NCBI RefSeq assembly: GCF_001592745.1
Contig: NZ_LUKD01000005.1
Span: 310,001 to 374,000 of the forward strand
DNA from: Bdellovibrio bacteriovorus
GTDB taxonomy: Bacteria; Bdellovibrionota; Bdellovibrionia; Bdellovibrionales; Bdellovibrionaceae
Length of the DNA: 64,000 nucleotides
Direction of reading: 5' to 3'
Part shown: one piece after another, positions 1 through 64,000 of the stretch
Layout: every line of letters starts with the position of its first letter
Numbering within the stretch: the stretch's first letter is position 1
The notes under the pieces: model-generated
Database searches by the model: none
What the model was told of the DNA's origin: nothing
The model's input: the letters and a program-made list of their open reading frames with translations, nothing else
Made by a program: the position numbers and the translations under genes

Positions 1-29
1 ACCTTCCCGAGCTTTGAGATCCCTAGAAA

Positions 30-323
30 TCAACGCGCTTTTCGCCAAAGTATGTTGTTTCCAGCTTTGAATGGTTCCATGACTCCATGGTCTTTCAAAC
101 AATTTAGCGAAGCTTGCGTGATGGAAATATGTTCTGGCAAGCCACCCCAATCAATCCAATAATAATGAATTCCTTCAACCGTATCCGCGTCATGAGGTAT
201 TTTATTGATATGGTTTATGATCTGATCTTTCGCGAAATCTACAAATCGGTCGCCGCAGCTGAAGGCCTGCGCCGTTGATGAAACGAATATTACTAACGCG
301 ATAATAGAAAAAATATTTCTCAT
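30..323 (-). CDS. small exported protein, unknown function
   Basis: 97 residues. The N-terminus (MRNIF, a hydrophobic run, then STAQA) is a standard Sec signal peptide with likely cleavage near residue 20, so the mature protein of about 77 residues should be periplasmic or outside the cell. A GGGG-containing ribosome binding site lies 5 bases before the ATG. The mature part has two cysteines and no motif I recognise. It is the first of several small exported proteins in the first 4 kb. Confident as a gene; function unknown. Confidence 0.7.
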   Translation of the reverse strand: MRNIFSIIALVIFVSSTAQAFSCGDRFVDFAKDQIINHINKIPHDADTVEGIHYYWIDWGGLPEHISITQASLNCLKDHGVMEPFKAGNNILWRKAR

Positions 324-408
324 TCAATCCCCGTCAATTCTCAAATTGATTTATTTCTGAACCGCGAAGTTGTCACGATAAAATCAATTATTGAAGAATT
401 TCTTCCTA

Positions 409-759
409 TTACAAATGCTCTAAAATATTCACAGTCCGTCCAAATGGATCTAGAACAAAGAACCGGCGCACATTCCAAGGTTCTTCCGTCAAGGGATAGA
501 CAATCTTAAACCGGGCTTTTTTTATGCGGCGGTAAGCCTCATCAACATCATCCACCTCGATCGACAGATCAGGCACCGGGGTGTTTGAACCACCCTGAGA
601 GGCAAAGCTTATTTGAACTGTCATTTTAGAATTAGAACCGTATGTTTTTAGCCAGCCGTGATCCATAAGGACCTCTAATCCTAAAGCCTTTTCATAAAAC
701 CGGCGCGCGGCGGAAATCTTTTTTGTCTCGATATTTGCGACGATGCGTTTGACCTTCAT
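409..759 (-). CDS. VOC family protein (glyoxalase/bleomycin-resistance fold)
   Basis: About 116 residues from the ATG at 759; an in-frame TTG two codons upstream is a less likely start. It opens with an IVANIETKK strand, followed by a helix with RRFYEKALGLEV, and ends DPFGRTVNILEHL, the usual start and end of a single VOC (vicinal oxygen chelate) module. VOC proteins act as metal-dependent isomerases, dioxygenases or antibiotic-binding proteins, and the substrate cannot be read from sequence. The C-terminal D-P-x-G-x-x-x-x-x-x-E pattern keeps the typical metal-ligand glutamate. No signal peptide, so cytoplasmic. Monocistronic. Confidence 0.85.
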   Translation of the reverse strand: MKVKRIVANIETKKISAARRFYEKALGLEVLMDHGWLKTYGSNSKMTVQISFASQGGSNTPVPDLSIEVDDVDEAYRRIKKARFKIVYPLTEEPWNVRRFFVLDPFGRTVNILEHL

Positions 760-967
760 ATACAAATCAAACCATGTAACGGAACCTCTGTCATCCCGCC
801 GCCACTTAAAATATTCCAGAGAGTCTTGGTAAAAGAGCTTTTAATGTATAGAACACACTGACGAAATTTGTAAAAGAAGCGAAATTTTTGTAGAGAAAAT
901 AGATTTCTCCCCAACGACCACTTTCTTTATGGGATTATACCTCAGTTTCAATATTCAAGGAGTTCTT

Positions 968-1420
968 ATGAATACCCTCAAAAATGCTTCTTTTTTATGT
1001 GCGGTCGTTCTTTGTTTTTCTTCGGTTTCTCAAGCGGCCCAAATCGAATGTGCAGGTCGAGATGGAACAGGTCGAAATGTTCTTATTCAAATGGTCAATA
1101 TCGCCAAGGACGTCGATGGTTATGGCGTCGGCAGATTGCAAGCTGTGACAATTGATGGTTTAGGTCTTATCTCATCTGATGCTTATGCCGTCGGCCGCCG
1201 AGGAAAAGTTGAAGATCCCGCTTATGGTCTCAATAGAGATCTTTATATCGAAGGTGGCGAAGCCTTTTTAAACCTTAAAAAAGTTGCTTCCCAAAAGTAT
1301 ACCGGCGAGTTCTGCGGTCCACAGAAGAATTCAAATGTGGGCGGTGTCAGACTGACGGACAATGATTGCATCGCGGTGACGTGTGAATCCAGAGGTTTAA
1401 GCACCCTTCGCAGCCTTTAA
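968..1420 (+). CDS. exported protein, unknown function
   Basis: 150 residues. The start is set by AAGGAG at 957-962, five bases before ATG 968; an in-frame ATG at 929 has no such site and would put a poor leader in front of the signal peptide. The signal peptide ends SVSQA-A around residue 23. The mature part has cysteines in the pattern IECAG, EFCGP, NDCIAVTC, suggesting two disulfides, and contains a glycine-rich beta-type stretch. Not assigned to a known family. Likely periplasmic. Confidence 0.75.
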   Translation: MNTLKNASFLCAVVLCFSSVSQAAQIECAGRDGTGRNVLIQMVNIAKDVDGYGVGRLQAVTIDGLGLISSDAYAVGRRGKVEDPAYGLNRDLYIEGGEAFLNLKKVASQKYTGEFCGPQKNSNVGGVRLTDNDCIAVTCESRGLSTLRSL

Positions 1421-1484
1421 TTGGTCAATGTTTGGTCAGTCCTAGAAAAGCTTCACGGCCTTCGGCATACAAAGTTTGTGAACT

Positions 1485-1513
1485 TTGACGAAGGTCGTTG
1501 CTAGCAGTAAAAG
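1485..1513 (+). promoter_or_regulatory. sigma70-type promoter for the 1541 gene
   Basis: TTGACG at 1485-1490 and TAAAAG at 1508-1513 are separated by exactly 17 bases and lie 27 bases before the ATG at 1541. The -35 matches 5 of 6 consensus bases and the -10 matches 4 of 6. Predicted from sequence only. Confidence 0.4.
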
Positions 1514-1540
1514 TGCAGAATTATTCGCAGGAAATGACTT

Positions 1541-2002
1541 ATGAAAAACGCAGTCCTTACAATTATTGCTTTATTAATCACATCTACAGCTCATGCTGTG
1601 ACGGCCGAACAGTTTGTTCGTGATTTTTCTGAACAGACCGAAAGAACGTTGAAATACATCAATGACGAAAGAGCCTCTGAAGGAAAACGTCTTTACTGTG
1701 AAAAACTCAATGACGAACAGATCGCTCTTATCGCTACAGCGGTTCAAAATCCAGATACAACAGTTGCGGAGTTCGTAGATTATGTGGGAAATAATCTGAA
1801 ATGTTATCCAGAGTTCTTTGAACCACTAGGTCGCGAAAATTTGGGTGGATTTTTGTTAAATACCAAGGCTTACGTGATGGATGTTCTTATGATACATGAA
1901 GTGCTAGAGACCTTGAACGAAGGGCGAAGCCCCCATGATTCAGAACTTATTTTAGAAAGTTACGATCCGTACTATCTAGAAAGACTTCTTAAATCTCAAT
2001 AA
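1541..2002 (+). CDS. exported protein, unknown function
   Basis: 153 residues with a signal peptide ending STAHA-V at about residue 20. The mature protein is acidic, probably all-helical, and has two cysteines (LYCEKL and LKCYPEF) that could pair. The pattern of a small helical domain with two separated cysteines recalls Rap1a/Tai-type immunity folds, but I cannot support that assignment. It has its own promoter and a hairpin terminator just after the stop, so it is expressed alone. Confidence 0.75.
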   Translation: MKNAVLTIIALLITSTAHAVTAEQFVRDFSEQTERTLKYINDERASEGKRLYCEKLNDEQIALIATAVQNPDTTVAEFVDYVGNNLKCYPEFFEPLGRENLGGFLLNTKAYVMDVLMIHEVLETLNEGRSPHDSELILESYDPYYLERLLKSQ

Positions 2003-2006
2003 CATG

Positions 2007-2037
2007 AAAGGCGCAGAAACAATCCTGCGCCTTTTTT
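2007..2037 (+). terminator. intrinsic terminator after the 1541 gene
   Basis: A perfect 10-base stem (AAAGGCGCAG at 2007-2016 with CTGCGCCTTT at 2025-2034), an 8-base loop and a run of T to 2037, starting 4 bases after the stop codon. Confidence 0.85.
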
Positions 2038-2042
2038 ATTTC

Positions 2043-2300
2043 TTATTCAGGATCCGGTGTGCCGCCTGTTGGTGGTGGTGTTGGAACCTTCTGACAAAGA
2101 ACTCCACATTTCACAAAGCACCCGCGGTACTCATTCCAGCAGTACTTTGCGACAGGACGAGTGCCTGAAGGGCAACCTCGTAACATCGGTTCAATCACTG
2201 CATCAGCCGGCATTTCGGCTTCGGTGCGAAACTCTTCTGCGTGAGCATTAATGCCAGCCAAACAAACACTTGCGAATAAAACTGCAATCCATTTCTTCAT
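2043..2300 (-). CDS. small cysteine-rich exported protein
   Basis: 85 residues from the ATG at 2300, which has GGAGG four bases upstream; an in-frame start farther upstream adds 26 residues that do not look like a leader. The signal peptide ends GINAHA-E at about residue 21. The mature part has five cysteines in about 30 residues (GCPSG, KYCWN, GCFVKCGVLC) and then a proline-rich tail. It may be a small disulfide-bonded surface or secreted protein. No family recognised. The neighbouring 2512 gene on the other strand encodes a protein of the same general type. Confidence 0.7.
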   Translation of the reverse strand: MKKWIAVLFASVCLAGINAHAEEFRTEAEMPADAVIEPMLRGCPSGTRPVAKYCWNEYRGCFVKCGVLCQKVPTPPPTGGTPDPE

Positions 2301-2511
2301 ATGTCCTCCGTTGTTGAGAAAGCAAAGAATAGAGGCCCCTAATTTATTTTGACTATGACAAAGAAGAGTCACTGCCATATTTCATAATTCCCGCGTCCGA
2401 CAAGGTACGAAGACAGAGACTGAGGTCCTTGACCAGAGTTTATTTTGCCACCAGTCCTCGCCGATTCTTTACTTCACCCCGTCCCCTCTTAAAATCAGAC
2501 CAGGAGGATTT

Positions 2512-2865
2512 ATGAAATCACTGCTTTCACTCATCGCCTTTTTATCTTTGAGTATGTTTACCGAAGCAGCCATCGCTTCACCGGAGAATACAGGAGGACA
2601 AGGAGCGCTGGAGAACGTATTTCCACTCTCGGAAGAAGCTATGAGCTTACCCGACTTTGCAGAACGACTTCAGACGCCCCAAGGAGACGTGGAAAATAAA
2701 ACCTACACCTGCAGAGCCTGGACAACATGCCCGAACGGTGGAAGGATTTCTTGTTGGTCTCAAGGGTATCGTTGTTACTCTTCAGTGACGCCGGGTTACC
2801 GAGTTTACTGTAGTGCCACATCTCGAAGCGGCTACACACGCTACTGGGTTTACTACTGTTACTGA
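2512..2865 (+). CDS. cysteine/tyrosine-rich exported protein
   Basis: 117 residues, with AGGAGG just before the ATG. The signal peptide ends at TEAAIA-S. After an acidic linker, the C-terminal 50 residues hold six cysteines and ten or more aromatic residues and end YWVYYCY. This suggests a compact disulfide-linked domain after an unstructured linker. No family recognised. A strong terminator follows. Function unknown; probably secreted. Confidence 0.7.
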   Translation: MKSLLSLIAFLSLSMFTEAAIASPENTGGQGALENVFPLSEEAMSLPDFAERLQTPQGDVENKTYTCRAWTTCPNGGRISCWSQGYRCYSSVTPGYRVYCSATSRSGYTRYWVYYCY

Positions 2866-2884
2866 TTTGCAAAACTTATTCTGT

Positions 2885-2914
2885 AAGAGGAGTTCAGAAA
2901 CTCCTCTTTTTTTT
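2885..2914 (+). terminator. intrinsic terminator after the 2512 gene
   Basis: A perfect 10-base stem AAGAGGAGTT/AACTCCTCTT with a 4-base loop, then T to 2914. It starts 19 bases after the stop codon. Confidence 0.85.
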
Positions 2915-3040
2915 GTCAAAACTTAGCGATTCCCTTCGCTCCATCGACAACTCACACAGAAGAAATGCGGCGTTTTGATTGTTACCAAACGGACCATTTA
3001 AGAATTCCATTCCTCTACCAAAGCATGGCTTACTTAGCTC

Positions 3041-3709
3041 ATGAAAAAACTCATACTACTACCCCTAACATTATTGGCGTTCATCGGTTGTGCTAACTCT
3101 TCAGACGATTCTCCAGGTGGAGAAGTTCTTCAAGGAACAGAGTCTGTGGTTGATGAGGCTTCCGCTGAAGAAAGAAACATTGTCGACGAAAACATGGCGC
3201 TAATCCGTGATTATGCCGCTCAGTTTTCTATCAACGTGGATTGGAACAAAATCCCTGTTGTCGTATCGAAGACTCACTTGCAACGTGAATCTTCTTCTTG
3301 TGTGAGAGATGCAAACGGTGTTGGAACGAAAATCGTTCTGAACAAGAAGTTCTTCTCTGCACGTGTGTACGACAAAGAGACGGGATATGCTTCGCCACTT
3401 TACAACTTGTTGATTCATGAGATCGGTCACTGTTACATGAACCGCAATCATGAAGAAGCCTTGTTGAAAAAAGCGGGCTATCGTGCACAATTTGTGATCG
3501 ATGGTAAAAACGGCCGTCAGGTTGTTTCTTACCCATCCATCCAAGTGTCTATGATGCAAAATGCTTTCTTCCAAATGCCTAAAGTCTTGATGCCATACTA
3601 TGTAGGTGAAATCTTCGGCGCTTACCGCGCGAAGAGCTTGGAAGATTTGCAACAACGCTACGAGTTTGACATCGTTCGTGCTTCTAACTTCGTTGAAGAA
3701 GCGCAATAA
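3041..3709 (+). CDS. lipoprotein with HExxH motif, putative zinc metalloprotease
   Basis: 222 residues. The N-terminus ends LAFIGC with Cys17 as the likely lipidation site. The sequence LLIHEIGHCYMNRNH at 122-136 contains HEIGH (126-130), the HExxH zinc signature with the catalytic glutamate at 127. A third histidine, H137, is seven residues on, one longer than the metzincin spacing, so this is not a clear metzincin. It lies in the envelope, facing the periplasm or exterior. Substrate unknown. No obvious ribosome binding site precedes the ATG. A terminator follows, so it is a single-gene transcript. Confidence 0.75.
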   Translation: MKKLILLPLTLLAFIGCANSSDDSPGGEVLQGTESVVDEASAEERNIVDENMALIRDYAAQFSINVDWNKIPVVVSKTHLQRESSSCVRDANGVGTKIVLNKKFFSARVYDKETGYASPLYNLLIHEIGHCYMNRNHEEALLKKAGYRAQFVIDGKNGRQVVSYPSIQVSMMQNAFFQMPKVLMPYYVGEIFGAYRAKSLEDLQQRYEFDIVRASNFVEEAQ

Positions 3710-3736
3710 TTCGAACTTACAATTTTAACTTTAGCG

Positions 3737-3766
3737 GCGCGAAGGAAACTTCGCGCTTTTCTTTTT
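3737..3766 (+). terminator. intrinsic terminator after the 3041 gene
   Basis: Stem GCGCGAAG (3737-3744) with CTTCGCGC (3749-3756), loop GGAAA-type of four bases, then a T-rich run to 3766. It overlaps the 3' end of the convergent gene by two bases. Confidence 0.8.
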
Positions 3767-4433
3767 ATAAAGATGCTTGCAGAACTGACTCTTGAGTGAC
3801 AGACGAAGCTCGATAAAGCTGGCGTGGATCTCGAGAGTATTTGCTAAAAAATCTTTCTCGCTCACAAACCATAATGGCTGAAGTTCGTTCGGGGAGCTGG
3901 ATGGTTTCTCTTTGCACAAAACAAGTCGCTTCGGCGTAAGTCAGCACAGCCTTATTGCGAATGTCCGGTTCGCCAATAATATTTTGTGTTCGCGAATCAC
4001 TAAAGATGAGCTTCATAAAAGCGGCTGTCGCCGATGATGTATGACTTCTCCCCAAAAACTCAGGTTCACCGATCAGAAAATGCAGACCCTGGTCAAAGGT
4101 TTCATGTTGAATATGATTTCCAAGAACGTCTTCTGAAATCCAGTATCGCTCCCAATAACTAGCGGGAACCCCATCAATAAGGCCGATATAAAGATGCTGA
4201 TGACTGTCTTCAAGCTCAGTAATCAGCTTTCGCGTCAGATCTTCGCGCGTCTGTCCACGTCCCCACCATTGAGCAACATAAGGTTGTTGCATCCATTTAC
4301 AATAGAGATCGATATCTTTATCAAAAGAGAGAGGACGAAACGCGTAGTAGCTGTTATTTCGATGATTGTAGACTTCGAACTCAGGACCCAACATAGGATC
4401 TAAAGTTTTAAAAGGCCTTTCTGACAGGGGCAA
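3765..4433 (-). CDS. GNAT acyltransferase of the siderophore (IucB/AlcB) type
   Basis: 222 residues from a TTG at 4433; the first ATG is 13 codons downstream. The core resembles the acyltransferase domain of hydroxylysine acetyltransferases used in aerobactin- or rhizobactin-type siderophores: YAFRPLSFDKDIDLYCKWMQQPYVAQWWG near the start, then LYIGLIDGVPASYWERYW, GLHFLIGEPEFLGRS and the C-terminal IIGEPDIRNKAVLTYAEATCF. These proteins transfer an acyl group from acyl-CoA to an N-hydroxylated side chain. No other siderophore gene is next to it, so a different acceptor is possible. Confidence 0.75.
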   Translation of the reverse strand: MPLSERPFKTLDPMLGPEFEVYNHRNNSYYAFRPLSFDKDIDLYCKWMQQPYVAQWWGRGQTREDLTRKLITELEDSHQHLYIGLIDGVPASYWERYWISEDVLGNHIQHETFDQGLHFLIGEPEFLGRSHTSSATAAFMKLIFSDSRTQNIIGEPDIRNKAVLTYAEATCFVQRETIQLPERTSAIMVCERERFFSKYSRDPRQLYRASSVTQESVLQASL

Positions 4434-4536
4434 CCCCCGGTCTGAAATGGCCTTTAAGTGAAAAGGAACTGAGTTTCAAATGAAAGCTTATTGCAAATGG
4501 AATCCGCAGGAACACCAGAGCTAGAACGTTTCCGTC

Positions 4537-4854
4537 TTATACAGGTATTTCAACAATAGAACGAATCCCCGTTCGCGCTGTCATTGCATGCACGACCGCA
4601 CGAAGACCCATGATGGTCTTACCCTGACTTCCAATCACCTGACCGAGGTTTTCTTTCGCACAGTTCACACGATACACCGTCGTCTTCGGTCCCACATAAG
4701 TCGTCACCGTCACGGTCTCGGGCTGATCCACCAATAAGCGAGTGATATGCTCTACCAAAGAGCGAATCTCTTCACGATAAGCCTCCTGGGCTTCCAAAGT
4801 CAGACCTTTAGGATTATTGGATTCATCAAATTTATAGGATTCCATCTCAGTCAT
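4537..4854 (-). CDS. khpA: KhpA-like KH-domain RNA-binding protein
   Basis: 105 residues. A single type-II KH domain fills the C-terminal two thirds, with the GXXG loop in VIGSQGKTIMGLRAVV and the helix that follows. KhpA-type proteins bind RNA and, in Gram-positive bacteria, work with KhpB/EloR. The usual neighbours (rpsP, rimM, trmD) are not beside it, and it has an N-terminal extension of about 25 residues, so it may be a diverged copy. Its start is 5 bases after the stop of the esterase gene, so the two are co-transcribed. Confidence 0.75.
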   Translation of the reverse strand: MTEMESYKFDESNNPKGLTLEAQEAYREEIRSLVEHITRLLVDQPETVTVTTYVGPKTTVYRVNCAKENLGQVIGSQGKTIMGLRAVVHAMTARTGIRSIVEIPV

Positions 4855-4859
4855 AAAAG

Positions 4860-5741
4860 TTAATCTCCCATGATGAAGTAAGCCGTGTTTTTTCTATTAA
4901 AATTGCAGTGACCACCCGGAACCGGGACCCATCTGGATAAGAAGGACTTCCCGTGAGCCATATCATAAAAATCTTTCGATCCTTCTTGGAAGCCATATCC
5001 GTCGATCATGCCGGTAGACAGATAGAATTTTGCCCGTTTAGAAGAGTTGTATTTTTTTAACAAATTAAAGGGATTGTGAAGATCCCAGTCCTGTTTGTTA
5101 AGAAAAATAGACCGCGAAATATTCAACATCTTTTTAACAAGTCGAAGTTTCGCGCCCGTGCGAGCGACATATTTGTGGATGTCTTTTTCTGAATCATAAG
5201 GCCCTATGTGAGTGATCGCGGGACACAGTAAAGCCACCCGCGAAAACATTCCGGGATTCCGTAACGCGATTTGGGTCGCATTAAAGCCGCCCATAGACTG
5301 ACCGATCACGTGACGTTTCCCGCGTCTTAATCCTCCCATACGCTTTTCCATCATCGGCATGATTTCTTGCGTGAAGAGTGGAAGCAGCGGATATTTTTTA
5401 TTATTTACTAAAAGCCACTTCGGACCAAAAGAGATCGACACGACTCGCGGTTGATATCCGCGGAAGTACCACCATTTTTGGATAAACCAGGTTCCCCAAA
5501 ATTGACGATGCCAACTTTTTTCAGATCCATAAAGACCGTGAAAGAAATAGACAATGTCGTCGTTGTTCGTGGCCGAGGATTTCCGATAACAGTATTTAAA
5601 TTCAATACCGCGCGCAGAATCAGTTCCACACTGATAGTTGAAACTTTCGATTTCTATTTCGTTTTGGATTTCTTCTTCAGATTGTGCCCACGAAGTTACT
5701 GAAACGTACAGAAGGAGCAAGAATACGGATACGCTTTTCAT
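4860..5741 (-). CDS. exported alpha/beta hydrolase, esterase D-like
   Basis: 293 residues, with a signal peptide ending TSWAQ-S. The fold is that of esterase-D/antigen-85-type hydrolases: YFFHGLYGS oxyanion loop at 65-73, nucleophile elbow GQSMGG with Ser149, an acidic residue near 250 (MIDGYG) and His278 in PGGHCNF. It should act on ester substrates in the periplasm or outside. It is the middle gene of a three-gene unit with the membrane protein upstream and KhpA downstream. Confidence 0.85.
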   Translation of the reverse strand: MKSVSVFLLLLYVSVTSWAQSEEEIQNEIEIESFNYQCGTDSARGIEFKYCYRKSSATNNDDIVYFFHGLYGSEKSWHRQFWGTWFIQKWWYFRGYQPRVVSISFGPKWLLVNNKKYPLLPLFTQEIMPMMEKRMGGLRRGKRHVIGQSMGGFNATQIALRNPGMFSRVALLCPAITHIGPYDSEKDIHKYVARTGAKLRLVKKMLNISRSIFLNKQDWDLHNPFNLLKKYNSSKRAKFYLSTGMIDGYGFQEGSKDFYDMAHGKSFLSRWVPVPGGHCNFNRKNTAYFIMGD

Positions 5742-5785
5742 AGCCTCCCCCTTGAAAATTAATTCTGGTGGAGGCTATAAGAAAA

Positions 5786-6184
5786 TCAATTTGCAATGTC
5801 GAAATCTTCGCGAACTCTGTCCTTGGACACCTGCACAGTTTCACCTGTGTACATGCACTTTAAAAACAAATGATTGTAAGCTCTGTTAGTCACCACGAAG
5901 CGACCCGGGTTTGTCGGCGTGACTTTACGGCAAAGCACATCGCCCACTTCAAGCTTTTCATACTTTCTAACGAGTTTTTCGCTGATATTGCTGCGAAGGG
6001 CGTGCAACCACAAAGCCACAACACCCAACACAAAACCAACCGCGCTACACAAAGGCCACTGGATTTTTTGATTCAACATCAGCGTGAAAGAAATCGGCGC
6101 CAGCACCGACACCAAAACCAAGGCTCCAGTTAGAAGTCTTTCTTGTTTTTGATATTTCTTAAATTCTTTCACGAAAGATGACAT
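5786..6184 (-). CDS. small membrane protein with two membrane helices, unknown function
   Basis: 132 residues. A basic N-terminus is followed by two hydrophobic helices at about 18-38 and 43-62, then a cytoplasmic C-terminal region of about 65 residues that looks like a small beta barrel (GDVLCRKV, GRFVVTNRA, ETVQVSKD). GAGGATTT precedes the ATG. It is the first gene of the unit that continues with the exported esterase and the KH protein. No family recognised. Confidence 0.7.
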   Translation of the reverse strand: MSSFVKEFKKYQKQERLLTGALVLVSVLAPISFTLMLNQKIQWPLCSAVGFVLGVVALWLHALRSNISEKLVRKYEKLEVGDVLCRKVTPTNPGRFVVTNRAYNHLFLKCMYTGETVQVSKDRVREDFDIAN

Positions 6185-6347
6185 AAATCCTCACGGGTCT
6201 TTGCAGTTTAGATTGTAGGGGGATGTCCCTATAGAACCACGAAGCTTGCGGACCTTCGAGTCCAGATTTTGTCATTTTTTTAATGTCGCCACGCTTTACT
6301 TACTGACAGCGGATTTCCGTTAGGTTCTGCTTAATAAAGAGGTGTTT

Positions 6348-7043
6348 ATGAAACCACATTGTTTGTTTTTCTTAACATATTTTTTGATCTCGTCAGCATT
6401 TGCTAGTGATCCCGTTTGTAAGAACGTTGTAGAACGCGGTGGCAGCATTCAGATTCAAATGAATACATTCTCAAGCGGAGAATGCTTCTTGTCTGTGCGC
6501 AACTATAAAGCTCAGAACCTGATTTACAGAGACTATATGTTCACTAAAGGTGGCGACTTTATGGTCTTTAATTCCTTCGGCCAGGGTTCAAATTCTGAAG
6601 ATACGGGCGCGAGAGAATTCTATTTGTTCCCACGTAAAACTGTCATTCCACAGTATAAGTGGAATGTGGAAACGCGCCAACTTGAGGTGACCTCAGTTGC
6701 TGGCAATATCTTTTATTTTGATTATGAAACGGCCGACGTCGTAACAATTTCTAATGCCTCCGTAAAAGTGGCTTCTGAAATCTCTAGAAACAACCGTGGT
6801 GGTGTTGAAATCACAAACTACAAGGGTCTATTGCTAGACGCTGGATTCACTAAAGGAAGAGCTCCTACAGAGGTTCTGTCTGCTTCCTCCCTACTGACAG
6901 ATGAAAAAGGCAAAATTTGTAAGATTAAAAACAGCGAAGTCTTTGCCAAAACTTCGGATGGGGATGTTTACTTTAAACATTCCGATAAGGCCTTCGCAAG
7001 TTTGCTAAAAAGCCGCTGTCCTCAATTGACATTCACTCCTTAA
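6348..7043 (+). CDS. exported protein, unknown function
   Basis: 231 residues from the ATG at 6348. An in-frame GTG at 6342 overlaps the ribosome binding site AGAGG and is unlikely to be used. The signal peptide ends SSAFA-S at about residue 19. The mature protein is rich in beta-type alternation and has cysteines at KNVV-adjacent C, GECF, GKIC and SRCP, giving two possible disulfides. No family recognised. Single gene with a terminator. Confidence 0.7.
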   Translation: MKPHCLFFLTYFLISSAFASDPVCKNVVERGGSIQIQMNTFSSGECFLSVRNYKAQNLIYRDYMFTKGGDFMVFNSFGQGSNSEDTGAREFYLFPRKTVIPQYKWNVETRQLEVTSVAGNIFYFDYETADVVTISNASVKVASEISRNNRGGVEITNYKGLLLDAGFTKGRAPTEVLSASSLLTDEKGKICKIKNSEVFAKTSDGDVYFKHSDKAFASLLKSRCPQLTFTP

Positions 7044-7049
7044 AAATTA

Positions 7050-7078
7050 AAAAGCCCTCGCGAAGAGGGCTTTTTTTT
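7050..7078. terminator. two-way intrinsic terminator
   Basis: AAAAGCCCTC (7050-7059) pairs with GAGGGCTTTT (7065-7074), 5-base loop. It is flanked by A-runs on one side and T to 7078 on the other, so it can end both the 6348 transcript and the convergent M28 peptidase transcript. Confidence 0.85.
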
Positions 7079-9995
7079 ATTCTTTTAATCTTGGTGTGAT
7101 CTTGAGATCGATCACTTTTCCATCACGCAGAACTTTCATGATGGTTTCTTTATTCGGTTTCACGGCCTGTAAAGTGTAAACATAGTCATAAAGATTTTCG
7201 ATCTTGGTGTTATCAAACTCCACGATGATGTCTTTTTCTTTCACCCCCGCAGCTTCTGCAGGACTGTCTTTAGAAGCACCCGTGATACGAACACCCTTCA
7301 CGCCTTCTTGTGAGTAATCAGGAATCGTTCCTAGATATACGCGGAAGCTGCGACCCTCTAGTTTATTTTGAGAACCCGCAACTTTGACATATTTCACCAT
7401 TGGTAAAGATGAGTCCGCCAGGACATCACTAAAGCCTTGAACGACTTTAAGGACTTTAACGACACCTTCGTAATTCACAAGATCGGCCGTATCGCGAGGA
7501 GTGTGATACTCACTGTGCGAACCCGTGAAAAAGTTGGCCGTGGGCACTCCAGCCATATAGAACGCCAAAGAATCCGTGGGAAGATAAGGATCTTCTTGCA
7601 CCACCATTGGAACTGCCGAGCGGATTCCAACTTCCTCGGCTAACGGAACCCAGTGATCTCCGGAACCCAAGCCTTGCACAAACAGGCGGTCTTTCAAACG
7701 ACCGACCATATCCATGTTTAGATAAGCGGCGATGTTATGTTTCGCAATATTTTTAGTGAAGTGAGAAGAACCCAGATTTCCCAGTTCCTCCCCGGACCAC
7801 ACCCCGAAGTAAAGATTCTTCTTAATCTTATTCGGAGAAACCTTGGCTAGATGGGCATAGTAATGAGCTAGCTCCATCACGCCAGAAACACCCGAAGCAT
7901 TATCGTCAGCGCCGTAATGTGATTTACCGATTTCATCACCACGAGCGAGTGTGCTACCGAATTGTCCATGACCCAGATGATCACCGTGAGCCCCAATCAT
8001 GACAGAACTCTTTGCGCCCGGAGCTGGAAGTTTCGCGACAACATTAACGCCCGTTGATTTTTGGAATTGCAAATCGACTTTGGCTTTGATGTAAGCCGAT
8101 GGAATAACGACAGCGTCGACAATCTCGCCCTTATCTAAGCGTTTTTGCAAAGCTCCCAGGTCTTGACCTGCATACTTCAATAGATCTGTAGCTGCGGCCT
8201 CAGACATTCTTAATACTGCAAGCGTCCCCTCTGACAAAGAACCTTCAAATTTGATCTTGCCAAACTTTTCAGGCAAGCCGCTGACTGGACCATTCGCAAT
8301 AATGATACCTAATGCTCCTTCGTTCTTTGCTACCGTCACCTTATGATGCAGACGAGAATACAGATTTAGATAGTGACGTCTTTGGGATGTGATATCCGCT
8401 GGCAGATCCGTCAATGCCAAAACCCACTTACCTTTAACGTCGAGACCCTTATAAGAATTGTATTCAGGCTCTTTATCACTGGCTGGAGCTTTAATTCCGT
8501 ACCCGACAAAAACGATCGGGGCTTCGCGGAAGTCGCCAATTTTAGAGAACGAAATCGGCTCGAAGTCTTTAGAAACTTCGTATTTCTTTTTATAAGAACC
8601 CACAACTTCAAGTAAGTTCTGAGATCCTAATTGAACACCTGAAGTGAATTCGAAGGTATCAAAGTATGAGCCCTTAGGTCCGGCACCTTGCAAACCCCAA
8701 GACTTAAAGAGTTGCGCTAACTTTTCTGTGTAAACCTTTTCTTGAACAGACCCTGTTCCGCGCCCTTGAAATTCAGGCGAGGCCAAATAGTAAACCCACT
8801 TCTTGATGTCCTCGACCTTCACTTCAGGAGAAAGAGAACCCGCCGCAGGATCTTGCGCAGGAAGCCCTAGAAGTTTTCTTGCTAAGACATCGTCCCACTT
8901 GGCAATCAGGATTTGCGACTCCCCTTTTTCGTTTCTATGGGTCCAGGAAAGGTTGTTGCCATCGGGAGTGAAAACAGGAAGACCATCAAAACCATCATCA
9001 AAAGTGACACGAACTGGAGCCTGTTTGCCTTCAGCATCCACGATGAAAAGTTCAAAGTTAGAGTAACCTAGAACACTCGAACCAAATATTATGTAATCTC
9101 CCGAAGGATGAAAGAACGGCGCCCACGACATGGACTTTAAACGCGTGATTTGTTTTTGGTCAGAACCATCCACATTCATCGTATAGATTTCTGCCGTTGA
9201 TCCATTCGGAGCAAAACGACGCCAAGTGATCTTTTTACCATCAGCGCTAAAGAACGGACCGCCATCATAACCTTTTGAGTCTGTCAGACGCTTCACTTGA
9301 GAGCCGTCGGATTTCATGATGTAGATGTCCATCATATAAGAAGGGTCTTGCTCAAAAAGCTTTTTGTCTTCGCCTTCTAGTTTTTCTGTGTAACCAGCGC
9401 GATTTGAAGCAAATGCAATCCACTGACCATCTGGAGAGTAAGAGGCCTCTGCATCATAGCCTTTTTCTTTCGTCAGGCGATGAATGCTGCCTCCTTGAAG
9501 ACTTGAATCAAAGATGTCGTAGCTATCATCAAAGCTCCATGAGTAACGGGCTTTGACAGCTTTTTTACGATTGTCGATCTCCTCTTCGGTCTTCTTTTTT
9601 GTTGCGGGGTCTAAATGCGTGGAAGAATAAAGCACCTTCTTCATCGAAGGATGAATCCACCCGCAAGTCGTTTTACCTTGCCCCGGAGAAACTCGCACCG
9701 TTTCGCCACTGATTAAATCCATCACATACATTTGATAGAAGGGATTTCCTGGCTCTCTTTCACTTTGAAAGATCATCTTCTTTCCATCCGGACTGAAATA
9801 GCCTTCTCCTGACTTAGGTCCAACAAAGGTCATTTGGCGCGATTCAGCCATCAATTGATTGGGTTCATTGATAAAAGAACCACTTGTGGCTGCCACAGTC
9901 TCAGACTTGGACTGGGTGGGTTTTGCTTCCTTGTACTGGCAGGAAATAGCAGAGAAAATGCAGGCACTTGTAAGAAGAACTTTCACTTTTTTCAT
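7077..9995 (-). CDS. lipoprotein: beta-propeller, M28 aminopeptidase and PDZ domain
   Basis: 972 residues. Signal peptide with lipobox SAISC, Cys19. Residues about 50-365 hold TolB/PD40-type propeller repeats (FSPDGKKMIFQS, YSPDGQWIAFAS, FSADGKKITW, FHPSGDYIIFG, FTPDGNNLSW). Residues 390-860 are an M28 zinc peptidase with an inserted PA-like region; the ligand set is H670 (GAHGDH), D697 (GADDN), E737 after catalytic E736 (SGEE), D762 (NMDM) and H831 (EYHT). Residues 890-972 form a PDZ domain. It should cut N-terminal residues from peptides at the cell surface or in the periplasm, with the propeller and PDZ as possible substrate-holding parts. Confidence 0.9.
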   Translation of the reverse strand: MKKVKVLLTSACIFSAISCQYKEAKPTQSKSETVAATSGSFINEPNQLMAESRQMTFVGPKSGEGYFSPDGKKMIFQSEREPGNPFYQMYVMDLISGETVRVSPGQGKTTCGWIHPSMKKVLYSSTHLDPATKKKTEEEIDNRKKAVKARYSWSFDDSYDIFDSSLQGGSIHRLTKEKGYDAEASYSPDGQWIAFASNRAGYTEKLEGEDKKLFEQDPSYMMDIYIMKSDGSQVKRLTDSKGYDGGPFFSADGKKITWRRFAPNGSTAEIYTMNVDGSDQKQITRLKSMSWAPFFHPSGDYIIFGSSVLGYSNFELFIVDAEGKQAPVRVTFDDGFDGLPVFTPDGNNLSWTHRNEKGESQILIAKWDDVLARKLLGLPAQDPAAGSLSPEVKVEDIKKWVYYLASPEFQGRGTGSVQEKVYTEKLAQLFKSWGLQGAGPKGSYFDTFEFTSGVQLGSQNLLEVVGSYKKKYEVSKDFEPISFSKIGDFREAPIVFVGYGIKAPASDKEPEYNSYKGLDVKGKWVLALTDLPADITSQRRHYLNLYSRLHHKVTVAKNEGALGIIIANGPVSGLPEKFGKIKFEGSLSEGTLAVLRMSEAAATDLLKYAGQDLGALQKRLDKGEIVDAVVIPSAYIKAKVDLQFQKSTGVNVVAKLPAPGAKSSVMIGAHGDHLGHGQFGSTLARGDEIGKSHYGADDNASGVSGVMELAHYYAHLAKVSPNKIKKNLYFGVWSGEELGNLGSSHFTKNIAKHNIAAYLNMDMVGRLKDRLFVQGLGSGDHWVPLAEEVGIRSAVPMVVQEDPYLPTDSLAFYMAGVPTANFFTGSHSEYHTPRDTADLVNYEGVVKVLKVVQGFSDVLADSSLPMVKYVKVAGSQNKLEGRSFRVYLGTIPDYSQEGVKGVRITGASKDSPAEAAGVKEKDIIVEFDNTKIENLYDYVYTLQAVKPNKETIMKVLRDGKVIDLKITPRLKE

Positions 9996-10050
9996 AGTGC
10001 GTGTAGCCTAAAAGTACGACAGTTTTATGTCAACCGCCGGAAGGAAAAGA

Positions 10051-10698
10051 ATGAATATGATGCGCACGTTTCACGGATTTATCATTTCACTTTCACTGAC
10101 TGCCTGTGCAAGCTCGTCTCCTTACAAGCTCTCTTCACTTCACTACAACGAGTCAGACCTTAAAGCTTCCAGCCGTTCTATCGCGTCAGTCGACCGCAAA
10201 AGCACTTCGAACTATCTTTCATTGGATCTGCCCTATACGGCCTTTGAAAAATTGCGCGGAGAGCTGGAAAAGTCTCAACACGTGTCTTTGCAACACCGGG
10301 GAGAAGCTCACATCACGGTGATCACTCCACCGGAGTTTAAAAAGATTCAGAAAAAAGTTTCTATGAAAGAGATTCAGGCTTTGGCTGAAAAGATGGATCT
10401 TAAAAAAGCGCCCTACAAACTTTTGTGCGTTGGCCAGGGGTCCCTAGAAGATCGCGGGCAGAAGGAATCTACCTACTACGTGGTCGTAGAATCCGACCGT
10501 CTTTTCCAGATTAGAAAAGCGGTGCAAATGCTATATACGTCTAAAGGTGGAAAAGCCCAGGATTTTAATCCCGAAGCTTTCTATCCGCATGTCACATTGG
10601 GTTTTACAAAAAGAGATCTTCACTTAGAAGATGGAATCACGAAGGACGCAAGCTCATGTATCTACTCACTGCGCCCCGAAGAAACGGCCAAGAACTAG
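10051..10698 (+). CDS. lipoprotein with 2H phosphoesterase motifs
   Basis: 215 residues from the ATG at 10051, with AAGGA five bases upstream. Signal peptide with lipobox SLTAC, Cys19. The domain has the two HxTx motifs that define 2H phosphoesterases: HITV at 87-90 and HVTL at 180-183, about 90 residues apart as in the family. 2H enzymes act on 2',3'-cyclic phosphates or 2'-5' bonds in RNA and nucleotides. Export as a lipoprotein is unusual and would place it on extracytoplasmic RNA or nucleotides. It overlaps the convergent gene by 4 bases. Confidence 0.75.
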   Translation: MNMMRTFHGFIISLSLTACASSSPYKLSSLHYNESDLKASSRSIASVDRKSTSNYLSLDLPYTAFEKLRGELEKSQHVSLQHRGEAHITVITPPEFKKIQKKVSMKEIQALAEKMDLKKAPYKLLCVGQGSLEDRGQKESTYYVVVESDRLFQIRKAVQMLYTSKGGKAQDFNPEAFYPHVTLGFTKRDLHLEDGITKDASSCIYSLRPEETAKN

Positions 10699-11126
10699 TA
10701 AGTTTTTGAAAGGGCGCGATCCAAGGCTTCGTTTGAACCGGAGCCTGCGCCCAACCACAATGTGGTCTCTTCAATCAAAGAACCATCATCAAAGCGGCAT
10801 ATATTGAACGTGCGACCCGAAGTGTCTTTTCCTTCGATAAGTTCCGCATCGAAGGCGCCACAGACACCACCGCGAGGTGATGAGGATTTGCGATGCTTAT
10901 AAGCGTCGATAGCGTCACCTACGCCGGCATTGGTTTTAAAAAGAAAGAAAGTCTCAGCTCCGATAGAGGCATCGCCAAACAAACACAGAGCCTGTTCGTC
11001 ACTGCCTACTTTAATCGTCCAGAATTGGCCTTGATCGATACGACATGTGCGCATCCAAGGATTATTAGCAGCCTGTGCTGTCAGTCCTGTGAAAATCATT
11101 GTGATGGAAAGCAAGAAAACCTTCAT
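10695..11126 (-). CDS. exported protein with DUF333-like repeats
   Basis: 143 residues from the ATG at 11126, chosen because GGAGG lies five bases before it. Signal peptide ending LTAQA-A. The mature protein has paired cysteine segments TCRIDQG...ALCLFGDAS and ...FNICRFDDGSLIEETTLWLGAG that resemble the DUF333 (putative haemolysin-type) pattern CxFxDGSxxEExxLxxG. This is a weak resemblance. Convergent with the 2H lipoprotein. Confidence 0.65.
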   Translation of the reverse strand: MKVFLLSITMIFTGLTAQAANNPWMRTCRIDQGQFWTIKVGSDEQALCLFGDASIGAETFFLFKTNAGVGDAIDAYKHRKSSSPRGGVCGAFDAELIEGKDTSGRTFNICRFDDGSLIEETTLWLGAGSGSNEALDRALSKTY

Positions 11127-11196
11127 CATCCCCTCCAATACCTGCTAAAATAGGTGTTCAGAAATATATCACCGAAAAGGTCGGGGCAAGCACTCA

Positions 11197-12363
11197 ATGG
11201 CAAACCTGTTAGAAAAAGAAAACTTTGACCACCAAGCCGTGGTGCCTTGCTCATACCAAGCCGATTGCTCAGGATGTCAATCCTTGGGCGTACCTTATGG
11301 GGCCCAAATAGCCTTTAAAAAAGAACAACTAAAGCAACTATTTAGCGCCTCAAACATTCTTTCACCCTCGCCCGTCCAAGCTCTTTCTGCCGGGCCGGGG
11401 TTCTTACGTGACCGCCTTGATTTCAGCCTCGAAGACGGTCGATTAGGCCTTTACCATAAAGGCAAAAGAGAGATCGTAGACTTGGCCACGTGCTCTCAAC
11501 TTTCACCACAGCTTTCGGCCTGGTTGACTGAATTCCGTGAGCTGCAATGGCCCTTTAAAAAAGGCTCCATTCGTCTGCGTGTCGGCCCCCAAGGACAAAA
11601 GGGGGCGTGGCTTGATTTTGCCAATGTCGATATTAAAGCTCTATTAGACGAAAAAAATCTTTTACGTCGCCTTCAAGAAAAAGCCTTCGTCGAAATCGGC
11701 CAAAGACGCAAAGTTCCTTTTTGGAATGGACAAGAATACAAACTGCGAGACCCTGAACTTCACGTTTGGTTTCAAACCTGGATGAAGGATCGACCGGTGG
11801 ATTTGTACTGCCAAGTCGCAAGCTTCACTCAACCCAGTCTTCGCGCTAATAAAGTTATCTGTGACGTGATCAATACCTGGATCGCTTCGTTTCCCCGCAG
11901 CCGCATTATCGAGTTTGGCTCGGGGATCGGCAATTTAACTTTGCCTACTTTAGCTGCGGCTGAAAGTGTTTTAGCCTGCGAAATCGATGAGCTTTCCTTA
12001 AATGGCTTGCGAATGACTTTAGATCATTTACCTTCGGATCTTCAGCATCTTAAATCGAAGATTGAAATCCACCGGGGAGATTTTCAGAAAAAACTCACCG
12101 AAGATTTTTCTCAGTTCGATGGCGTTTTAGCAAACCCACCGCGATCGGGATTGATGAATTTTCTAAACCCCTTGGGTGAACTTTCTTTAGAAAAGCGTCC
12201 GCCGTTTTTTATTTACATGTCTTGTTTTCCGGAATCCATGGTGACGGATTTAGAACGTCTTCAGGAATACGGCTATGAGTTGCGGGAAACTTTCATCGTC
12301 GATCAGTTCCCGCAGACAAATCATTATGAAGTTTTAGGATTACTTCAAAGAAAACAGTCTTAA
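11197..12363 (+). CDS. RNA uracil-5-methyltransferase, TrmA/RumA family
   Basis: 388 residues. It has the iron-sulfur cysteine set C18-x5-C24-x2-C27 and C99 typical of RumA/RlmD/RlmC. The SAM-binding Rossmann motif is EFGSGIGNLTL near 239, followed by ANPPRSG at 312-318 and the catalytic-loop cysteine C343 in YMSCFP, where the family usually has SCNP. No N-terminal TRAM domain. It should methylate a uridine in 23S rRNA or tRNA; which one cannot be told. The last 24 bases overlap the convergent RDD gene. Confidence 0.88.
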   Translation: MANLLEKENFDHQAVVPCSYQADCSGCQSLGVPYGAQIAFKKEQLKQLFSASNILSPSPVQALSAGPGFLRDRLDFSLEDGRLGLYHKGKREIVDLATCSQLSPQLSAWLTEFRELQWPFKKGSIRLRVGPQGQKGAWLDFANVDIKALLDEKNLLRRLQEKAFVEIGQRRKVPFWNGQEYKLRDPELHVWFQTWMKDRPVDLYCQVASFTQPSLRANKVICDVINTWIASFPRSRIIEFGSGIGNLTLPTLAAAESVLACEIDELSLNGLRMTLDHLPSDLQHLKSKIEIHRGDFQKKLTEDFSQFDGVLANPPRSGLMNFLNPLGELSLEKRPPFFIYMSCFPESMVTDLERLQEYGYELRETFIVDQFPQTNHYEVLGLLQRKQS

Positions 12364-12975
12364 GCCAGAAAGCACTCCGGCAAGATCTTTTCCTGAAAGC
12401 AAAGAAAGCACCGGCAAAGTCACCACACCTGTGAGTAAAATCAAAGTGCTGCGCAAAGCGACTCGGAAAATATAACCCGACTGCATGCGCTCGTGAGGCT
12501 GACCTAATCTTAAATCACAAGCCCATTCACCTATTGTCGATCCCATCAGAGTACGGATGGAAATCATATAAATCCAACCGAAAATAAAAAACACTTCAGC
12601 AAAGAATAAAAGCTGATGCTGACTGTGAGTGAGAGTTCCTAAAAGAGCCCCCACCGAAGTGCGCATAATGAGCGAGAACGACGCAATAAAAGCACAGCTT
12701 GCTGAAATCAAAATCAAAGCATCAATGAACGAAGCCAGCCACGACCACAGGGCCAAACGATAGCCTTTACGGCGCGAAGCTCCCCCATGAAATCCTGTGT
12801 TTTGATCAAAATTAAGAGCCTTGCGATCTTTAAAGATCTCATTCACTTTCGAAGTGGGAGGCGTCCCGGGAGCGCGACGACGGCGAATTCCAGGCCCTAT
12901 TAACGGCACAGGGGCTTCTCTTTTCAGAGGAGCCCGCTGTGGATGTGTCTTATCGTGATTTTTATCAATAAACAT
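12340..12975 (-). CDS. RDD family membrane protein
   Basis: 211 residues. A basic proline-rich cytoplasmic tail of about 70 residues precedes an RDD domain: SWLASFIDALILI (helix 1), a second helix near 125-145, GSTIGEWACDLRL, and a third helix at 175-195. The name-giving R-x-x-x-x-x-D is kept only partly: the arginine before ASFIDA is replaced by Trp/Leu. RDD proteins are linked to ion exchange or lipid handling in some bacteria. The start lies 24 bases after the stop of the 601-residue surface protein, so they are probably co-expressed. Confidence 0.75.
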   Translation of the reverse strand: MFIDKNHDKTHPQRAPLKREAPVPLIGPGIRRRRAPGTPPTSKVNEIFKDRKALNFDQNTGFHGGASRRKGYRLALWSWLASFIDALILISASCAFIASFSLIMRTSVGALLGTLTHSQHQLLFFAEVFFIFGWIYMISIRTLMGSTIGEWACDLRLGQPHERMQSGYIFRVALRSTLILLTGVVTLPVLSLLSGKDLAGVLSGLRLFSLK

Positions 12976-12999
12976 TTGCTTCCTTGCAAGGGGCCCGGG

Positions 13000-14805
13000 T
13001 TATCGAACCCCGCCCGCTTTGATTCCATCATCCGTCTTCGTTCCACCTTCTGTGGTGGTGGTCGGAGGAGGCACAACAACCGGTGGCACACAAACTCCAT
13101 TCACCAATGTATTTGGTGCTGGACATGGTGCTGGAGGAGGCGGCTCAACAACTGGTGGAGTCGCCGTAGCTGTTGCCGTCGGTTCTGGCACTGGAGCTGG
13201 TGGCACATATACAGGATCTGTGCTCTTAGCTTTGCTGTCTTTTTTGAACAACCACCAGAAAGCACCTAGAGCTAACAAACCAACACCCACTGGAATGATC
13301 CAGTTTTTATTACGGCACCAGAAACCACAGCTGTCTTCTTTTTTCGTGACTTCTTTACCACCTGGAAGATCGCCGCCACCGCCGGTCTCAACGATCATAC
13401 AGATGCCGCCTTCGCCTTCTTTTTGACCTTCTGGACATTTACATTGACCATCAGGACCTGCTTGACCACGGCCTTGATCCGTACAGTTATTTACACCTGG
13501 ATCTGGATTAGGAAGTGGCGTTGGAGGCGTTGGGTTCACAGCAAAAGCTTGCAATTCAAACGCGCGGTCTTTGATCTCTTGGCAAGCGTTGACTTGGTCT
13601 TCACGCTGCTTTTGGATATCTTTCAAAGGAGCTGTATCACAAGCGCCAATCGCTGAAGAGATATAAGCTTTTAAATCAGTCAGATAAGTAGAAATCTGCT
13701 TGTATTGTTCTTCAGGAATTTTGTTTTCATCATTCAACTGAAGATCAATGTTTTGACCTTTGCTTTTCAAGTAAGACTCGATGATACGTTTCTTATTTAA
13801 AGCCGTTGATTTTTCATCACCACCATTCAGTGGAGACATTGAGTTACAAGTACGAGTCGCATACTTCACGTCAGCGCGGCTTACACAGAACGCTTGACCA
13901 GAAGAATTGAAACCATAAACCATCGGATTACAAGCAACACCGTTGCTCGCACAAGAAGCGCCACTTGCTGCCATCTTACGTTTTAGGTCATCAGCACCTT
14001 GCTTGTTACCACCGCAAGAACCGTTTTCACCGTAAACTGACAAGTAACCAGCTACGATACAGTTTTTACCCGTAAGGCCTGCGGCTTGAGCTTCTTCTCC
14101 GAATAGGAAATTTAAAACGAATTCGTACTTATTGCTGCTATTGAACTCGTTCATCGCTTGTGCGCCGTAGATCGCGGTGTAAACACGTTGAGCCGCTTCC
14201 ATCGCACGACGCATACGAATCATGTATTCCGCTTTTTGACGTGCAGAAAGTTTTACGTATTCTTTGTAAGAAAGAACGAAGTCATTCCCCAACGGCTTTT
14301 GTTTGCCGGTTTTCAGGGATTTATTGATCATGGGATCTTGTTTTGCCAACTTACCAGCTAAAGCATTAAAGCTGTTATAGTTGAGGAGTTCTTTTTTCTG
14401 AACAGGAACGCCATTTACTTTCAACGGATTTTCTTCATCACCCGTGAAATTCAAATTCATTGTTTGACCATCTTTCGTCAGCGTCAAACGAACTTGTTCA
14501 TTGCCGTTAGAGTCTTTGAATGTGCTGGCTTCAATCGACGGCATCATCTGGTTGCGGTTTAATGCCACCCATTGATCCATTTGTGATTGAAGATGATCTG
14601 GGTAAACGTGACGAACCATGCGCCAGTATTCACCGACAGTCATTTTCTTTGTCGTTAAACCCGTTTCTTTCAGGTATTGATTGATCAACTTCTTTTGGTT
14701 CGATGCTGCAGCACCCTCAGCGACCGGCGCAATACACATAGTCACAACAGAAATTCCTGCTGCGAGATTTTTTAGCAACGAACTTGGCTTAAACTTCCCA
14801 ATCAT
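13000..14805 (-). CDS. large exported, membrane-anchored protein with proline-rich C-terminus
   Basis: 601 residues. Signal peptide ending EGAAA. Residues about 35-420 are unassigned and contain several paired cysteines. Residues 425-490 form a proline linker and an EGF-like cysteine knot (CTDQG, CKCPEG, GGICM). A membrane helix at about 501-520 (IIPVGVGLLALGAFWWLF) is followed by an 80-residue tail, TATATAT and long proline runs around a second two-cysteine module, ending GGVR. The tail after the helix would be cytoplasmic if the signal peptide is cut. It precedes the RDD gene in the same transcript. Function unknown. Confidence 0.75.
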   Translation of the reverse strand: MIGKFKPSSLLKNLAAGISVVTMCIAPVAEGAAASNQKKLINQYLKETGLTTKKMTVGEYWRMVRHVYPDHLQSQMDQWVALNRNQMMPSIEASTFKDSNGNEQVRLTLTKDGQTMNLNFTGDEENPLKVNGVPVQKKELLNYNSFNALAGKLAKQDPMINKSLKTGKQKPLGNDFVLSYKEYVKLSARQKAEYMIRMRRAMEAAQRVYTAIYGAQAMNEFNSSNKYEFVLNFLFGEEAQAAGLTGKNCIVAGYLSVYGENGSCGGNKQGADDLKRKMAASGASCASNGVACNPMVYGFNSSGQAFCVSRADVKYATRTCNSMSPLNGGDEKSTALNKKRIIESYLKSKGQNIDLQLNDENKIPEEQYKQISTYLTDLKAYISSAIGACDTAPLKDIQKQREDQVNACQEIKDRAFELQAFAVNPTPPTPLPNPDPGVNNCTDQGRGQAGPDGQCKCPEGQKEGEGGICMIVETGGGGDLPGGKEVTKKEDSCGFWCRNKNWIIPVGVGLLALGAFWWLFKKDSKAKSTDPVYVPPAPVPEPTATATATPPVVEPPPPAPCPAPNTLVNGVCVPPVVVPPPTTTTEGGTKTDDGIKAGGVR

Positions 14806-14868
14806 ATCGACCTCATGCTTTTGAGTCTTTTCGGTACACTTTTTAAAATACTTAACGAGAACCTAGAC

Positions 14869-15612
14869 TTAACCTTCGGATTTCTGATTCGTCTCAATCT
14901 GAGACCGAAACCAGTCATGCAGATACCCTCGATCTCCCCGGCTTAAGTCTTTAAATTTCAAACGAAGCACGTTTTCGTGATATTCCACGACTTTACACTT
15001 CACCTTCAAATTGCGAATGGCAGGGAAAATCACGTCCACAAAACGCAAATCCCGCGAACTCCCCTCAAGATCTCTTTTGAGGCGAATGCGGGCTCCCGAA
15101 ACAGAAATGGATTCGGTGACGCCCTCAAAGATATCTTGAGCAACCACGTCCACCGGCGTGACGAAATCATAGCGATGCGCTGTCGGGAAAAGCCATTGCG
15201 CACGACGATCCAGATAAGGGAAGCGGAAATAAAACGCTAAAAGAAGAACTCCGACTGTGACGAAGCTTGAAAGAACCAGTTGGGTTTGCACGAACAGACC
15301 ATCACCCTCTAAGGCATGAGTGCTAAAGCGATAGATGTTCAATCCTAAGACGAACACCAAGGAAAGAATGGCGATGGTCCAAGAGGTTTTATGGGCTTTA
15401 AAAAGAAGAATCCCAGAGAGGAAAAGAAATCCCAACCAAGACCAATCAAGAAGGGAGACCGCTTTTAAAAATTCAATCAATGTGGAAGGTAAATACCAAT
15501 GAGGAACGCCACTACCTGCAAAGCTGATCGCGAGATTCCCCAAAGGAGCGAGCATAAAAAGAACCGCCAGCAAATAAATCCCGGTTGGCCTTTTAAGTTC
15601 CGCTTCTGTCAT
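14869..15612 (-). CDS. membrane protein with PilZ-like C-terminal domain
   Basis: 247 residues. Four hydrophobic helices fill residues 12-145. The C-terminal 100 residues resemble a PilZ domain: HRYDFVTPVDV near 148, then ESISVSGARIRL, then strands ending VLRLKFKDLSRGDR. PilZ domains bind c-di-GMP through RxxxR and [D/N]xSxxG. Here the first motif keeps only one clear arginine and the second has Ser in the Asp position, so ligand binding is doubtful. Single gene. Confidence 0.7.
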   Translation of the reverse strand: MTEAELKRPTGIYLLAVLFMLAPLGNLAISFAGSGVPHWYLPSTLIEFLKAVSLLDWSWLGFLFLSGILLFKAHKTSWTIAILSLVFVLGLNIYRFSTHALEGDGLFVQTQLVLSSFVTVGVLLLAFYFRFPYLDRRAQWLFPTAHRYDFVTPVDVVAQDIFEGVTESISVSGARIRLKRDLEGSSRDLRFVDVIFPAIRNLKVKCKVVEYHENVLRLKFKDLSRGDRGYLHDWFRSQIETNQKSEG

Positions 15613-15693
15613 GAAATTCCCCCAGAAATATGCTAAACGAAACGCACTTCAGGGGGCACGAATTCTTTGAGTTCAACTGGACTTTGGTGGGTG

Positions 15694-15723
15694 AAAAAAA
15701 AGGCCACCTGCTCTGGGTGGCCT
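15694..15723 (-). terminator. intrinsic terminator after the L,D-transpeptidase gene
   Basis: On the minus strand, AGGCCACC (15723-15716) pairs with GGTGGCCT (15708-15701) around a 7-base loop, then eight T. It starts 25 bases after the stop at 15749. Confidence 0.85.
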
Positions 15724-15748
15724 CTTGATAATCAACTTTTAGAAGAAT

Positions 15749-16456
15749 CTATTGTGCTTTACCTGGGATGGCGATTGATTTTAAGTCTTGCTCTTCCTTC
15801 CCAATATCTTCTGCGATTCTCAAAGCACTATTCGGAGCTCCGCGCTCATTAGCCGGACAGATTTCAAGTTCTGTTTTTACCGGAACTAATTGATATAACT
15901 CCTCGATCTCTTCGTTCGTCACGGCAATACATCCGCGCGTCCAGTTAATAACCGGATGAGCTTTATCAACAAAGAAACGAGACGTGTCGTCATTCGGCAG
16001 ACCATGAATCATAATGTCGCCACCAGGGCTCAACTCCACACCTTTCTTCAGCGATATTTTTTTAGTCCTCTCGATATCTGCTTTGCTCGGATAGTTTACG
16101 TGCAAAGCTTTATGATATTCACTATCCTTCTTTTTGAAATCAATCTGATAAACTCCTTCCGGAGTTTTGTTATCACCCTCTTGAGTTTTATGTCCGTATG
16201 GCGATCTTCCTAAAGCAACGTTATAGACTCTCAAAAGATTATCTCCGTTAAACAAGAAAAGTCGCTTTCCTTCTTTCGAAACGATAATCTTATTGCCATG
16301 AATTTTTCTACTTTGTAGCGCCTCAAGGCTTTCACCTGTCAAGTCTACTAAACTCGAATCTTCAACGATGGAGTCAATGTTCTTGCAGTTGTACTTTCCC
16401 GCAAAGGCTCCTTGCGCAACTCCAAAGACTGATAAAGCTATAATAAAATGTTTCAT
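15749..16456 (-). CDS. L,D-transpeptidase (YkuD domain)
   Basis: 235 residues with a signal peptide ending GAFAG. The YkuD domain spans about 54-198 and has the catalytic pair H151 (MIHGLPND) and C176 (NWTRGCIAV); the family consensus is HGxx...[ST]xGC. These enzymes make 3-3 cross-links or attach proteins to peptidoglycan in the periplasm; in Bdellovibrio a large set remodels the prey wall. It has its own terminator. Active-site residues are complete. Confidence 0.9.
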   Translation of the reverse strand: MKHFIIALSVFGVAQGAFAGKYNCKNIDSIVEDSSLVDLTGESLEALQSRKIHGNKIIVSKEGKRLFLFNGDNLLRVYNVALGRSPYGHKTQEGDNKTPEGVYQIDFKKKDSEYHKALHVNYPSKADIERTKKISLKKGVELSPGGDIMIHGLPNDDTSRFFVDKAHPVINWTRGCIAVTNEEIEELYQLVPVKTELEICPANERGAPNSALRIAEDIGKEEQDLKSIAIPGKAQ

Positions 16457-16775
16457 TGGGACCTCTCATCGCTCGGATATGTATAAACCATCAAGGCTAA
16501 AACCAGCAATTTCAAGACCCTCTACGGATAAAACGTACTGCCTTAGAGCTGTCTATAGTTTAAACAGGGGCCCTTTTTGGCACTTCTTTCGAACAAGAAA
16601 ATCGAAGACAGCCTGTTCATAAGATCATTTCCCATGAAAAAAGCCGCTGCGAGTTGGAAGTTTGACAACTTTCTTCTTGCCATGTTTTCTATAGCCATAA
16701 GATTTCATTTGCGCACTCTTCTTGTGAAAAATGCGGAGGATCTCTTTCTATAACATTTCTCCTCCTACAGGGGCT
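16457..16775 (+). other. intergenic stretch, no supported gene
   Basis: About 320 bases between divergent genes. It must hold the promoter of the L,D-transpeptidase. A 39-codon plus-strand ORF at 16634-16753 has no ribosome binding site and I do not call it. GGAGGA (16735-16740) and TCCTCC form a weak inverted repeat with a loop of about 20 bases. No tRNA or riboswitch structure recognised. Confidence 0.5.
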
Positions 16776-16910
16776 ATGATCGACTATAAAATCATTTATA
16801 ATCTCAGTGACGGAGAGGTGTTCGATTTTGGAAAAACTGAAAAAATGGGTTTTCAAAAGACGTGGTATTTATGTCCTACCAGACAGGAAAGGGAACTCCA
16901 TGAACTTTAA
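16776..16910 (+). CDS. possible 44-residue protein overlapping the next start
   Basis: A 44-codon ORF, starting MIDYKIIYNL and ending RQERELHEL, whose stop lies 11 bases inside the next gene (ATG 16900). The composition is protein-like (aromatic, charged, no runs), AGGGG precedes the ATG, and the overlap would allow translational coupling with the DUF222-like gene. TATAAT-like bases occur nearby but within the ORF. It has no recognised family; it could also be a chance ORF. Confidence 0.35.
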   Translation: MIDYKIIYNLSDGEVFDFGKTEKMGFQKTWYLCPTRQERELHEL

Positions 16911-17550
16911 AAACTCTTCGAGCGCAGAAATTACTTTACAGTTTGAAAAACTAGTCCGTTCAGAAAGAAAAATAACTCATCTAATCCTTCACTATATTAA
17001 CGAAATCGAATCTCGAAAGCTTTATGCCGAGCTAGGCTTTGATAGTATGTTTTCCTATCTTACGAAGGGATTAGGATATTCCGAATCAGCCGCCTACCGA
17101 CGAATACAATCAGCTCGTGTTCTAAAGAACATTCCGTCAGTAGCTGATAAACTTGAATCAGGCGCTCTGAATCTTTCACAACTGACTCAACTTCAAAAGT
17201 GCATTAAGACCGAAATTACCACTGGTAATATCGTACCCGCAGAAAAGACTCAAAAAATTCTGGAATCCATCGAATTCAAAAACGGCTTTGAAACCAGTAA
17301 AGTTTTGGCCGTAGAATTTAATCAACCGCCTCAACCATATGAGATAGTGAAACCTCAATCCAATAAAACTGTTCGTCTGGAACTTACCGTCGATGAAAAT
17401 GATTTTAATGAATTAAAGAGAGCTCGAGACCTTTTATCCCATGTTTGTCCTGAAGGAACTTGGAGCGATGTCATCATTACGTTAGCCAAAAAATTTAATA
17501 AGACTAAGATCAGCAAGAGTGCTGAAAGCATAACGATTCAGCCGCGGTAA
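16900..17550 (+). pseudogene. shortened DUF222/HNH-type protein lacking the HNH domain
   Basis: 216 residues from the ATG at 16900 (AAAGGG upstream). Residues 10-90 match the N-terminal module of a Bdellovibrio family of HNH endonucleases: helical, with SRKLYAELGFDSMFSYLTK, YSESAAYRRIQSARV and GALNLSQLTQLQ. Residues 150-190 match the conserved segment before the nuclease. The protein stops where the linker and the HNH zinc-type domain should follow, and the next 100 bases hold no remnant. It may be a truncated copy or a domain-only regulator. The reading frame itself is intact. Confidence 0.55.
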
Positions 17551-17607
17551 AATCAACGCGGAGCTTCGCCGCTACGGCGTTAAGAATTTAAGCATAAGAC
17601 TATTTGA

Positions 17608-17647
17608 CGAAGATGAGTTTCAGGCCAAACCGCGAAACTCATCTTCG
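17608..17647. repeat. 14-base perfect inverted repeat between convergent genes
   Basis: CGAAGATGAGTTTC (17608-17621) and GAAACTCATCTTCG (17634-17647) with a 12-base loop. It lies just past the 3' end of the NlpC/P60-like gene and after the DUF222-like gene. No T-run follows on either strand, so it may block exonucleases or terminate weakly. Confidence 0.7.
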
Positions 17648-17655
17648 GTGACTTC

Positions 17656-19218
17656 TTACCGCTGTAAAGAAGAACAAGACTGGATGCAGCTTTCGCGGGC
17701 CATTTTTACCCTTGGGGCCATGCAATCGGCGGTGCCTTTGTGGCGAACCACCGACAAGGTGCCTACGTTTGGAGTGTAGGTCTTACCGTTGAATTTAGAA
17801 AGACACGTGTAATAAGCGTACTTCTCTAAGCCTGTTTTCATCTTGCTGCTAGTTGGAAGATAATCACGAGCTTGGTAGTAGTTGATTCCGATACCTTCTT
17901 TATTCGGGGAGCTTTGCGCTACTACGAAATCAAAGCGGTCGGAAGTTAATTTTGAGCATTCGCTTTCCGATTTCACGCTATTGATACCGAATGGATCTGC
18001 ACCCACTTTATCAATCAAAAGAACGTGGCCATAAACCGCGACGATATCGCCTGCCTTCATCGTGGTCGTTGGGGAAACAGAGATCTTATTTAAACAAGTA
18101 AGACCGTTGTTTTGAGGTTCTACGTAAGAAGAAGATCCCCACGCCCAAGCATCCGAGGCCTTCAACGCGCGACCGGACTTCAGACGAAGGCCCGCCGTCG
18201 CCATTGATGTAAAGACATAACCTGAGCAGTCGATACCAAGAACACTGGTGCCATCACCGTTATTTTTAAACATGTCGATTTCGGCATTCGTCGCCGTTGT
18301 GGCGTAAGGCTTTCCACCGTAGTCATAGATCAAAGGATTTGAGCGCACATTGAAGCAACCTTGACCGTAAGAAGTCATATCCTTGATGTAATAGTGCGTG
18401 TTTTGAACTTTAGAAAGACTTGCGATCTGACGTTTGCTGCCCACTCCGTCGGAATGTTTCCCCACGATGCTAATCCCTTGAATATTCGGAACTTGAGCAT
18501 TCAAAGAAGGAAGCTGCACGCTTTGACAGCTTTGATAAGTCGTTGCGAAGGCCCAGCGGCCGCCAAACACCGACAATGGAGTGCCGGAATCTAAAGCTTG
18601 CTGTTTGTGCCATTCGTAGTCACGGTTGGGCTCTTCAACAACAGGAGCTGAAGGCTCCGTCGGTGTGGTCGGAGTCTCTATTTCTTCCTCACCACCTGGG
18701 GATGGTGTGCCTGAAGAAGCATTGTCGTTAGAACAATTCACATCCAAAGCTTGCACTGTTTTTTGCAACTGCGTGAAGTTTCCACGTACTTTGTCTTGCA
18801 TGTATGAACGGAAGACTGTTGTGCGATCCCCGACATCAATAGCCGAAAGAAGCATCAAAAGTTGTTCTGGAGTCTCAACTCTTTCTCCTTCCGGGGCTTC
18901 ACTGAGCAACGAATCCACCAAAGCATCCAGATCGGCGTTCAAACGCTTCACTTCCGCAGAAGTCAATTGAGGATTCTGTTCAGAAAGCTTTTCGACCTGA
19001 TCATGAAAGGCCTGCTTCATGACGTCGGCCGTCGGAATGGACTTTTGCTCAATCAAATAAGTTTTGAGTCCATCCCAGAGTTTTGTTTCAAGCTGTTGAT
19101 CTTTACAAGCGATGTCCTGCACAGTGTCCGACGCGATGTTTTGAACCGCATCAAATCCCTGTGGTGCGCAGGCTGTCATCATCATCCCTAAGGCGAAGTA
19201 TAAACTGTGTTTTCTCAT
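17656..19218 (-). CDS. lipoprotein with NlpC/P60-like peptidase domain
   Basis: 520 residues. Lipobox MMTAC, Cys17. Residues 30-165 are helical, 170-200 form a Pro/Thr/Glu linker. The C-terminal half carries the NlpC/P60 signature: GIDCSGYV with the nucleophile C331 and, after the strand KAGDIVAV, GHVLLIDKVG with H398. NlpC/P60 enzymes cut peptide bonds in peptidoglycan stems. The gap between Cys and His (67 residues) fits the family. It probably acts on the cell wall from the envelope. Confidence 0.75.
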   Translation of the reverse strand: MRKHSLYFALGMMMTACAPQGFDAVQNIASDTVQDIACKDQQLETKLWDGLKTYLIEQKSIPTADVMKQAFHDQVEKLSEQNPQLTSAEVKRLNADLDALVDSLLSEAPEGERVETPEQLLMLLSAIDVGDRTTVFRSYMQDKVRGNFTQLQKTVQALDVNCSNDNASSGTPSPGGEEEIETPTTPTEPSAPVVEEPNRDYEWHKQQALDSGTPLSVFGGRWAFATTYQSCQSVQLPSLNAQVPNIQGISIVGKHSDGVGSKRQIASLSKVQNTHYYIKDMTSYGQGCFNVRSNPLIYDYGGKPYATTATNAEIDMFKNNGDGTSVLGIDCSGYVFTSMATAGLRLKSGRALKASDAWAWGSSSYVEPQNNGLTCLNKISVSPTTTMKAGDIVAVYGHVLLIDKVGADPFGINSVKSESECSKLTSDRFDFVVAQSSPNKEGIGINYYQARDYLPTSSKMKTGLEKYAYYTCLSKFNGKTYTPNVGTLSVVRHKGTADCMAPRVKMARESCIQSCSSLQR

Positions 19219-19329
19219 GCCTTACTTATCGGCAGCGGTTACGACACAGATTACCTTCCTCACAAATTTTAGACTCGACTAGACTAAAAAATAGCCACTA
19301 TAATCAGACTTACGAGGGACCCCGCAATT

Positions 19330-20388
19330 ATGGCAGAAAAGTTTATCAAAATTCAGGCACTTTACGGACTTCTTGAACTTGAGCCCTTCATTCTTTTGGG
19401 CTGCTTAATCGCCATCACCTGGGTGTTTTATAAGTTCTTCTTGAAAGAGGCCTCTGAAGAAAGACATCGCAGCATTCGTAATCACTTCAGAACTTTGGTT
19501 CGTCATTACATTGTTTTGAGTTTTTTATTTTTGGTTTTCATCTTTTTGCAAACTTCAGAACCACAAATTGGAACTATAGCTAAAGTCACCCCCTACATCG
19601 CCATCGTCACCTTCCTTTGGGGGAACGTGGTCTTTGTTAAAACCAGCCGACTGATTGTTCTCCAATATCTTTTCTTAGGCTCTATGAAGCATGGCGTGCC
19701 TTTGCTTCTGGTGAATATTTTCTCTTTGATTCTTTCTATCGTCCTTTTGTTCTGGGGAGTGACTCACGTCTTCGGTTTGCAAGTCGGTCCTTTGCTGGCG
19801 ACTTCCGCCGCGGCCTCGGTCATTCTGGGTTTGGCTTTGCAAGACACCCTAGGAAATCTTTTCGCCGGGATTTCTTTACAGCTTGATAGAAACTTTGAAA
19901 TTGGTGACTGGTTAGAAATCGTCAGCGGGATCCAAAAGACAACAGGTCAGGTGCGAGAGATCACGTGGCGCTCCACAACTCTTGTGGGTTTTTCCGATGA
20001 ACTCATCACGCTACCGAACCGTTTTATGGCAAATGCCACGATCTCGAACTTCTCTCCACCGGAAACACCGATCGTCCGCAGCCAAGTCTTCCGCTTGGCT
20101 TACGGAGAAAACGTGGAGCTGGCAAAACAGGTTTTGGAGCGCACCGTGGCCGGTATTGGTGAAATTCGCGGCATTCCAGCGCCTTGGGCGTATGTGAATG
20201 AATCTAATGAAAACTGGATTCAAATTAAAATTATCTACTTCCTGGATAATTACGGTTCTCAATTCAATGTTGGGGATAAGGTTCTCATCCGTGGAATTGA
20301 AGCCCTCAGAGCGGCGAACTTGAAATTAGCTCGACAAGTGATCGAGTTTTCAGATAGAACCCTGAACCATGAGCACGGTAAACTTTGA
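19330..20388 (+). CDS. MscS-family mechanosensitive channel
   Basis: 352 residues. Four to five membrane helices to about residue 160, with the pore helix in LATSAAASVILGLALQDTLGNLFAG (split here: LATSAAASVILG, then LALQDTLGNLFAG), followed by the beta domain (FEIGDWLEI, GQVREITWRSTTL, ITLPNRFMANATISNFS) and a cytoplasmic C-domain. The TLxN(x)FAG pore motif is characteristic. It releases small solutes on osmotic down-shock. The last 20 bases overlap ttcA, so the two are translated from one transcript. Confidence 0.9.
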   Translation: MAEKFIKIQALYGLLELEPFILLGCLIAITWVFYKFFLKEASEERHRSIRNHFRTLVRHYIVLSFLFLVFIFLQTSEPQIGTIAKVTPYIAIVTFLWGNVVFVKTSRLIVLQYLFLGSMKHGVPLLLVNIFSLILSIVLLFWGVTHVFGLQVGPLLATSAAASVILGLALQDTLGNLFAGISLQLDRNFEIGDWLEIVSGIQKTTGQVREITWRSTTLVGFSDELITLPNRFMANATISNFSPPETPIVRSQVFRLAYGENVELAKQVLERTVAGIGEIRGIPAPWAYVNESNENWIQIKIIYFLDNYGSQFNVGDKVLIRGIEALRAANLKLARQVIEFSDRTLNHEHGKL

Positions 20389-21205
20389 GCATCCCTTAGC
20401 CATTAAAATTCGCAAACAAATCACTCAAGCCTTGAATGACTTCAATATGATTGAAGATGGCGACAAGGTGATGGTTTGCGTTTCTGGCGGCAAGGACTCA
20501 AGTGTTCTTTTGGCTTTATTGACTGAGATCCAACGTCGTTCGGAAAGAAAATTTCAAGTTGAAGCCGCGATCCTAGATCAAAAGCAACCGGGTTTTGATG
20601 CGACGGCTTTTAAGGCCTGGGTCGAAAGTATTGGCGTGAAGCTTCACGTTGTTGAAAAAGACACCTATTCAATTGTTAAAGAAAAGGTTCAAGGAGCCAC
20701 TTATTGTTCTTTATGCTCCCGTCTTCGTCGTGCGATTTTGTATGATTATGCTCATGCTCAAGGCTTCACAAAACTCGCCTTAGGACATCACCGCGATGAC
20801 GTAGTTCACACAGCGTTGTTGAACCTGTTTTATGTCGGCACTATGGCAGCAATGCCCGCAAAATTGAAATCGGACGACGAAAGAAATATTCTGGTTCGAC
20901 CTCTGACTTATGTTTCAGAGCGCGACATTGAAGAATTGGCTGCGGTTTGGAACTTCCCGATCATTCCTTGCAATCTGTGTGGGTCTCAGGATGGATTGAA
21001 ACGCCAGCGTATTAAAAAACTCGTGCGTGATTTGGAAAAAGAAATTCCAAACGTCTATGCCTCGATCCAAACAGCGCTTGGCAATATCAAGCCAAGCCAA
21101 CTGATGGATCAAGAGCTTTGGGACTTCAAAAACCTTAAGGCATCACCTTCTTCACCGCAGGACGCTCACCCACAACTTGAGCCCAGCGACGAACTGAAGG
21201 TTTAG
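20369..21205 (+). CDS. ttcA: tRNA 2-thiocytidine biosynthesis protein TtcA
   Basis: 278 residues. PP-loop SGGKDS at 39-44 binds ATP, and two CxxC pairs, C113/C116 (YCSLC) and C202/C205 (CNLC), match the iron-sulfur cysteines of TtcA. The enzyme thiolates cytidine 32 in a subset of tRNAs, using sulfur from a cysteine desulfurase. Length and motif order fit the short TtcA type. It overlaps mscS by 20 bases and the convergent glutathione transferase by 71 bases. Confidence 0.92.
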   Translation: MSTVNFEHPLAIKIRKQITQALNDFNMIEDGDKVMVCVSGGKDSSVLLALLTEIQRRSERKFQVEAAILDQKQPGFDATAFKAWVESIGVKLHVVEKDTYSIVKEKVQGATYCSLCSRLRRAILYDYAHAQGFTKLALGHHRDDVVHTALLNLFYVGTMAAMPAKLKSDDERNILVRPLTYVSERDIEELAAVWNFPIIPCNLCGSQDGLKRQRIKKLVRDLEKEIPNVYASIQTALGNIKPSQLMDQELWDFKNLKASPSSPQDAHPQLEPSDELKV

Positions 21206-21749
21206 ACTCAAACCATTCTGGTTTCGACTTGATGAAATTAATCAACCAAGGATAAGTCGCAATGTCGGCGATAGTATATGTCTCGCCGGCAAGATAGTGA
21301 TTTTTTTCTAACTGAATTTCCATCACTCCCAAAAGACGAAGAGCCTCTTTTTCGAAACGTTCGATAAAGCCTGGATTTTCAGGTTTTAGAGTGTGCTTTC
21401 CATAGTGATAATTTCCAAAAATAGGTCCGATGGCAGACATTTGAAACATCAGCCATTGCATGACTTGTGCTTTCTCTTCAAGGCTATGTCCAAAGAAAGC
21501 TTGATGCTTTTCTGCGAGATAATAAAGAATAGCACCGCTTTCAAACACAGTCGTTTTATGGCCATAAGAGCCCTCCGTATCAATAATCACGGGGATTTTT
21601 CCGTTCGGGTTTCTTGCAATAAACTCTGCGGACTTCTGCTCTTGCTTTCCAAGATCAATGTTGTGTTGGTTGTAGGGAATTGCCAATTCCTCAAGCATCA
21701 AGGCCACTTTGCGGCCATTGGGCGTTTGGGCTGTGTAGAATTCAATCAT
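21135..21749 (-). CDS. glutathione S-transferase family protein, YfcG/Ure2-like
   Basis: 204 residues. Thioredoxin-like N-domain (MIEFYTAQTPNGRKVALMLEE, then NPNGKIPVI with the cis-proline, and FESGAILYYLA with the GSH-binding E-S pair). Helical C-domain with MQWLMFQMSAIGPIFG and NHYLAGETYTIADIATYPW. The TPNG active-site loop is that of the nu-class YfcG proteins, which have disulfide-bond reductase activity. Its 3' end overlaps ttcA by 71 bases in antisense. Confidence 0.9.
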   Translation of the reverse strand: MIEFYTAQTPNGRKVALMLEELAIPYNQHNIDLGKQEQKSAEFIARNPNGKIPVIIDTEGSYGHKTTVFESGAILYYLAEKHQAFFGHSLEEKAQVMQWLMFQMSAIGPIFGNYHYGKHTLKPENPGFIERFEKEALRLLGVMEIQLEKNHYLAGETYTIADIATYPWLINFIKSKPEWFESKPSVRRWAQVVGERPAVKKVMP

Positions 21750-21819
21750 GATTCACCTCTAAACACTCAGCATACGCCTGTTGTGATAAAAGGTTACCCC
21801 TGACCAGCTGCATCCATGA

Positions 21820-21848
21820 TTGCCGCCTGAAGGTCCGAATGTTAGCTT
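21820..21848 (+). promoter_or_regulatory. possible promoter of tRNA-Val
   Basis: TTGCCG (21820-21825) and TAGCTT (21843-21848) with a 17-base spacer, ending 12 bases before the tRNA. Placement fits, but -10 matches only half of the consensus. Confidence 0.35.
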
Positions 21849-21860
21849 GAATGCTCTTGT

Positions 21861-21936
21861 GCGGATATAGCGTAGTTGGTAGCGCGCTTCCTTGACATGG
21901 AAGAGGTCACTGGTTCAAGTCCAGTTATTCGCACCA
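21861..21936 (+). tRNA. tRNA-Val(GAC)
   Basis: Cloverleaf read by hand: acceptor GCGGATA/TATTCGC (one G-T pair), D-arm GCGT...GCGC, anticodon stem CTTCC/GGAAG with loop TTGACAT and anticodon GAC at 21894-21896, variable AGGTC, T-stem ACTGG/CCAGT with TTCAAGT loop. Encoded CCA end at 21934-21936. A seven-T run follows directly. Confidence 0.97.
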
Positions 21937-22076
21937 TTTTTTTCCCCTCTCAATTTCAAACCGAGCTGGCTCTGCAAAAGTGCAACGTTTGCTCAGATCT
22001 CCTAGACTAAATACTCTTTAGTTTATGCCAAAGTCTTGCTTTGCTTGCGAGCCCATGACATCCTTAAAACACAAGT

Positions 22077-22754
22077 ATGGCTAAGATTCTGCTTATCGAA
22101 GATAATTTAACGAATCAAATCGTGGTGAAGGAAACTCTTTCGGCTCATGACGTGACATGCGCGAATACGCTGAAAGAAGCAACGGTGCACATCACCTCCC
22201 CTTTTGATCTTGTCATCTTGGACGTCCAATTGCCAGATGGAAGTGGTTTTGATTTTTACATGCATCACCACACTCAACTCCAAGACATTCCGGTAGTGAT
22301 CTTAACTTCTCAGAATGAAGTCACAGATAAAGTCGTAGGTTTTTCTCTAGGAGCTGAAGACTATGTCACAAAGCCTTTTGAGCCCGTCGAGCTGCGGGCT
22401 CGCATTGAGGCCAAGCTTCGCAAGAAAACAAAACATCATGACACCGCAATATTAAAGGTCGACAGTTTGCATTTCGACCTAACGGTGCAAAGAATTTCCT
22501 GCGACATCAAAGGTGAAAAAAAGCCCATTGAAACAACGTCAATTGAGTTCAAAATTCTTTTGTACCTAGCAAAGCACAAAGATCAAGTTATCACCCGCCA
22601 GCAGCTTTTAGACCAAGTCTGGGGTGGAAATACAAGTGTGGTCGATCGCGCCATCGACACTCATATGTCAAAGCTTCGCAAAAAGCTTGAAGGCACGCCG
22701 TGGGAAATCAAATCCGTTTATGGTTCTGGTTACCGCTTCGAAAAACACGGATAA
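22077..22754 (+). CDS. response regulator, OmpR/PhoB family
   Basis: 225 residues. Receiver domain 1-115 with acidic pocket ED at 8-9, phosphorylation site D49 (LVILDVQLPDGSGF), switch Thr in ILTSQNE and Lys in YVTKPFEP. C-terminal winged-helix DNA-binding domain with LLDQVWGG and VDRAIDTHMSKLRKKLEG. No histidine kinase is adjacent, so the partner is unknown. No clear ribosome binding site precedes the ATG. Confidence 0.92.
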   Translation: MAKILLIEDNLTNQIVVKETLSAHDVTCANTLKEATVHITSPFDLVILDVQLPDGSGFDFYMHHHTQLQDIPVVILTSQNEVTDKVVGFSLGAEDYVTKPFEPVELRARIEAKLRKKTKHHDTAILKVDSLHFDLTVQRISCDIKGEKKPIETTSIEFKILLYLAKHKDQVITRQQLLDQVWGGNTSVVDRAIDTHMSKLRKKLEGTPWEIKSVYGSGYRFEKHG

Positions 22755-22913
22755 TTAAGAAAATACTCAGTTTCACTCTGTCGTGGAGCAAGCCTTAAAT
22801 TATTTTTCCGAAAATTTCGCTGCAAAACGTCCTTACGTTAAAGCACAGAAGTGCATTTACTCCCAATCACCTATGTTAAAATAACTTTGAAAGCAGTTAA
22901 TACGGAGGTGGTT

Positions 22914-23270
22914 ATGAGACAAGCTATCATCGTGGCAGCTCTCCTTATCCTTCCACAATTTGTTCAAGGGGCCCCTGAAGATCCCACGGTTCCGTTAAAT
23001 GGATCCGCAACAGATGCGATGAAGATCGAAACTCAACGTGATCTTGCCGATCGCGTAGATCGACAGCCCACGGCAACAGAGCAAGATCCTTCCCTCGTCC
23101 CGTGCCCCCAAGTCAGTTATGAAGGACAGAAAGATGAGTTAGCCCATCTAGAAAATCACAGCACCAACTGCCAACCTGAAGAAGGAGCTATTCAACAAAA
23201 TCCCAATCCTGATCAGCAACTTCCCGATGCTGAACAAAACCAATCTGGCTCTCCCATTCATCTTGAGTAG
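22914..23270 (+). CDS. small exported acidic protein, unknown function
   Basis: 118 residues from the ATG at 22914, with GGAGG at 22904-22908; an in-frame upstream start at 22851 lacks a site and would spoil the signal peptide. Signal peptide ends VQGA-P. The mature part is low in hydrophobics and rich in Gln, Asn, Pro, Asp and Glu, so probably unstructured, with two cysteines. No family recognised. Terminator follows. Confidence 0.65.
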   Translation: MRQAIIVAALLILPQFVQGAPEDPTVPLNGSATDAMKIETQRDLADRVDRQPTATEQDPSLVPCPQVSYEGQKDELAHLENHSTNCQPEEGAIQQNPNPDQQLPDAEQNQSGSPIHLE

Positions 23271-23277
23271 TTAAAAT

Positions 23278-23309
23278 AAAAAAGGGAGCTATCTTAAGCT
23301 CCCTTTTTT
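23278..23309. terminator. two-way intrinsic terminator
   Basis: AAAAAAGGGAGCT (23278-23290) pairs with AGCTCCCTTTTTT (23297-23309), 6-base loop. A-run and T-run on opposite sides make it work for the 22914 gene and the convergent protease gene. Confidence 0.85.
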
Positions 23310-23333
23310 ATTTTTTAATATCTTTAGCCTTAA

Positions 23334-24203
23334 TTATTTTTTTAAAGCATTCACGATATAAGAGATGTTCGTAACATCTTCACCGCGGCAACCCGTTTCT
23401 GTACATCTATTTGAAACAGTACATTGCTTAGCTCGGTCATACGTGAAATCTTGGGCTCCACGAACAAGAATACCCACCACTTCATGAGTTCTTGCATTGA
23501 AAACCGCAGATCCAGAATTTCCTCCGTAAGTATCTAAGTTCGAAGTGAAATAAGCTCCCTGTTGAGCACGCACCTGCGCACCGTCAGCCACTTTCGTCGG
23601 AAGACCTGAGGGATGACCAACGACGTAAATTGCGTCACCGGGCTGTGCTGCTGACTGTGCCAAACTCAAAACGCGGTGACCACGGACAGGGCGATCCAAA
23701 CGCACTAGAGCGTAATCTTGAGCACTCGTGTATTCACGAGCCACGATTTCCTTACAACCATAAACTTCACCTTCAGGCAAAGTCTCTGGAGCTGTTTTAG
23801 CGTCCGTCATTTTATAACCAAAAACGAAAGCATACCGAGAGCAGTCCGAAGAGCTGATGCAGTGACCAGCAGTTGCAATCAAATCCTCACCAACTAAAGA
23901 ACCCGAGCAATTTGCTGCTGAAGGTTGATCAAAGAAAGGCTCATCGGAGCAAAGATTCATACTAGAGCCATAGCTTGACGCCAAAATCTTTACCAAACCG
24001 TTTCCTTGATTTTGAATATCGCGTGTTGGAATCAAAGCCACTGTGGAATCCGCAATTTCACGAATGTCGGCTCTGGTTACTTGATAGACGTCGACACGGT
24101 TGTCGTCGCCATAAATAACTTTGGGCGTGATGTTAACAAATCCAACTGAGAACGTTGCTGCAAGCGCGACAGTCATTGTCGCTACGAATGAATTCCTTTT
24201 CAC
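23334..24203 (-). CDS. exported trypsin-like serine protease (S1 family)
   Basis: 289 residues with an N-terminal signal or anchor. The catalytic triad is complete: H114 (TAGHC), D163 (QDYALV) and S230 (YGGNSGSAV). Seven or more cysteines, including the NCSGSLV and AGHCISSSDC pairs, suggest disulfides. It lacks a propeptide motif I can recognise. V8/glutamyl-endopeptidase relatives share the GNSGS serine loop. Secreted or periplasmic protease, plausible in prey or host protein breakdown. Confidence 0.9.
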   Translation of the reverse strand: MKRNSFVATMTVALAATFSVGFVNITPKVIYGDDNRVDVYQVTRADIREIADSTVALIPTRDIQNQGNGLVKILASSYGSSMNLCSDEPFFDQPSAANCSGSLVGEDLIATAGHCISSSDCSRYAFVFGYKMTDAKTAPETLPEGEVYGCKEIVAREYTSAQDYALVRLDRPVRGHRVLSLAQSAAQPGDAIYVVGHPSGLPTKVADGAQVRAQQGAYFTSNLDTYGGNSGSAVFNARTHEVVGILVRGAQDFTYDRAKQCTVSNRCTETGCRGEDVTNISYIVNALKK

Positions 24204-24278
24204 TTTTTCCCCTCTGAATGTTCTTCCTGAACATCCCTCTCATAAAAGTCTGAGAAAAGTGAGAATGAAAGACAAACT

Positions 24279-24713
24279 TTATTTTTTCGTTTTCAGAAGA
24301 TAATCAAATGCCGTCGCATAAAGTTTGATTTGCTTAAGCATGGAATGCAGACCATTGGCGCGGCTAGGAGAAAGGTTTCCTTCGAAGCCCAAAGCTTTCA
24401 AAAACTCGGGAGGTGTCGATAAAATCTCGCTGGGAGTCGCTCCAGAATAAACATACAACAAAAGTCCAACCAAACCCTTCACGATCAAAGCATCGCTATC
24501 GCCTTGAAGTTGTATTTGACCTTGCTCGTTTAAATTTGCAGAGAGCCAGACTTGCGACTGGCAGCCTTTCACAGCGTTTTGCTCTGTTTTTAAATTCTCG
24601 GGCATTTCAGGAAGAGCTTTCCCCATCTCGATGATTTTTTTATAGCGGTCTTCCCACTGATTCATCGTGGAGAAATCTTGGATTATCTTTTGTTGTCTTT
24701 CTTGGATGTTCAT
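24279..24713 (-). CDS. sufE: SufE-family sulfur acceptor protein
   Basis: 144 residues. SufE fold with the acceptor cysteine C51 in VKGCQSQVW and downstream DALIVKGLVGLLLYVYSGATP. SufE accepts persulfide sulfur from SufS-type cysteine desulfurase for Fe-S cluster assembly. No sufBCDS genes are here. It is the last gene of a four-gene unit; its start is 2 bases after the stop of the cysteine-rich gene upstream. Confidence 0.92.
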   Translation of the reverse strand: MNIQERQQKIIQDFSTMNQWEDRYKKIIEMGKALPEMPENLKTEQNAVKGCQSQVWLSANLNEQGQIQLQGDSDALIVKGLVGLLLYVYSGATPSEILSTPPEFLKALGFEGNLSPSRANGLHSMLKQIKLYATAFDYLLKTKK

Positions 24714-24715
24714 AA

Positions 24716-25528
24716 CTAAACCACTTTCAAATTCGGCAAGAGAGTGAAAATATCTTCTTCCAGCATTTGTCCTTGCTCACCAATGAGTTCGTGAAAGGAC
24801 TTCTTGTTCATATTCATCACGACATCGTGGCATTTCTTATAGAAACCTTCTTGATCGTCGTAATACCCGTTCCACAAATCTTTGGCTTTGGCTTCAGGAA
24901 GCACCCAGGATTTTTTTTCTGCGGCCGTGCCATCGTAGCGATTGTGATAATCCAAAAGATCCATGATTTGACGAGGCGAAAAATCCAACATCACCAAGGC
25001 TTCTTCTAAAAGCGCCAACTCTACGTACCAAAGATAGTTGCTCATTTTTTCCCAGAACTTAATTCCAGGTTTTCCGTAAGAGCTTTTGCAGAAGAAGGTC
25101 GTACAAACAACACCGCGATTGCGCCACACATTGCAGTTTTGTTTTTCTTTATTGTAGTAAGGGCACAGCCAGTCTTCGCGCTGACCGAACTCCCCTTCCG
25201 TGCGGTTATTAAACTCAACCTGATATTTTACCGGGGCCACCATCCCGATAGGAAGAGCGTATTCACGGCGAGCGATTTTATCGCGGAAGATGCGATGAGC
25301 TTCCGTAGAAGACTCTTCCTTCAACAAAGCCCCGATCATGAAATTTGCGAGGAACGGATGAAAGGTGCAGCACTTCAAATCCTCGCGATAATGAACTTTG
25401 CCTTTATGGCGAGGACGAGACATCGCACACGAGTCGCAGGTCGCTTTATTTTCTTCAGGAGAAAACTCCAGAATCTCTCGAGGTAAGAGATTTTCGTAGA
25501 CTCGTGGTAATTGGTATTTCAATAACAT
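24716..25528 (-). CDS. cysteine-rich cytoplasmic protein, possible metal or Fe-S binder
   Basis: 270 residues, no signal peptide. Clustered cysteines: ATCDSCAM (CxxC, about 31-34), LKCCTFHPFL (54-55), WLCPYYN (121), QNCNVWRNRGVVCTTFFC (about 130-146). The mix of CxxC, CC and spaced single cysteines in the first 150 residues recalls YkgJ-type (zinc/iron-chelating) proteins. The C-terminal half is helical and has no cysteines apart from one. It is placed directly before sufE, which suggests a role in Fe-S or sulfur handling, but the function is inference only. Confidence 0.7.
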   Translation of the reverse strand: MLLKYQLPRVYENLLPREILEFSPEENKATCDSCAMSRPRHKGKVHYREDLKCCTFHPFLANFMIGALLKEESSTEAHRIFRDKIARREYALPIGMVAPVKYQVEFNNRTEGEFGQREDWLCPYYNKEKQNCNVWRNRGVVCTTFFCKSSYGKPGIKFWEKMSNYLWYVELALLEEALVMLDFSPRQIMDLLDYHNRYDGTAAEKKSWVLPEAKAKDLWNGYYDDQEGFYKKCHDVVMNMNKKSFHELIGEQGQMLEEDIFTLLPNLKVV

Positions 25529-25531
25529 TCT

Positions 25532-26335
25532 TTACATTTTCAGGCGACAGCGGTCGGTCAATTTAAGCTTCAACTGCTTCATTGTATCAAACCTTTGCAG
25601 ACTGTCGTCCCACTTCCATACGAAGGTTTGGCAATTCACGAAATAAGGAAAAGCCACATCACCTTCCGCCGCATAGCTGCTCGCATAGACGAAATCAGGG
25701 ACCAGGGTCTTTACCAAAGTTTCAACAGCGGAATAACTCAAGATGTGAGCTTTTTCCAGCTCAAAAGAAATCTCTAAAGGAGTTACAAAGCCTGTCTGTC
25801 CATTATGCAGAGCTGCGCCCCATTCTACGAACGAATTGCGGTTATAAACGATACGGATGAACTGATGAAACTCGATGCCCTGGTTGGCGTATTCTTGCGC
25901 CAGTTGCGCGTAAATATCGGCGTCTTGTTCGCCGTTATCGCCAATAAGAATCACCTTGCGCGGACGGTGTTCTTCCATGAGTTTGCGCAAGTTCGTGATT
26001 TTATGAACATCGCTATCATATTCGGTTTTTCCAATATAGGTCCCCGCCGGGTAATTTCCGTTTTTGAGGAAATTGCGGTGCGTGCGACCCATGAACCATT
26101 CAGGTGCTTTTGAAAGATAAACCACCCGGATGTCTGAGTTTTCTTTCACGATGTGGTGATAAAGCGCATTCATTCCCAAGAAACGACTTTTATCATCAAA
26201 GGCGTAGCGGGCGGCTTCACTTAGATCCTTCACATTCGCAAGCTTGATGGTGTCATCGACGTCGCTTACGAACAATGTCTGAGCCTGAGAGGATAATGAA
26301 ACAAAGAATATTAAGAACGCGATAAAGTTTTTCAT
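25532..26335 (-). CDS. exported phosphatase of the APP1 (DUF2183) type
   Basis: 267 residues from the ATG at 26335 (AAGGG six bases upstream; the ATG two codons earlier overlaps it). Signal peptide ends SSQAQ. HAD-type motif DVDDT near 25, LSKAPEWF with the motif-II Ser, KVILIGDNGEQD with motif IV. In yeast, APP1 is a phosphatidate phosphatase; bacterial members are uncharacterised. Export suggests lipid substrates outside the cytoplasm. Three bases separate it from the next gene. Confidence 0.82.
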   Translation of the reverse strand: MKNFIAFLIFFVSLSSQAQTLFVSDVDDTIKLANVKDLSEAARYAFDDKSRFLGMNALYHHIVKENSDIRVVYLSKAPEWFMGRTHRNFLKNGNYPAGTYIGKTEYDSDVHKITNLRKLMEEHRPRKVILIGDNGEQDADIYAQLAQEYANQGIEFHQFIRIVYNRNSFVEWGAALHNGQTGFVTPLEISFELEKAHILSYSAVETLVKTLVPDFVYASSYAAEGDVAFPYFVNCQTFVWKWDDSLQRFDTMKQLKLKLTDRCRLKM

Positions 26336-26346
26336 ATCCATCCCTT

Positions 26347-26817
26347 TTAAATACCTTGCTCATCAAACCACATCACAAAGCGCTCCGGTGTTGCGTGAAT
26401 TGCGAAGGTTTGCGCCTCATCTTTGAAAGCAAAAAGTCCATTTTCAGAGTGAAACTGCTCAAACAAGGCTTTCGCTTCAGCTCCGCGAACTTCAAAGTGG
26501 GCTTTACCCGGACCAATACGCGCGACGTTGGATTTATGGATGTAGATCGCGCAGTGGTAATTGTTCTCCGCTTTTTTTGCGCAGATGAAATTCAGAACTT
26601 TTTTGGGAGCTTCTAAGGATTTCCCACGTCCCAACATCGAATCCTGTTCAGGACGATCCATGGCCAGGTAAAGCTCTTGAGGGGTGCCGTCGACAGTTCC
26701 GTCCACGCTGTTTGAAGCAATATTGATGATCATCTGCATGCCTAGATATCGACCGCTGGTCACAGCCCAGGAACTAGAAACTCCAAAGCTCAAAATCAAA
26801 AATAGAAGAATTCTCAT
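26347..26817 (-). CDS. exported protein, unknown function
   Basis: 156 residues from the ATG at 26817, with AAGGA eight bases upstream; a GTG two codons earlier is less likely. Signal peptide ends SSSWA-V. Two cysteines (NFICAKK, YHCAIYI) in the middle of a beta-rich mature part. First gene of the unit that leads to the APP1 phosphatase, the cysteine-rich protein and SufE. No family recognised. Confidence 0.7.
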   Translation of the reverse strand: MRILLFLILSFGVSSSWAVTSGRYLGMQMIINIASNSVDGTVDGTPQELYLAMDRPEQDSMLGRGKSLEAPKKVLNFICAKKAENNYHCAIYIHKSNVARIGPGKAHFEVRGAEAKALFEQFHSENGLFAFKDEAQTFAIHATPERFVMWFDEQGI

Positions 26818-27032
26818 CGACACATTCCTTGTCTAAAGTTTATTCATTCGCCTTCCTCAGACTGTCACTGTCAGGCCTGGAAGACGCCCTATCTGGAACT
26901 CCCAAAATGAGACTATATTCCATTGTAATATTCAACACTTATACCGTCTCATCATGGGGCGCCATGCTATACCGTGGCCCATCGCTTGCTCTTCTACAAG
27001 GCAAGACGGAAATCCTTAAACAGGAGGGACTT

Positions 27033-27296
27033 ATGAAAACGCTTCTAACTATCGCCATCTTGGCTTTCTCTTGCACTTCGTTTGCTTGGAAAAGCTCTGA
27101 AGCACCTTCGAAAGAATATGTCTTTAAGTACAAACTGGCGGGTCAGTCGCTGGAGATCAAGCGCGCGGCCGCAAGTTATGAGGACGCTTATGAACAAGCG
27201 GCTCAACAATGCTTTAATTTCTATAAAGGTCGTGGCCCTGTGGCTGAAGAACGCGGACTGGATATTATCGACGTTTGCGCAAACCCACGCTCTTAA
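27033..27296 (+). CDS. small exported protein, unknown function
   Basis: 87 residues from the ATG at 27033 with AGGAGG at 27022-27027; longer in-frame starts lack such a site. Signal peptide ends TSFAW. The mature part of about 68 residues has helical EDAYEQAAQQCFNFYKG and a second cysteine in DVCANPRS, so one disulfide is likely. No family recognised. Confidence 0.7.
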   Translation: MKTLLTIAILAFSCTSFAWKSSEAPSKEYVFKYKLAGQSLEIKRAAASYEDAYEQAAQQCFNFYKGRGPVAEERGLDIIDVCANPRS

Positions 27297-27389
27297 GACT
27301 TTTGACAAGCAGCATAAGTTCTTCGATTCCGTCTTTCCCTTCTGGCCGCTCCTCGCTTATATTAGAGCCTTATCTAAGGAGCGGTTTTC

Positions 27390-27587
27390 ATGGGAGTTCT
27401 AAAAGCCATCGGCGATTTTTTATTTGGTAAAGATCCTGATATCTTCGACGAAAAAGGAAATGTTTCACACAAACTTCCTAAAAAGAAATGGGAAGCTTGG
27501 CACAATCGTACAAAAACAGATCCACAGTACAATTGGCGTAATCACACCGGCATCACCGGTGCGACTAAAAAGAAAAACAGCAACTAA
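27390..27587 (+). CDS. small basic protein, unknown function
   Basis: 65 residues, AAGGAG 11 bases before the ATG. Begins MGVLKAIGDFLFGKDP, a short amphipathic helix, then a basic tail ending TKKKNSN. No signal peptide. It resembles small conserved hypothetical proteins of Bdellovibrio, but I cannot name a family. Overlaps glnD by four bases at the 3' ends. Confidence 0.6.
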   Translation: MGVLKAIGDFLFGKDPDIFDEKGNVSHKLPKKKWEAWHNRTKTDPQYNWRNHTGITGATKKKNSN

Positions 27588-29896
27588 AGCTGATACTTCT
27601 GCCTCAAGTTCGCGATCAGCTCTTGAGGCTCGCTTCCTAAAGACTTCACGGTAAAAATATCATCGACCTGACGGCCCCAAGTATGAACGCGGGCACTCTT
27701 AATGCTCACACCCAATTCACTTAAAGACTTCGCGGCTGAGGCCAAGAGCCCTGACTGATCTGGTCCTTTAAAGCTGATCACCCATTCTTTTTCATCCGCA
27801 CTAACAAGTTGAATCGACTCAAACTTCACGGCCGGAATATTTTTCGACTGCACTTGTGTGTTTTCTAAAATCTTTGTCAGTTGTTGAATGTTTCGAGTTG
27901 TCGATACTTGAAACCAGTCATACACGCCGACTTTAGAAAGTGTGTGAATCGAGGCATGGCGAATGCCCAAGCCCAGGGAATACAACTGCCCCACATAATC
28001 GCTTAAAAGCCCTTTACGGTCTTTTTTCTCGTGGAAGCGTATCCACACTTCCCCTTTGCGCGTTTTGTAAACCAAAGGCGCCAAAGAGCTTTCAGCGTGT
28101 TCTGCTTTTTTGAGATCGTTGACGAGATCTTTAATAGCCAGACTGTCTAATAAAACAGGGCCCAATTCCTCGATCACTTCTGAAGAAAGTTGCAACTTCT
28201 TGCGTAAACGCAGAGTTTGGAAATCGAAATAGTCTTGCGCTTTTTTAGATTCAAGGCTGACGACTAAATCGCGCAACAGTTTTGCTTTCCACTCATTCCA
28301 GGCCTCTGGATTTGTTGCACGAATATCGATGGCCGTGAATAAGGCCAGACGATAAAGTCTTGCGCCTTCCACACCCTTATCTCGCAAATCCTGCCACACT
28401 TTAGGATCTTTCGGATTTTTTCTAAAAGCGGCCTGAGAAATTTCCAGATGATTTTTCACCATCCACTTCACTTCGTCCGTGAAAGACTTTGAAAAACCAT
28501 AAGATTTAAAATCTCGTTCCACGATGGTCACGCCGAGATCCGAATGGTGGTCTCCACTTTCAAGGCCCTTTGCTAAATCATGATACAAACAGCTCCAGGA
28601 AAGAATGCGCCAGTCCTCTTTCGTGAGTTTTTGGTGCAAAGACTTTAATGGTCCTAGCTGAGAGGATTTTTTATAGATACGCTTTACTTCGCGACACGCC
28701 TGCATGATGTGCGAGTCCGCCGTAAAACGATGATACTGATCGTGCTGAACATAGCCCACTAAGCGGCGGATTTCAGGCACGAGCTTATCAATCAAACGCG
28801 AGCGAAAAATACTTACCAAAAACTCATCTGTCGCTTTAATATCAAGAATAGATTCTAGAACTTGCCCACGTCGTTTCGCCAAGGACTTCACTTTGGCATC
28901 GGGTAAAAGACTGTCCAGGTTTTCACGCACTTTTTTCTGCACTAAAACGCTCGAGTTCTTATGTAACGCAAGCGAAAGATCCTCGAACTTTTTAAACTCG
29001 AATTGCTCTAGTTTTTTTAGTTCTTTCTCTGAAGACTCGGCAACTTCCACAATCCAGTCTGAATAAAAATGCACGCGCGAAAGACCGCGCTGTAAATCGC
29101 GCATAAAATCTTTATGCGTTTTAAATCCCATCCATTTCGCAAGATCAAACTGTACTGCGTTGGACAGAATATCGCCATGACCTTCCAAGTGCAGCTTCTG
29201 ACGAATATTTAAAAAATAATTGCGATAGTAATGAAGAACATTCAGCGCATGCCCAGGGTGAGTGAACTTTTCGGCGAAGAGCTCGTAAATCTGCAAACCT
29301 TGTTCAAGATCGCGAAGTCCACCGGGTCCAAATTTAATATTGGGCTCAAGATAATTCGTGATGGAATCAAAGCGCTTTGCGCGGTTCTTCCGTTCTTCTT
29401 TCACAGCCTTTAAAAGAATGCGGCGATAATAGTTCTTTTTTGACCAGATCTTTTTTTGCTGTTCAAAAAGTTTTTGTGCGCCTTCAGGTGTCCAGGGACG
29501 AGCTTTTAATAACGCGAGAATATCAAAGGCCTCGACGTTTTCAGTCCAATCGGAAGGATTGTGAGGCATACGGTAGCGAAGTTTAAGACCCTGTTCGTTG
29601 GCTTTATCGACAAAGAGTTTTACCTTTTCTTCATCACCACAGAACAGAACATCGATATCCGACTTCGGACTTAATTCACCTCGAGCCCAAGATCCTAAAA
29701 TAATGGGATGACACTTTTCCCATTCCGGGGAGCTTTTAAAAAGCTCTTCCAGACGCGCCGACAACCAACCCGAAAAGTTTTCGGCTGAAAAACAAAACAC
29801 CTGACGAACATCTCCGTCAGGTGTCATAAGTGGTGGTGTTAAAACCTCTTGCGCTTGCTCCCACTGAGTTGAAGACAAAAAAGATCTTGTTGCCAT
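27584..29896 (-). CDS. glnD: PII uridylyltransferase/uridylyl-removing enzyme GlnD
   Basis: 770 residues (E. coli about 890). Nucleotidyltransferase motif GSWARGELSPKSDIDV at 68-83 with the D-I-D pair at 80-82, a middle GlnE-type helical region, an HD domain with YHDLAKGLESGDHHSD near 440, and two ACT domains at about 620-685 and 700-770 (DQSGLLASAAKSLSELG). It senses glutamine and modifies PII. It may be shorter in loops than the enterobacterial enzyme. Starts 5 bases after mutS, so co-transcribed. Confidence 0.9.
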   Translation of the reverse strand: MATRSFLSSTQWEQAQEVLTPPLMTPDGDVRQVFCFSAENFSGWLSARLEELFKSSPEWEKCHPIILGSWARGELSPKSDIDVLFCGDEEKVKLFVDKANEQGLKLRYRMPHNPSDWTENVEAFDILALLKARPWTPEGAQKLFEQQKKIWSKKNYYRRILLKAVKEERKNRAKRFDSITNYLEPNIKFGPGGLRDLEQGLQIYELFAEKFTHPGHALNVLHYYRNYFLNIRQKLHLEGHGDILSNAVQFDLAKWMGFKTHKDFMRDLQRGLSRVHFYSDWIVEVAESSEKELKKLEQFEFKKFEDLSLALHKNSSVLVQKKVRENLDSLLPDAKVKSLAKRRGQVLESILDIKATDEFLVSIFRSRLIDKLVPEIRRLVGYVQHDQYHRFTADSHIMQACREVKRIYKKSSQLGPLKSLHQKLTKEDWRILSWSCLYHDLAKGLESGDHHSDLGVTIVERDFKSYGFSKSFTDEVKWMVKNHLEISQAAFRKNPKDPKVWQDLRDKGVEGARLYRLALFTAIDIRATNPEAWNEWKAKLLRDLVVSLESKKAQDYFDFQTLRLRKKLQLSSEVIEELGPVLLDSLAIKDLVNDLKKAEHAESSLAPLVYKTRKGEVWIRFHEKKDRKGLLSDYVGQLYSLGLGIRHASIHTLSKVGVYDWFQVSTTRNIQQLTKILENTQVQSKNIPAVKFESIQLVSADEKEWVISFKGPDQSGLLASAAKSLSELGVSIKSARVHTWGRQVDDIFTVKSLGSEPQELIANLRQKYQL

Positions 29897-29901
29897 CGTG
29901 G

Positions 29902-32427
29902 CTACACTTCCTGTCCGTTACGAGCAACGATTTCTTTCCACTTCGCGATCTGGTTCATCGCATCCAGCGGACTCATCTGCATCAACGGGTATTTTTCCAC
30001 TTCTGCCATCAAACTTTTGATTTCTTCTGGCAAAGTGAAGGTCGTGATCGGATCTATATCCATCGCCGGAACATCACTATGCAATTGATCTAAAAGTGAA
30101 AGCTGACTGGAAGCTTGAACACGTTTTGATTCAATATCACGCAAAAGACCTTTGGCCCTTTTTGTCACAGAGGCAGGAAGTCCCGCTAATTCTGCCACTT
30201 GCACCCCGTAAGATTTTAATGCCGGGCCTTTCACCAAGGTGTGCAGGAAACGGATTTCACCGTTTCGTTCGGCCACCGTCATGTGAGCGTTTGTGATCTG
30301 ACCAAAACTTTGATCTAACGACGTCAGCTCATGGTAGTGAGTCGCAAAGAAAGTAAGGGCTTTTGTTTCACTTAATAAATGTTCAAGAATGGATTGCGCC
30401 AAGCACATGCCATCAAACGTGCTCGTACCACGACCGACTTCATCTAGGATCACCAAAGAATCTTTCGTCGCATTTTTTAGCATCGCGGAAGTTTCCGTCA
30501 TTTCAACCATGAATGTTGAAAGACCTTCCGACAACTGATCACTCGCACCAATACGTGTGAAGATCGCATCAAAGACCGGGATTGAAGCCTCATCTGCCGG
30601 GACGAAAGAACCCATTTGCGCCATAATAGCGATCAAAGCCACTTGTCTCATCAACGTCGACTTACCAGCCATATTCGGGCCCGTTAATAACAGGCAAGAG
30701 TGAGGGCGAAGTTCAATGTCGTTCGCAACGAAGTTCTTTTTCACGGTTTGCTCAACCACCGGGTGACGGCTGGCTCTCAATTTTAAAGAACCATCTGTCG
30801 TGAATTGCGGACGTACGTATTTTTCTTCCAAACTCAACCATGCCAAGCCTGAAACCACGTCGACCTCACTACATTCATGAGCCAGCGTCAGTAAAGCGGG
30901 GCATTGAGCCAGAATCTCTTTTCTCAAGGCTTCGAAGAATTCAAATTCCAAATCTGCGCGCTTCGTATTGGCACTCAGAACTTTTCTTTCTAATTCAACA
31001 AGCTCGTCGGTGCAGTAGCGTTCCGCATTAGTCAAAGTTTGTTTTCTTTGATAGTGCGCTGGCGCCTTGTCTTTGTGTGTATTAGTGATTTCAATATAAT
31101 AACCGAAAACATTGTTGTAGCGGATTTTAAGACTAGAAATACCGGTCTTCTCTTTTTCCTCAGCCTCCATGCGTGCCACCAAAGCTTGCGAATGAGTCGA
31201 AAGTTCAATCAACTCATCAAGCTCTGCAGAAACGCCCTGACGAATCAAATAACCTTGCTTTGTTGCCAAAGGAGGATCTTCAACCAACGTGCGCTCAATC
31301 TTGTAAGCAAGATCGCGCAAAGGTTCAAAGTTCGCCGTTCCCCCGGAAGCATGCACTAGAACTTCAAGCGCGCTGATACCAGCATGAACACTTCCTGCCA
31401 AAGCCAAAAGATCACGACCATTGCATTGAGGTTGAGAGATTTTTCCAAGACGTCTTTCGATATCGCCCATTTGCCCTAGGATTTGACGAACGCGTTTTAA
31501 CTCAAGGACATGGCTGCGCCAGAACTCAACCGAAGTAAGACGCTGTTCAATGGCCTTTGTATCACGCAGTGGAAAACTCAACCACTGACGAAGAAGACGA
31601 CTTCCCGCAGACGTTTGCGTGCGGTTGATCGCATGAAAAAGACTTCCCAGGCCTTCACCTTTGTAAGTCGAAAACACCTCAAGGTGACGAAGAACTGTTC
31701 CAGAAATTTCAAGACGATGCTCAAGATCCCTTTCTACAAACGGTGAAAGTGTCTTGATAGACTCTTCCCCTGACAGCTGCGTGACATAAGAAACCAGCCG
31801 GGCAGCCGACAAAGGCGCGCTGTTTTTTAATAAATCGTGAAGAGCCTCTGCGACATCTTCATGGAAGCTAATAAGTACGCCATCAAGACCTTTCAGCAAG
31901 GCCTCGTCGTCTTTAGAAATCACAATCTCAGCAACGGGAAGAATTTGTAAGAAACGCAAAAGCTCTGTCGTTTTTTGCGACCTAAAGAAAAATGCTTCGC
32001 CCGTTGTTGTATCTAAGAAGCTGATAGACTCATTATCTAAACTCACAAGATAATGAGGCTTTGTTCCGTCCAAAGTATCAGAGTCATAGACCATGCCCGG
32101 AGTCAGAACTCGCGTGACACCTCTTTTGACAATACCCTTTGCCATCTTGGGATCTTCTAGCTGATCACAGATTGCAACCTTGAAGCCGGCCGCTAAAAGT
32201 TTATTTATCGGACCTGCGATAGAATGATGAGGTACGCCACACATCGGAGTTTCATCAGCCGATTTTTTATTTCTTTGCGTAAGAGCGATTCCCAAGACCG
32301 GTGCCGCTTTCACAGCATCATCGAAGAACATCTCAAAGAAGTCCCCCATGCGGAATAGAAGAATTTTATCTTGGTGAACGGACTTGATGTCCCAGAACTG
32401 TTTCATGAGCGGAGTAAGATTTGACAT
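29902..32427 (-). CDS. mutS: DNA mismatch repair protein MutS
   Basis: 841 residues, usual length. Mismatch-recognition motif GDFFEMFFDDA at about 28-38 keeps the Phe-x-Glu. Walker A GPNMAGKST near 620, then ILDEVGRGTSTFDG (Walker B), and the C-terminal helix-turn-helix with KSYGVQVAELAGLP. It binds mismatches, then recruits MutL. Transcribed first in a two-gene unit with glnD. Confidence 0.97.
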   Translation of the reverse strand: MSNLTPLMKQFWDIKSVHQDKILLFRMGDFFEMFFDDAVKAAPVLGIALTQRNKKSADETPMCGVPHHSIAGPINKLLAAGFKVAICDQLEDPKMAKGIVKRGVTRVLTPGMVYDSDTLDGTKPHYLVSLDNESISFLDTTTGEAFFFRSQKTTELLRFLQILPVAEIVISKDDEALLKGLDGVLISFHEDVAEALHDLLKNSAPLSAARLVSYVTQLSGEESIKTLSPFVERDLEHRLEISGTVLRHLEVFSTYKGEGLGSLFHAINRTQTSAGSRLLRQWLSFPLRDTKAIEQRLTSVEFWRSHVLELKRVRQILGQMGDIERRLGKISQPQCNGRDLLALAGSVHAGISALEVLVHASGGTANFEPLRDLAYKIERTLVEDPPLATKQGYLIRQGVSAELDELIELSTHSQALVARMEAEEKEKTGISSLKIRYNNVFGYYIEITNTHKDKAPAHYQRKQTLTNAERYCTDELVELERKVLSANTKRADLEFEFFEALRKEILAQCPALLTLAHECSEVDVVSGLAWLSLEEKYVRPQFTTDGSLKLRASRHPVVEQTVKKNFVANDIELRPHSCLLLTGPNMAGKSTLMRQVALIAIMAQMGSFVPADEASIPVFDAIFTRIGASDQLSEGLSTFMVEMTETSAMLKNATKDSLVILDEVGRGTSTFDGMCLAQSILEHLLSETKALTFFATHYHELTSLDQSFGQITNAHMTVAERNGEIRFLHTLVKGPALKSYGVQVAELAGLPASVTKRAKGLLRDIESKRVQASSQLSLLDQLHSDVPAMDIDPITTFTLPEEIKSLMAEVEKYPLMQMSPLDAMNQIAKWKEIVARNGQEV

Positions 32428-32500
32428 AGCCCAAAAAGTTAACGAAGGCGGGGCGGCAATTCACTCAAAAACGCATCGCATCTGTGAGGGAAAATAGGGC

Positions 32501-32535
32501 TTTAAAAACGAAAACCGCACTCATAAAGAGTGCGG
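32501..32535 (-). terminator. intrinsic terminator of the 37.8-32.5 kb export operon
   Basis: Minus-strand stem CCGCACTC (32535-32528) with GAGTGCGG (32522-32515), loop of five, followed by T-rich TTTTCGTTTTT. It lies 9 bases after the stop of the last gene. Confidence 0.85.
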
Positions 32536-32543
32536 CGCGTTAG

Positions 32544-33803
32544 CTACTTCTCTGGAGTGTTCGTATTCACCCATTTTTCGACGATGGCCCGCATTTTTGA
32601 TGACATCAATCCACTTCGTGGCATGGGGGCATTGGCGTCGTTAATACGCAATAGAATCTTCGCGGCCTTCGATTTTGATTGAGAATAACTGCTTAAGTCC
32701 AAACCACCCTGACTGCTGGCCCCTTGATGGCAGGAAAAACACTGACTTCGGAAGACACCTAAGTTTGCGTCTGTGGAAGTCAACTGGGCAAAAGTGACTT
32801 TCTCTGGAGTCGTATCCACTGGCACCGTGACGTTGGAGCCCGTGCCGCATTTTGCAGAGGCATCGACTTTTTCGATGGAGCTAAACTGCAAAGCAAACTT
32901 ATCCGTGGTTTTGCGAGACGCCGTAACAATCAACTGCGCATTTCCAACCGGCGCGAGATTTAAGGATACATTCGGGCATATAACGGCATCAATCCCACGA
33001 TAGACCGTCGCCGCATCATTCAAGACGTTATTAACGTAAAAGAACAAACCTTTCACTCGATATTTCGCACTTCCGGAAGCAATACCCATCGTCGGATTTT
33101 TAATCGCGTATCCAACTTCAGTGCCCCCGACTTTCGCTACTTGAACTTCCACTGAAATAGTCAAAGGCAGTTTCGCGGCATTAGTTGGCATATCGCCAGC
33201 CGTATTCATGTTCCAAGAAAGTTTGGACCAATATGTTGATTCTGATTTTTTATTTACAATATTTGCGTCGGTCTTATTACCAGTCACGACAGACTTATCT
33301 TCAACATCACTCCCCTTACACTGAGCCCAGGCCGTTACGGCATTTTCCCAATCCGCTTTTAAACTACTAATGGTCCCGTTGTGATGAGCTCCCGTTGAAG
33401 GAGGATTGTGATTGGCACTGATGGCATTTGCGGAAACCGCTAGATAACCTTTGTCGCGGAAAACCTGATAAGACGATAAAGAATTTTTAGAGGCAAAAGC
33501 AGGCGCTTCGTGCTCTCCATTGTGGCAACCTGCGCAGTTGTTCTTTAAAAACACGTAGTAACCCGCGCCGAATTTCGCGTAAAGCTGGTCCTCACAGATA
33601 TCGCCCGTGCTTTGTTCTTCCGAAGTTTCGTCATCGATTAAGGAATCATCTACGGGAAGACTGCTTCCGGAATTAAGTTGCACGGCTTTTGTATCTAATA
33701 CGAAACCTTCTCCTAAGTTCTGACCGCAGTTTTGAAATGCAATCACCAGAAGAAAACTTCCAGATACCATCCCTAAAACTTTAAGAGCTTGTGTTCTTTT
33801 CAT
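32544..33803 (-). CDS. lipoprotein with two CxxCH haem-type motifs
   Basis: 419 residues from the ATG at 33803; an ATG five codons upstream is also possible. Lipid-type signal ending VIAFQNC, Cys26. CAGCH at 90-94 and CFSCH at 355-359 each fit covalent haem c attachment, and PMPRSGLM near the second could supply a Met ligand. A middle beta region resembles a copper-monooxygenase-like C-terminal domain (VEVQVAKVGG, RYRVKGLFFYVNN) but this is uncertain. Last gene of the four-gene operon. Likely periplasmic electron-transfer or structural role. Confidence 0.75.
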   Translation of the reverse strand: MKRTQALKVLGMVSGSFLLVIAFQNCGQNLGEGFVLDTKAVQLNSGSSLPVDDSLIDDETSEEQSTGDICEDQLYAKFGAGYYVFLKNNCAGCHNGEHEAPAFASKNSLSSYQVFRDKGYLAVSANAISANHNPPSTGAHHNGTISSLKADWENAVTAWAQCKGSDVEDKSVVTGNKTDANIVNKKSESTYWSKLSWNMNTAGDMPTNAAKLPLTISVEVQVAKVGGTEVGYAIKNPTMGIASGSAKYRVKGLFFYVNNVLNDAATVYRGIDAVICPNVSLNLAPVGNAQLIVTASRKTTDKFALQFSSIEKVDASAKCGTGSNVTVPVDTTPEKVTFAQLTSTDANLGVFRSQCFSCHQGASSQGGLDLSSYSQSKSKAAKILLRINDANAPMPRSGLMSSKMRAIVEKWVNTNTPEK

Positions 33804-33857
33804 CCCCAAATTCCCCATTCCCCTTACGAACCCGAACTTAAGACGTCGACTTACTTT

Positions 33858-35270
33858 TTAAGCGGCTTTCAGCTTTACGACTTTTTCTACGTCATCATTT
33901 TGCAATGTTGCCGGAGCCAATTGCTTAAAGATTCCAAGCTTTTTATTAAGACTTAAATAATTCGCTAGAACGGCTGCCGCCACATAGTCCGGACGAGAAC
34001 CAACAAGCGTCGTCGTATCGACACTTTGATCCGCAAGATAGTGTCCGATCTGATTTCCCGTAGCGGCTAATTTTCCTTGCGGATGGTAGGCGATAATGAA
34101 CTGCAACGACGAGCTATAATCACTCGACCAAATCGCTGTTGAGGATTCAGACTCTTCAGAGACGCAAGCTCCATCCGTCGTCACCAGAATGAATAAAGAT
34201 TTTTTCATACGGTGAGCAAGTTCAATCATACGCCCGATCTGCTGTCCGGCTGCGAAGTCACGCTGATCAGCCACCGTTCTTAATCCCGGTGCATGATAAT
34301 CGTAACCACCTAAAGTGATGCGACCGTGCGAGACGTTGCCGTTTAAGGCATTAAACACGACACCCGCCGTAATGGCGTTGGCATTGTTTGCCGCCGTCGA
34401 GGCATTGATCCCGTAAACCGCTTGCGCTGAAGCATCCTTACGGGGATCCACACCAGAAGCACCACCGGCTTTGATAATATCACCCGACTTAATTCCCGCT
34501 TCTTGTAAAGCGACTTTGATGCCGTCATCTTTCGCATTTAATTTTGCTACTTGAGCTTGAGTCATTTTACCAATAAAGCCACTCAGTTTTTCTTTTTGAG
34601 GCTTAGATAATAGGCCATTATCCGCTAAGACGCTTGAGTAATTCAAAGCGCCGAACATCGAATCCAAACTAGCAAGCTCAAGTACAGAGTTCGGTGCATT
34701 GAACACCGGTTTGATATTTTCACTGGCAGTTCCTTGATGCACGGTGGGCAGAATTTTTCCGACCAATCCCGCTCTTTCAAGCGGACCTGAAAGATCATAA
34801 AAAGGACGAAGTGCCGACTGACCATTGGTATCATTGGCCGTATTTGTACATAAAGCCACAAGACGAGATCTTCCTAAAGCATCGGAGGAACAGACGTCTT
34901 TAATACCTTTGTGAAGCTGCGAGGAAGAGGCAAAGTCAGCTCCCATGAGTCTTTCCGTTGCAAAACCAGCCTTACCCAATCCCAACTTCGAATAGGACTT
35001 AAGAAGACTGCCGCCGGAATCTTTCACGACAAAGTTTCCATGCAGAGCTGCACCCCCGCTAAGACTTAAAGTCACAAAAGGCATCATCGGTGTTGTTTGC
35101 GCGACCGCTTTTTCAGCCATCGTCAAGATAGAGGTTACCGCACCCGGCACAGCCACGCGTGCGGCAAAAGAAAGCACACCTGCTTCTAAGAGTTCCCGAC
35201 GTGAAAGTCGCAGTCCTGAAGAGGCCTCATTTGGGTTTTCCAGAATTTTTTTAAGTTTATCGTTCTTCAT
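33858..35270 (-). CDS. Tat-exported protein resembling DUF1501
   Basis: 470 residues. N-terminal twin-arginine motif LSRRELLEAGV at about 22-32 followed by a mild hydrophobic stretch. The body resembles DUF1501 (alkaline-phosphatase-superfamily-like): SLSGGAALHGNFV early, LGGYDYHAPG and FILVTTDGACVSEE in the second half, as DUF1501 has GWDTH and a late TEFGR-type segment. DUF1501 proteins often pair with CxxCH proteins. Enzymatic activity unknown. Third gene of the operon. Confidence 0.65.
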   Translation of the reverse strand: MKNDKLKKILENPNEASSGLRLSRRELLEAGVLSFAARVAVPGAVTSILTMAEKAVAQTTPMMPFVTLSLSGGAALHGNFVVKDSGGSLLKSYSKLGLGKAGFATERLMGADFASSSQLHKGIKDVCSSDALGRSRLVALCTNTANDTNGQSALRPFYDLSGPLERAGLVGKILPTVHQGTASENIKPVFNAPNSVLELASLDSMFGALNYSSVLADNGLLSKPQKEKLSGFIGKMTQAQVAKLNAKDDGIKVALQEAGIKSGDIIKAGGASGVDPRKDASAQAVYGINASTAANNANAITAGVVFNALNGNVSHGRITLGGYDYHAPGLRTVADQRDFAAGQQIGRMIELAHRMKKSLFILVTTDGACVSEESESSTAIWSSDYSSSLQFIIAYHPQGKLAATGNQIGHYLADQSVDTTTLVGSRPDYVAAAVLANYLSLNKKLGIFKQLAPATLQNDDVEKVVKLKAA

Positions 35271-35293
35271 AACTCCCCCAATTTCCTCTCGTC

Positions 35294-35959
35294 CTACAAC
35301 AAGTAGGATTCAGGCACCGATAACATTCCTGAACAGATAAAGATCGCAAGCTTGTCTGTTTCTGCTGCGTTCCCCATCGCAATAGAATTCAGAGTGCTGT
35401 AATACTCATCAATCGTTTTTGAAAACAAAGCCAATTCTTCACTCGTCGGTTTACGCATCCAAAAGCGATCCACCATCGTAATATAAGTGTTTAGAGCCCC
35501 TAGCTTTCCGTAAGAGCTCGGGCCCTTAGTGAAATCAATAAATTTAAAAATATCGCGGGTGCCCTTTTTCTCTTTATTCACGGCTTGCTTACAAACCACC
35601 GCTGCAAGGGACGTCATCGCAATAATGGCTGGCGAATTGACCAAAGCAATATCATTCTGCGAAGCCAGTAAATTACGACGATAGTTCACCTCGGCGTTCA
35701 CTTCCGCCTGATTGATCTCATTGGGTTTCAAATCCAATAAAGACATCATAGATTCTAAGGTTTGTTTTGCATCTGTTGGCGCACCGTCGATCGCGCTTTC
35801 TGCTTTTGAGTTTGGAGTGTCTATCGAATGCCCCTCAGGCATTGCGGCTTCCAGGCTGGCAAAGTCCGTTTGCTCCGCACAGTTTTGAAAGGCCATTCCA
35901 ACAAACAAGAAGGAAAAGGTCATACCAATGGATAAAGAGATTTTTTTCTTCAAGTTCAT
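35294..35959 (-). CDS. small lipoprotein, unknown function
   Basis: 221 residues with a signal ending GMAFQNC, Cys27, the same AFQNC ending as the 32544 protein. GAAGGAG precedes the ATG. The mature part is helical. It has two further cysteines (VVCKQAV and FICSGML) and no haem motif. Second gene of the operon; starts one base after the stop of the first gene. Function probably tied to the CxxCH and Tat proteins beside it. Confidence 0.75.
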   Translation of the reverse strand: MNLKKKISLSIGMTFSFLFVGMAFQNCAEQTDFASLEAAMPEGHSIDTPNSKAESAIDGAPTDAKQTLESMMSLLDLKPNEINQAEVNAEVNYRRNLLASQNDIALVNSPAIIAMTSLAAVVCKQAVNKEKKGTRDIFKFIDFTKGPSSYGKLGALNTYITMVDRFWMRKPTSEELALFSKTIDEYYSTLNSIAMGNAAETDKLAIFICSGMLSVPESYLL

Positions 35960-35960
35960 C

Positions 35961-37811
35961 TTAAGGCTCCTTCACGAGACCGCAGCTTGAATCCAAGGCG
36001 ATATCTTGATAAAGGCTTTTAAGGTTGTAGTTCAAGGCTTCGAAACGATCCCCTAAACGCACCAAGGTCGTATATTGAGTCGTATCTAGCTTTTTAAAGC
36101 ACACACTTTCATACACACGTTTTGCCATACACTGACTGAAGCGTCGGGATTCCGAAATCATGCGACCAAAATCCTTCACACCCTGACCACCCGTCTTATT
36201 TGAACCGCGCCAACCGAAGAAAGAAGACTTACTTCCTAATGTGGCATTATTTACGAAGTCATCACTAGTCACGGTGAAACCGTAGGCATAGTTCCCTCTG
36301 TTCATCTTAGTTGCGACTCCGGTCTCTGAATCAAAAACATTGCGCGGGAACAGTCTCAGTTGATCTTTGGCTTGAAGATAAGGCGCCATTAAATTCACGT
36401 TTGCCTGACGCCCGCGATTTACTAGTTTTCCTTGAAGACGCGCAATTTCACTCGCACTGACCTTGCTTGCTGTCAGAACAGCTGTGTAGTAACCGTAAAG
36501 TACGGACATGTCCTTTTTCGAATCCAGATTACACTGAAGGAACTTCTCTTCCTGGACCTGTGCCGTCAAAGCTGTGTTTCCTAGATGAGCCAAGCAAGCT
36601 TTCACATAGTCCACGTGGTATTGCGTATTATTGCGGTTATTACGGAATACATTCAGGTCAGATTGTTTCTTCGCACGATAATCCGCGATCAATTCAACCA
36701 CTGTCTGAGGATCACGAATTGTATTAAGGATTGCATTTAATGTTGTTGCCGCCTGCTCTGGCGTTGAACCACGTGTGATTAAAAAGTTATAGCGAGTCTT
36801 ATAGTAGTCCGACTCTTCCTGATTTTTTTCTAAATCCGGGATCACGACCGTCGTTGCCGGTGTGACGACATTCGTTAAATAGTCCGAATATTTAGTAGCA
36901 ATCTTATTTGAATTAAAGAAATCTCCATGCGTCGTGGAATAAATTCCGGTCGCTGCTGAGTTTGTGAAGTTACCATAATCCATTTTTGCAAAAGCCGGGC
37001 GCATACCATCCATCACGGAGTGACAGCTCTTACAACTAGTTAAATATTTATTGTAGTCTCCCGCTGGGAATCGCTCGACGTCTTTTCCCACATATTGATC
37101 CGAGGCACTTGAATCCGCAGCTTCTGCCATGGAAACACAAAGGAACTGCTTCAACGTGAACTCGACGGCGCGACGGTTGCTTCCGCCCCCTAGATTTCTT
37201 TCCGCGAAAGTGCGCGTTGTTAATACTCCCGCTGGATCCGGATGATTCGCCGCTGTGAGAACAGGCGTGCTTTTTTCTTTTTGCATGTAAGGCGTGTCAT
37301 TCGAAGTGATCACCATTTGTTGGCGTGGTTTAAAAGACAAAACCTTCGTAAGATCCAAGAAGGCCGTCTCAACAGGAGTGAAGTTATTCTGATTATAAAA
37401 GCGCGTGCGAGGATCATCGTCATTTGCGACACCAGAGACATCGTAGTAATAATCCGAAGTCAGCACTTCACGGAAATCACGGTTGTCACGAACCACACCC
37501 ACGATTAGTGCTGAAAAATCGTTAAAACCTACTTTCACCGACTCGTCTTTATTGGAAAGACGTAAAGAAAGATTTTTGATTTGCACATTAAGAAAGTCCG
37601 GAGTTGTCGTGATGTATTTCGCCGCAGCTTTATAATCACCATTTGCGATATGATCCGCGACCACTTTTAGTTCCGCTCGTTTAGAAGAGACCTTAACGCC
37701 TGTCATGCGCTCATAAAGCTTCTTCGCACTTCGCATATCCGCATCTGAAGCAGCAAAAGCGTTTAAAGAAAACGCTGTCACGGCCGCAATGAGAAAATAG
37801 TGACCTTTCAT
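35961..37811 (-). CDS. exported protein with one CxxCH motif, first gene of operon
   Basis: 616 residues. Signal peptide ending NAFAA. The middle holds CKSCH at 260-264, preceded by RRAVEFTLKQFLCVSMAEA and followed by MDGMRPAFAKMDY, in the style of DUF1592/1588-type cytochrome proteins (RRAVE...C...MDP). Other cysteines: LGNTALT-adjacent C, LQCNL, SQCMAK, ESVCFKK, SSCGL. Probably binds one haem c in the periplasm. Operon with three genes that follow without gaps over 40 bases. Confidence 0.75.
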   Translation of the reverse strand: MKGHYFLIAAVTAFSLNAFAASDADMRSAKKLYERMTGVKVSSKRAELKVVADHIANGDYKAAAKYITTTPDFLNVQIKNLSLRLSNKDESVKVGFNDFSALIVGVVRDNRDFREVLTSDYYYDVSGVANDDDPRTRFYNQNNFTPVETAFLDLTKVLSFKPRQQMVITSNDTPYMQKEKSTPVLTAANHPDPAGVLTTRTFAERNLGGGSNRRAVEFTLKQFLCVSMAEAADSSASDQYVGKDVERFPAGDYNKYLTSCKSCHSVMDGMRPAFAKMDYGNFTNSAATGIYSTTHGDFFNSNKIATKYSDYLTNVVTPATTVVIPDLEKNQEESDYYKTRYNFLITRGSTPEQAATTLNAILNTIRDPQTVVELIADYRAKKQSDLNVFRNNRNNTQYHVDYVKACLAHLGNTALTAQVQEEKFLQCNLDSKKDMSVLYGYYTAVLTASKVSASEIARLQGKLVNRGRQANVNLMAPYLQAKDQLRLFPRNVFDSETGVATKMNRGNYAYGFTVTSDDFVNNATLGSKSSFFGWRGSNKTGGQGVKDFGRMISESRRFSQCMAKRVYESVCFKKLDTTQYTTLVRLGDRFEALNYNLKSLYQDIALDSSCGLVKEP

Positions 37812-38020
37812 ACCGTATCCCCCGTAACTCTATTATCGTCTTTTTTACGAAAACTAGAGAGGGTAAATCGATGAAAAAATCCATGATATCAGCTACATAA
37901 AAGTTCGACACTGACGTTCTTCTAAACAGTCACCGTGCGATCTAGATTTTAAACGGGCCCCACGCACAAAGAATTTCAAAGTGACACATCTGAGATCAAT
38001 TTTGCAAAATATGAATTCTG

Positions 38021-38046
38021 TTCCGTGAGCAGAACTGCCCACGGAA
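38021..38046. other. long imperfect hairpin between operons
   Basis: TTCCGTG-A-GCAG-AA-CTGC-C-CACGGAA: 11 paired bases with one A/C mismatch and a tight loop. It lies 49 bases beyond the mpl stop in the 283-base gap (37812-38094) that otherwise holds only the promoter of the 37.8 kb operon. No T-run follows on the minus strand, so it is at best a weak terminator for mpl; other function possible. Confidence 0.5.
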
Positions 38047-38094
38047 TTCTGGTAATTGGGTCGAGTCAGAATGAGAATCTACGAGGGAAAATAC

Positions 38095-39504
38095 TTAGCT
38101 TAAAGCACTCATCAGTTTGCCATAGATGCCATCAAAACCACCGTTACTCATGATGAGGATAACATCACCTTTTTTAGCACGGGCTTTTAAGGCCGCAACA
38201 ATCTGATCCGCATTATCAAAGTCCGCCGCCGTCACTCCGGATTTTCGCAAATCTTCAACAAGCTCGTGAGAAGAAAAACGATTTTCTTCGTCAATTTTAG
38301 ACTGATCAAAAGCTTTAGCTAACATCACTTCGTGAGAACCTTTGAAAGCCTCTACATAGTCTTTCTGGAAGACCTTACGACGAGAAGTCGCGCTGCGCGG
38401 CTCAAACACCGAAAAGACTTTGCGGTTCGGATATTTCTTTTGAATGCCTTTTACTGTTTCGCGAACCGCCGTCGGATGATGAGCGAAATCTTCGATAACC
38501 AACACTCCACCAGGCTCACCTAAAATTTCCTGACGACGTTTCACACCCTCAAAGGACTCTAAAGCAATCTGAATGCGGTTTTCAGAAAAACCAAGGCACT
38601 TCGACATCGCTACGACAGCGGTCGCATTGAGGATGTTATAATCGCCCGTAATTTGCATCGCATACGGGCCTAAAATTTCACCCTTGTGATGAACTTCAAA
38701 ACCGATGCCTTTTTCATTATGGAAAAGAACTTTCGCACGGAAATCAGCATTTTCGCCAAAGCCATAGGTGAAAGAGTTCTTACACTTTGCAAGTTTACGA
38801 AGCTCCATAACATTTGCATCTTCAGCACAGGCTAAAAGAGTTCCGTTCTCTGGAATCAGCGTCATTAAACGCGCAAACGAGTCTTTCACCGCTTGCAAAT
38901 CTTTGTAGATATCCGCGTGATCAAACTCGACCGACGTTAAAATCACATGCTTAGGCTTGTAGTGGACGAACTTTGGTACTTTATCAAAGAAAGCCGTGTC
39001 ATATTCGTCACCTTCGATAACGAAGAAATTTCCCTCTGGATTTTTAAATGACTGAGAAAAGTTTTTGGGGATTCCGCCAATCAAAAAGCCTGGTTTCACA
39101 CCAGCATTTTCCGCCACCCACGACATCATGGATGTCGTCGTTGTTTTACCGTGCGTCCCCGAGATCACTACACTTTCACGGTCTCCGATAATAAATTCAC
39201 CCATCGCTTTCGGTAAAGATGTGTAGGGAATTTGCAACTTCATCAACTCTTGCGCTTCTTCGTTGCTCGCAGAAATCACATTACCGACAATAACAAAATC
39301 CGGCTTCGGGTGAAGATTTTCAGCCTTATATCCCTTCATAATATTGATGCCGAGGCTTTCTAACTGCGTGGACATCGGAGGATAGGGATTCAAATCACTG
39401 CCAGTGATTTTAAATCCGCGATCTTTCAAAAGACCTGCTAAAGATGCCATCGCCGTTCCGCAGATCCCCATAAGGTGAATGTGGCTGCCTGATTTTAAGT
39501 TCAT
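38095..39504 (-). CDS. mpl: UDP-MurNAc:tripeptide ligase Mpl (peptidoglycan recycling)
   Basis: 469 residues. N-terminal Rossmann fold SHIHLMGICGTAMASLAG, ATP loop SGTHGKTTTTS at about 115-125, GDEYDTAFFDK (Mpl-specific in place of the MurC pattern), and C-terminal SVFEPRSATSRR. Mpl joins recovered L-Ala-gamma-D-Glu-meso-DAP tripeptide directly to UDP-MurNAc in the cytoplasm. It is the last gene of the recycling operon that starts at 44 kb. Confidence 0.92.
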   Translation of the reverse strand: MNLKSGSHIHLMGICGTAMASLAGLLKDRGFKITGSDLNPYPPMSTQLESLGINIMKGYKAENLHPKPDFVIVGNVISASNEEAQELMKLQIPYTSLPKAMGEFIIGDRESVVISGTHGKTTTTSMMSWVAENAGVKPGFLIGGIPKNFSQSFKNPEGNFFVIEGDEYDTAFFDKVPKFVHYKPKHVILTSVEFDHADIYKDLQAVKDSFARLMTLIPENGTLLACAEDANVMELRKLAKCKNSFTYGFGENADFRAKVLFHNEKGIGFEVHHKGEILGPYAMQITGDYNILNATAVVAMSKCLGFSENRIQIALESFEGVKRRQEILGEPGGVLVIEDFAHHPTAVRETVKGIQKKYPNRKVFSVFEPRSATSRRKVFQKDYVEAFKGSHEVMLAKAFDQSKIDEENRFSSHELVEDLRKSGVTAADFDNADQIVAALKARAKKGDVILIMSNGGFDGIYGKLMSALS

Positions 39505-39530
39505 TTGCTACTCCAGTTCCGCGCCGATGG

Positions 39531-39581
39531 CGCTGCACTCTGTGCGCTTTCGCGCGGGATGCCGCTGCACTCTGTGCGCTT
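39531..39581. repeat. 19-base direct duplication, CGCTGCACTCTGTGCGCTT
   Basis: Two identical 19-base copies (39531-39549 and 39563-39581), 32 bases apart, fill the short gap between the serine hydrolase stop and the mpl start. Each also contains the near-palindrome GCGC...GCGC. Confidence 0.8.
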
Positions 39582-39586
39582 CCGCA

Positions 39587-40648
39587 CTAAACGCCACTGC
39601 GGCGGTAATTTTCAACAATCCAATTATGTATTTCAGGACGCAATTTTCCAAAGGCTTTATTATCAGAGCCGTACAACACACGATTTGAAAGAATGATGAT
39701 GCTCATATCCATCTTCGGATCATACCAAATCGAAGTCCCTGTAAAGCCTGTATGCCCGATGGAATCCAAAGAAAAATAGCTGCCACAGCTTGCAGATCCT
39801 GGTGTCGGCATCATGTAGCCCATCGCCCAGTCCCCTTTTCCTTCAGGAAGCGCGCGCTTAGCAAAAAGCTGAGCGGTTTTCTGGCGAATAGAATACCGGG
39901 CTATACCCATTAGTTGCGAACGCAAGTGCAGAGAGAACCAACCCACATCATCAATGCTTCCAAAAAGCCCCGCATGAGTCGAAACTCCGCCCAAAGACCA
40001 GCAGTTCAAATCATGAACTTCACCTTGGATAAGCTTGCGACGAACAGAGCACTCCTCAGTCGGCGCAAAAAGTCCCGTACGGACGGAAGTTTGATTGTTG
40101 GGATGGAATTCTAAAGTCGTTCCCAAGTAGAATTTATTTTTAATTTCTTCCCACACATCGTGCAAAGGCTTATCGAAAAACTTCTCTAAGATAAAACCCA
40201 GAACTAGGAAACCGACATCGGAATACACGGCGGTCTCTTGTTTTTCAATTTTAAGTCCCTGCAGAATCTCGCGAAGCTGCTCTCTTCTTTTTTCAACCGG
40301 CAATTGCGTGTTGATCTCTTGGTAAAGAGGAAGCCACCACGCCAACCCCGAAGAGTGAGTCAAAAGCTCTGTAATTTTGGTTTCTTTATGGGGAAACCAT
40401 GAAAGAACATCAGCGACTTTTGTTTCGAAATTCCATTTAGAAAGTTCAAACGCATACATCATCGCCTGCGTCGTGAAGATCACCTTCGTTAGACTGGCTA
40501 AATCATAATAAGCAAATGTATTTCCTGCAGAGACGTCACAAATAATACGTCCCCCTTGATAAGCGCGCACCATGACCCCGGGAGTGGTGTCGCGAATGCG
40601 CTCTTCAAGCTGCTTCATCAAATTTTTCTCAAGGACTGAAAACTTCAT
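39587..40648 (-). CDS. class-C beta-lactamase-like serine hydrolase
   Basis: 353 residues. SxxK motif S52-LTK, Y142-S-D in the YxN position, and HTGFTG near 295 as the KTG equivalent. No signal peptide, so cytoplasmic; this is unusual for a beta-lactamase and fits a peptidase or esterase. The start overlaps the LD-carboxypeptidase stop by four bases (ATGA). With Mpl and LdcA it forms a murein-recycling group, so a muropeptide substrate is likely. Confidence 0.85.
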   Translation of the reverse strand: MKFSVLEKNLMKQLEERIRDTTPGVMVRAYQGGRIICDVSAGNTFAYYDLASLTKVIFTTQAMMYAFELSKWNFETKVADVLSWFPHKETKITELLTHSSGLAWWLPLYQEINTQLPVEKRREQLREILQGLKIEKQETAVYSDVGFLVLGFILEKFFDKPLHDVWEEIKNKFYLGTTLEFHPNNQTSVRTGLFAPTEECSVRRKLIQGEVHDLNCWSLGGVSTHAGLFGSIDDVGWFSLHLRSQLMGIARYSIRQKTAQLFAKRALPEGKGDWAMGYMMPTPGSASCGSYFSLDSIGHTGFTGTSIWYDPKMDMSIIILSNRVLYGSDNKAFGKLRPEIHNWIVENYRRSGV

Positions 40649-41577
40649 TTACGCCCTCCTGTTTGAATAATCAAATGACCCTTCCCTGCCTCGACATTAA
40701 GAACGCACGAAGTGTTAAAAGGAACAGGCCTTTGAATCATGGCATGACCGGACTCCAAACCTTGAAACATCGGAATATCCAGATCCTGCGCCCAGCGTTT
40801 AAATACTTGTTTAAAATTATTCTTCCTTGTTGAAGGCTCTTCACCGCCAACAAAATCACCTAAAATCAGGCCGTGACATTGTTTGAACAAACCTGCCTGA
40901 CGAAACTGCTCAAACATACGGTCGATGCGGTAACCACGCTCGCCAATATCTTCAACAAAAAGCAAAGACTTGCGAGTGTCGATCTGCCAAGGGGTGCCCA
41001 TGGTGGATTGAAGCACTGTCAGGTTGCCACCCGTGATTTTAGACTTTAGGTTTCTGACCTTACGAGCGGCTTCATTTAAAGCTTTGATTTTTTTAAATTC
41101 AATTTGATTCGTTTGACCAAAAAGAATGTCATGCATTTCTTTTTCATGCTTCGGCGCAATCAGATTTCTTCCAAAACGGTCTAAAATCGGCGCATGCAAA
41201 GAAGTCCATCCCCATTCTTGCGTGACAAACGTATGCAAAGACGTGATGTCACTAAGGCCAATAAGAAGCTTTGGCTCTTTGGGCTTTTTTAGCTTTGCAA
41301 GCATTGGCACCATTCGGTTGCTGCCATAGCCTCCGCGCAAACACCAGATCACGCGCGAGTCTTTAGATTCAATCGCTGCTTTTAAAAACTTAAATCTTTG
41401 CTCATCATCATTGGCGTGCAAAAAGTGCGGCTTGATCAAACCTTTCGGAATACGTGGTTGCAATTTCCATCTTAAAAGAAAATCACGCGAGCCTTCCACA
41501 TCTTGAGGCTGAGATGGGTAACCAGGAGCCACCACATCGATAATGTCATTTTCTTTAAAGTACTTCCAATAGCTCAC
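40645..41577 (-). CDS. ldcA: LD-carboxypeptidase (S66 family)
   Basis: 310 residues. Catalytic triad of the S66 family visible as S109 (GLSDIT), E209 (FVEDIGE) and H278 (ESGHAM). The N-terminal Rossmann-like half has VVAPGYPS and IWCLRGGYGS. LdcA removes the terminal D-Ala from murein tetrapeptides in the cytoplasm, giving the tripeptide that Mpl uses. Two bases after purB; overlaps the serine hydrolase by four. Confidence 0.92.
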   Translation of the reverse strand: MSYWKYFKENDIIDVVAPGYPSQPQDVEGSRDFLLRWKLQPRIPKGLIKPHFLHANDDEQRFKFLKAAIESKDSRVIWCLRGGYGSNRMVPMLAKLKKPKEPKLLIGLSDITSLHTFVTQEWGWTSLHAPILDRFGRNLIAPKHEKEMHDILFGQTNQIEFKKIKALNEAARKVRNLKSKITGGNLTVLQSTMGTPWQIDTRKSLLFVEDIGERGYRIDRMFEQFRQAGLFKQCHGLILGDFVGGEEPSTRKNNFKQVFKRWAQDLDIPMFQGLESGHAMIQRPVPFNTSCVLNVEAGKGHLIIQTGGRK

Positions 41578-41579
41578 TT

Positions 41580-42863
41580 TTAAACTCTTTTGATAATGTC
41601 TTTGATAGATTTTTTGTGTTTCTTACCCGTAAAGATTTCGTCAATCTCTTTAGGCTTTAGCAGAGCACGGACTTGATCATCCACTAAAAGTTTGTCTCTT
41701 AAATGCTCTCCGTATCCCATAGAATGACAAAGGCGCTGCACTAAAGCGTAAGCCTCTTCACGAATCATTCCTTTAGTCACCAAGGCCAACAGCACATGGG
41801 AACTAAAGAGCTGACCTTGAGAACTATCAATGTTTTCGAGCATGCGCTTTTTATTTACTTCTAGACCATCCAACAAGATGCTCATGCGATTTAAAGCATA
41901 GTCCGCTACGATAAACGCATCAGGGAAAACAACGCGTTCAACTGACGAGTGACTGATATCACGCTCGTGCCATAATGCCACGTTTTCTAATCCTGCGATC
42001 GCGTAACCGCGAAGCAGTCGTGAAAGGCCTGTGATGTTTTCAGCGCTAATCGGGTTTTTCTTATGAGGCATCGCCGAAGAGCCTTTTTGACCTTTTGTGA
42101 AGCCTTCCGTCACTTCACCGACGTCACTTCTTTGTAGATGACGAAGTTCGACAGCCAATCTTTCTAAACCGGTGCCTAAAAGAGCCAGAGCGTTTAGCAT
42201 TTCAGCGTGACGATCTCGAGGGATCACTTGAGTCGCGATAGTTTCAGGTTTCAGGCGCAATTTTTTTGCAACCGCCGCTTCCACTTTAGCTGGCTGACTG
42301 GAATAAGTTCCAACAGCTCCGCTCAATTTGCAGATCATCATATTGTCTAAAGCCGCTTTCACGCGCTTTTTGTTTCTTTCGGTTTCCGCCAAAAAACCCG
42401 CCATCTTATAACCGAAAGTCGTCGGTTCTGCGAACATGCCGTGAGTGCGACCCGCACACAAAGTTTCAGCGTGTTTTTTCACTAAGGATTTTAAGGATTT
42501 TTCCAATGTCGTGATGGAATTCATCAAAACAACACCGGCTTCACGGATTTGCAGACTGAAAGCCGTATCCAGAACATCAGAGGACGTCATTCCATAGTGA
42601 ATATATTTCCCGTGCGGTCCTACGTTTTCGGCAAGATTAGAAACAAAAGCAATCACGTCATGCTTTGTTTCTTTTTCGATTTCAGAGATGCGCTTGACGT
42701 TGAAGCGTGATTTTTGTGCGATGGACTTTGCAGCGACTTTAGGAATAATTCCCATCTGCGCTTGAACTTCAGCAACGGCAATCTCGACTTCCATCATTTT
42801 GCCAAATCTATGGTCGGCGTGCCATAAAAGACCCATTTCCGGGCGCGTGTAACGTTCGATCAC
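41580..42863 (-). CDS. purB: adenylosuccinate lyase PurB
   Basis: 427 residues. Signature GSSAMPHKKNPI with the catalytic loop serine, MTSSDVLDTAFSLQ and GRTHGMFAEPTTFGYK. Catalyses two fumarate-releasing steps in purine synthesis. The length and motifs fit the family without gaps. It overlaps the Rossmann-type gene upstream by four bases and lies two bases before ldcA. Confidence 0.95.
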   Translation of the reverse strand: MIERYTRPEMGLLWHADHRFGKMMEVEIAVAEVQAQMGIIPKVAAKSIAQKSRFNVKRISEIEKETKHDVIAFVSNLAENVGPHGKYIHYGMTSSDVLDTAFSLQIREAGVVLMNSITTLEKSLKSLVKKHAETLCAGRTHGMFAEPTTFGYKMAGFLAETERNKKRVKAALDNMMICKLSGAVGTYSSQPAKVEAAVAKKLRLKPETIATQVIPRDRHAEMLNALALLGTGLERLAVELRHLQRSDVGEVTEGFTKGQKGSSAMPHKKNPISAENITGLSRLLRGYAIAGLENVALWHERDISHSSVERVVFPDAFIVADYALNRMSILLDGLEVNKKRMLENIDSSQGQLFSSHVLLALVTKGMIREEAYALVQRLCHSMGYGEHLRDKLLVDDQVRALLKPKEIDEIFTGKKHKKSIKDIIKRV

Positions 42864-44155
42864 GTTGCCTGTTCCTTTCTGCGTTTTTCTTTTTGTTCTT
42901 TAAGGAGTTTTTCTTTCCACCATTGAGTCAAACGACCCAGGATCATTTCGTCGCGGTCAAAGTAGGCTCCCCAAGAGTAGTGAGGCCATTCCTCGGGACT
43001 GCTTAAATGCAGATTGCTATAAAGAACTTTCCCACGACGGCTGCTTTGTCTGTCGCCGAAAACCGGGAAGCGAGCTGCACCCAGTTGCGCATAAGTATAA
43101 TAATACTCTTGCGGGAAATTTAAAATCTGCGGGTCGGACAAGGACATTCTTTCTGACAAATGCTGGCGCATGCGATCACTGCGAACCGTTAGATATTCTT
43201 TATTGAATCGCTGAACCGTGGGAATACGCATCCACACATCAAACTGATCAGCTAAAGTCGTTCTTTGCAGAATCAGCATATTTTCATGTGTCCATGGCGA
43301 CTGCAGATCATTCATCACCAACGTGTGTGACGGAAGATGATCTCGCTCAAAACACTGTTGTAAGCTCACGCGATAGCGCACCCAACACCACTCGGGCTCT
43401 AATGCGCCTTCCGGGAAGAAGTATTTACCCAAGCGTTCATTCAAGAAATACGTTTCTTCACTCGTCAAAAGCCAGACAATTTGCTCCAACCGAAACAGAC
43501 CTTGTTTCTCACCCGAGATTTCAAGACCCGTGATGGATTTTCCTCCGCCAAAGGAAGCATCAACGATTTGCTGGGGACGCATGACTTCAACACCTTTGGC
43601 GGCCAACCACTCAAAAGATTTTTCCAAGCCATTACGTGTAGCCTGACGAACTAAGAAAGAAGAAAAAAGTGGAAGATTCTCGCCGCGAGCCGCGCCTTGC
43701 GCATTCGGCATATAGGTCGTTCCGGCCCACTGATGCGAAAGATGCAAAAGCCAGCTTTGTTCAAAACTGAAGGCCTCCAGATTTTTATAAAGAGATTTGC
43801 TGTTCTTCGAAGAAAACATGAAGTCTTTGATGTGCGAGGACAAGGGCGCTTTATCAATTTTGAATTTCGTTAAAGGACCTTTGCACTCAAAGGGTCCTTC
43901 TTTCAGCCACATTGTAAAACCATTGGGAACTTCTTCGAAGTGATCATCTGAATACAGGCGTTCCATTTGCGATTCAGAAATTCTTTCCGTGCGGAAAAAT
44001 CCGAAGGGACCTTCAACATCTTCTGAGGGCCACACGCCGAGTTTTGTCGACACGTCTACCAGAGTCGTTTTAATTCCCTCTTTCGCCAAAGCTGCCGCCA
44101 ACCAATGACCGCGCCCAAAGGCCGAAACCAAGATGACTGGACTTCCCAACTCCAT
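42860..44155 (-). CDS. Rossmann-type protein, possible FAD-dependent enzyme, unknown
   Basis: 431 residues from the ATG at 44155, with GAGGAG ten bases upstream; an in-frame TTG overlaps that site. The N-terminus ILVSAFGRGHWLAAALAKEGIKTTLVD (read as ILVSAFGRGHWLAA then ALAKEG) is a dinucleotide-binding beta-alpha-beta unit, but with GxGRGH in place of GxGxxG. No second flavin motif found. The rest has many aromatics. First gene of the purB-ldcA-mpl operon, so a role in purine or wall metabolism is possible. Uncertain. Confidence 0.6.
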   Translation of the reverse strand: MELGSPVILVSAFGRGHWLAAALAKEGIKTTLVDVSTKLGVWPSEDVEGPFGFFRTERISESQMERLYSDDHFEEVPNGFTMWLKEGPFECKGPLTKFKIDKAPLSSHIKDFMFSSKNSKSLYKNLEAFSFEQSWLLHLSHQWAGTTYMPNAQGAARGENLPLFSSFLVRQATRNGLEKSFEWLAAKGVEVMRPQQIVDASFGGGKSITGLEISGEKQGLFRLEQIVWLLTSEETYFLNERLGKYFFPEGALEPEWCWVRYRVSLQQCFERDHLPSHTLVMNDLQSPWTHENMLILQRTTLADQFDVWMRIPTVQRFNKEYLTVRSDRMRQHLSERMSLSDPQILNFPQEYYYTYAQLGAARFPVFGDRQSSRRGKVLYSNLHLSSPEEWPHYSWGAYFDRDEMILGRLTQWWKEKLLKEQKEKRRKEQAT

Positions 44156-44266
44156 CGAAACAAAACTCCTCAAAATAGTATGTAAACTGTCTTAATGATT
44201 AGAAAATCAGGCGTTCGCAAAGTCAAAGGTGCGCACCGCATCTAAAACCCTCAAAAGGTCTTTTTC

Positions 44267-44295
44267 TTGAGATTTTAAAAAGCCCCTCTTAGACT
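44267..44295 (+). promoter_or_regulatory. promoter of the glutathione peroxidase gene
   Basis: TTGAGA (44267-44272), 17-base spacer, TAGACT (44290-44295). 22 bases before the ATG; a GGGAGG binding site lies between. Confidence 0.45.
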
Positions 44296-44317
44296 CGGAA
44301 CTCATCGGGAGGTCCCT

Positions 44318-44872
44318 ATGCGTTTACTGATTCTTCTTAGTCTCACTTTCTTTTCTTTCATCACTCAGGCTTACGACGCTCCGAAGAACTTTTTTGAACT
44401 TTCAGCACCCAGCATTTCAGGCAAAAAGGTGAATTTCTCGACGTACAGAGGCAAAGTCGTGCTCGTTGTAAACACAGCTTCGCAGTGCGGGTTCGCGCCT
44501 CAGCTTAAAGAACTTGAAGATATGTACAAAAAATATGCAGATCGTGGCTTCGTCGTTCTGGCATTCCCTTCCAATGACTTTAAGCAAGAAAAGGGCGAAA
44601 ACTCCGAGGTCCAAAAATTTGCAGAGAAGGAATACGGCGTCACCTTCCCCTTTTTCGATAAAGCTCCGGTCAGCGGCAAAGACAAACAACCCGTTTATCA
44701 ATTCCTGACGGAGAAAAAGCCGGGCCTTCTTTTCAAAGATGTCGGTTGGAATTTTGAAAAATTCCTCATCAATCGTCGTGGCGAGGTGATTGAACGCTGG
44801 GGTTCGATCACAAAACCTTCTTCCGACAGCATCACAAATGCCGTTGAAAAAGCGTTGGCTGAGCCGCTATAA
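44318..44872 (+). CDS. exported glutathione peroxidase-like protein
   Basis: 184 residues with a signal peptide ending FITQA. Cysteine-type GPx: C57 in NTASQCGF replaces selenocysteine, FPSNDF at 83-88 replaces the usual FPxNQF (Asp for Gln), and W144-N145 in GWNFEKF is kept. Reduces peroxides with thioredoxin- or glutathione-type donors. The signal peptide places it in the periplasm, which is less common for bacterial GPx. Confidence 0.92.
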   Translation: MRLLILLSLTFFSFITQAYDAPKNFFELSAPSISGKKVNFSTYRGKVVLVVNTASQCGFAPQLKELEDMYKKYADRGFVVLAFPSNDFKQEKGENSEVQKFAEKEYGVTFPFFDKAPVSGKDKQPVYQFLTEKKPGLLFKDVGWNFEKFLINRRGEVIERWGSITKPSSDSITNAVEKALAEPL

Positions 44873-44991
44873 CTTCGACAAAATCTAGGGATGTTTCAGA
44901 GTGAGACAAAGAGCGAAGACTGGACTTCGTTTTGATACTTTTTTTTGAAGTTTTGCCCTCTTTTATTCGATAATATTCAGAGGGGGACCTT

Positions 44992-45759
44992 GTGAAAACC
45001 GCATCCACTTTTCAGTTCATACTTCTGGCTTTCCTGCTGGGCGCATTGGCAGTTCCAAATCTCGCGCAAGCTCAGTCCGATCACAAATCCTATCTTCTTT
45101 CGCAAGTAGATCCAGATGAGGCTTACGACCCATTCACGGACTACAGTGAGTTCGATGAAGAATCCGATGAAGAAGCTGACATCAACTTTTTCCGTAACGG
45201 GCGCTTCTTTACAATTGGTCTTGCCGGCGGTTATCGTGGTTTCACGGGGAACTTTGCGGACTCTTACGAGGCAGCACCTACTTTCGGAATCTTCTTAAGC
45301 TATTTCTTTGATCTTCGTTTGGCGATGACTTTAGGTTTTCAAACCGGCGACCACGCCGTTAAGTTTACCGTCAACAACCAATCTAAAACTTACACTGGGA
45401 ACGTCTCGATCACCTCAGTGAATGTGGATTTGAAGTATTACTTAAACACTCAAAACGTCACTCGCGGTCTTGCGGATTTAAATCCTTACATCCTGGGTGG
45501 TCTTGGACAATTCTATCGTACTTACACGATCTCGGGACTTGATGGATTCTCGCGCGATTCCACTATGGGTTTTGATGTCGGTGCAGGTTTAGAAATTCCT
45601 TTGATGCGCAAAAAGGCTTACTTAGGAATTCAAGGGACTTATCACTACGTCAACTTCAGTGACGAAAACAAGTCTTACGTGGACGGTTCTGAAAAGCTTG
45701 ATAAAAACCTCACGGGTGACTTTTATAACTTCCTCTTTATCCTGGGAATGAACTTCTAA
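44992..45759 (+). CDS. outer-membrane beta-barrel protein
   Basis: 255 residues, GTG start with AGGGGG before it. Signal peptide ending AQAQ. An acidic linker precedes about 190 residues of alternating strands (FTIGLAGGYRGF, FGIFLSYFFDLRLAMTLGF, LNPYILGGLGQFYR, YLGIQGTYHYVNF) and the protein ends with a phenylalanine (LFILGMNF), the usual OMP C-terminus. About eight strands, so of the small OmpA/OmpX kind. Function unknown. Confidence 0.85.
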   Translation: MKTASTFQFILLAFLLGALAVPNLAQAQSDHKSYLLSQVDPDEAYDPFTDYSEFDEESDEEADINFFRNGRFFTIGLAGGYRGFTGNFADSYEAAPTFGIFLSYFFDLRLAMTLGFQTGDHAVKFTVNNQSKTYTGNVSITSVNVDLKYYLNTQNVTRGLADLNPYILGGLGQFYRTYTISGLDGFSRDSTMGFDVGAGLEIPLMRKKAYLGIQGTYHYVNFSDENKSYVDGSEKLDKNLTGDFYNFLFILGMNF

Positions 45760-45782
45760 TCCCGTTTAAACCTGGTTTTATG

Positions 45783-45810
45783 AAAAGGCTCCGAATACGG
45801 AGCCTTTTTT
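45783..45810 (+). terminator. intrinsic terminator after the beta-barrel gene
   Basis: Stem AAAAGGCTCCG (45783-45793) with CGGAGCCTTTT (45798-45808), 4-base loop, T-run to 45810. Confidence 0.88.
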
Positions 45811-45870
45811 ATTTTAAGACTTATCAATTCGCAACGTGACACCCGAGACGACTTTGGTAAGCATAATAAA

Positions 45871-47610
45871 ATGAAAAACATCCTTTTTCTTATCTCTTTA
45901 TTTTCCTCCTATTTCAGTCAGGCTCAACTACTCATCGAAGATCCGGTCAGTTTGCGATCCATGGAAGTCCAGGGCGTCAGCTTTTCAGAAGTTTTATTCG
46001 CAACAAAACTTACTAACAACAAGGATCTTTTCGCGCAGACAGAATATAAAACTTTAGTTACCGACCTCGAAACGGATCTTAAAGCTCTTCAGGCCGCAGA
46101 TGTAAACCTCGGACCTTCGATGAAGTACAGTCACCGTCTTTTCGATGTACGCTGGCTTCAATCTTCATCCGCCCGCTTTGAGCTCGTCGGCATCGTAAAC
46201 CGCATGGACCGCGCCATCTTTAATCCTGGAACTTGCGGAGAGCTGCGTTTGATCTACCGCCTTTCTTACGAAAAAAACCAAAACGGCGTTCTGATAAACT
46301 CACGCCTTCCTATGACGGCAAATGCGGTCTTTAAGCTTCCCCTTAAAGACTCCTGCAAAGAAATCGCGAGTCAATGGACCCAGATTAATACGACCACTAT
46401 TTTAGAATGGACGAAAAAATCGCAACTGAAATCCTTAGAACTTAATTTGCAGTCTGTACGCTGGCCTTCAACGGTTCGTGGCGACATGGGAGGACACGCA
46501 GAATATTTTATGCGCGTTTATCACGTCGCCAATAACGGCAAATGGATCCCTGCGCCTTTAGAAAACACACCGGATGTCGACGCTTTAAATACCAATTCGC
46601 AATTAAAACAGGAACTTTTAAGCTGGCTGTTAAGGCCGGAACAAATTCAAGCCCTCGACAAGGGAGTTTTAAATATTCCCGAAAAATTCTTAGCGCGCAA
46701 AGTGAGCTCCTTTGCTCTTCACGGAATGAATCGACTGGCGAATCGGCCTTTTGATTCGGTATTTAAGAAAGAAGATTTTCAGAATATCGACTATAGCAAA
46801 CTGACCCATATCTATGGAGCTTCGTCATTCCGTCGTCGTTTGAATGATATGAGTTGTGCTGGCTGTCACCAAGGCCGCACAATTGCCGGGTTTCATTTTC
46901 TAGGAACCGATCACGCAAAAACTGTATTTGCGAACTCGATTTTTTCTTCGCAGTCTCCCCATATGATTGATGAGATACCACGTCGAAGAAAATATTGGTC
47001 CGCGCTCCTAGAAGGAAAGACAGCCGACCCTTCTCGTCCCTTTTCAGAAAGAGATCCTCTTAAACCCGGCGCCTTAAATGCTCACTGCGGCCTTTCTTCG
47101 GAATACAAGGCTTGGACTTGTGCCGCAGGATTAAAATGCACGGCCGTTGTCGCTCCAGAAAAAAATGTTGAAATTGGAGAATGCCTTCCTGAAACCCCCA
47201 TTGCGGGAAACCCTTGCGAGCCCGGATTGATTTCTCAAACCCGCAACGCCCACAAGGACGGATTAAAACCGCTTGCAAAAACCACTTGTGGTTCTGGGAT
47301 GTTTTGCGAAACCACTCGCGTGGGATTTCCCGGCGGCATGTGTTCCGGTGGATGCGCAGACTTAAAACCTGGAGAAACTTGCGGAGCTATCGCCGTTCTT
47401 GTTGGATTTAATAACTGTCTTGCGAAATCTCGCCCGTTCTCACAGTGCTTGGCAGAGAATACTCGCCCCGGAGCTTTGCAAGCCTGCGACAATCAAACTG
47501 CATGTCGTGCGGACTACATCTGCATGAAGACATCCAGCGGGAAGGGTGCGTGCATTCCGCCGTATTTTCTTTTCCAACTGCGAGTGGATGGTCACCCTTC
47601 GCCGATTTAA
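45871..47610 (+). CDS. exported cysteine-rich protein with one CxxCH motif
   Basis: 579 residues. Signal peptide ending FSQAQ. One CAGCH at 329-333 and many further cysteines in the C-terminal third (GTCGEL, AHCGL, TCAAGLKC, GECLPE, NPCEPG, TTCGSGMFCE, MCSGGCAD, ETCGAI, NCLAK, QCLAEN, ACDNQTACRADYIC), giving a disulfide-rich tail. It may attach haem c. No other cytochrome gene is beside it. Abuts the SNF symporter gene tail to tail. Confidence 0.7.
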   Translation: MKNILFLISLFSSYFSQAQLLIEDPVSLRSMEVQGVSFSEVLFATKLTNNKDLFAQTEYKTLVTDLETDLKALQAADVNLGPSMKYSHRLFDVRWLQSSSARFELVGIVNRMDRAIFNPGTCGELRLIYRLSYEKNQNGVLINSRLPMTANAVFKLPLKDSCKEIASQWTQINTTTILEWTKKSQLKSLELNLQSVRWPSTVRGDMGGHAEYFMRVYHVANNGKWIPAPLENTPDVDALNTNSQLKQELLSWLLRPEQIQALDKGVLNIPEKFLARKVSSFALHGMNRLANRPFDSVFKKEDFQNIDYSKLTHIYGASSFRRRLNDMSCAGCHQGRTIAGFHFLGTDHAKTVFANSIFSSQSPHMIDEIPRRRKYWSALLEGKTADPSRPFSERDPLKPGALNAHCGLSSEYKAWTCAAGLKCTAVVAPEKNVEIGECLPETPIAGNPCEPGLISQTRNAHKDGLKPLAKTTCGSGMFCETTRVGFPGGMCSGGCADLKPGETCGAIAVLVGFNNCLAKSRPFSQCLAENTRPGALQACDNQTACRADYICMKTSSGKGACIPPYFLFQLRVDGHPSPI

Positions 47611-48975
47611 TTATTTAAAGAAGACACCAATCACCTGCATCAAAAGACCAAGAACGATCACGGCAGGTGCGGCCCAGCGCAAAGTGAAGCGCCAATGCGG
47701 ATACATAGTGTAAGAAACGAACTTTTCTTTATCGATAAAGCTGAGTTCTTTTTCTTTTTCTGTAGTTCCGATGTTGTAAGCAATCAGAATACTAAGAGCA
47801 ACCAGCGGCAGAGCCCAATTGATTAATAAGGAATCTAAAGACTCAATCACTGAGCGGCCCGCAACTCGAACTTCTTTAAATACCGAACTTGAAAGCGCCG
47901 GCAGGATAGTTAGAACCAATGCGATAAGACCCGAATACCAAGTGGCACGACCGCGCTCCATGGTCTTTTGTGCATCCACCCAGTTAGAAACAACAACTTC
48001 TAAAAGACCAATACTGGCATTCAGAGCAGCCATGTAAAGGCAGGCAAAGAACGCCAGACCAAATAGAGTCCCCCCACGAATTCCCAAAAGATAACGCGGT
48101 AAAACTTCAAACATCAACGCCGGGTCTGTCAGAGGAACATTCGTCGCTTGGAAGGCCACGGGAAAAATCATCACCACGGCAATTAATGAAATTGCCGTAT
48201 CGACCAATGTTACACGAAAGCCCGCCGTGGGTGCGTGATCTTCTTCACGCATGTAAGAACCAAAGGTCACCATGGTTCCAAAGCCGACAGACAAAGTGAA
48301 AAACACGTGTCCCAAGGCATGATTCAACGAGGACCAGGTCAATTTTGAAAAGTCAGGATAGAAAAGGAAACGCAAAACTTCTGGCGTGGAAGGCAAAGAA
48401 AAGGAGCGCATCACCAGAACAAACACTAAAATTGCAAATAACGGCATCGTGTAGCTGATGAACTTTTCAAGACCTTCTTGAACACCCTTTACTACGACAA
48501 CAACCGTGATCAGCAAATGCGCACTGGCCAACATCAACTGAAGCCAGCCGTTTCCCATAAGTGCCGCAAGATTTGTTTTTGCCGTGACCATCTCTGGGGG
48601 ACTGAAAAGAGAAATCATGAACTGGGTCATAAAGTGTAAAACCCAACCACTGATCACAGCGTAATAAGAAAGAACAACAATACTGAGAATGACAGCCAAG
48701 CGTCCCGCCCAGCGAAAGCCTTTACCGGCTTTTTGACTGAGCTGCTGGGTGGCGACGATCACGGAACGACGGCTGTTTTTACCCATCATCAATTCCGCAA
48801 TCAGCATCGGAGCGCCAATCGCTAGTGACAGAAACACGTACATAAGAATGAAGGCTCCGCCGCCATTCTCGCCGACTACGTAAGGAAAGCGCCAAAGATT
48901 ACCTAGACCACAGGCAGAGCCAATGGCCAAAAGGTAAAATCCAAAGCGCGTTCGCCACGAGCCGCGTTTCATCAT
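47611..48975 (-). CDS. SNF-family sodium-dependent transporter
   Basis: 454 residues, about 11 membrane helices. Opening TRFGFYLLAIGSACGLGNLWRFPYV (split: FGFYLLAIGSACGLGN / LWRFPYV) is the conserved helix-1 sodium site of the neurotransmitter:sodium symporter family, followed by GENGGGAF. Likely imports an amino acid with sodium. Its start codon shares one base with the der stop codon, so it is the last gene of the nifS-mnmA-mtaB-rnc-era-der operon. Confidence 0.92.
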   Translation of the reverse strand: MMKRGSWRTRFGFYLLAIGSACGLGNLWRFPYVVGENGGGAFILMYVFLSLAIGAPMLIAELMMGKNSRRSVIVATQQLSQKAGKGFRWAGRLAVILSIVVLSYYAVISGWVLHFMTQFMISLFSPPEMVTAKTNLAALMGNGWLQLMLASAHLLITVVVVVKGVQEGLEKFISYTMPLFAILVFVLVMRSFSLPSTPEVLRFLFYPDFSKLTWSSLNHALGHVFFTLSVGFGTMVTFGSYMREEDHAPTAGFRVTLVDTAISLIAVVMIFPVAFQATNVPLTDPALMFEVLPRYLLGIRGGTLFGLAFFACLYMAALNASIGLLEVVVSNWVDAQKTMERGRATWYSGLIALVLTILPALSSSVFKEVRVAGRSVIESLDSLLINWALPLVALSILIAYNIGTTEKEKELSFIDKEKFVSYTMYPHWRFTLRWAAPAVIVLGLLMQVIGVFFK

Positions 48976-50315
48976 TACTCACCACCACGACGAGACTTCA
49001 TACAGAAGATACGAATCGGCATCCCGTGAAGATCCCAACGCTCTTTGATATTTTTGATCAAGAAGCGACGATACGAATTTGTCACACCATCCGGATGATT
49101 CGCAAAGGCGATAAACGCCGGTGGACGTTGATAAGTTTGAGTCAGGTAATAGAACTTCACATTCGTTGTTCCCCAAACCGGAGCTGGAGCTTTACGAATG
49201 GTCTCAAAGAAGAAATCATTCAACTCTGATGTCGGAACACGGAAGTTCATTTGATCAGAGACCTTTTCAATCATATCAAAAAGATCACCCAGACCTTGTT
49301 CCGTCTTCGCGCTTGTGAATACGACGTGGACATCTTTAAAGAAGTGGAACGTGCGTTCTACTTGTTCGCGGAACGTTTTACGATATTCAGGAACTTCTTT
49401 ACCACCAAGATCTGATTTGTTGGCAACTAAGATCACGCCTTTATGGTCTTCCAAAATCGCCTGCATAATGCGCGCATCCTGATCCGTAGGTCCGATAGTT
49501 CCGTCAACCATCAAGAGCACAATATCAGCGCGACGGATGGCCTCTTGAGATTTAAATGCTGAAATGATTTCTAGATCTTCTTCACGCTTCGCTGATTTAC
49601 GAAGACCTGCAGTATCAACCAAAGTGTACTTTTTGCCGTTATAGATAAACGGAGAATCGACAGAGTCAATCGTCGTACCGGCAACGTCAGAAACGATCAT
49701 GCGTTTTGCACCCAAGATGGCGTTGCAGATAGAACTTTTACCTACGTTGGGCTTACCAACGATGGCGATATTCATACCCTCTTTCACCGTTCCTGGATTA
49801 TCCGGAATTTGTTTTGTCACCCATTCAAGGATGTCAGAAAGACCACGGCGTTGCTCAAAAGAAGCCGAAATAATATCGACACCAAACTCATAGAAATCAG
49901 CTTTCGCCATTTCTTCGTCGCTAACTTTGTCGACTTTATTGATCACTAAAAGAAAAGGTTTTCCTGTTTGTTTGGCGACACGAATGATGTCACGATCTTC
50001 AGGCACTAAACCCGCGCGACCATCCATCACCGCGACGATCAAATCTACAGAATGCAAAAATTCTGTCACCTGCTCACGGATCAGCTTTGAAAAAATATCT
50101 CCGGCTTCAGTAATACCGCCGGTGTCGATCAAATCAAATTGCTTACCCCAAATATCGACAGGCTCAATGATAATATCACGAGTCACACCGGCTTGGTTTT
50201 TCACCACGGCTTTACGAGTTTCCGTGACGATATTGAACAGTGTTGATTTTCCTACGTTCGGGCGGCCGATAATGGCCACCTTGGGCGCAAACTCAGTTTT
50301 CAGATTTTGTTGCAT
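48975..50315 (-). CDS. der: ribosome biogenesis GTPase Der
   Basis: 446 residues. Two tandem G domains: GRPNVGKST at 17-25 with DTGGI, then GKPNVGKSS near 188 with DTAGL, plus NKVD and NKSD specificity motifs, and a KH-like C-terminal domain (RIRFCMKSRR-type end). Required for 50S maturation. Overlaps era by 23 bases. Confidence 0.97.
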   Translation of the reverse strand: MQQNLKTEFAPKVAIIGRPNVGKSTLFNIVTETRKAVVKNQAGVTRDIIIEPVDIWGKQFDLIDTGGITEAGDIFSKLIREQVTEFLHSVDLIVAVMDGRAGLVPEDRDIIRVAKQTGKPFLLVINKVDKVSDEEMAKADFYEFGVDIISASFEQRRGLSDILEWVTKQIPDNPGTVKEGMNIAIVGKPNVGKSSICNAILGAKRMIVSDVAGTTIDSVDSPFIYNGKKYTLVDTAGLRKSAKREEDLEIISAFKSQEAIRRADIVLLMVDGTIGPTDQDARIMQAILEDHKGVILVANKSDLGGKEVPEYRKTFREQVERTFHFFKDVHVVFTSAKTEQGLGDLFDMIEKVSDQMNFRVPTSELNDFFFETIRKAPAPVWGTTNVKFYYLTQTYQRPPAFIAFANHPDGVTNSYRRFLIKNIKERWDLHGMPIRIFCMKSRRGGE

Positions 50316-51204
50316 AGCCCAACTCCTTCATCATTCTTTTGTTCTCAAACCACTCAGGCTTCGCGATGACTTGAAGGTCGAGGAATACTTTTTCACCCAT
50401 TAGTTTTTCAATTTCTTTGCGGGAATCCATGCCGATTTGCTTAATCACTTTGGCTTCTTTACCAATCACGATGGCTTTGTGACTGTCTTTAGATACGATG
50501 ATCTCCGCATAAATCTTTGGAACTGGTGTCGCTGCTTCATCAAATTTTATGATACGTACAGCCAGTGAGTACGGAATCTCTTGATGTAAAGATTCAAAAC
50601 ACTTCTCACGGATAATTTCAGAAGCCATTTCACGCACATTTTCGTTCGTGAAAAGTTCGACGTCGTAAAGAGGTGCCGGTGTCTCTGGAAGAAGTTCTAG
50701 GAATTCAATCAACATTGCTTCACGCTCTTCTTGATCATCCTTAGAATCTTTAACAGAAACTGACATGGCTTTACCACCACGGTCTTCAATCATCTTTTTA
50801 AGAATCAAAACACGGTGCGCTTTTTCTTCGATATCTGCTTTAGTCACGATACCGATCCAAGGTTTTCCGCTTTTAGAAACTAGATCTAAGATCTTTTCCG
50901 CATCTTCTGGTTTTCCTTCATCAACACTGACGATAGCCAAAAGAGCATCTGAATCCGCGATCACTTCTTCAGCTTCTTTTGCCAAAAAGCTATTCAGACC
51001 TTTATCAGCCTTAATGATACCGGGAGCATCAACAAAAACGATCTGTCCTTTGTCTGTACTCCAAATACCTAAAATACGACGGCGAGTCGTTTGCGGTTTC
51101 GCCGACACGATAGAGACTTTTTCATCCACAAGGTAGTTCATCAAAGTGCTCTTCCCTGCGTTGGGTTGTCCGATCAATCCCAAAAATCCTGCTTTATAAC
51201 CCAT
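50293..51204 (-). CDS. era: GTPase Era
   Basis: 303 residues. G1 GQPNAGKST at 12-20, G2 TTRRRILG, G3 DAPGI, G4 TKAD, and a C-terminal KH domain with KAIVIGKEAKVIKQIG. Binds 16S rRNA for 30S maturation. Two bases after rnc and overlapping der by 23 bases. Confidence 0.97.
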   Translation of the reverse strand: MGYKAGFLGLIGQPNAGKSTLMNYLVDEKVSIVSAKPQTTRRRILGIWSTDKGQIVFVDAPGIIKADKGLNSFLAKEAEEVIADSDALLAIVSVDEGKPEDAEKILDLVSKSGKPWIGIVTKADIEEKAHRVLILKKMIEDRGGKAMSVSVKDSKDDQEEREAMLIEFLELLPETPAPLYDVELFTNENVREMASEIIREKCFESLHQEIPYSLAVRIIKFDEAATPVPKIYAEIIVSKDSHKAIVIGKEAKVIKQIGMDSRKEIEKLMGEKVFLDLQVIAKPEWFENKRMMKELGYATKSEN

Positions 51205-51205
51205 T

Positions 51206-51895
51206 TTAATTCGTCTCCTTATACTTCATTTCCAGGGCTTGTTTTGCCGCAGATTGCTCTGCATTTTTCTTACTGCGCCCTCGCCCCTGGGCCCAAACAT
51301 CATCTTTAATCTTCACGCACACCAAGAACTGTCGGTCATGAGGCGGTCCTTCTTCAGCTAAAACCTCGTAGCGAGGTGTTTCTTTGAGGGACTTTTGCAC
51401 CAGTTCTTGAAGGCGCGTTTTATAATCTCGTTCAAAATCTTCAGTGCCGCACACTTTTTCAGTGAGCTTCGTGAATTCGCAGCGAATGAATTTCTTCGCC
51501 GCTTCAAATCCCCCATCTAAGTACATCGCACCGACGATGGCTTCAAAAGAAGAGGCAATAAGTCGGGGCTTTTGTGCGCCTCCGGTCAGTGTTTCCCCTT
51601 TGCCTAGATGCATGAGTTTGTTTAACTCCATATCAAGAGCCAGTTCGGAAAGAACTTCTTCATTCACTATGCTAGCGCGCTTTTTTGAAAGCCCGCCTTC
51701 GGTATCTTCCGGGAACTTTTCAAAAAGAAATTCGCCGACGACTAAATCTAAGACCGCATCGCCTAAGAATTCTAATTTTTCGTTGTGCTCAGTCGCATTT
51801 TTAAGCTCATTGGCGTAGCTCTTATGAGTCAAAGCTCGTTGCAAGAGGGCTTGGTTTTTAAATGTATACCCTAGCCTCGTTTCAAGATTTGTCAT
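51206..51895 (-). CDS. rnc: ribonuclease III
   Basis: 229 residues. RNase III signature NEKLEFLGDAVLDL at 38-50 with catalytic E42 and D46, then EAIVGAMYLDGG. C-terminal double-stranded RNA-binding domain at about 158-228 (GRSKKNAEQSAAKQALE). Processes rRNA and other structured RNA. Starts four bases before the mtaB stop; two bases before era. Confidence 0.97.
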   Translation of the reverse strand: MTNLETRLGYTFKNQALLQRALTHKSYANELKNATEHNEKLEFLGDAVLDLVVGEFLFEKFPEDTEGGLSKKRASIVNEEVLSELALDMELNKLMHLGKGETLTGGAQKPRLIASSFEAIVGAMYLDGGFEAAKKFIRCEFTKLTEKVCGTEDFERDYKTRLQELVQKSLKETPRYEVLAEEGPPHDRQFLVCVKIKDDVWAQGRGRSKKNAEQSAAKQALEMKYKETN

Positions 51896-53235
51896 GGAAC
51901 CACCTCGCCTAACAAATGACCTTCCATATGTTGTTTATTGGAATGATCATAACCCGAAATCTTCACGTCGATTTCTTGTCCTGCCCAGTGATCAATGAAG
52001 CTCTCGGCCCCTAGAATCTCCACGGGCCAGTAATCATGACTGAGGCCCTGACCACCTTTAGCCGCATTTTTGAGAATCAATACTTTCTTAGTTTGACCGA
52101 TTTGCGACTTCGCGAGTTCCGAGTAACGAGAAAGGCTCAACTCACGCAAGCGAGCTGCGCGCTCGGCGCGAACATGGGGATAAACTGACACATCCATCGC
52201 AGCGGCACGGGTGCCTTGTCTTTCGCTGTAAGGAAAGACGTGGATTTTAGTCCAAGGCGTTTGCGCTAAAGTATTGTAAGTATCTTGGAATTGTTCTTCG
52301 GTCTCTGTGGGGAATCCAACGATCACATCCATACCGACAAAAGAGCCAGGCACTTTTTTAGCAATCGCATTTAAAGACTTCACCACATCATCTTGTGTGT
52401 ATTTGCGCTTCATATGAAAAAGCACATCCGTATTCGCACTTTGAATGCTCATATGAAAATGAGGACACATACGTGGATCTTGATAAAGCTCTAAAAGTCT
52501 TTCAGAAACTTCAACGGGTTCCAAGCTGGAAAGACGGAAACGAGGCATTTTTGTGCGCACCAAAAGATTTTCGATCAAATCTTCCATCACATACTTCTTG
52601 CCGCCCACTTCGTCTTCGTAATCACCAATGTGAACGCCCGTAAGCACGACTTCTCTCGAACCTTCCGCGTAAAGTTCGTTCACGCGATTGACAAGATCTG
52701 CCACTGAAATAGAGCGGCTCTTACCACGAGCGTACGGAATAATACAGTAAGTGCAAAAGCTATTACAGCCATCTTGAATCTTTAAGAAAGTGCGTGTGTG
52801 GTGTTTCTCAATACCGCCACCCGCTTCTAAATCTTCTTTTTTAAAGATGTTCGATTTAAAGACCTTTTCCGTAAGTTCACCGCGGAAGTGTTTATTTAAA
52901 AGATCTGGCAAAGATCCTTTATGAGAGTTGGCAACAACCAAATCCGCGCCCGGAAGATTAGAAAAAGACCCCGTATCCACTTGCGCAGCACAACCTGTAA
53001 CCACGATCGTGCAGAAAGGATCTTTTACTTTCAGACGACGGATATAACGAAGCGCTTCTTTTGTCGCCTCCGCCGTCACTGCACACGTGTTAAGAACATG
53101 AACGCGCGCGTTTTTCTCTCCAGAAATCACCGGAGCAAAACCATGGGCATTCAAGTTCTTTTGGATCAAGCCCGTATCGTAAGTATTGACCTTACAACCA
53201 AAGGTGTGGACCTGATACTTTACAGAGTGATCCAT
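51892..53235 (-). CDS. mtaB: tRNA threonylcarbamoyladenosine methylthiotransferase MtaB
   Basis: 447 residues. N-terminal UPF0004 domain with [18 protein letters not shown] and GCAAQ supplies one Fe-S site. Radical-SAM domain with CNSFCTYC (CxxxCxxC) and IPYARG, C-terminal TRAM-type extension. The K-N/C-K-V motif CKVN marks MtaB rather than MiaB/RimO. It converts t6A37 to ms2t6A37. Overlaps mnmA by 16 bases and rnc by four. Confidence 0.92.
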
Positions 53236-54302
53236 CCGCCCCCCACCAGTTGTTTGTTGCGATAAAACACCGCCGCTTGTCCTGGCGTCACAGCACGTTG
53301 TGGCTCTTGGAATTTCAATCTATAGCCTGTTTCCGTTTTGAAAACTTGCGCCAAAGAGCCTTTGTGCTGATAGCGAATCTTCACACTCATCACTTCACCA
53401 TCTTGAACTTCGTCCAAAAGTTTTGGATCAACAACCGTTACTTCAAGAGCATGCAGATGAGATTCGTCACCGACCCAAACTGTATTGTCTGCGGAATCAA
53501 TTTTGATCACGAAAAGTTTTTCGTGGTGATCCATACCCAGGCCTTTACTTTGACCGATTGTGAAGTTGTGAATACCTTCGTGAGAAGCCATCACTTCACC
53601 GGCTGGATAGCGTTTGATCAGACCTTTTTTAGATGCCAGGATGGTTTTATCGACTTGGCCTTTAATAAAATTCTGATACCCCTGATTACCCACAAAACAG
53701 ATACCTTGAGAATCTTTCTTACGAGCTGTGACCAAGCCACGGCTTTCTGAGTAAGCACGCACTTCAGGCTTTTTCATATCCCCTACAGGGAATAACAACT
53801 TAGGAACAAGCTCTGGATCAATTGTGAACAAGAAATACGTTTGGTCTTTCCAATCATCTGTTGATGTGTGAATAGAGGCTTTGCCATTTTCATCATAAAC
53901 GATTTTTGCGTAGTGACCTGTAGCCAGATAATCACACTCAAGCTCGCGCATTTTTTTAACCAAGTGATCAAACTTCAAGTACGTATTGCAGTTCACGCAC
54001 GGAAGCGGTGTCTGTCCTTCAAGATAAGCTTTAAGAAAAGGATCGATAACCGCCGCACGGAATTTCGCTTCGCAGTTTAAAACATAGAACGGAATGCCCA
54101 GACGATCTGCTACAGCGCGAGCATCATCCACATCGATGCTTGAGCAGCAAGTCCCATTCCCTTCTTCGATATCACAAGTCGAGTAATCCCAGACTTGCAT
54201 TGTCGCCCCAATAACTTCGTACCCCTGTTCGACCAAGAGCGCAGCCGCGGCAGAACTGTCCACGCCTCCGCTCATAGCAACAAGGACTCTCCCTTTAGAC
54301 AT
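53220..54302 (-). CDS. mnmA: tRNA-specific 2-thiouridylase MnmA
   Basis: 360 residues. PP-loop SGGVDSS at 11-17, catalytic C104 in PCVNCN and persulfide C201 in GICFVG. Adds sulfur to U34 of Lys, Glu and Gln tRNAs. The upstream cysteine desulfurase supplies the persulfide. Overlaps that gene by eight bases and mtaB by 16. Confidence 0.96.
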
Positions 54303-55500
54303 GGCAAGAATCTCCTTCGTTGTTGTTCAGTGATCGTAGCCTAGCCACTACGACCTTTAATGCTTCAATAAAACCGTCGACTTCTTCTTGAGTCGTGTCC
54401 CAACCTAGACTGACGCGCAAACTGTTTTGCGCTTCCGCACGTGTTAAGCCCATCGCGAGTAACACCGGACTGGGCTCGGGATTTCCGCTGGAACAAGCGG
54501 CCCCTGTGGAAACCGCATACCCTTTGATATCCAAAGACATCAACATGGTTTCGCCATCCACTCCGTTTAAAACCAAAGAGCTTGTGTTCGGAAGACGTGC
54601 CGTCTCCCCTGCGGTGATCGTGACTTCTTCGATTTCTGAAAGAATTCTTTTTTCCATGTAGTCACGAAGCTTCGTCAATGTTTCCACTTTTTGTGGAATC
54701 AACGAGGCTCTTTTAGCCACCACTCCCAAGGCACCAATGCCCAGAGTGTTTTCCGTGCCTCCCCGACGATGTCTTTCTTGACCACCACCATGAATCAAAG
54801 AGCTGACGTTATTGCCTTTACGCGTGTAAAGAACCCCGGTTCCTTTGATTGAGTAAAACTTGTGACCCGAGAAAGAAGCGAAGTCCACACCCAGCTCTTG
54901 GACATCAACTGGGATTTTTCCAAAACCTTGAACAGCGTCCGTGTGAAATAAAGCTCCTTTGGCATGCGCCATCTCAGCCATGCGTTTGATTGGAAACAAA
55001 GTGCCGGTTTCATTGTTCGCCATCATCACGGATACGAGAGCTGTTTCTTCGGACAAGTGAGCCTGATAAAATTCAAGATCGATTTCGCCTTGGCGATTCA
55101 CTGGAATGTAATCCACGCGCGCACCCAACGACTGCAAGTGCTGCATGGCCTTCATGATACTCGGATGCTCGACCGTCGTTGTCATATAGTGCGTGCGACG
55201 ACGTTGTTCTGCGGTGAGGAATTGCGCCGTTTGATAGTAATCAAAAAGGCCTTTAAGTACGGTGTTGTTCGCTTCACTGCCACCCGAGGTGAAAACAATT
55301 TCCAAAGGACTTGCATGAATCGCATCTGCCACAGCTTTACGGGCATCACGAAGAATATTCTTCGGCATACGACCACCCCAGTGAATGGAACTAGGATTTC
55401 CCCAAGCTTGCGCAAGTTCAGGCAAAGCTTCAAGAACCTCTTTGCACACAGGAGTTGTGGCGTTGTGGTCGAAATAATGAAAGACACGGCTTTGATTCAT
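54295..55500 (-). CDS. cysteine desulfurase, NifS/IscS family
   Basis: 401 residues. PLP lysine K214 in [12 protein letters not shown], catalytic C336 in [14 protein letters not shown], HxDAVQ and N-x-E-T motifs. Class-I NifS/IscS type from the CSSG loop. Feeds sulfur to MnmA next to it and possibly to Fe-S assembly. First gene of the operon; about 200 bases of upstream sequence hold its promoter. Confidence 0.95.
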
Positions 55501-55697
55501 AAGTTCGGGGAAACTAGCATACTTCTTAAGTATTGAAAACTTCTAAGAATATTTGCGGTTTTGAGCCGTCTAATGCGTTAACAGAAGTGGAAATTCTACA
55601 CCCCCTAAAGTGCTTTAAAAAGGGGCTTTTTCCGACCGAAGCTAGACTAGACCTCGGATTCTTAATGTTCTGGCCTAAAATTCCGATAAAACCCTAG

Positions 55698-57167
55698 ATG
55701 AGTATTCATGCCTGGTTTGAACATTTTAAAGAGCAACTTCAAGGACTTACCGAATCTTTTGAACAGAGCGGTTCGAATTTAAGCCTGTTGGGTTATGCTT
55801 TGAAGGAACAACGCCTCAGCTCTGAGCTGTATTTAAACTGGGCACAAGATCACTACAAACTACCAAAGCTTCAGTCACGATTTTTTACAGAGACTTCCGT
55901 TTCCCAGGAAATGTTCGCAAAGTGGGCGACCCATTACCCGTGGTCTGCGGAGTGTCTGCCTGTGGCGGAGTGGGATGGCTCACTCATCGTAGCTTGTCTT
56001 CAACCGCCACAGGATTTTCCTCAAACACCTTCGGCGATTTTAGTGCTGGCGCACTTTGACAGTCTAGAACAGGTTTGGGAACAGTTGCATCCTCGTGCGG
56101 CAGCAATACCTGCGACCGCTACTACTCCTGTCGCTGCTTCACCTGCGGAAGAAGCTCCGGAAGGCATGGATTTCTCTGTTGCCACGGTCACAAAACAAGG
56201 CCCTAAAGACAGTTTCTCCTTCGATGATTTAGCAGTTTCTGAAAATGAAAATGCAGCTCCAAGTTTAGAACCTCTTTCTTTGGATCAAAACACATCAGAA
56301 GAGGGTTTAGACGGTTTGTTTGACGGCCCGACTGTGATTCGTCTTGAAGCTTTGTCGACAGCAGAGGCGCCTTCGTCAGAAGCCCCTGTTTCTGCAGAAG
56401 CTTCTAGCGATTCCATCGTTGTTGAATTTTCTGAAGGCTCCGAGCCAAAAACTCAAGTGGACGAAGTGGCTTTAACTCCGGCAGCGACATCTGCCCCCGT
56501 TGTTGAACCACTGGTGGTGCAAGAAGAAAAAGCGCCGGTCGTGGTGGCAGTGAATGAAGCTTTGGGTGGTAAGAAAATCCCGCCACCACCGCCAAAATCA
56601 GAGATGCCTCCTCCCTTTGAGGATAGCTTTGGTAATAAGCCGATTCCAATCGTTCCTCGCCCTGCGGGTGTAGCGAAACCCACAATCAATCCTGTGGCTT
56701 CCGGGAATTTTGCTTTGGAAAGAATGAAAAAGAAAAATGCCGCGATCTTAAACGAAAGAGTGAAACAGATCTTAAGTGAAATGAAAGTGCATTTTGAAAA
56801 GTCGATGATTTTAACTTTGGATGAGCAAGAAACTCAAATGACGGCCTTTGCTTGGGACGAAAACTTCCAAGGCATGAAGGACACATCCATGCGTTTTCCT
56901 CTACACACTCCAAGTATTTTTAACATCGTGGCTTCAACACAAAAGTCTTTCCACGGTTACATTTCTTTAAATGAAATCAACGAGAAGTTCTTCGAAGACT
57001 GGAATCAGGGACGCATCCCCGACCACGTCACAATTTCTCCGATCATTATCAACGAAAAATTGGTAGGAATGCTGATGGGCTTCGCGGAAAAAGCCGCCTA
57101 CAACAAGGTCTCATTGAACTTGGCCGAAAAGCTCTCTGTTGATTTCGTCAAAGGCCTCGCCGCCTAA
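55698..57167 (+). CDS. cytoplasmic protein with GspE-N-like start and C-terminal sensor-like domain
   Basis: 489 residues. Residues 1-125 have the look of a type II/IV secretion ATPase N-terminal module (LLGYALKEQRLSSELYLNWA, LPVAEWDGSLIVACLQPP). An acidic, Ala/Pro/Glu linker fills 130-330, with a proline run KIPPPPPK. Residues 340-489 form an alpha/beta domain (FALERMKKKNAAIL, MLMGFAEKAAY, LNLAEKLSVDFVKG) of GAF-like form. No ATPase motifs. The stop codon is part of a repeat element. No family name; medium confidence in domains. Confidence 0.6.
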   Translation: MSIHAWFEHFKEQLQGLTESFEQSGSNLSLLGYALKEQRLSSELYLNWAQDHYKLPKLQSRFFTETSVSQEMFAKWATHYPWSAECLPVAEWDGSLIVACLQPPQDFPQTPSAILVLAHFDSLEQVWEQLHPRAAAIPATATTPVAASPAEEAPEGMDFSVATVTKQGPKDSFSFDDLAVSENENAAPSLEPLSLDQNTSEEGLDGLFDGPTVIRLEALSTAEAPSSEAPVSAEASSDSIVVEFSEGSEPKTQVDEVALTPAATSAPVVEPLVVQEEKAPVVVAVNEALGGKKIPPPPPKSEMPPPFEDSFGNKPIPIVPRPAGVAKPTINPVASGNFALERMKKKNAAILNERVKQILSEMKVHFEKSMILTLDEQETQMTAFAWDENFQGMKDTSMRFPLHTPSIFNIVASTQKSFHGYISLNEINEKFFEDWNQGRIPDHVTISPIIINEKLVGMLMGFAEKAAYNKVSLNLAEKLSVDFVKGLAA

Positions 57168-57228
57168 AGGTGCCTGCTTCTTTTTTGGGTCTACACCGCA
57201 TCAATTACCGATGCCCCTACATTTTTTT
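57166..57228 (+). repeat. palindromic element copy 1, degenerate far end
   Basis: Begins in the stop codon of the 55698 gene (TAA-AGGTGCC). 39 bases match the reverse complement of copy 2 at 58601-58639 with one mismatch; the other end is degenerate. Confidence 0.85.
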
Positions 57229-57252
57229 GAAAACCGAAGTTAAAATTTACCT

Positions 57253-57768
57253 ATGAAAAAAGCCCTTTTAGTTATTGATCTGCAAGTTTGTTATTTGAAA
57301 ATGAATGCAACGGAAGAAGCGGCGGCGAAAGCCATTTCGAAGGTCAATCAACTGACAGAGAAAGCATTGAAAGAAGATTTCGATGTCTTTTACATTCAGC
57401 ACTTCTTTGATAAGGGTCCTGAAAAATGGGTTCTCAAGTGGTTCTTTAAAGGCGCCGGCTTACGCGCTGACCCCAACGCCATCTTTGATCCGCGCTTAGA
57501 AATTCGTAATTCCCAGATTCTTCAAAAGAATACGGAAAATACTTTTGCATCGACGGATCTTCATCGCATCTTGCAAGAAAAAGGCATTAACGAAATCCAC
57601 ATTGTTGGGCAGGATGGTACAGCCTGTATTCAGGCAACAGCCTATGGCGCCCTCAAACTCGGTTATTCAGTGAAGCTCGTGGATGAAGCTATCCTGAGTG
57701 GCTCTCCTAAAAAGTGGGCTAAGATCAAGGCCGACTTGATCACTCGCCCTCATTGCGAGTTGATTTAA
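57253..57768 (+). CDS. isochorismatase-family cysteine hydrolase
   Basis: 171 residues. The triad D9 (LLVIDLQ), K92 (LQKNTENTF) and C125 (GQDGTACIQATA) matches isochorismatase-like hydrolases. These cut amides such as nicotinamide or isochorismate ethers. The cis-peptide region before C125 is also typical. Cytoplasmic, no signal peptide. Lies between the two inverted repeat copies with the nuclease gene. Confidence 0.88.
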   Translation: MKKALLVIDLQVCYLKMNATEEAAAKAISKVNQLTEKALKEDFDVFYIQHFFDKGPEKWVLKWFFKGAGLRADPNAIFDPRLEIRNSQILQKNTENTFASTDLHRILQEKGINEIHIVGQDGTACIQATAYGALKLGYSVKLVDEAILSGSPKKWAKIKADLITRPHCELI

Positions 57769-57857
57769 ATCTTTAGAATCACCGTTTATAACCAATTAAT
57801 GGCCTCTGACGAGAAGACCTTTGTCATAAGTTTATACACCAGAGGAAATTCTTCTCT

Positions 57858-57911
57858 ATGAAGGGAATCCTTGGATTCTCAGAGGTAAAAGTTTTAAAAC
57901 TCTCTCTATGA
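57858..57911 (+). CDS. possible 17-residue leader peptide for the nuclease gene
   Basis: ATG at 57858, 17 codons, stop TGA at 57909-57911 overlapping the nuclease ATG at 57908 as ATGA. AGAGGA at 57841-57846 precedes it, while the nuclease ATG has no binding site of its own. Coupled translation is inferred. The peptide is hydrophobic and mildly basic. Confidence 0.35.
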   Translation: MKGILGFSEVKVLKLSL

Positions 57912-58549
57912 AAAAAACGCTCTTCTTATTATTTTTTCTTCTTCCCCTTTCCGTCTTTGCCGATCTTCAAATCCGAGTGATCAGCGTTCATGACGGCGAC
58001 ACCTTAACGGCGACTGGCGTTTCAGACTCACAGAAGTACAAAGTTCGCCTGTTGGGAGTCGACACCCCGGAAGTGGATTTCTATAAGAGCACTCAAGGTG
58101 ACGTGGCCCTTAAAGCCCGCGATGTTTTACTGAAATTAGCTCCTGTAGGTAGTATCCTCACTCTTTCTGAAGACAGTCAGGTCGACAAGCATGGCCGTGT
58201 TCTAGGTCGCTTATTGAGAAACGGAAAAGATATTAATATCGAAATGCTTCGTCTGGGTTGGGGAGCGATGTACTTTATCTACCCATTCGATAAGCGCGTT
58301 GTTTCTGATTACAGCAAAGCTTCTAAGGAAGCCTTCGACAACAAACGCGGCATTTTCTCAAACGAATTCAAAGGCACAGAAATTCCTTACGAGTTCCGCA
58401 TGCGAGTTCAAAACCAAGTCGGTCGCAATGTCATCGGTGATTTCGAACTTAAAAAAGTCCTTCCACCTGAAGACTCCGCCAATATTCCCGTCTGGAAAAG
58501 AGTCTTTTTCCCCAGCTTCGAACAAGCCTACAAAAACGGCTACAACTAA
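57908..58549 (+). CDS. exported thermonuclease-like (SNase) protein
   Basis: 213 residues. Signal peptide ending SVFA-D at about 19. SNase fold: VHDGDTL, KVRLLGVDTPE with Arg and Glu of the active site, and KHGRVLGRLL with the second catalytic arginine, then SKASKEAFDNKRGIF. Cuts DNA and RNA outside the cytoplasm, fitting prey nucleic-acid digestion. A 40-residue C-terminal extension follows the domain. Confidence 0.92.
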   Translation: MKKTLFLLFFLLPLSVFADLQIRVISVHDGDTLTATGVSDSQKYKVRLLGVDTPEVDFYKSTQGDVALKARDVLLKLAPVGSILTLSEDSQVDKHGRVLGRLLRNGKDINIEMLRLGWGAMYFIYPFDKRVVSDYSKASKEAFDNKRGIFSNEFKGTEIPYEFRMRVQNQVGRNVIGDFELKKVLPPEDSANIPVWKRVFFPSFEQAYKNGYN

Positions 58550-58572
58550 AAAATCTTGAGCGGACCCAAACC

Positions 58573-58639
58573 AAAAGGTGCCAGGGGACTTTTGGCATTT
58601 TGATGCGGTGTAGACCCGAAAAAGAAGCAGGCACCTTTT
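58573..58639. repeat. palindromic element copy 2, complete
   Basis: 67 bases with terminal inverted repeats AAAAGGTGCC and GGCACCTTTT. The reverse complement of 58601-58639 matches copy 1 (57166-57204) with one mismatch. On the minus strand it begins in the tsaE stop codon. Confidence 0.88.
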
Positions 58640-59084
58640 AGAGGGTGTGGGTTTTTAGTTTTCTTTCGGTGTCGGAAAGTTTTTGGAATTGGACTTCGAT
58701 TTTTTGCCAGTTCATGGGTAGGTATTCGTAGTCCAGGCGGTTTGCCCATTCGATGATGATCAGGGATTTTTGCTGACTGAAAAGATCCCAGAAGCCTGAG
58801 CTTTCAAGATCGTCGTCGTCTTTGAGGCGATAAAGATCTAAATGATCCAAGGCTTGGCCTTGTTGGTTTTCATAACGTAAGTGAATCGCAAAAGACGGAG
58901 ATTGAACATCTCGCATTCCTAGAATCTCTGCGATCAGTTGGACTGAAGTGGTTTTACCAGCTCCGACATCACCGCTCATTAATAAAATGCAGCGATCTTT
59001 GAGAGCTGGCAAAATTTCTTTCCAGAACTCTTTAAGTTCAGCGAGATTTCTCACTGTTCTTTCGGAGTTTAAAACTTCAGACAT
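58638..59084 (-). CDS. tsaE: t6A biosynthesis ATPase TsaE
   Basis: 148 residues. Walker A GDVGAGKTT at 38-46, ...HLDLYRL and IEWANRL as in TsaE. With TsaB and TsaD it makes N6-threonylcarbamoyladenosine in tRNA, the substrate modified by MtaB. One base shared with pdxJ (ATG/TAA-type overlap). The stop codon lies within the palindromic element. Confidence 0.93.
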   Translation of the reverse strand: MSEVLNSERTVRNLAELKEFWKEILPALKDRCILLMSGDVGAGKTTSVQLIAEILGMRDVQSPSFAIHLRYENQQGQALDHLDLYRLKDDDDLESSGFWDLFSQQKSLIIIEWANRLDYEYLPMNWQKIEVQFQKLSDTERKLKTHTL

Positions 59085-59809
59085 TACTTTAAGATCTTTC
59101 TCATCTTGCGCACGGATTCTTGAAGGCCGTCTTCAAGAGCGTAGCAAATCAAAGAGTGCCCGATATTCACCTCCTGAAGGAAGGGAAGTTTATTGATCAG
59201 CTTTGAGTGATGATAATCAAGACCGTGGCCGGCGTGAACATTCAAACCTAAGTAGTTCGCCCACACAGCAGCATCTACCAAGCGCTTCCACTCTTTTTCT
59301 TTTTTTGCACCCGTTAGCAGAACCCATTTTCCCGTGTGCAGTTCAACAGCATCCGCACCGATTTCATAAGACGCTTCAACTTGTTCGATGGAAGGCTCAA
59401 TAAACATCGAAATTTCAATCCCGATACGCCCTAGTTTTTCAACCATCGGCGCCATCTTCTTAAAGCCTTTCTTTACATCAAGGCCACCTTCTGTTGTTAG
59501 CTCCGCTCTTTTTTCAGGAACAAAGCAAACCCAGTCAGGACGATATTTCTTCGCGAATTTCACCATCTGCGCGGTCGCAGCCATCTCTAAATTAAGAGGA
59601 ACCGGACACACCTTAGAAAGTACTTTAAGATCTTCTAACTGAATATGGCGGCGATCTTCACGCAAATGAATCGTGATCTGTTCTGCGCCACCTTTAACCG
59701 AGGCTTTAACGGCGTCGACAAGATTAGGATAAGGCGTAGTTCCGCCTCTCACTTGGCGAAGAGTTGCCACGTGATCTACATTCACACCCAAACGAATTTT
59801 ATGTTTCAT
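59084..59809 (-). CDS. pdxJ: pyridoxine 5'-phosphate synthase PdxJ
   Basis: 241 residues. Conserved motifs RLGVNVDHVATLRQVR, GAEQITIHLREDRRHI, ELHTGKW and NVHAGHGLDYHH. Ring-closing step of vitamin B6 synthesis, which also supports the PLP-dependent desulfurase in this window. Starts one base after glmM; shares one base with tsaE. Confidence 0.96.
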   Translation of the reverse strand: MKHKIRLGVNVDHVATLRQVRGGTTPYPNLVDAVKASVKGGAEQITIHLREDRRHIQLEDLKVLSKVCPVPLNLEMAATAQMVKFAKKYRPDWVCFVPEKRAELTTEGGLDVKKGFKKMAPMVEKLGRIGIEISMFIEPSIEQVEASYEIGADAVELHTGKWVLLTGAKKEKEWKRLVDAAVWANYLGLNVHAGHGLDYHHSKLINKLPFLQEVNIGHSLICYALEDGLQESVRKMRKILK

Positions 59810-59810
59810 A

Positions 59811-61211
59811 CTATGATAACTCTTTTTCTAAGAAGGAGGCGATCTCTTCAGCAAACTGACTGATTTGTGTTTTATTAGATCCTTCCACCAAAACACGAAT
59901 CACGGGTTCTGTTCCTGAGAAACGCACAAAGACGCGGCCTTCGCCGCCTAATTTCTTTTCAATACTTGCAATCAAACTGTCGTAGCCTGCAATCTCATGA
60001 AGCTCTGTACGACGTTTCACACGGCAATTGATAAGCACTTGAGGCATGTCCTCAAACACACGATTCAGTTCACTCATCTTTTTACCGGTCTGTTTCATCA
60101 CCGCAAGAACACTCAAAGCCGCGATACAACCATCACCCGTAGTCGTGTGATCTAAGAAAATAATATGGCCGGATTGTTCACCGCCCAGGTTGTAACCATT
60201 TTTTCTCATCTCATCGACGACGTACTTATCACCAACGCCTGTTTTCACAAGCTTGATGCCGGCCTCGTTCATGCGCTTTTCAAGACCGAAGTTCGACATT
60301 TGCGTCGCGACCAACGTGTTCCCCTTAAGAAGACCACGCTCTTTCATGTGAAGAGCACAGATCGCAAGGATGCGATCCCCATTTACGATCTCCCCTTTTT
60401 CATCCACCATGATCACGCGATCGGCGTCACCATCAAGACTGATTCCGACATCCGCGCGATATTGAATCACAGCTTCAGAAAGTTTTTGTGGATACAAAGC
60501 ACCGACCTTGTCGTTGATGTTTGTGCCATTTGGATCGTCACCCAATTGAATGACTTCCGCACCCAGCTCTTGGAACACGGACGGAGCCACTTTGTAAGAA
60601 GCGCCGTTCGCTGTATCTAGAACGATACGCATTCCATCTAGCGTGTACTCTAAAGGGAAAGTGCCCTTCACATAAACGATGTAACGACCTTGGGAGTCTT
60701 CGATACGCTTTGTGCGACCGATGTCCTTACTTGGAGGAAGAAACTCCGTCAGGTCTTCTTCAAGCACCAAACGTTCGATTTCTTTTTCCATCGTATCAGA
60801 GATTTTAAAACCATCCGGACCGAAAACTTTAATACCATTGTCATGGAAAGGATTGTGAGAAGCGGAGATAACAATACCTGCCGCCGCTCTCATCGTGCGA
60901 GTTAAATACCCGATACCCGGAGTTGGAAGTGGACCTACCAATTGAACAAAAACACCCATGGAGTTTAAACCACTCGCTAGAGCTTGCTCGATCATATAAC
61001 CCGAAAGACGCGTATCTTTTCCGATAACTACTTTACGAGGTGTCACTGCCGGAGAACCGTGAGTTTCTTTTTGTAAGAGATACCCAATTGCCTGCCCGAT
61101 TTTAACCACCATATCCGGAGTCATGGGCCACTGATTTGCCGTACCGCGAATGCCGTCGGTACCAAAAAGCTTTGCTTTCTTTTCCACTTTACTGACCTTT
61201 TTGTTCGTCAT
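59811..61211 (-). CDS. glmM: phosphoglucosamine mutase GlmM
   Basis: 466 residues. Active-site phosphoserine S118 in VISASHNPF, metal loop DGDADR, sugar loop GGEQSGHI and phosphate loop RFSGTEPVIRV. Converts glucosamine-6-phosphate to glucosamine-1-phosphate for peptidoglycan and LPS. Overlaps cdaR by 23 bases. In Gram-positive bacteria GlmM interacts with CdaA and inhibits it. Confidence 0.97.
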   Translation of the reverse strand: MTNKKVSKVEKKAKLFGTDGIRGTANQWPMTPDMVVKIGQAIGYLLQKETHGSPAVTPRKVVIGKDTRLSGYMIEQALASGLNSMGVFVQLVGPLPTPGIGYLTRTMRAAAGIVISASHNPFHDNGIKVFGPDGFKISDTMEKEIERLVLEEDLTEFLPPSKDIGRTKRIEDSQGRYIVYVKGTFPLEYTLDGMRIVLDTANGASYKVAPSVFQELGAEVIQLGDDPNGTNINDKVGALYPQKLSEAVIQYRADVGISLDGDADRVIMVDEKGEIVNGDRILAICALHMKERGLLKGNTLVATQMSNFGLEKRMNEAGIKLVKTGVGDKYVVDEMRKNGYNLGGEQSGHIIFLDHTTTGDGCIAALSVLAVMKQTGKKMSELNRVFEDMPQVLINCRVKRRTELHEIAGYDSLIASIEKKLGGEGRVFVRFSGTEPVIRVLVEGSNKTQISQFAEEIASFLEKELS

Positions 61212-61611
61212 TTGTCTGACCTCTCACTGGAACCACTTCGGCTTGAATCTGATTAGGCCGCACGCCGAGGATTCTTACGCCCAGGGGAACTTCTATCTTA
61301 TTCAAAGGGATGTCTACATAAACCACCCCTTCACCCTTTTGTGAAATATCAAGTGTGATAGCTTCAGATAGGGAACTCTCCAAGAATTTTTTCAAGGAGG
61401 AACGCGGCCCAGAAACTTTTACTTTGATGTGGTCTGTTGTCTGCGCTACGACCTGCGTCCCTGGAGCTGTGATAAGCTCAACATCGATGTTCTTACTAAG
61501 AACAAAGTCACGACGTCCTAGTATGGTCAGCCACAAAATCAAAGAGATAAAAAGTGCGACCACTTTATAGCTGAAATTTTCGGTGACGATATTGGACCAA
61601 CGACGTTTCAC
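61189..61611 (-). CDS. cdaR: YbbR-domain membrane protein (CdaR-like)
   Basis: 140 residues. One membrane helix (VVALFISLILWLTILG near 15-30) then a single YbbR repeat (NIDVELITAPGTQVVAQ, IKVKVSGPRSSLKKF, VYVDIPLNKIEVPLGV). Gram-positive CdaR has three or four repeats, so this form is short. CdaR controls CdaA at the membrane. Overlaps cdaA by four and glmM by 23 bases. Confidence 0.88.
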   Translation of the reverse strand: MKRRWSNIVTENFSYKVVALFISLILWLTILGRRDFVLSKNIDVELITAPGTQVVAQTTDHIKVKVSGPRSSLKKFLESSLSEAITLDISQKGEGVVYVDIPLNKIEVPLGVRILGVRPNQIQAEVVPVRGQTNDEQKGQ

Positions 61612-62423
61612 AGAACCTCCCCTTGTTGAGAGAAGGCTTTGTATTTAAGGCCGAAGGTTTCATAAAGAGCCTTGCGGATATCGCCCAATTCGACATTCGG
61701 GCTTAAGTGACCACCTTGTACGATACCGATAGATTTATTTTCTTCAGAAACCACAAACACCAAGGCGTCTGTTTCTTCTGTTAATCCGATGGCAGCACGG
61801 TGACGTGTGCCCAGGTTTTTATCTAAAGCCGGATTTTTACTTAAAGGCAAAAAACAGCCTGCGGAATGAAGCTTGCCGTTACGAATAAGAACCGCCCCAT
61901 CATGCATGGGGCTTTCTGGATGGAAGATGGACGCCAGTAACTCCGCTGAAACTTTGGAATCCATTTCCGTTCCAAATTCAATGTGATAGTCGATCACGAT
62001 TTCACGCTCAACCACCACCAAGGCGCCGAAACCTTTTTGCGCAGTTAAGATGATGCCTTTCGCGATCTCTTCGATGATTTGCGTTTCTTGAATTGTCGAG
62101 GCGTCATTGAAGAAAGGATTGCTTCCAATGTGCGCTAAAGCACGGCGAATCTCGCCTTGGAAAAGGACGACCACGATCACAAAAAGATTTGAGAAGAACT
62201 TTTCTAAGATCCAATTAAACGTAAAAAGTTCTAGCCAAATACTCAGGATGTACCCGATGGCTAGAACTCCAAGACCGGAAAGCATTTGGATGGTGCCCGT
62301 TCTTTTGATCAGAACCAGGATCCGGTAAACCACCATCCATACTAGAAGCATATCGACAGCATCTTGCACGCGCAGATGCTGGACGATAAATATCAAGTTG
62401 TCGACAAACTGTTGCAACATCAA
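61608..62423 (-). CDS. cdaA: diadenylate cyclase CdaA
   Basis: 271 residues. Three N-terminal membrane helices to about residue 90, then a DisA_N domain with the catalytic motifs DGA at 175-177 (MHDGAVLI) and RHR in GTRHRAAIG at 205-209. It makes c-di-AMP from two ATP at the membrane. Both motifs are intact. Upstream of it is ftsH, with 45 bases between them. Confidence 0.95.
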   Translation of the reverse strand: MMLQQFVDNLIFIVQHLRVQDAVDMLLVWMVVYRILVLIKRTGTIQMLSGLGVLAIGYILSIWLELFTFNWILEKFFSNLFVIVVVLFQGEIRRALAHIGSNPFFNDASTIQETQIIEEIAKGIILTAQKGFGALVVVEREIVIDYHIEFGTEMDSKVSAELLASIFHPESPMHDGAVLIRNGKLHSAGCFLPLSKNPALDKNLGTRHRAAIGLTEETDALVFVVSEENKSIGIVQGGHLSPNVELGDIRKALYETFGLKYKAFSQQGEVL

Positions 62424-62468
62424 GATGCCTCTAATTATTAAAACGTTCTACTAAAAGCTTCGCGAATA

Positions 62469-64000
62469 CTAGATAGTCACAGGACCCGTGTTGCCTACAG
62501 GATCAGATCCCGAAGAATCTTTTTTACCCGCCGTCACCACAGCACCTAAACCGCCACCATCTCTTTTGTTGTTACGGTATTTTTCAATCTCCGCAACAGC
62601 CGCACCGTTCACAAGCATTTCTACTTCGTGACCGTCGATAGTTTCGTACTCAAGAAGGGCGTTCGCCAATCTTTCAAGAGCATCTTTGTAATCCGTCAAG
62701 ATACGCACCGCTGTGGAGTATCCTTCGTTGATGATCTTAGAAACTTCCGCATCGATCTCTTGCGCTTTTGATTCAGAGTAATCTTTATGCGTGTGACCGT
62801 ACTGCATTCCCAAAAACACAGGACCTTCACGTTTTTCAAAAGCCAAAGGACCTAACTTACTCATACCCCATTGGCAAACCATGTGGCGAGCCAAGTCTGT
62901 TGCGCGCTCGATATCGTTACCAGCGCCCGTTGTGATGTCTTTAAAGATCACTTCTTCAGCGGCACGACCACCAAACAAGAAGGCAATCATGTTTTCCGCT
63001 TTTTGTTTCGACAATGAAACGCTTTCTTTTTCAGGCAATGTCTGTGTCACACCCAACGCCATACCGCGAGGAATGATTGTTACTTTATGAATTGGATCAA
63101 GGCCTGTTAGTTTTTTACCAACCAGCGTATGTCCTGCTTCGTGATAAGCCGTCACGCGCTTATCTTCGTCAGAGATAACCATGGATCTTCTTTCAGAACC
63201 CATGATGACTTTGTCTTTGGCTTTTTCAAAGTCTTCCATATCCAAGTATTTTTTATCTGTGCGAGCGGCGATCAATGCCGCTTCGTTCACCAAGTTCTCA
63301 AGGTCAGCACCCGAGAAGCCCGGAGTACCACGAGCAATCTTAGACGGTTCAACGTCAGGACCCAATGGAGTCTTACGCATGTGAACCGTTAGGATTTGCT
63401 CTCGACCTTTAAGGTCTGGCTTATTCACAACGACACGGCGGTCGAAACGACCTGGACGAAGAAGAGCGGGATCGAGAACGTCAGGACGGTTCGTCGCTGC
63501 GATCAAGATAACACCTTCAGAAGATTCGAAACCATCCATCTCAACAAGAAGCTGATTCAGAGTTTGCTCACGTTCGTCGTGACCACCACCCATACCAGCA
63601 CCACGATGACGTCCTACTGCATCGATCTCGTCGATGAAGATCAAACATGGAGCATTCTTTTTACCTTGCTCAAACAAGTCACGAACACGGCTCGCACCCA
63701 CACCCACGAACATCTCAACGAAGTCAGATCCCGAGATTGTGAAGAATGGTACACCCGCTTCACCCGCAACGGCGCGAGCCAGCAATGTTTTACCTGTTCC
63801 CGGAGGACCTACTAGCAAAACACCTTTAGGAATACGACCACCTAATTTTGTGTATTTTTTTGGATCTTTGAGGAAGCTGACGATCTCTTGCAAATCTTCT
63901 TTAGCTTCATCCACGCCTGCCACTTCTTTGAACGTCACACGATTTTTGTGCTCCGTTAAAAGGCGCGCGCGGCTTTTGCCGAATGACATAGCTTTACCAC
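62469..64000 (-). CDS. ftsH: ATP-dependent zinc metalloprotease FtsH, 5' end cut off
   Basis: Partial; the frame runs past the window edge. The visible part begins just before the common GKSRARLL segment, so the N-terminal membrane helices and periplasmic domain lie outside. Present: AAA domain with Walker [20 protein letters not shown], second region of homology, and zinc motif HEAGH. Quality-control protease of membrane proteins. The methionine at 63989 is internal, not the start. No T-run terminator before cdaA, so read-through is likely. Confidence 0.97.

Follow-up and report, generated by a model that had tools for sequence, protein, structure and literature searches.

The Bdellovibrio window analyzed here (64,000 nucleotides, positions 310001 to 374000 of contig C5) contains a genuine four-gene operon, P1 to P4, that very probably represents a diverged version of the widespread systems in which DUF1588/DUF1585/DUF1595 cytochrome-like proteins are combined with a Tat-exported partner. 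ORF calling placed its genes on the minus strand, from window position 37811 to 32544 (Table 1), with gaps of 1 base between P1 and P2 and 23 bases between P2 and P3. The P3/P4 gap has the originally predicted length of 54 bases when counted from the second ATG of P4 (position 33803) and is 39 bases when counted from the first ATG (position 33818). Directly past the P4 stop codon, a stem-loop of 9 pairs followed by a T-rich tail corresponds to the shared terminator that had been proposed, and the motifs CKSCH, GGYDYH, TTDGA, CAGCH, and CFSCH were all located in the ORFs. The expectation that the operon encodes envelope proteins was borne out as well: P1 has a Sec-type signal, P3 has a Tat signal (SRRELL followed by a hydrophobic stretch), and P2 and P4 both carry an FQNC lipobox at the end of a hydrophobic start (Cys27 in P2 and Cys31 in P4). 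The flanking genes, at 38095-39504 and 29902-32427, are those that we take to be mpl and mutS, respectively, having recognized their products without a family search. Among the 65 nonoverlapping ORFs scanned in the window, a CxxCH motif outside the operon occurs in a single one (45871-47610, plus strand), which encodes an exported 579-aa protein with a CAGCH motif and no Pfam match.

Table 1. Features of the P1-P4 operon (window coordinates)
Feature	Coordinates	Strand	Source
P1, 616-aa exported protein	35961..37811	-	ORF
CKSCH, candidate heme c site of P1, residues 260-264	37020..37034	-	
P2, 221-aa lipoprotein	35294..35959	-	ORF
P3, 470-aa Tat substrate	33858..35270	-	ORF
GGYDYH of P3, residues 321-326	34293..34310	-	
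TTDGA of P3, residues 364-368	34167..34181	-	
P4, lipoprotein with two cytochrome c domains	32544..33818	-	ORF
CAGCH of P4, residues 95-99	33522..33536	-	
CFSCH of P4, residues 360-364	32727..32741	-	
Terminator-like stem-loop closing the P1-P4 unit	32514..32536	-	

Homologs of P3 were found in 22 of 40 relatives in the first search, where nearly all loci, barring cut or badly called ones, showed P1-P2-P3-P4 on one strand. A search of the phylum with a profile of 18 sequences detected P3 in 156 of 369 genomes of Bdellovibrionota, representing 79 of 182 genera. Another 40 stretches, which come from other genera and families, hold 42 P3 loci, of which 35 have all four genes complete and in order; taken gene by gene, P1 is present upstream at 40 of the 42 loci, P2 at 41, and P4 downstream at 37, and some of the missing genes simply reflect the ends of contigs or stretches. 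Gene order and motifs are kept in relatives at ~30% identity, and the CxxCH motif of P1 is found in 40 of 40 further copies. Closer to the window, P3 of B. bacteriovorus kdesi is 76% identical to the window protein; when P3 alone was used to scan GTDB contigs, by a method that detects close relatives only, this organism was the only one recovered, and a plasmid search found none. In genome G006, the orthologous genes are located at ~2.436 Mb. Such conservation of gene order across loci refutes chance and artifact and makes it likely that P1 to P4 form a single functional unit: the genes turned out to be strongly linked in Bdellovibrionota, not unlinked in relatives. The suggestion of a job in a predator found no such backing. 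We see no sign of a predator-specific role, since the block occurs across the phylum and is absent from 9 of the 23 other searched members of the genus.

P1 had been described as a signal-peptide protein with a CKSCH motif; both features are present, but the description is incomplete, as the DUF1588-type relation of the operon belongs to this very protein. The window copies of P1 and P2 themselves remain below the Pfam cutoffs (P1 scores 12.3 bits against PSD2, with an E value of 0.14 and a cutoff of 25.8, and has no match to PSCyt3), and their family relations rest on homologs and profiles. Among 20 P1 homologs, PSD2 (DUF1585) is matched by 13 (best E value, 9.4e-6) and PSCyt3 (DUF1588) by 5 (best E value, 0.028). 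In hhalign comparisons, P1 aligned with canonical proteins of the DUF1592-DUF1588-DUF1585 type from the same order (probability of 96%, E value of 2.1e-9) and, at a probability of 97% and an E value of 3.7e-10, with the other types of cassette described below. Residues C260, C263, H264, D268, C571, and C610 are invariant in 53 P1 homologs, C225 and C561 are nearly so, and the canonical proteins have the same layout of a Cys before the CxxCH motif, the motif itself, and a Cys in the C-terminal part. By these comparisons, P1 reads as a diverged, remote relative of DUF1588 (PSCyt3) and DUF1585 (PSD2) proteins. P2 can be placed in the same way as a remote relative of DUF1595 (PSD5), which is matched by 2 of 19 P2 homologs and aligns with P2 over the canonical DUF1595 region (probability of 88.5%, E value of 2.7e-6). 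Since P1 is DUF1588/DUF1585-like and P2 is DUF1595-like, what is one protein in the canonical case appears to be split here over two adjacent genes; DUF1592 and DUF1587 are absent from the Pfam results for P1 and its homologs. The CKSCH motif of P1 sits within a long predicted helix (residues 253 to 274). Neither sequence comparison nor the confident AlphaFold model of P1 (pLDDT of 82) yielded a convincing relative of solved structure (best Foldseek E value, 5; best VIA Z score, 2.8), and this lack of a PDB match is not proof of a new fold. A LamG (lectin-like) domain is present on 2 of the 20 homologs. Residues ~285 to 490 form a clade-specific helical insert of ~200 residues that is missing from P1 of more distant relatives.

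P3 was originally predicted to be DUF1501-like by its sequence, and here the outcome was negative. Pfam and NCBIfam searches with 18 P3 homologs returned no match to DUF1501 or DUF1552, and hhalign against true DUF1501 and DUF1552 sets aligned the Tat signal region only, or nothing. For DUF1501, this was the result with both shallow and deep alignments of up to 40 homologs, but B3, the Tat protein encoded by a parallel cassette, passed the same test with an E value of 6.5e-7. By profile search, P3 is not a DUF1501 or DUF1552 protein. A classical DUF1501 operon is therefore a very unlikely description of the locus, in spite of the Tat export, the resemblance of GGYDYH to the GGxDTH segment of DUF1501, and the fact that this genome also has a parallel cassette that is truly DUF1501-like: none of these offsets the missing profile relation in 18 to 40 P3 homologs, set against the clear match of B3.

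Sequence searches found no convincing solved relative of P3. Its AlphaFold model (pLDDT of 70, pTM of 0.74) is matched best by a nucleotide pyrophosphatase (NPP; PDB ID 7mw8), with a Z score of 11.5 and 4.1 Å over 223 residues in VIA-align. Further matches include MCR-1/EptA and choline sulfatase, and all those listed by Foldseek and VIA-align belong to the alkaline phosphatase superfamily, whose fold is thus predicted for residues 56 to 470. Pfam presumably puts DUF1501 in the same clan. The twin Arg of the Tat signal is invariant in 40 homologs, as are G322, D324, and H326 of the GGYDYH segment and D366 and G367 of TTDGA in the P3 family. Residues D147, D324, H326, D366, and D384, all invariant or nearly so, are candidates for a metal site. 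Where an acidic residue normally follows the first strand, P3 has LSGG, and it also lacks the second His found in the DH signature of DUF1501; its catalytic site may therefore have changed or disappeared.

P4, which had been predicted to be a lipoprotein with heme-type motifs, proved to contain two Pfam cytochrome c domains, Cytochrom_C (PF00034; residues 85 to 160) and Cytochrome_CBB3 (PF13442; residues 355 to 403), both above the curated cutoffs. Its CAGCH motif is invariant in 19 aligned homologs, and CFSCH is found in 17 of the 19. The genome encodes a system II cytochrome c maturation pair of the ResB/CcsA type (ResB and Cytochrom_C_asm).

The P1-P4 type (cassette A) has a counterpart in the same genome. 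Cassette B, located within positions 84000 to 98000 of contig C1 (locus L050), consists of a CVMCH protein with DUF1585, the DUF1501-like Tat protein B3, and a lipoprotein. It is framed on one side by a predicted outer membrane protein and a BNR-repeat protein and on the other by a cytochrome (B4), a YceI protein, and two further proteins, XR3 and XR2. B. bacteriovorus kdesi and three close relatives have cassette A at this fixed site, cassette B elsewhere, and no cassette between mpl and mutS. The window genome and four others carry A either at mpl-mutS or adjacent to it, and their B occupies the fixed site or adjoins XR2. In the window genome itself, A stands alone between mpl and mutS, away from its XR2 partners. 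In deeper branches of the genus (five loci), A again adjoins XR2. The fixed site is occupied by A in some genomes and by B in others, and mpl-mutS is the other home of A. As to which way A moved between its two sites, the P3 tree gives no resolution and the P1 tree no more than a weak separation of the two groups. In B. bacteriovorus kdesi, a locus was found where only residues 1 to 408 of mpl and 317 to 835 of mutS lie 65 bases apart; it looks as though the N-terminus of mutS had been removed by a deletion. A third cassette type, C, was seen at seven loci and comprises a ~310-aa protein, a DUF1549/DUF1588 protein with two CxxCH motifs, a ~220-aa protein, and a DUF1501 Tat protein.

XR2, whose copy in the window genome is found at positions 3360 to 4523 of locus L050, has a signal peptide and, at its N-terminus, a CxxCH block that hardly varies (YPxFIxxxYxxCxTCHYNxxGxGxxxDYGR). 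It also has numerous strand-like stretches, each ending in a hydrophobic or aromatic residue, and by sequence it is likely to be an outer membrane barrel; searches of Pfam, NCBIfam, and PDB gave no convincing match. The 40 relatives contain 32 strong XR2 copies, and 22 of these have a cassette within 10 kb (A in 9 cases and B in 13), against an expectation of ~1% per copy, although binomial statistics on this linkage ignore the kinship of the genomes. XR2 is also present in 14 of 40 cassette A stretches from other genera, and a YceI-type protein is found at 8 of 40 cassette A loci. YceI proteins bind isoprenoids or quinones; they are found repeatedly near cassette A, as are signal peptidase II and small cytochromes, and FG-GAP lipoproteins are among its neighbors. 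In one family, a signal peptidase II homolog sits beside A at 11 loci, which fits the two lipoproteins of the cassette. Another protein family recurs next to A at eight loci, and one of its members combines a methyltransferase match with a PqqD-like C-terminal domain.

The strong link in the genomes between XR2 and this type of cassette, together with the heme motifs (one in P1, two in P4, and one at the XR2 N-terminus), would suit an electron conduit. In such a conduit, P1, P4, and the trans-encoded XR2 barrel would pass electrons over the outer membrane, for extracellular electron transfer or for electron uptake, and P2 and P3 would be structural. We consider this unlikely. Known conduits are multiheme cytochromes inside a barrel, whereas here there is a single heme motif per domain; no phosphatase-fold protein would be expected in one; and the XR2 barrel is deduced from sequence. 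With one or two CxxCH motifs per protein and XR2 encoded outside the operon, the locus also falls outside the definition of porin-cytochrome conduits, which combine a multiheme cytochrome and an outer membrane barrel in one operon.

The reading that we prefer is that of a redox module acting on an envelope substrate. P3 would be folded in the cytoplasm, possibly with a metal, and exported by Tat to be held in the periplasm by P1 and P2; P2 and P4 would be lipid anchored, and P1 would carry one heme c and P4 two. The substrate of P1 to P3 would lie in the periplasm or at the surface and would most likely be a glycan or a polyprenyl- or lipid-linked molecule, while electrons would pass between P1, P4, and the cytochrome c pool of the cell. 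We chose a redox-coupled glycan or lipid module because lectin-like domains occur on P1 homologs, related systems have a glycan context, P3 has the predicted fold of a hydrolase/transferase, and a YceI protein is a neighbor. In related systems, PSCyt genes are found near carbohydrate genes and with carbohydrate-binding modules (PMC5615132), and Tat operons of the DUF1501-DUF1800 type occur with chitin synthase (PMC5122149). The nature of the substrate and the course of electron flow are the tentative part of this proposal, with chances well short of even; the explanation as a whole, a diverged pairing that works as a redox module on an envelope substrate, has about an even chance of being right. 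Points against it are the sub-cutoff Pfam scores of the window copies of P1 and P2, the helix around the CKSCH motif, the signature residues that P3 lacks, and the distance between this cassette and the XR2 partners in the window genome.

Alternatively, the operon might encode a machine for assembly or attachment of a surface structure or polymer, with the heme motifs serving structure or assembly and P3 being a catalytically dead phosphatase-fold scaffold. P3 does keep the fold while missing typical signature residues, and LamG domains on some P1 proteins, the two lipoproteins, and the neighboring FG-GAP lipoproteins and signal peptidase II would suit such a machine. Still, the CxxCH motifs are invariant in P1 and in the first domain of P4, and the five putative metal-site residues of P3 are conserved beyond what is expected of a dead enzyme, which makes this alternative improbable.

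The original prediction was right in kind in relating the operon to DUF1501 and planctomycete-type cytochrome systems; proteins that have DUF1501, DUF1552, DUF1588, DUF1592, or a related domain are common among planctomycetes, verrucomicrobia, and other bacteria. Like the pairs of PSCyt3/PSD proteins (DUF1587-DUF1595-DUF1592-DUF1588-DUF1585) and DUF1552 proteins (HXXSHH), the operon has a DUF1588-like CxxCH region followed by a DUF1585-like C-terminus, a DUF1595-like part, and a Tat partner encoded alongside. It differs from them in the division between P1 and P2, with no detectable DUF1592 or DUF1587, in a Tat protein that is not DUF1552 by profile, and in the extra diheme lipoprotein P4. With cassette B and the DUF1501 plus DUF1549/DUF1588 systems of cassette type C it shares the combination of a Tat protein, a CxxCH protein, and a small protein in one operon, and P1 is related by profile to B1 of cassette B, but P3 shows neither a DUF1501 match nor the SEFxR...DH signature. 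Its predicted fold resembles those of NPP, phosphoethanolamine transferases, and choline sulfatase, yet identity is only ~10%, and no complete metal site or nucleophile is recognizable beyond the five candidate metal-site residues. The DUF1800-DUF1501 operons with chitin synthase (PMC5122149) have a Tat-exported partner, too, within a two-gene core; here, there is no chitin synthase and no DUF1800. We found no literature linking DUF1588, DUF1595, or DUF1501 to Bdellovibrio and no usable mention in Bdellovibrio transcriptome and proteome papers. New here are the architecture split over two genes, the Tat protein of no known class, a gene order kept across the phylum, and the cassette exchange at a single site.

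This exchange predicts that cassettes A and B do the same or complementary jobs. It is possible, if rather doubtful, that they are exchangeable cores, A with its unclassified phosphatase-fold Tat protein or B with its DUF1501-like one, that plug into a fixed set of XR2, XR3, YceI, and cytochrome. That such a machine carries out, throughout Bdellovibrionota, one redox-dependent cell surface step undescribed in any bacterium is a conjecture that we hold with the same reserve. According to a survey, the functions of cytochrome-like proteins of this class are wholly unknown (PMC5615132). A compact, low-copy cassette with a fixed gene order and constant partners, in bacteria where gene deletion is routine, makes the role of the whole class testable.
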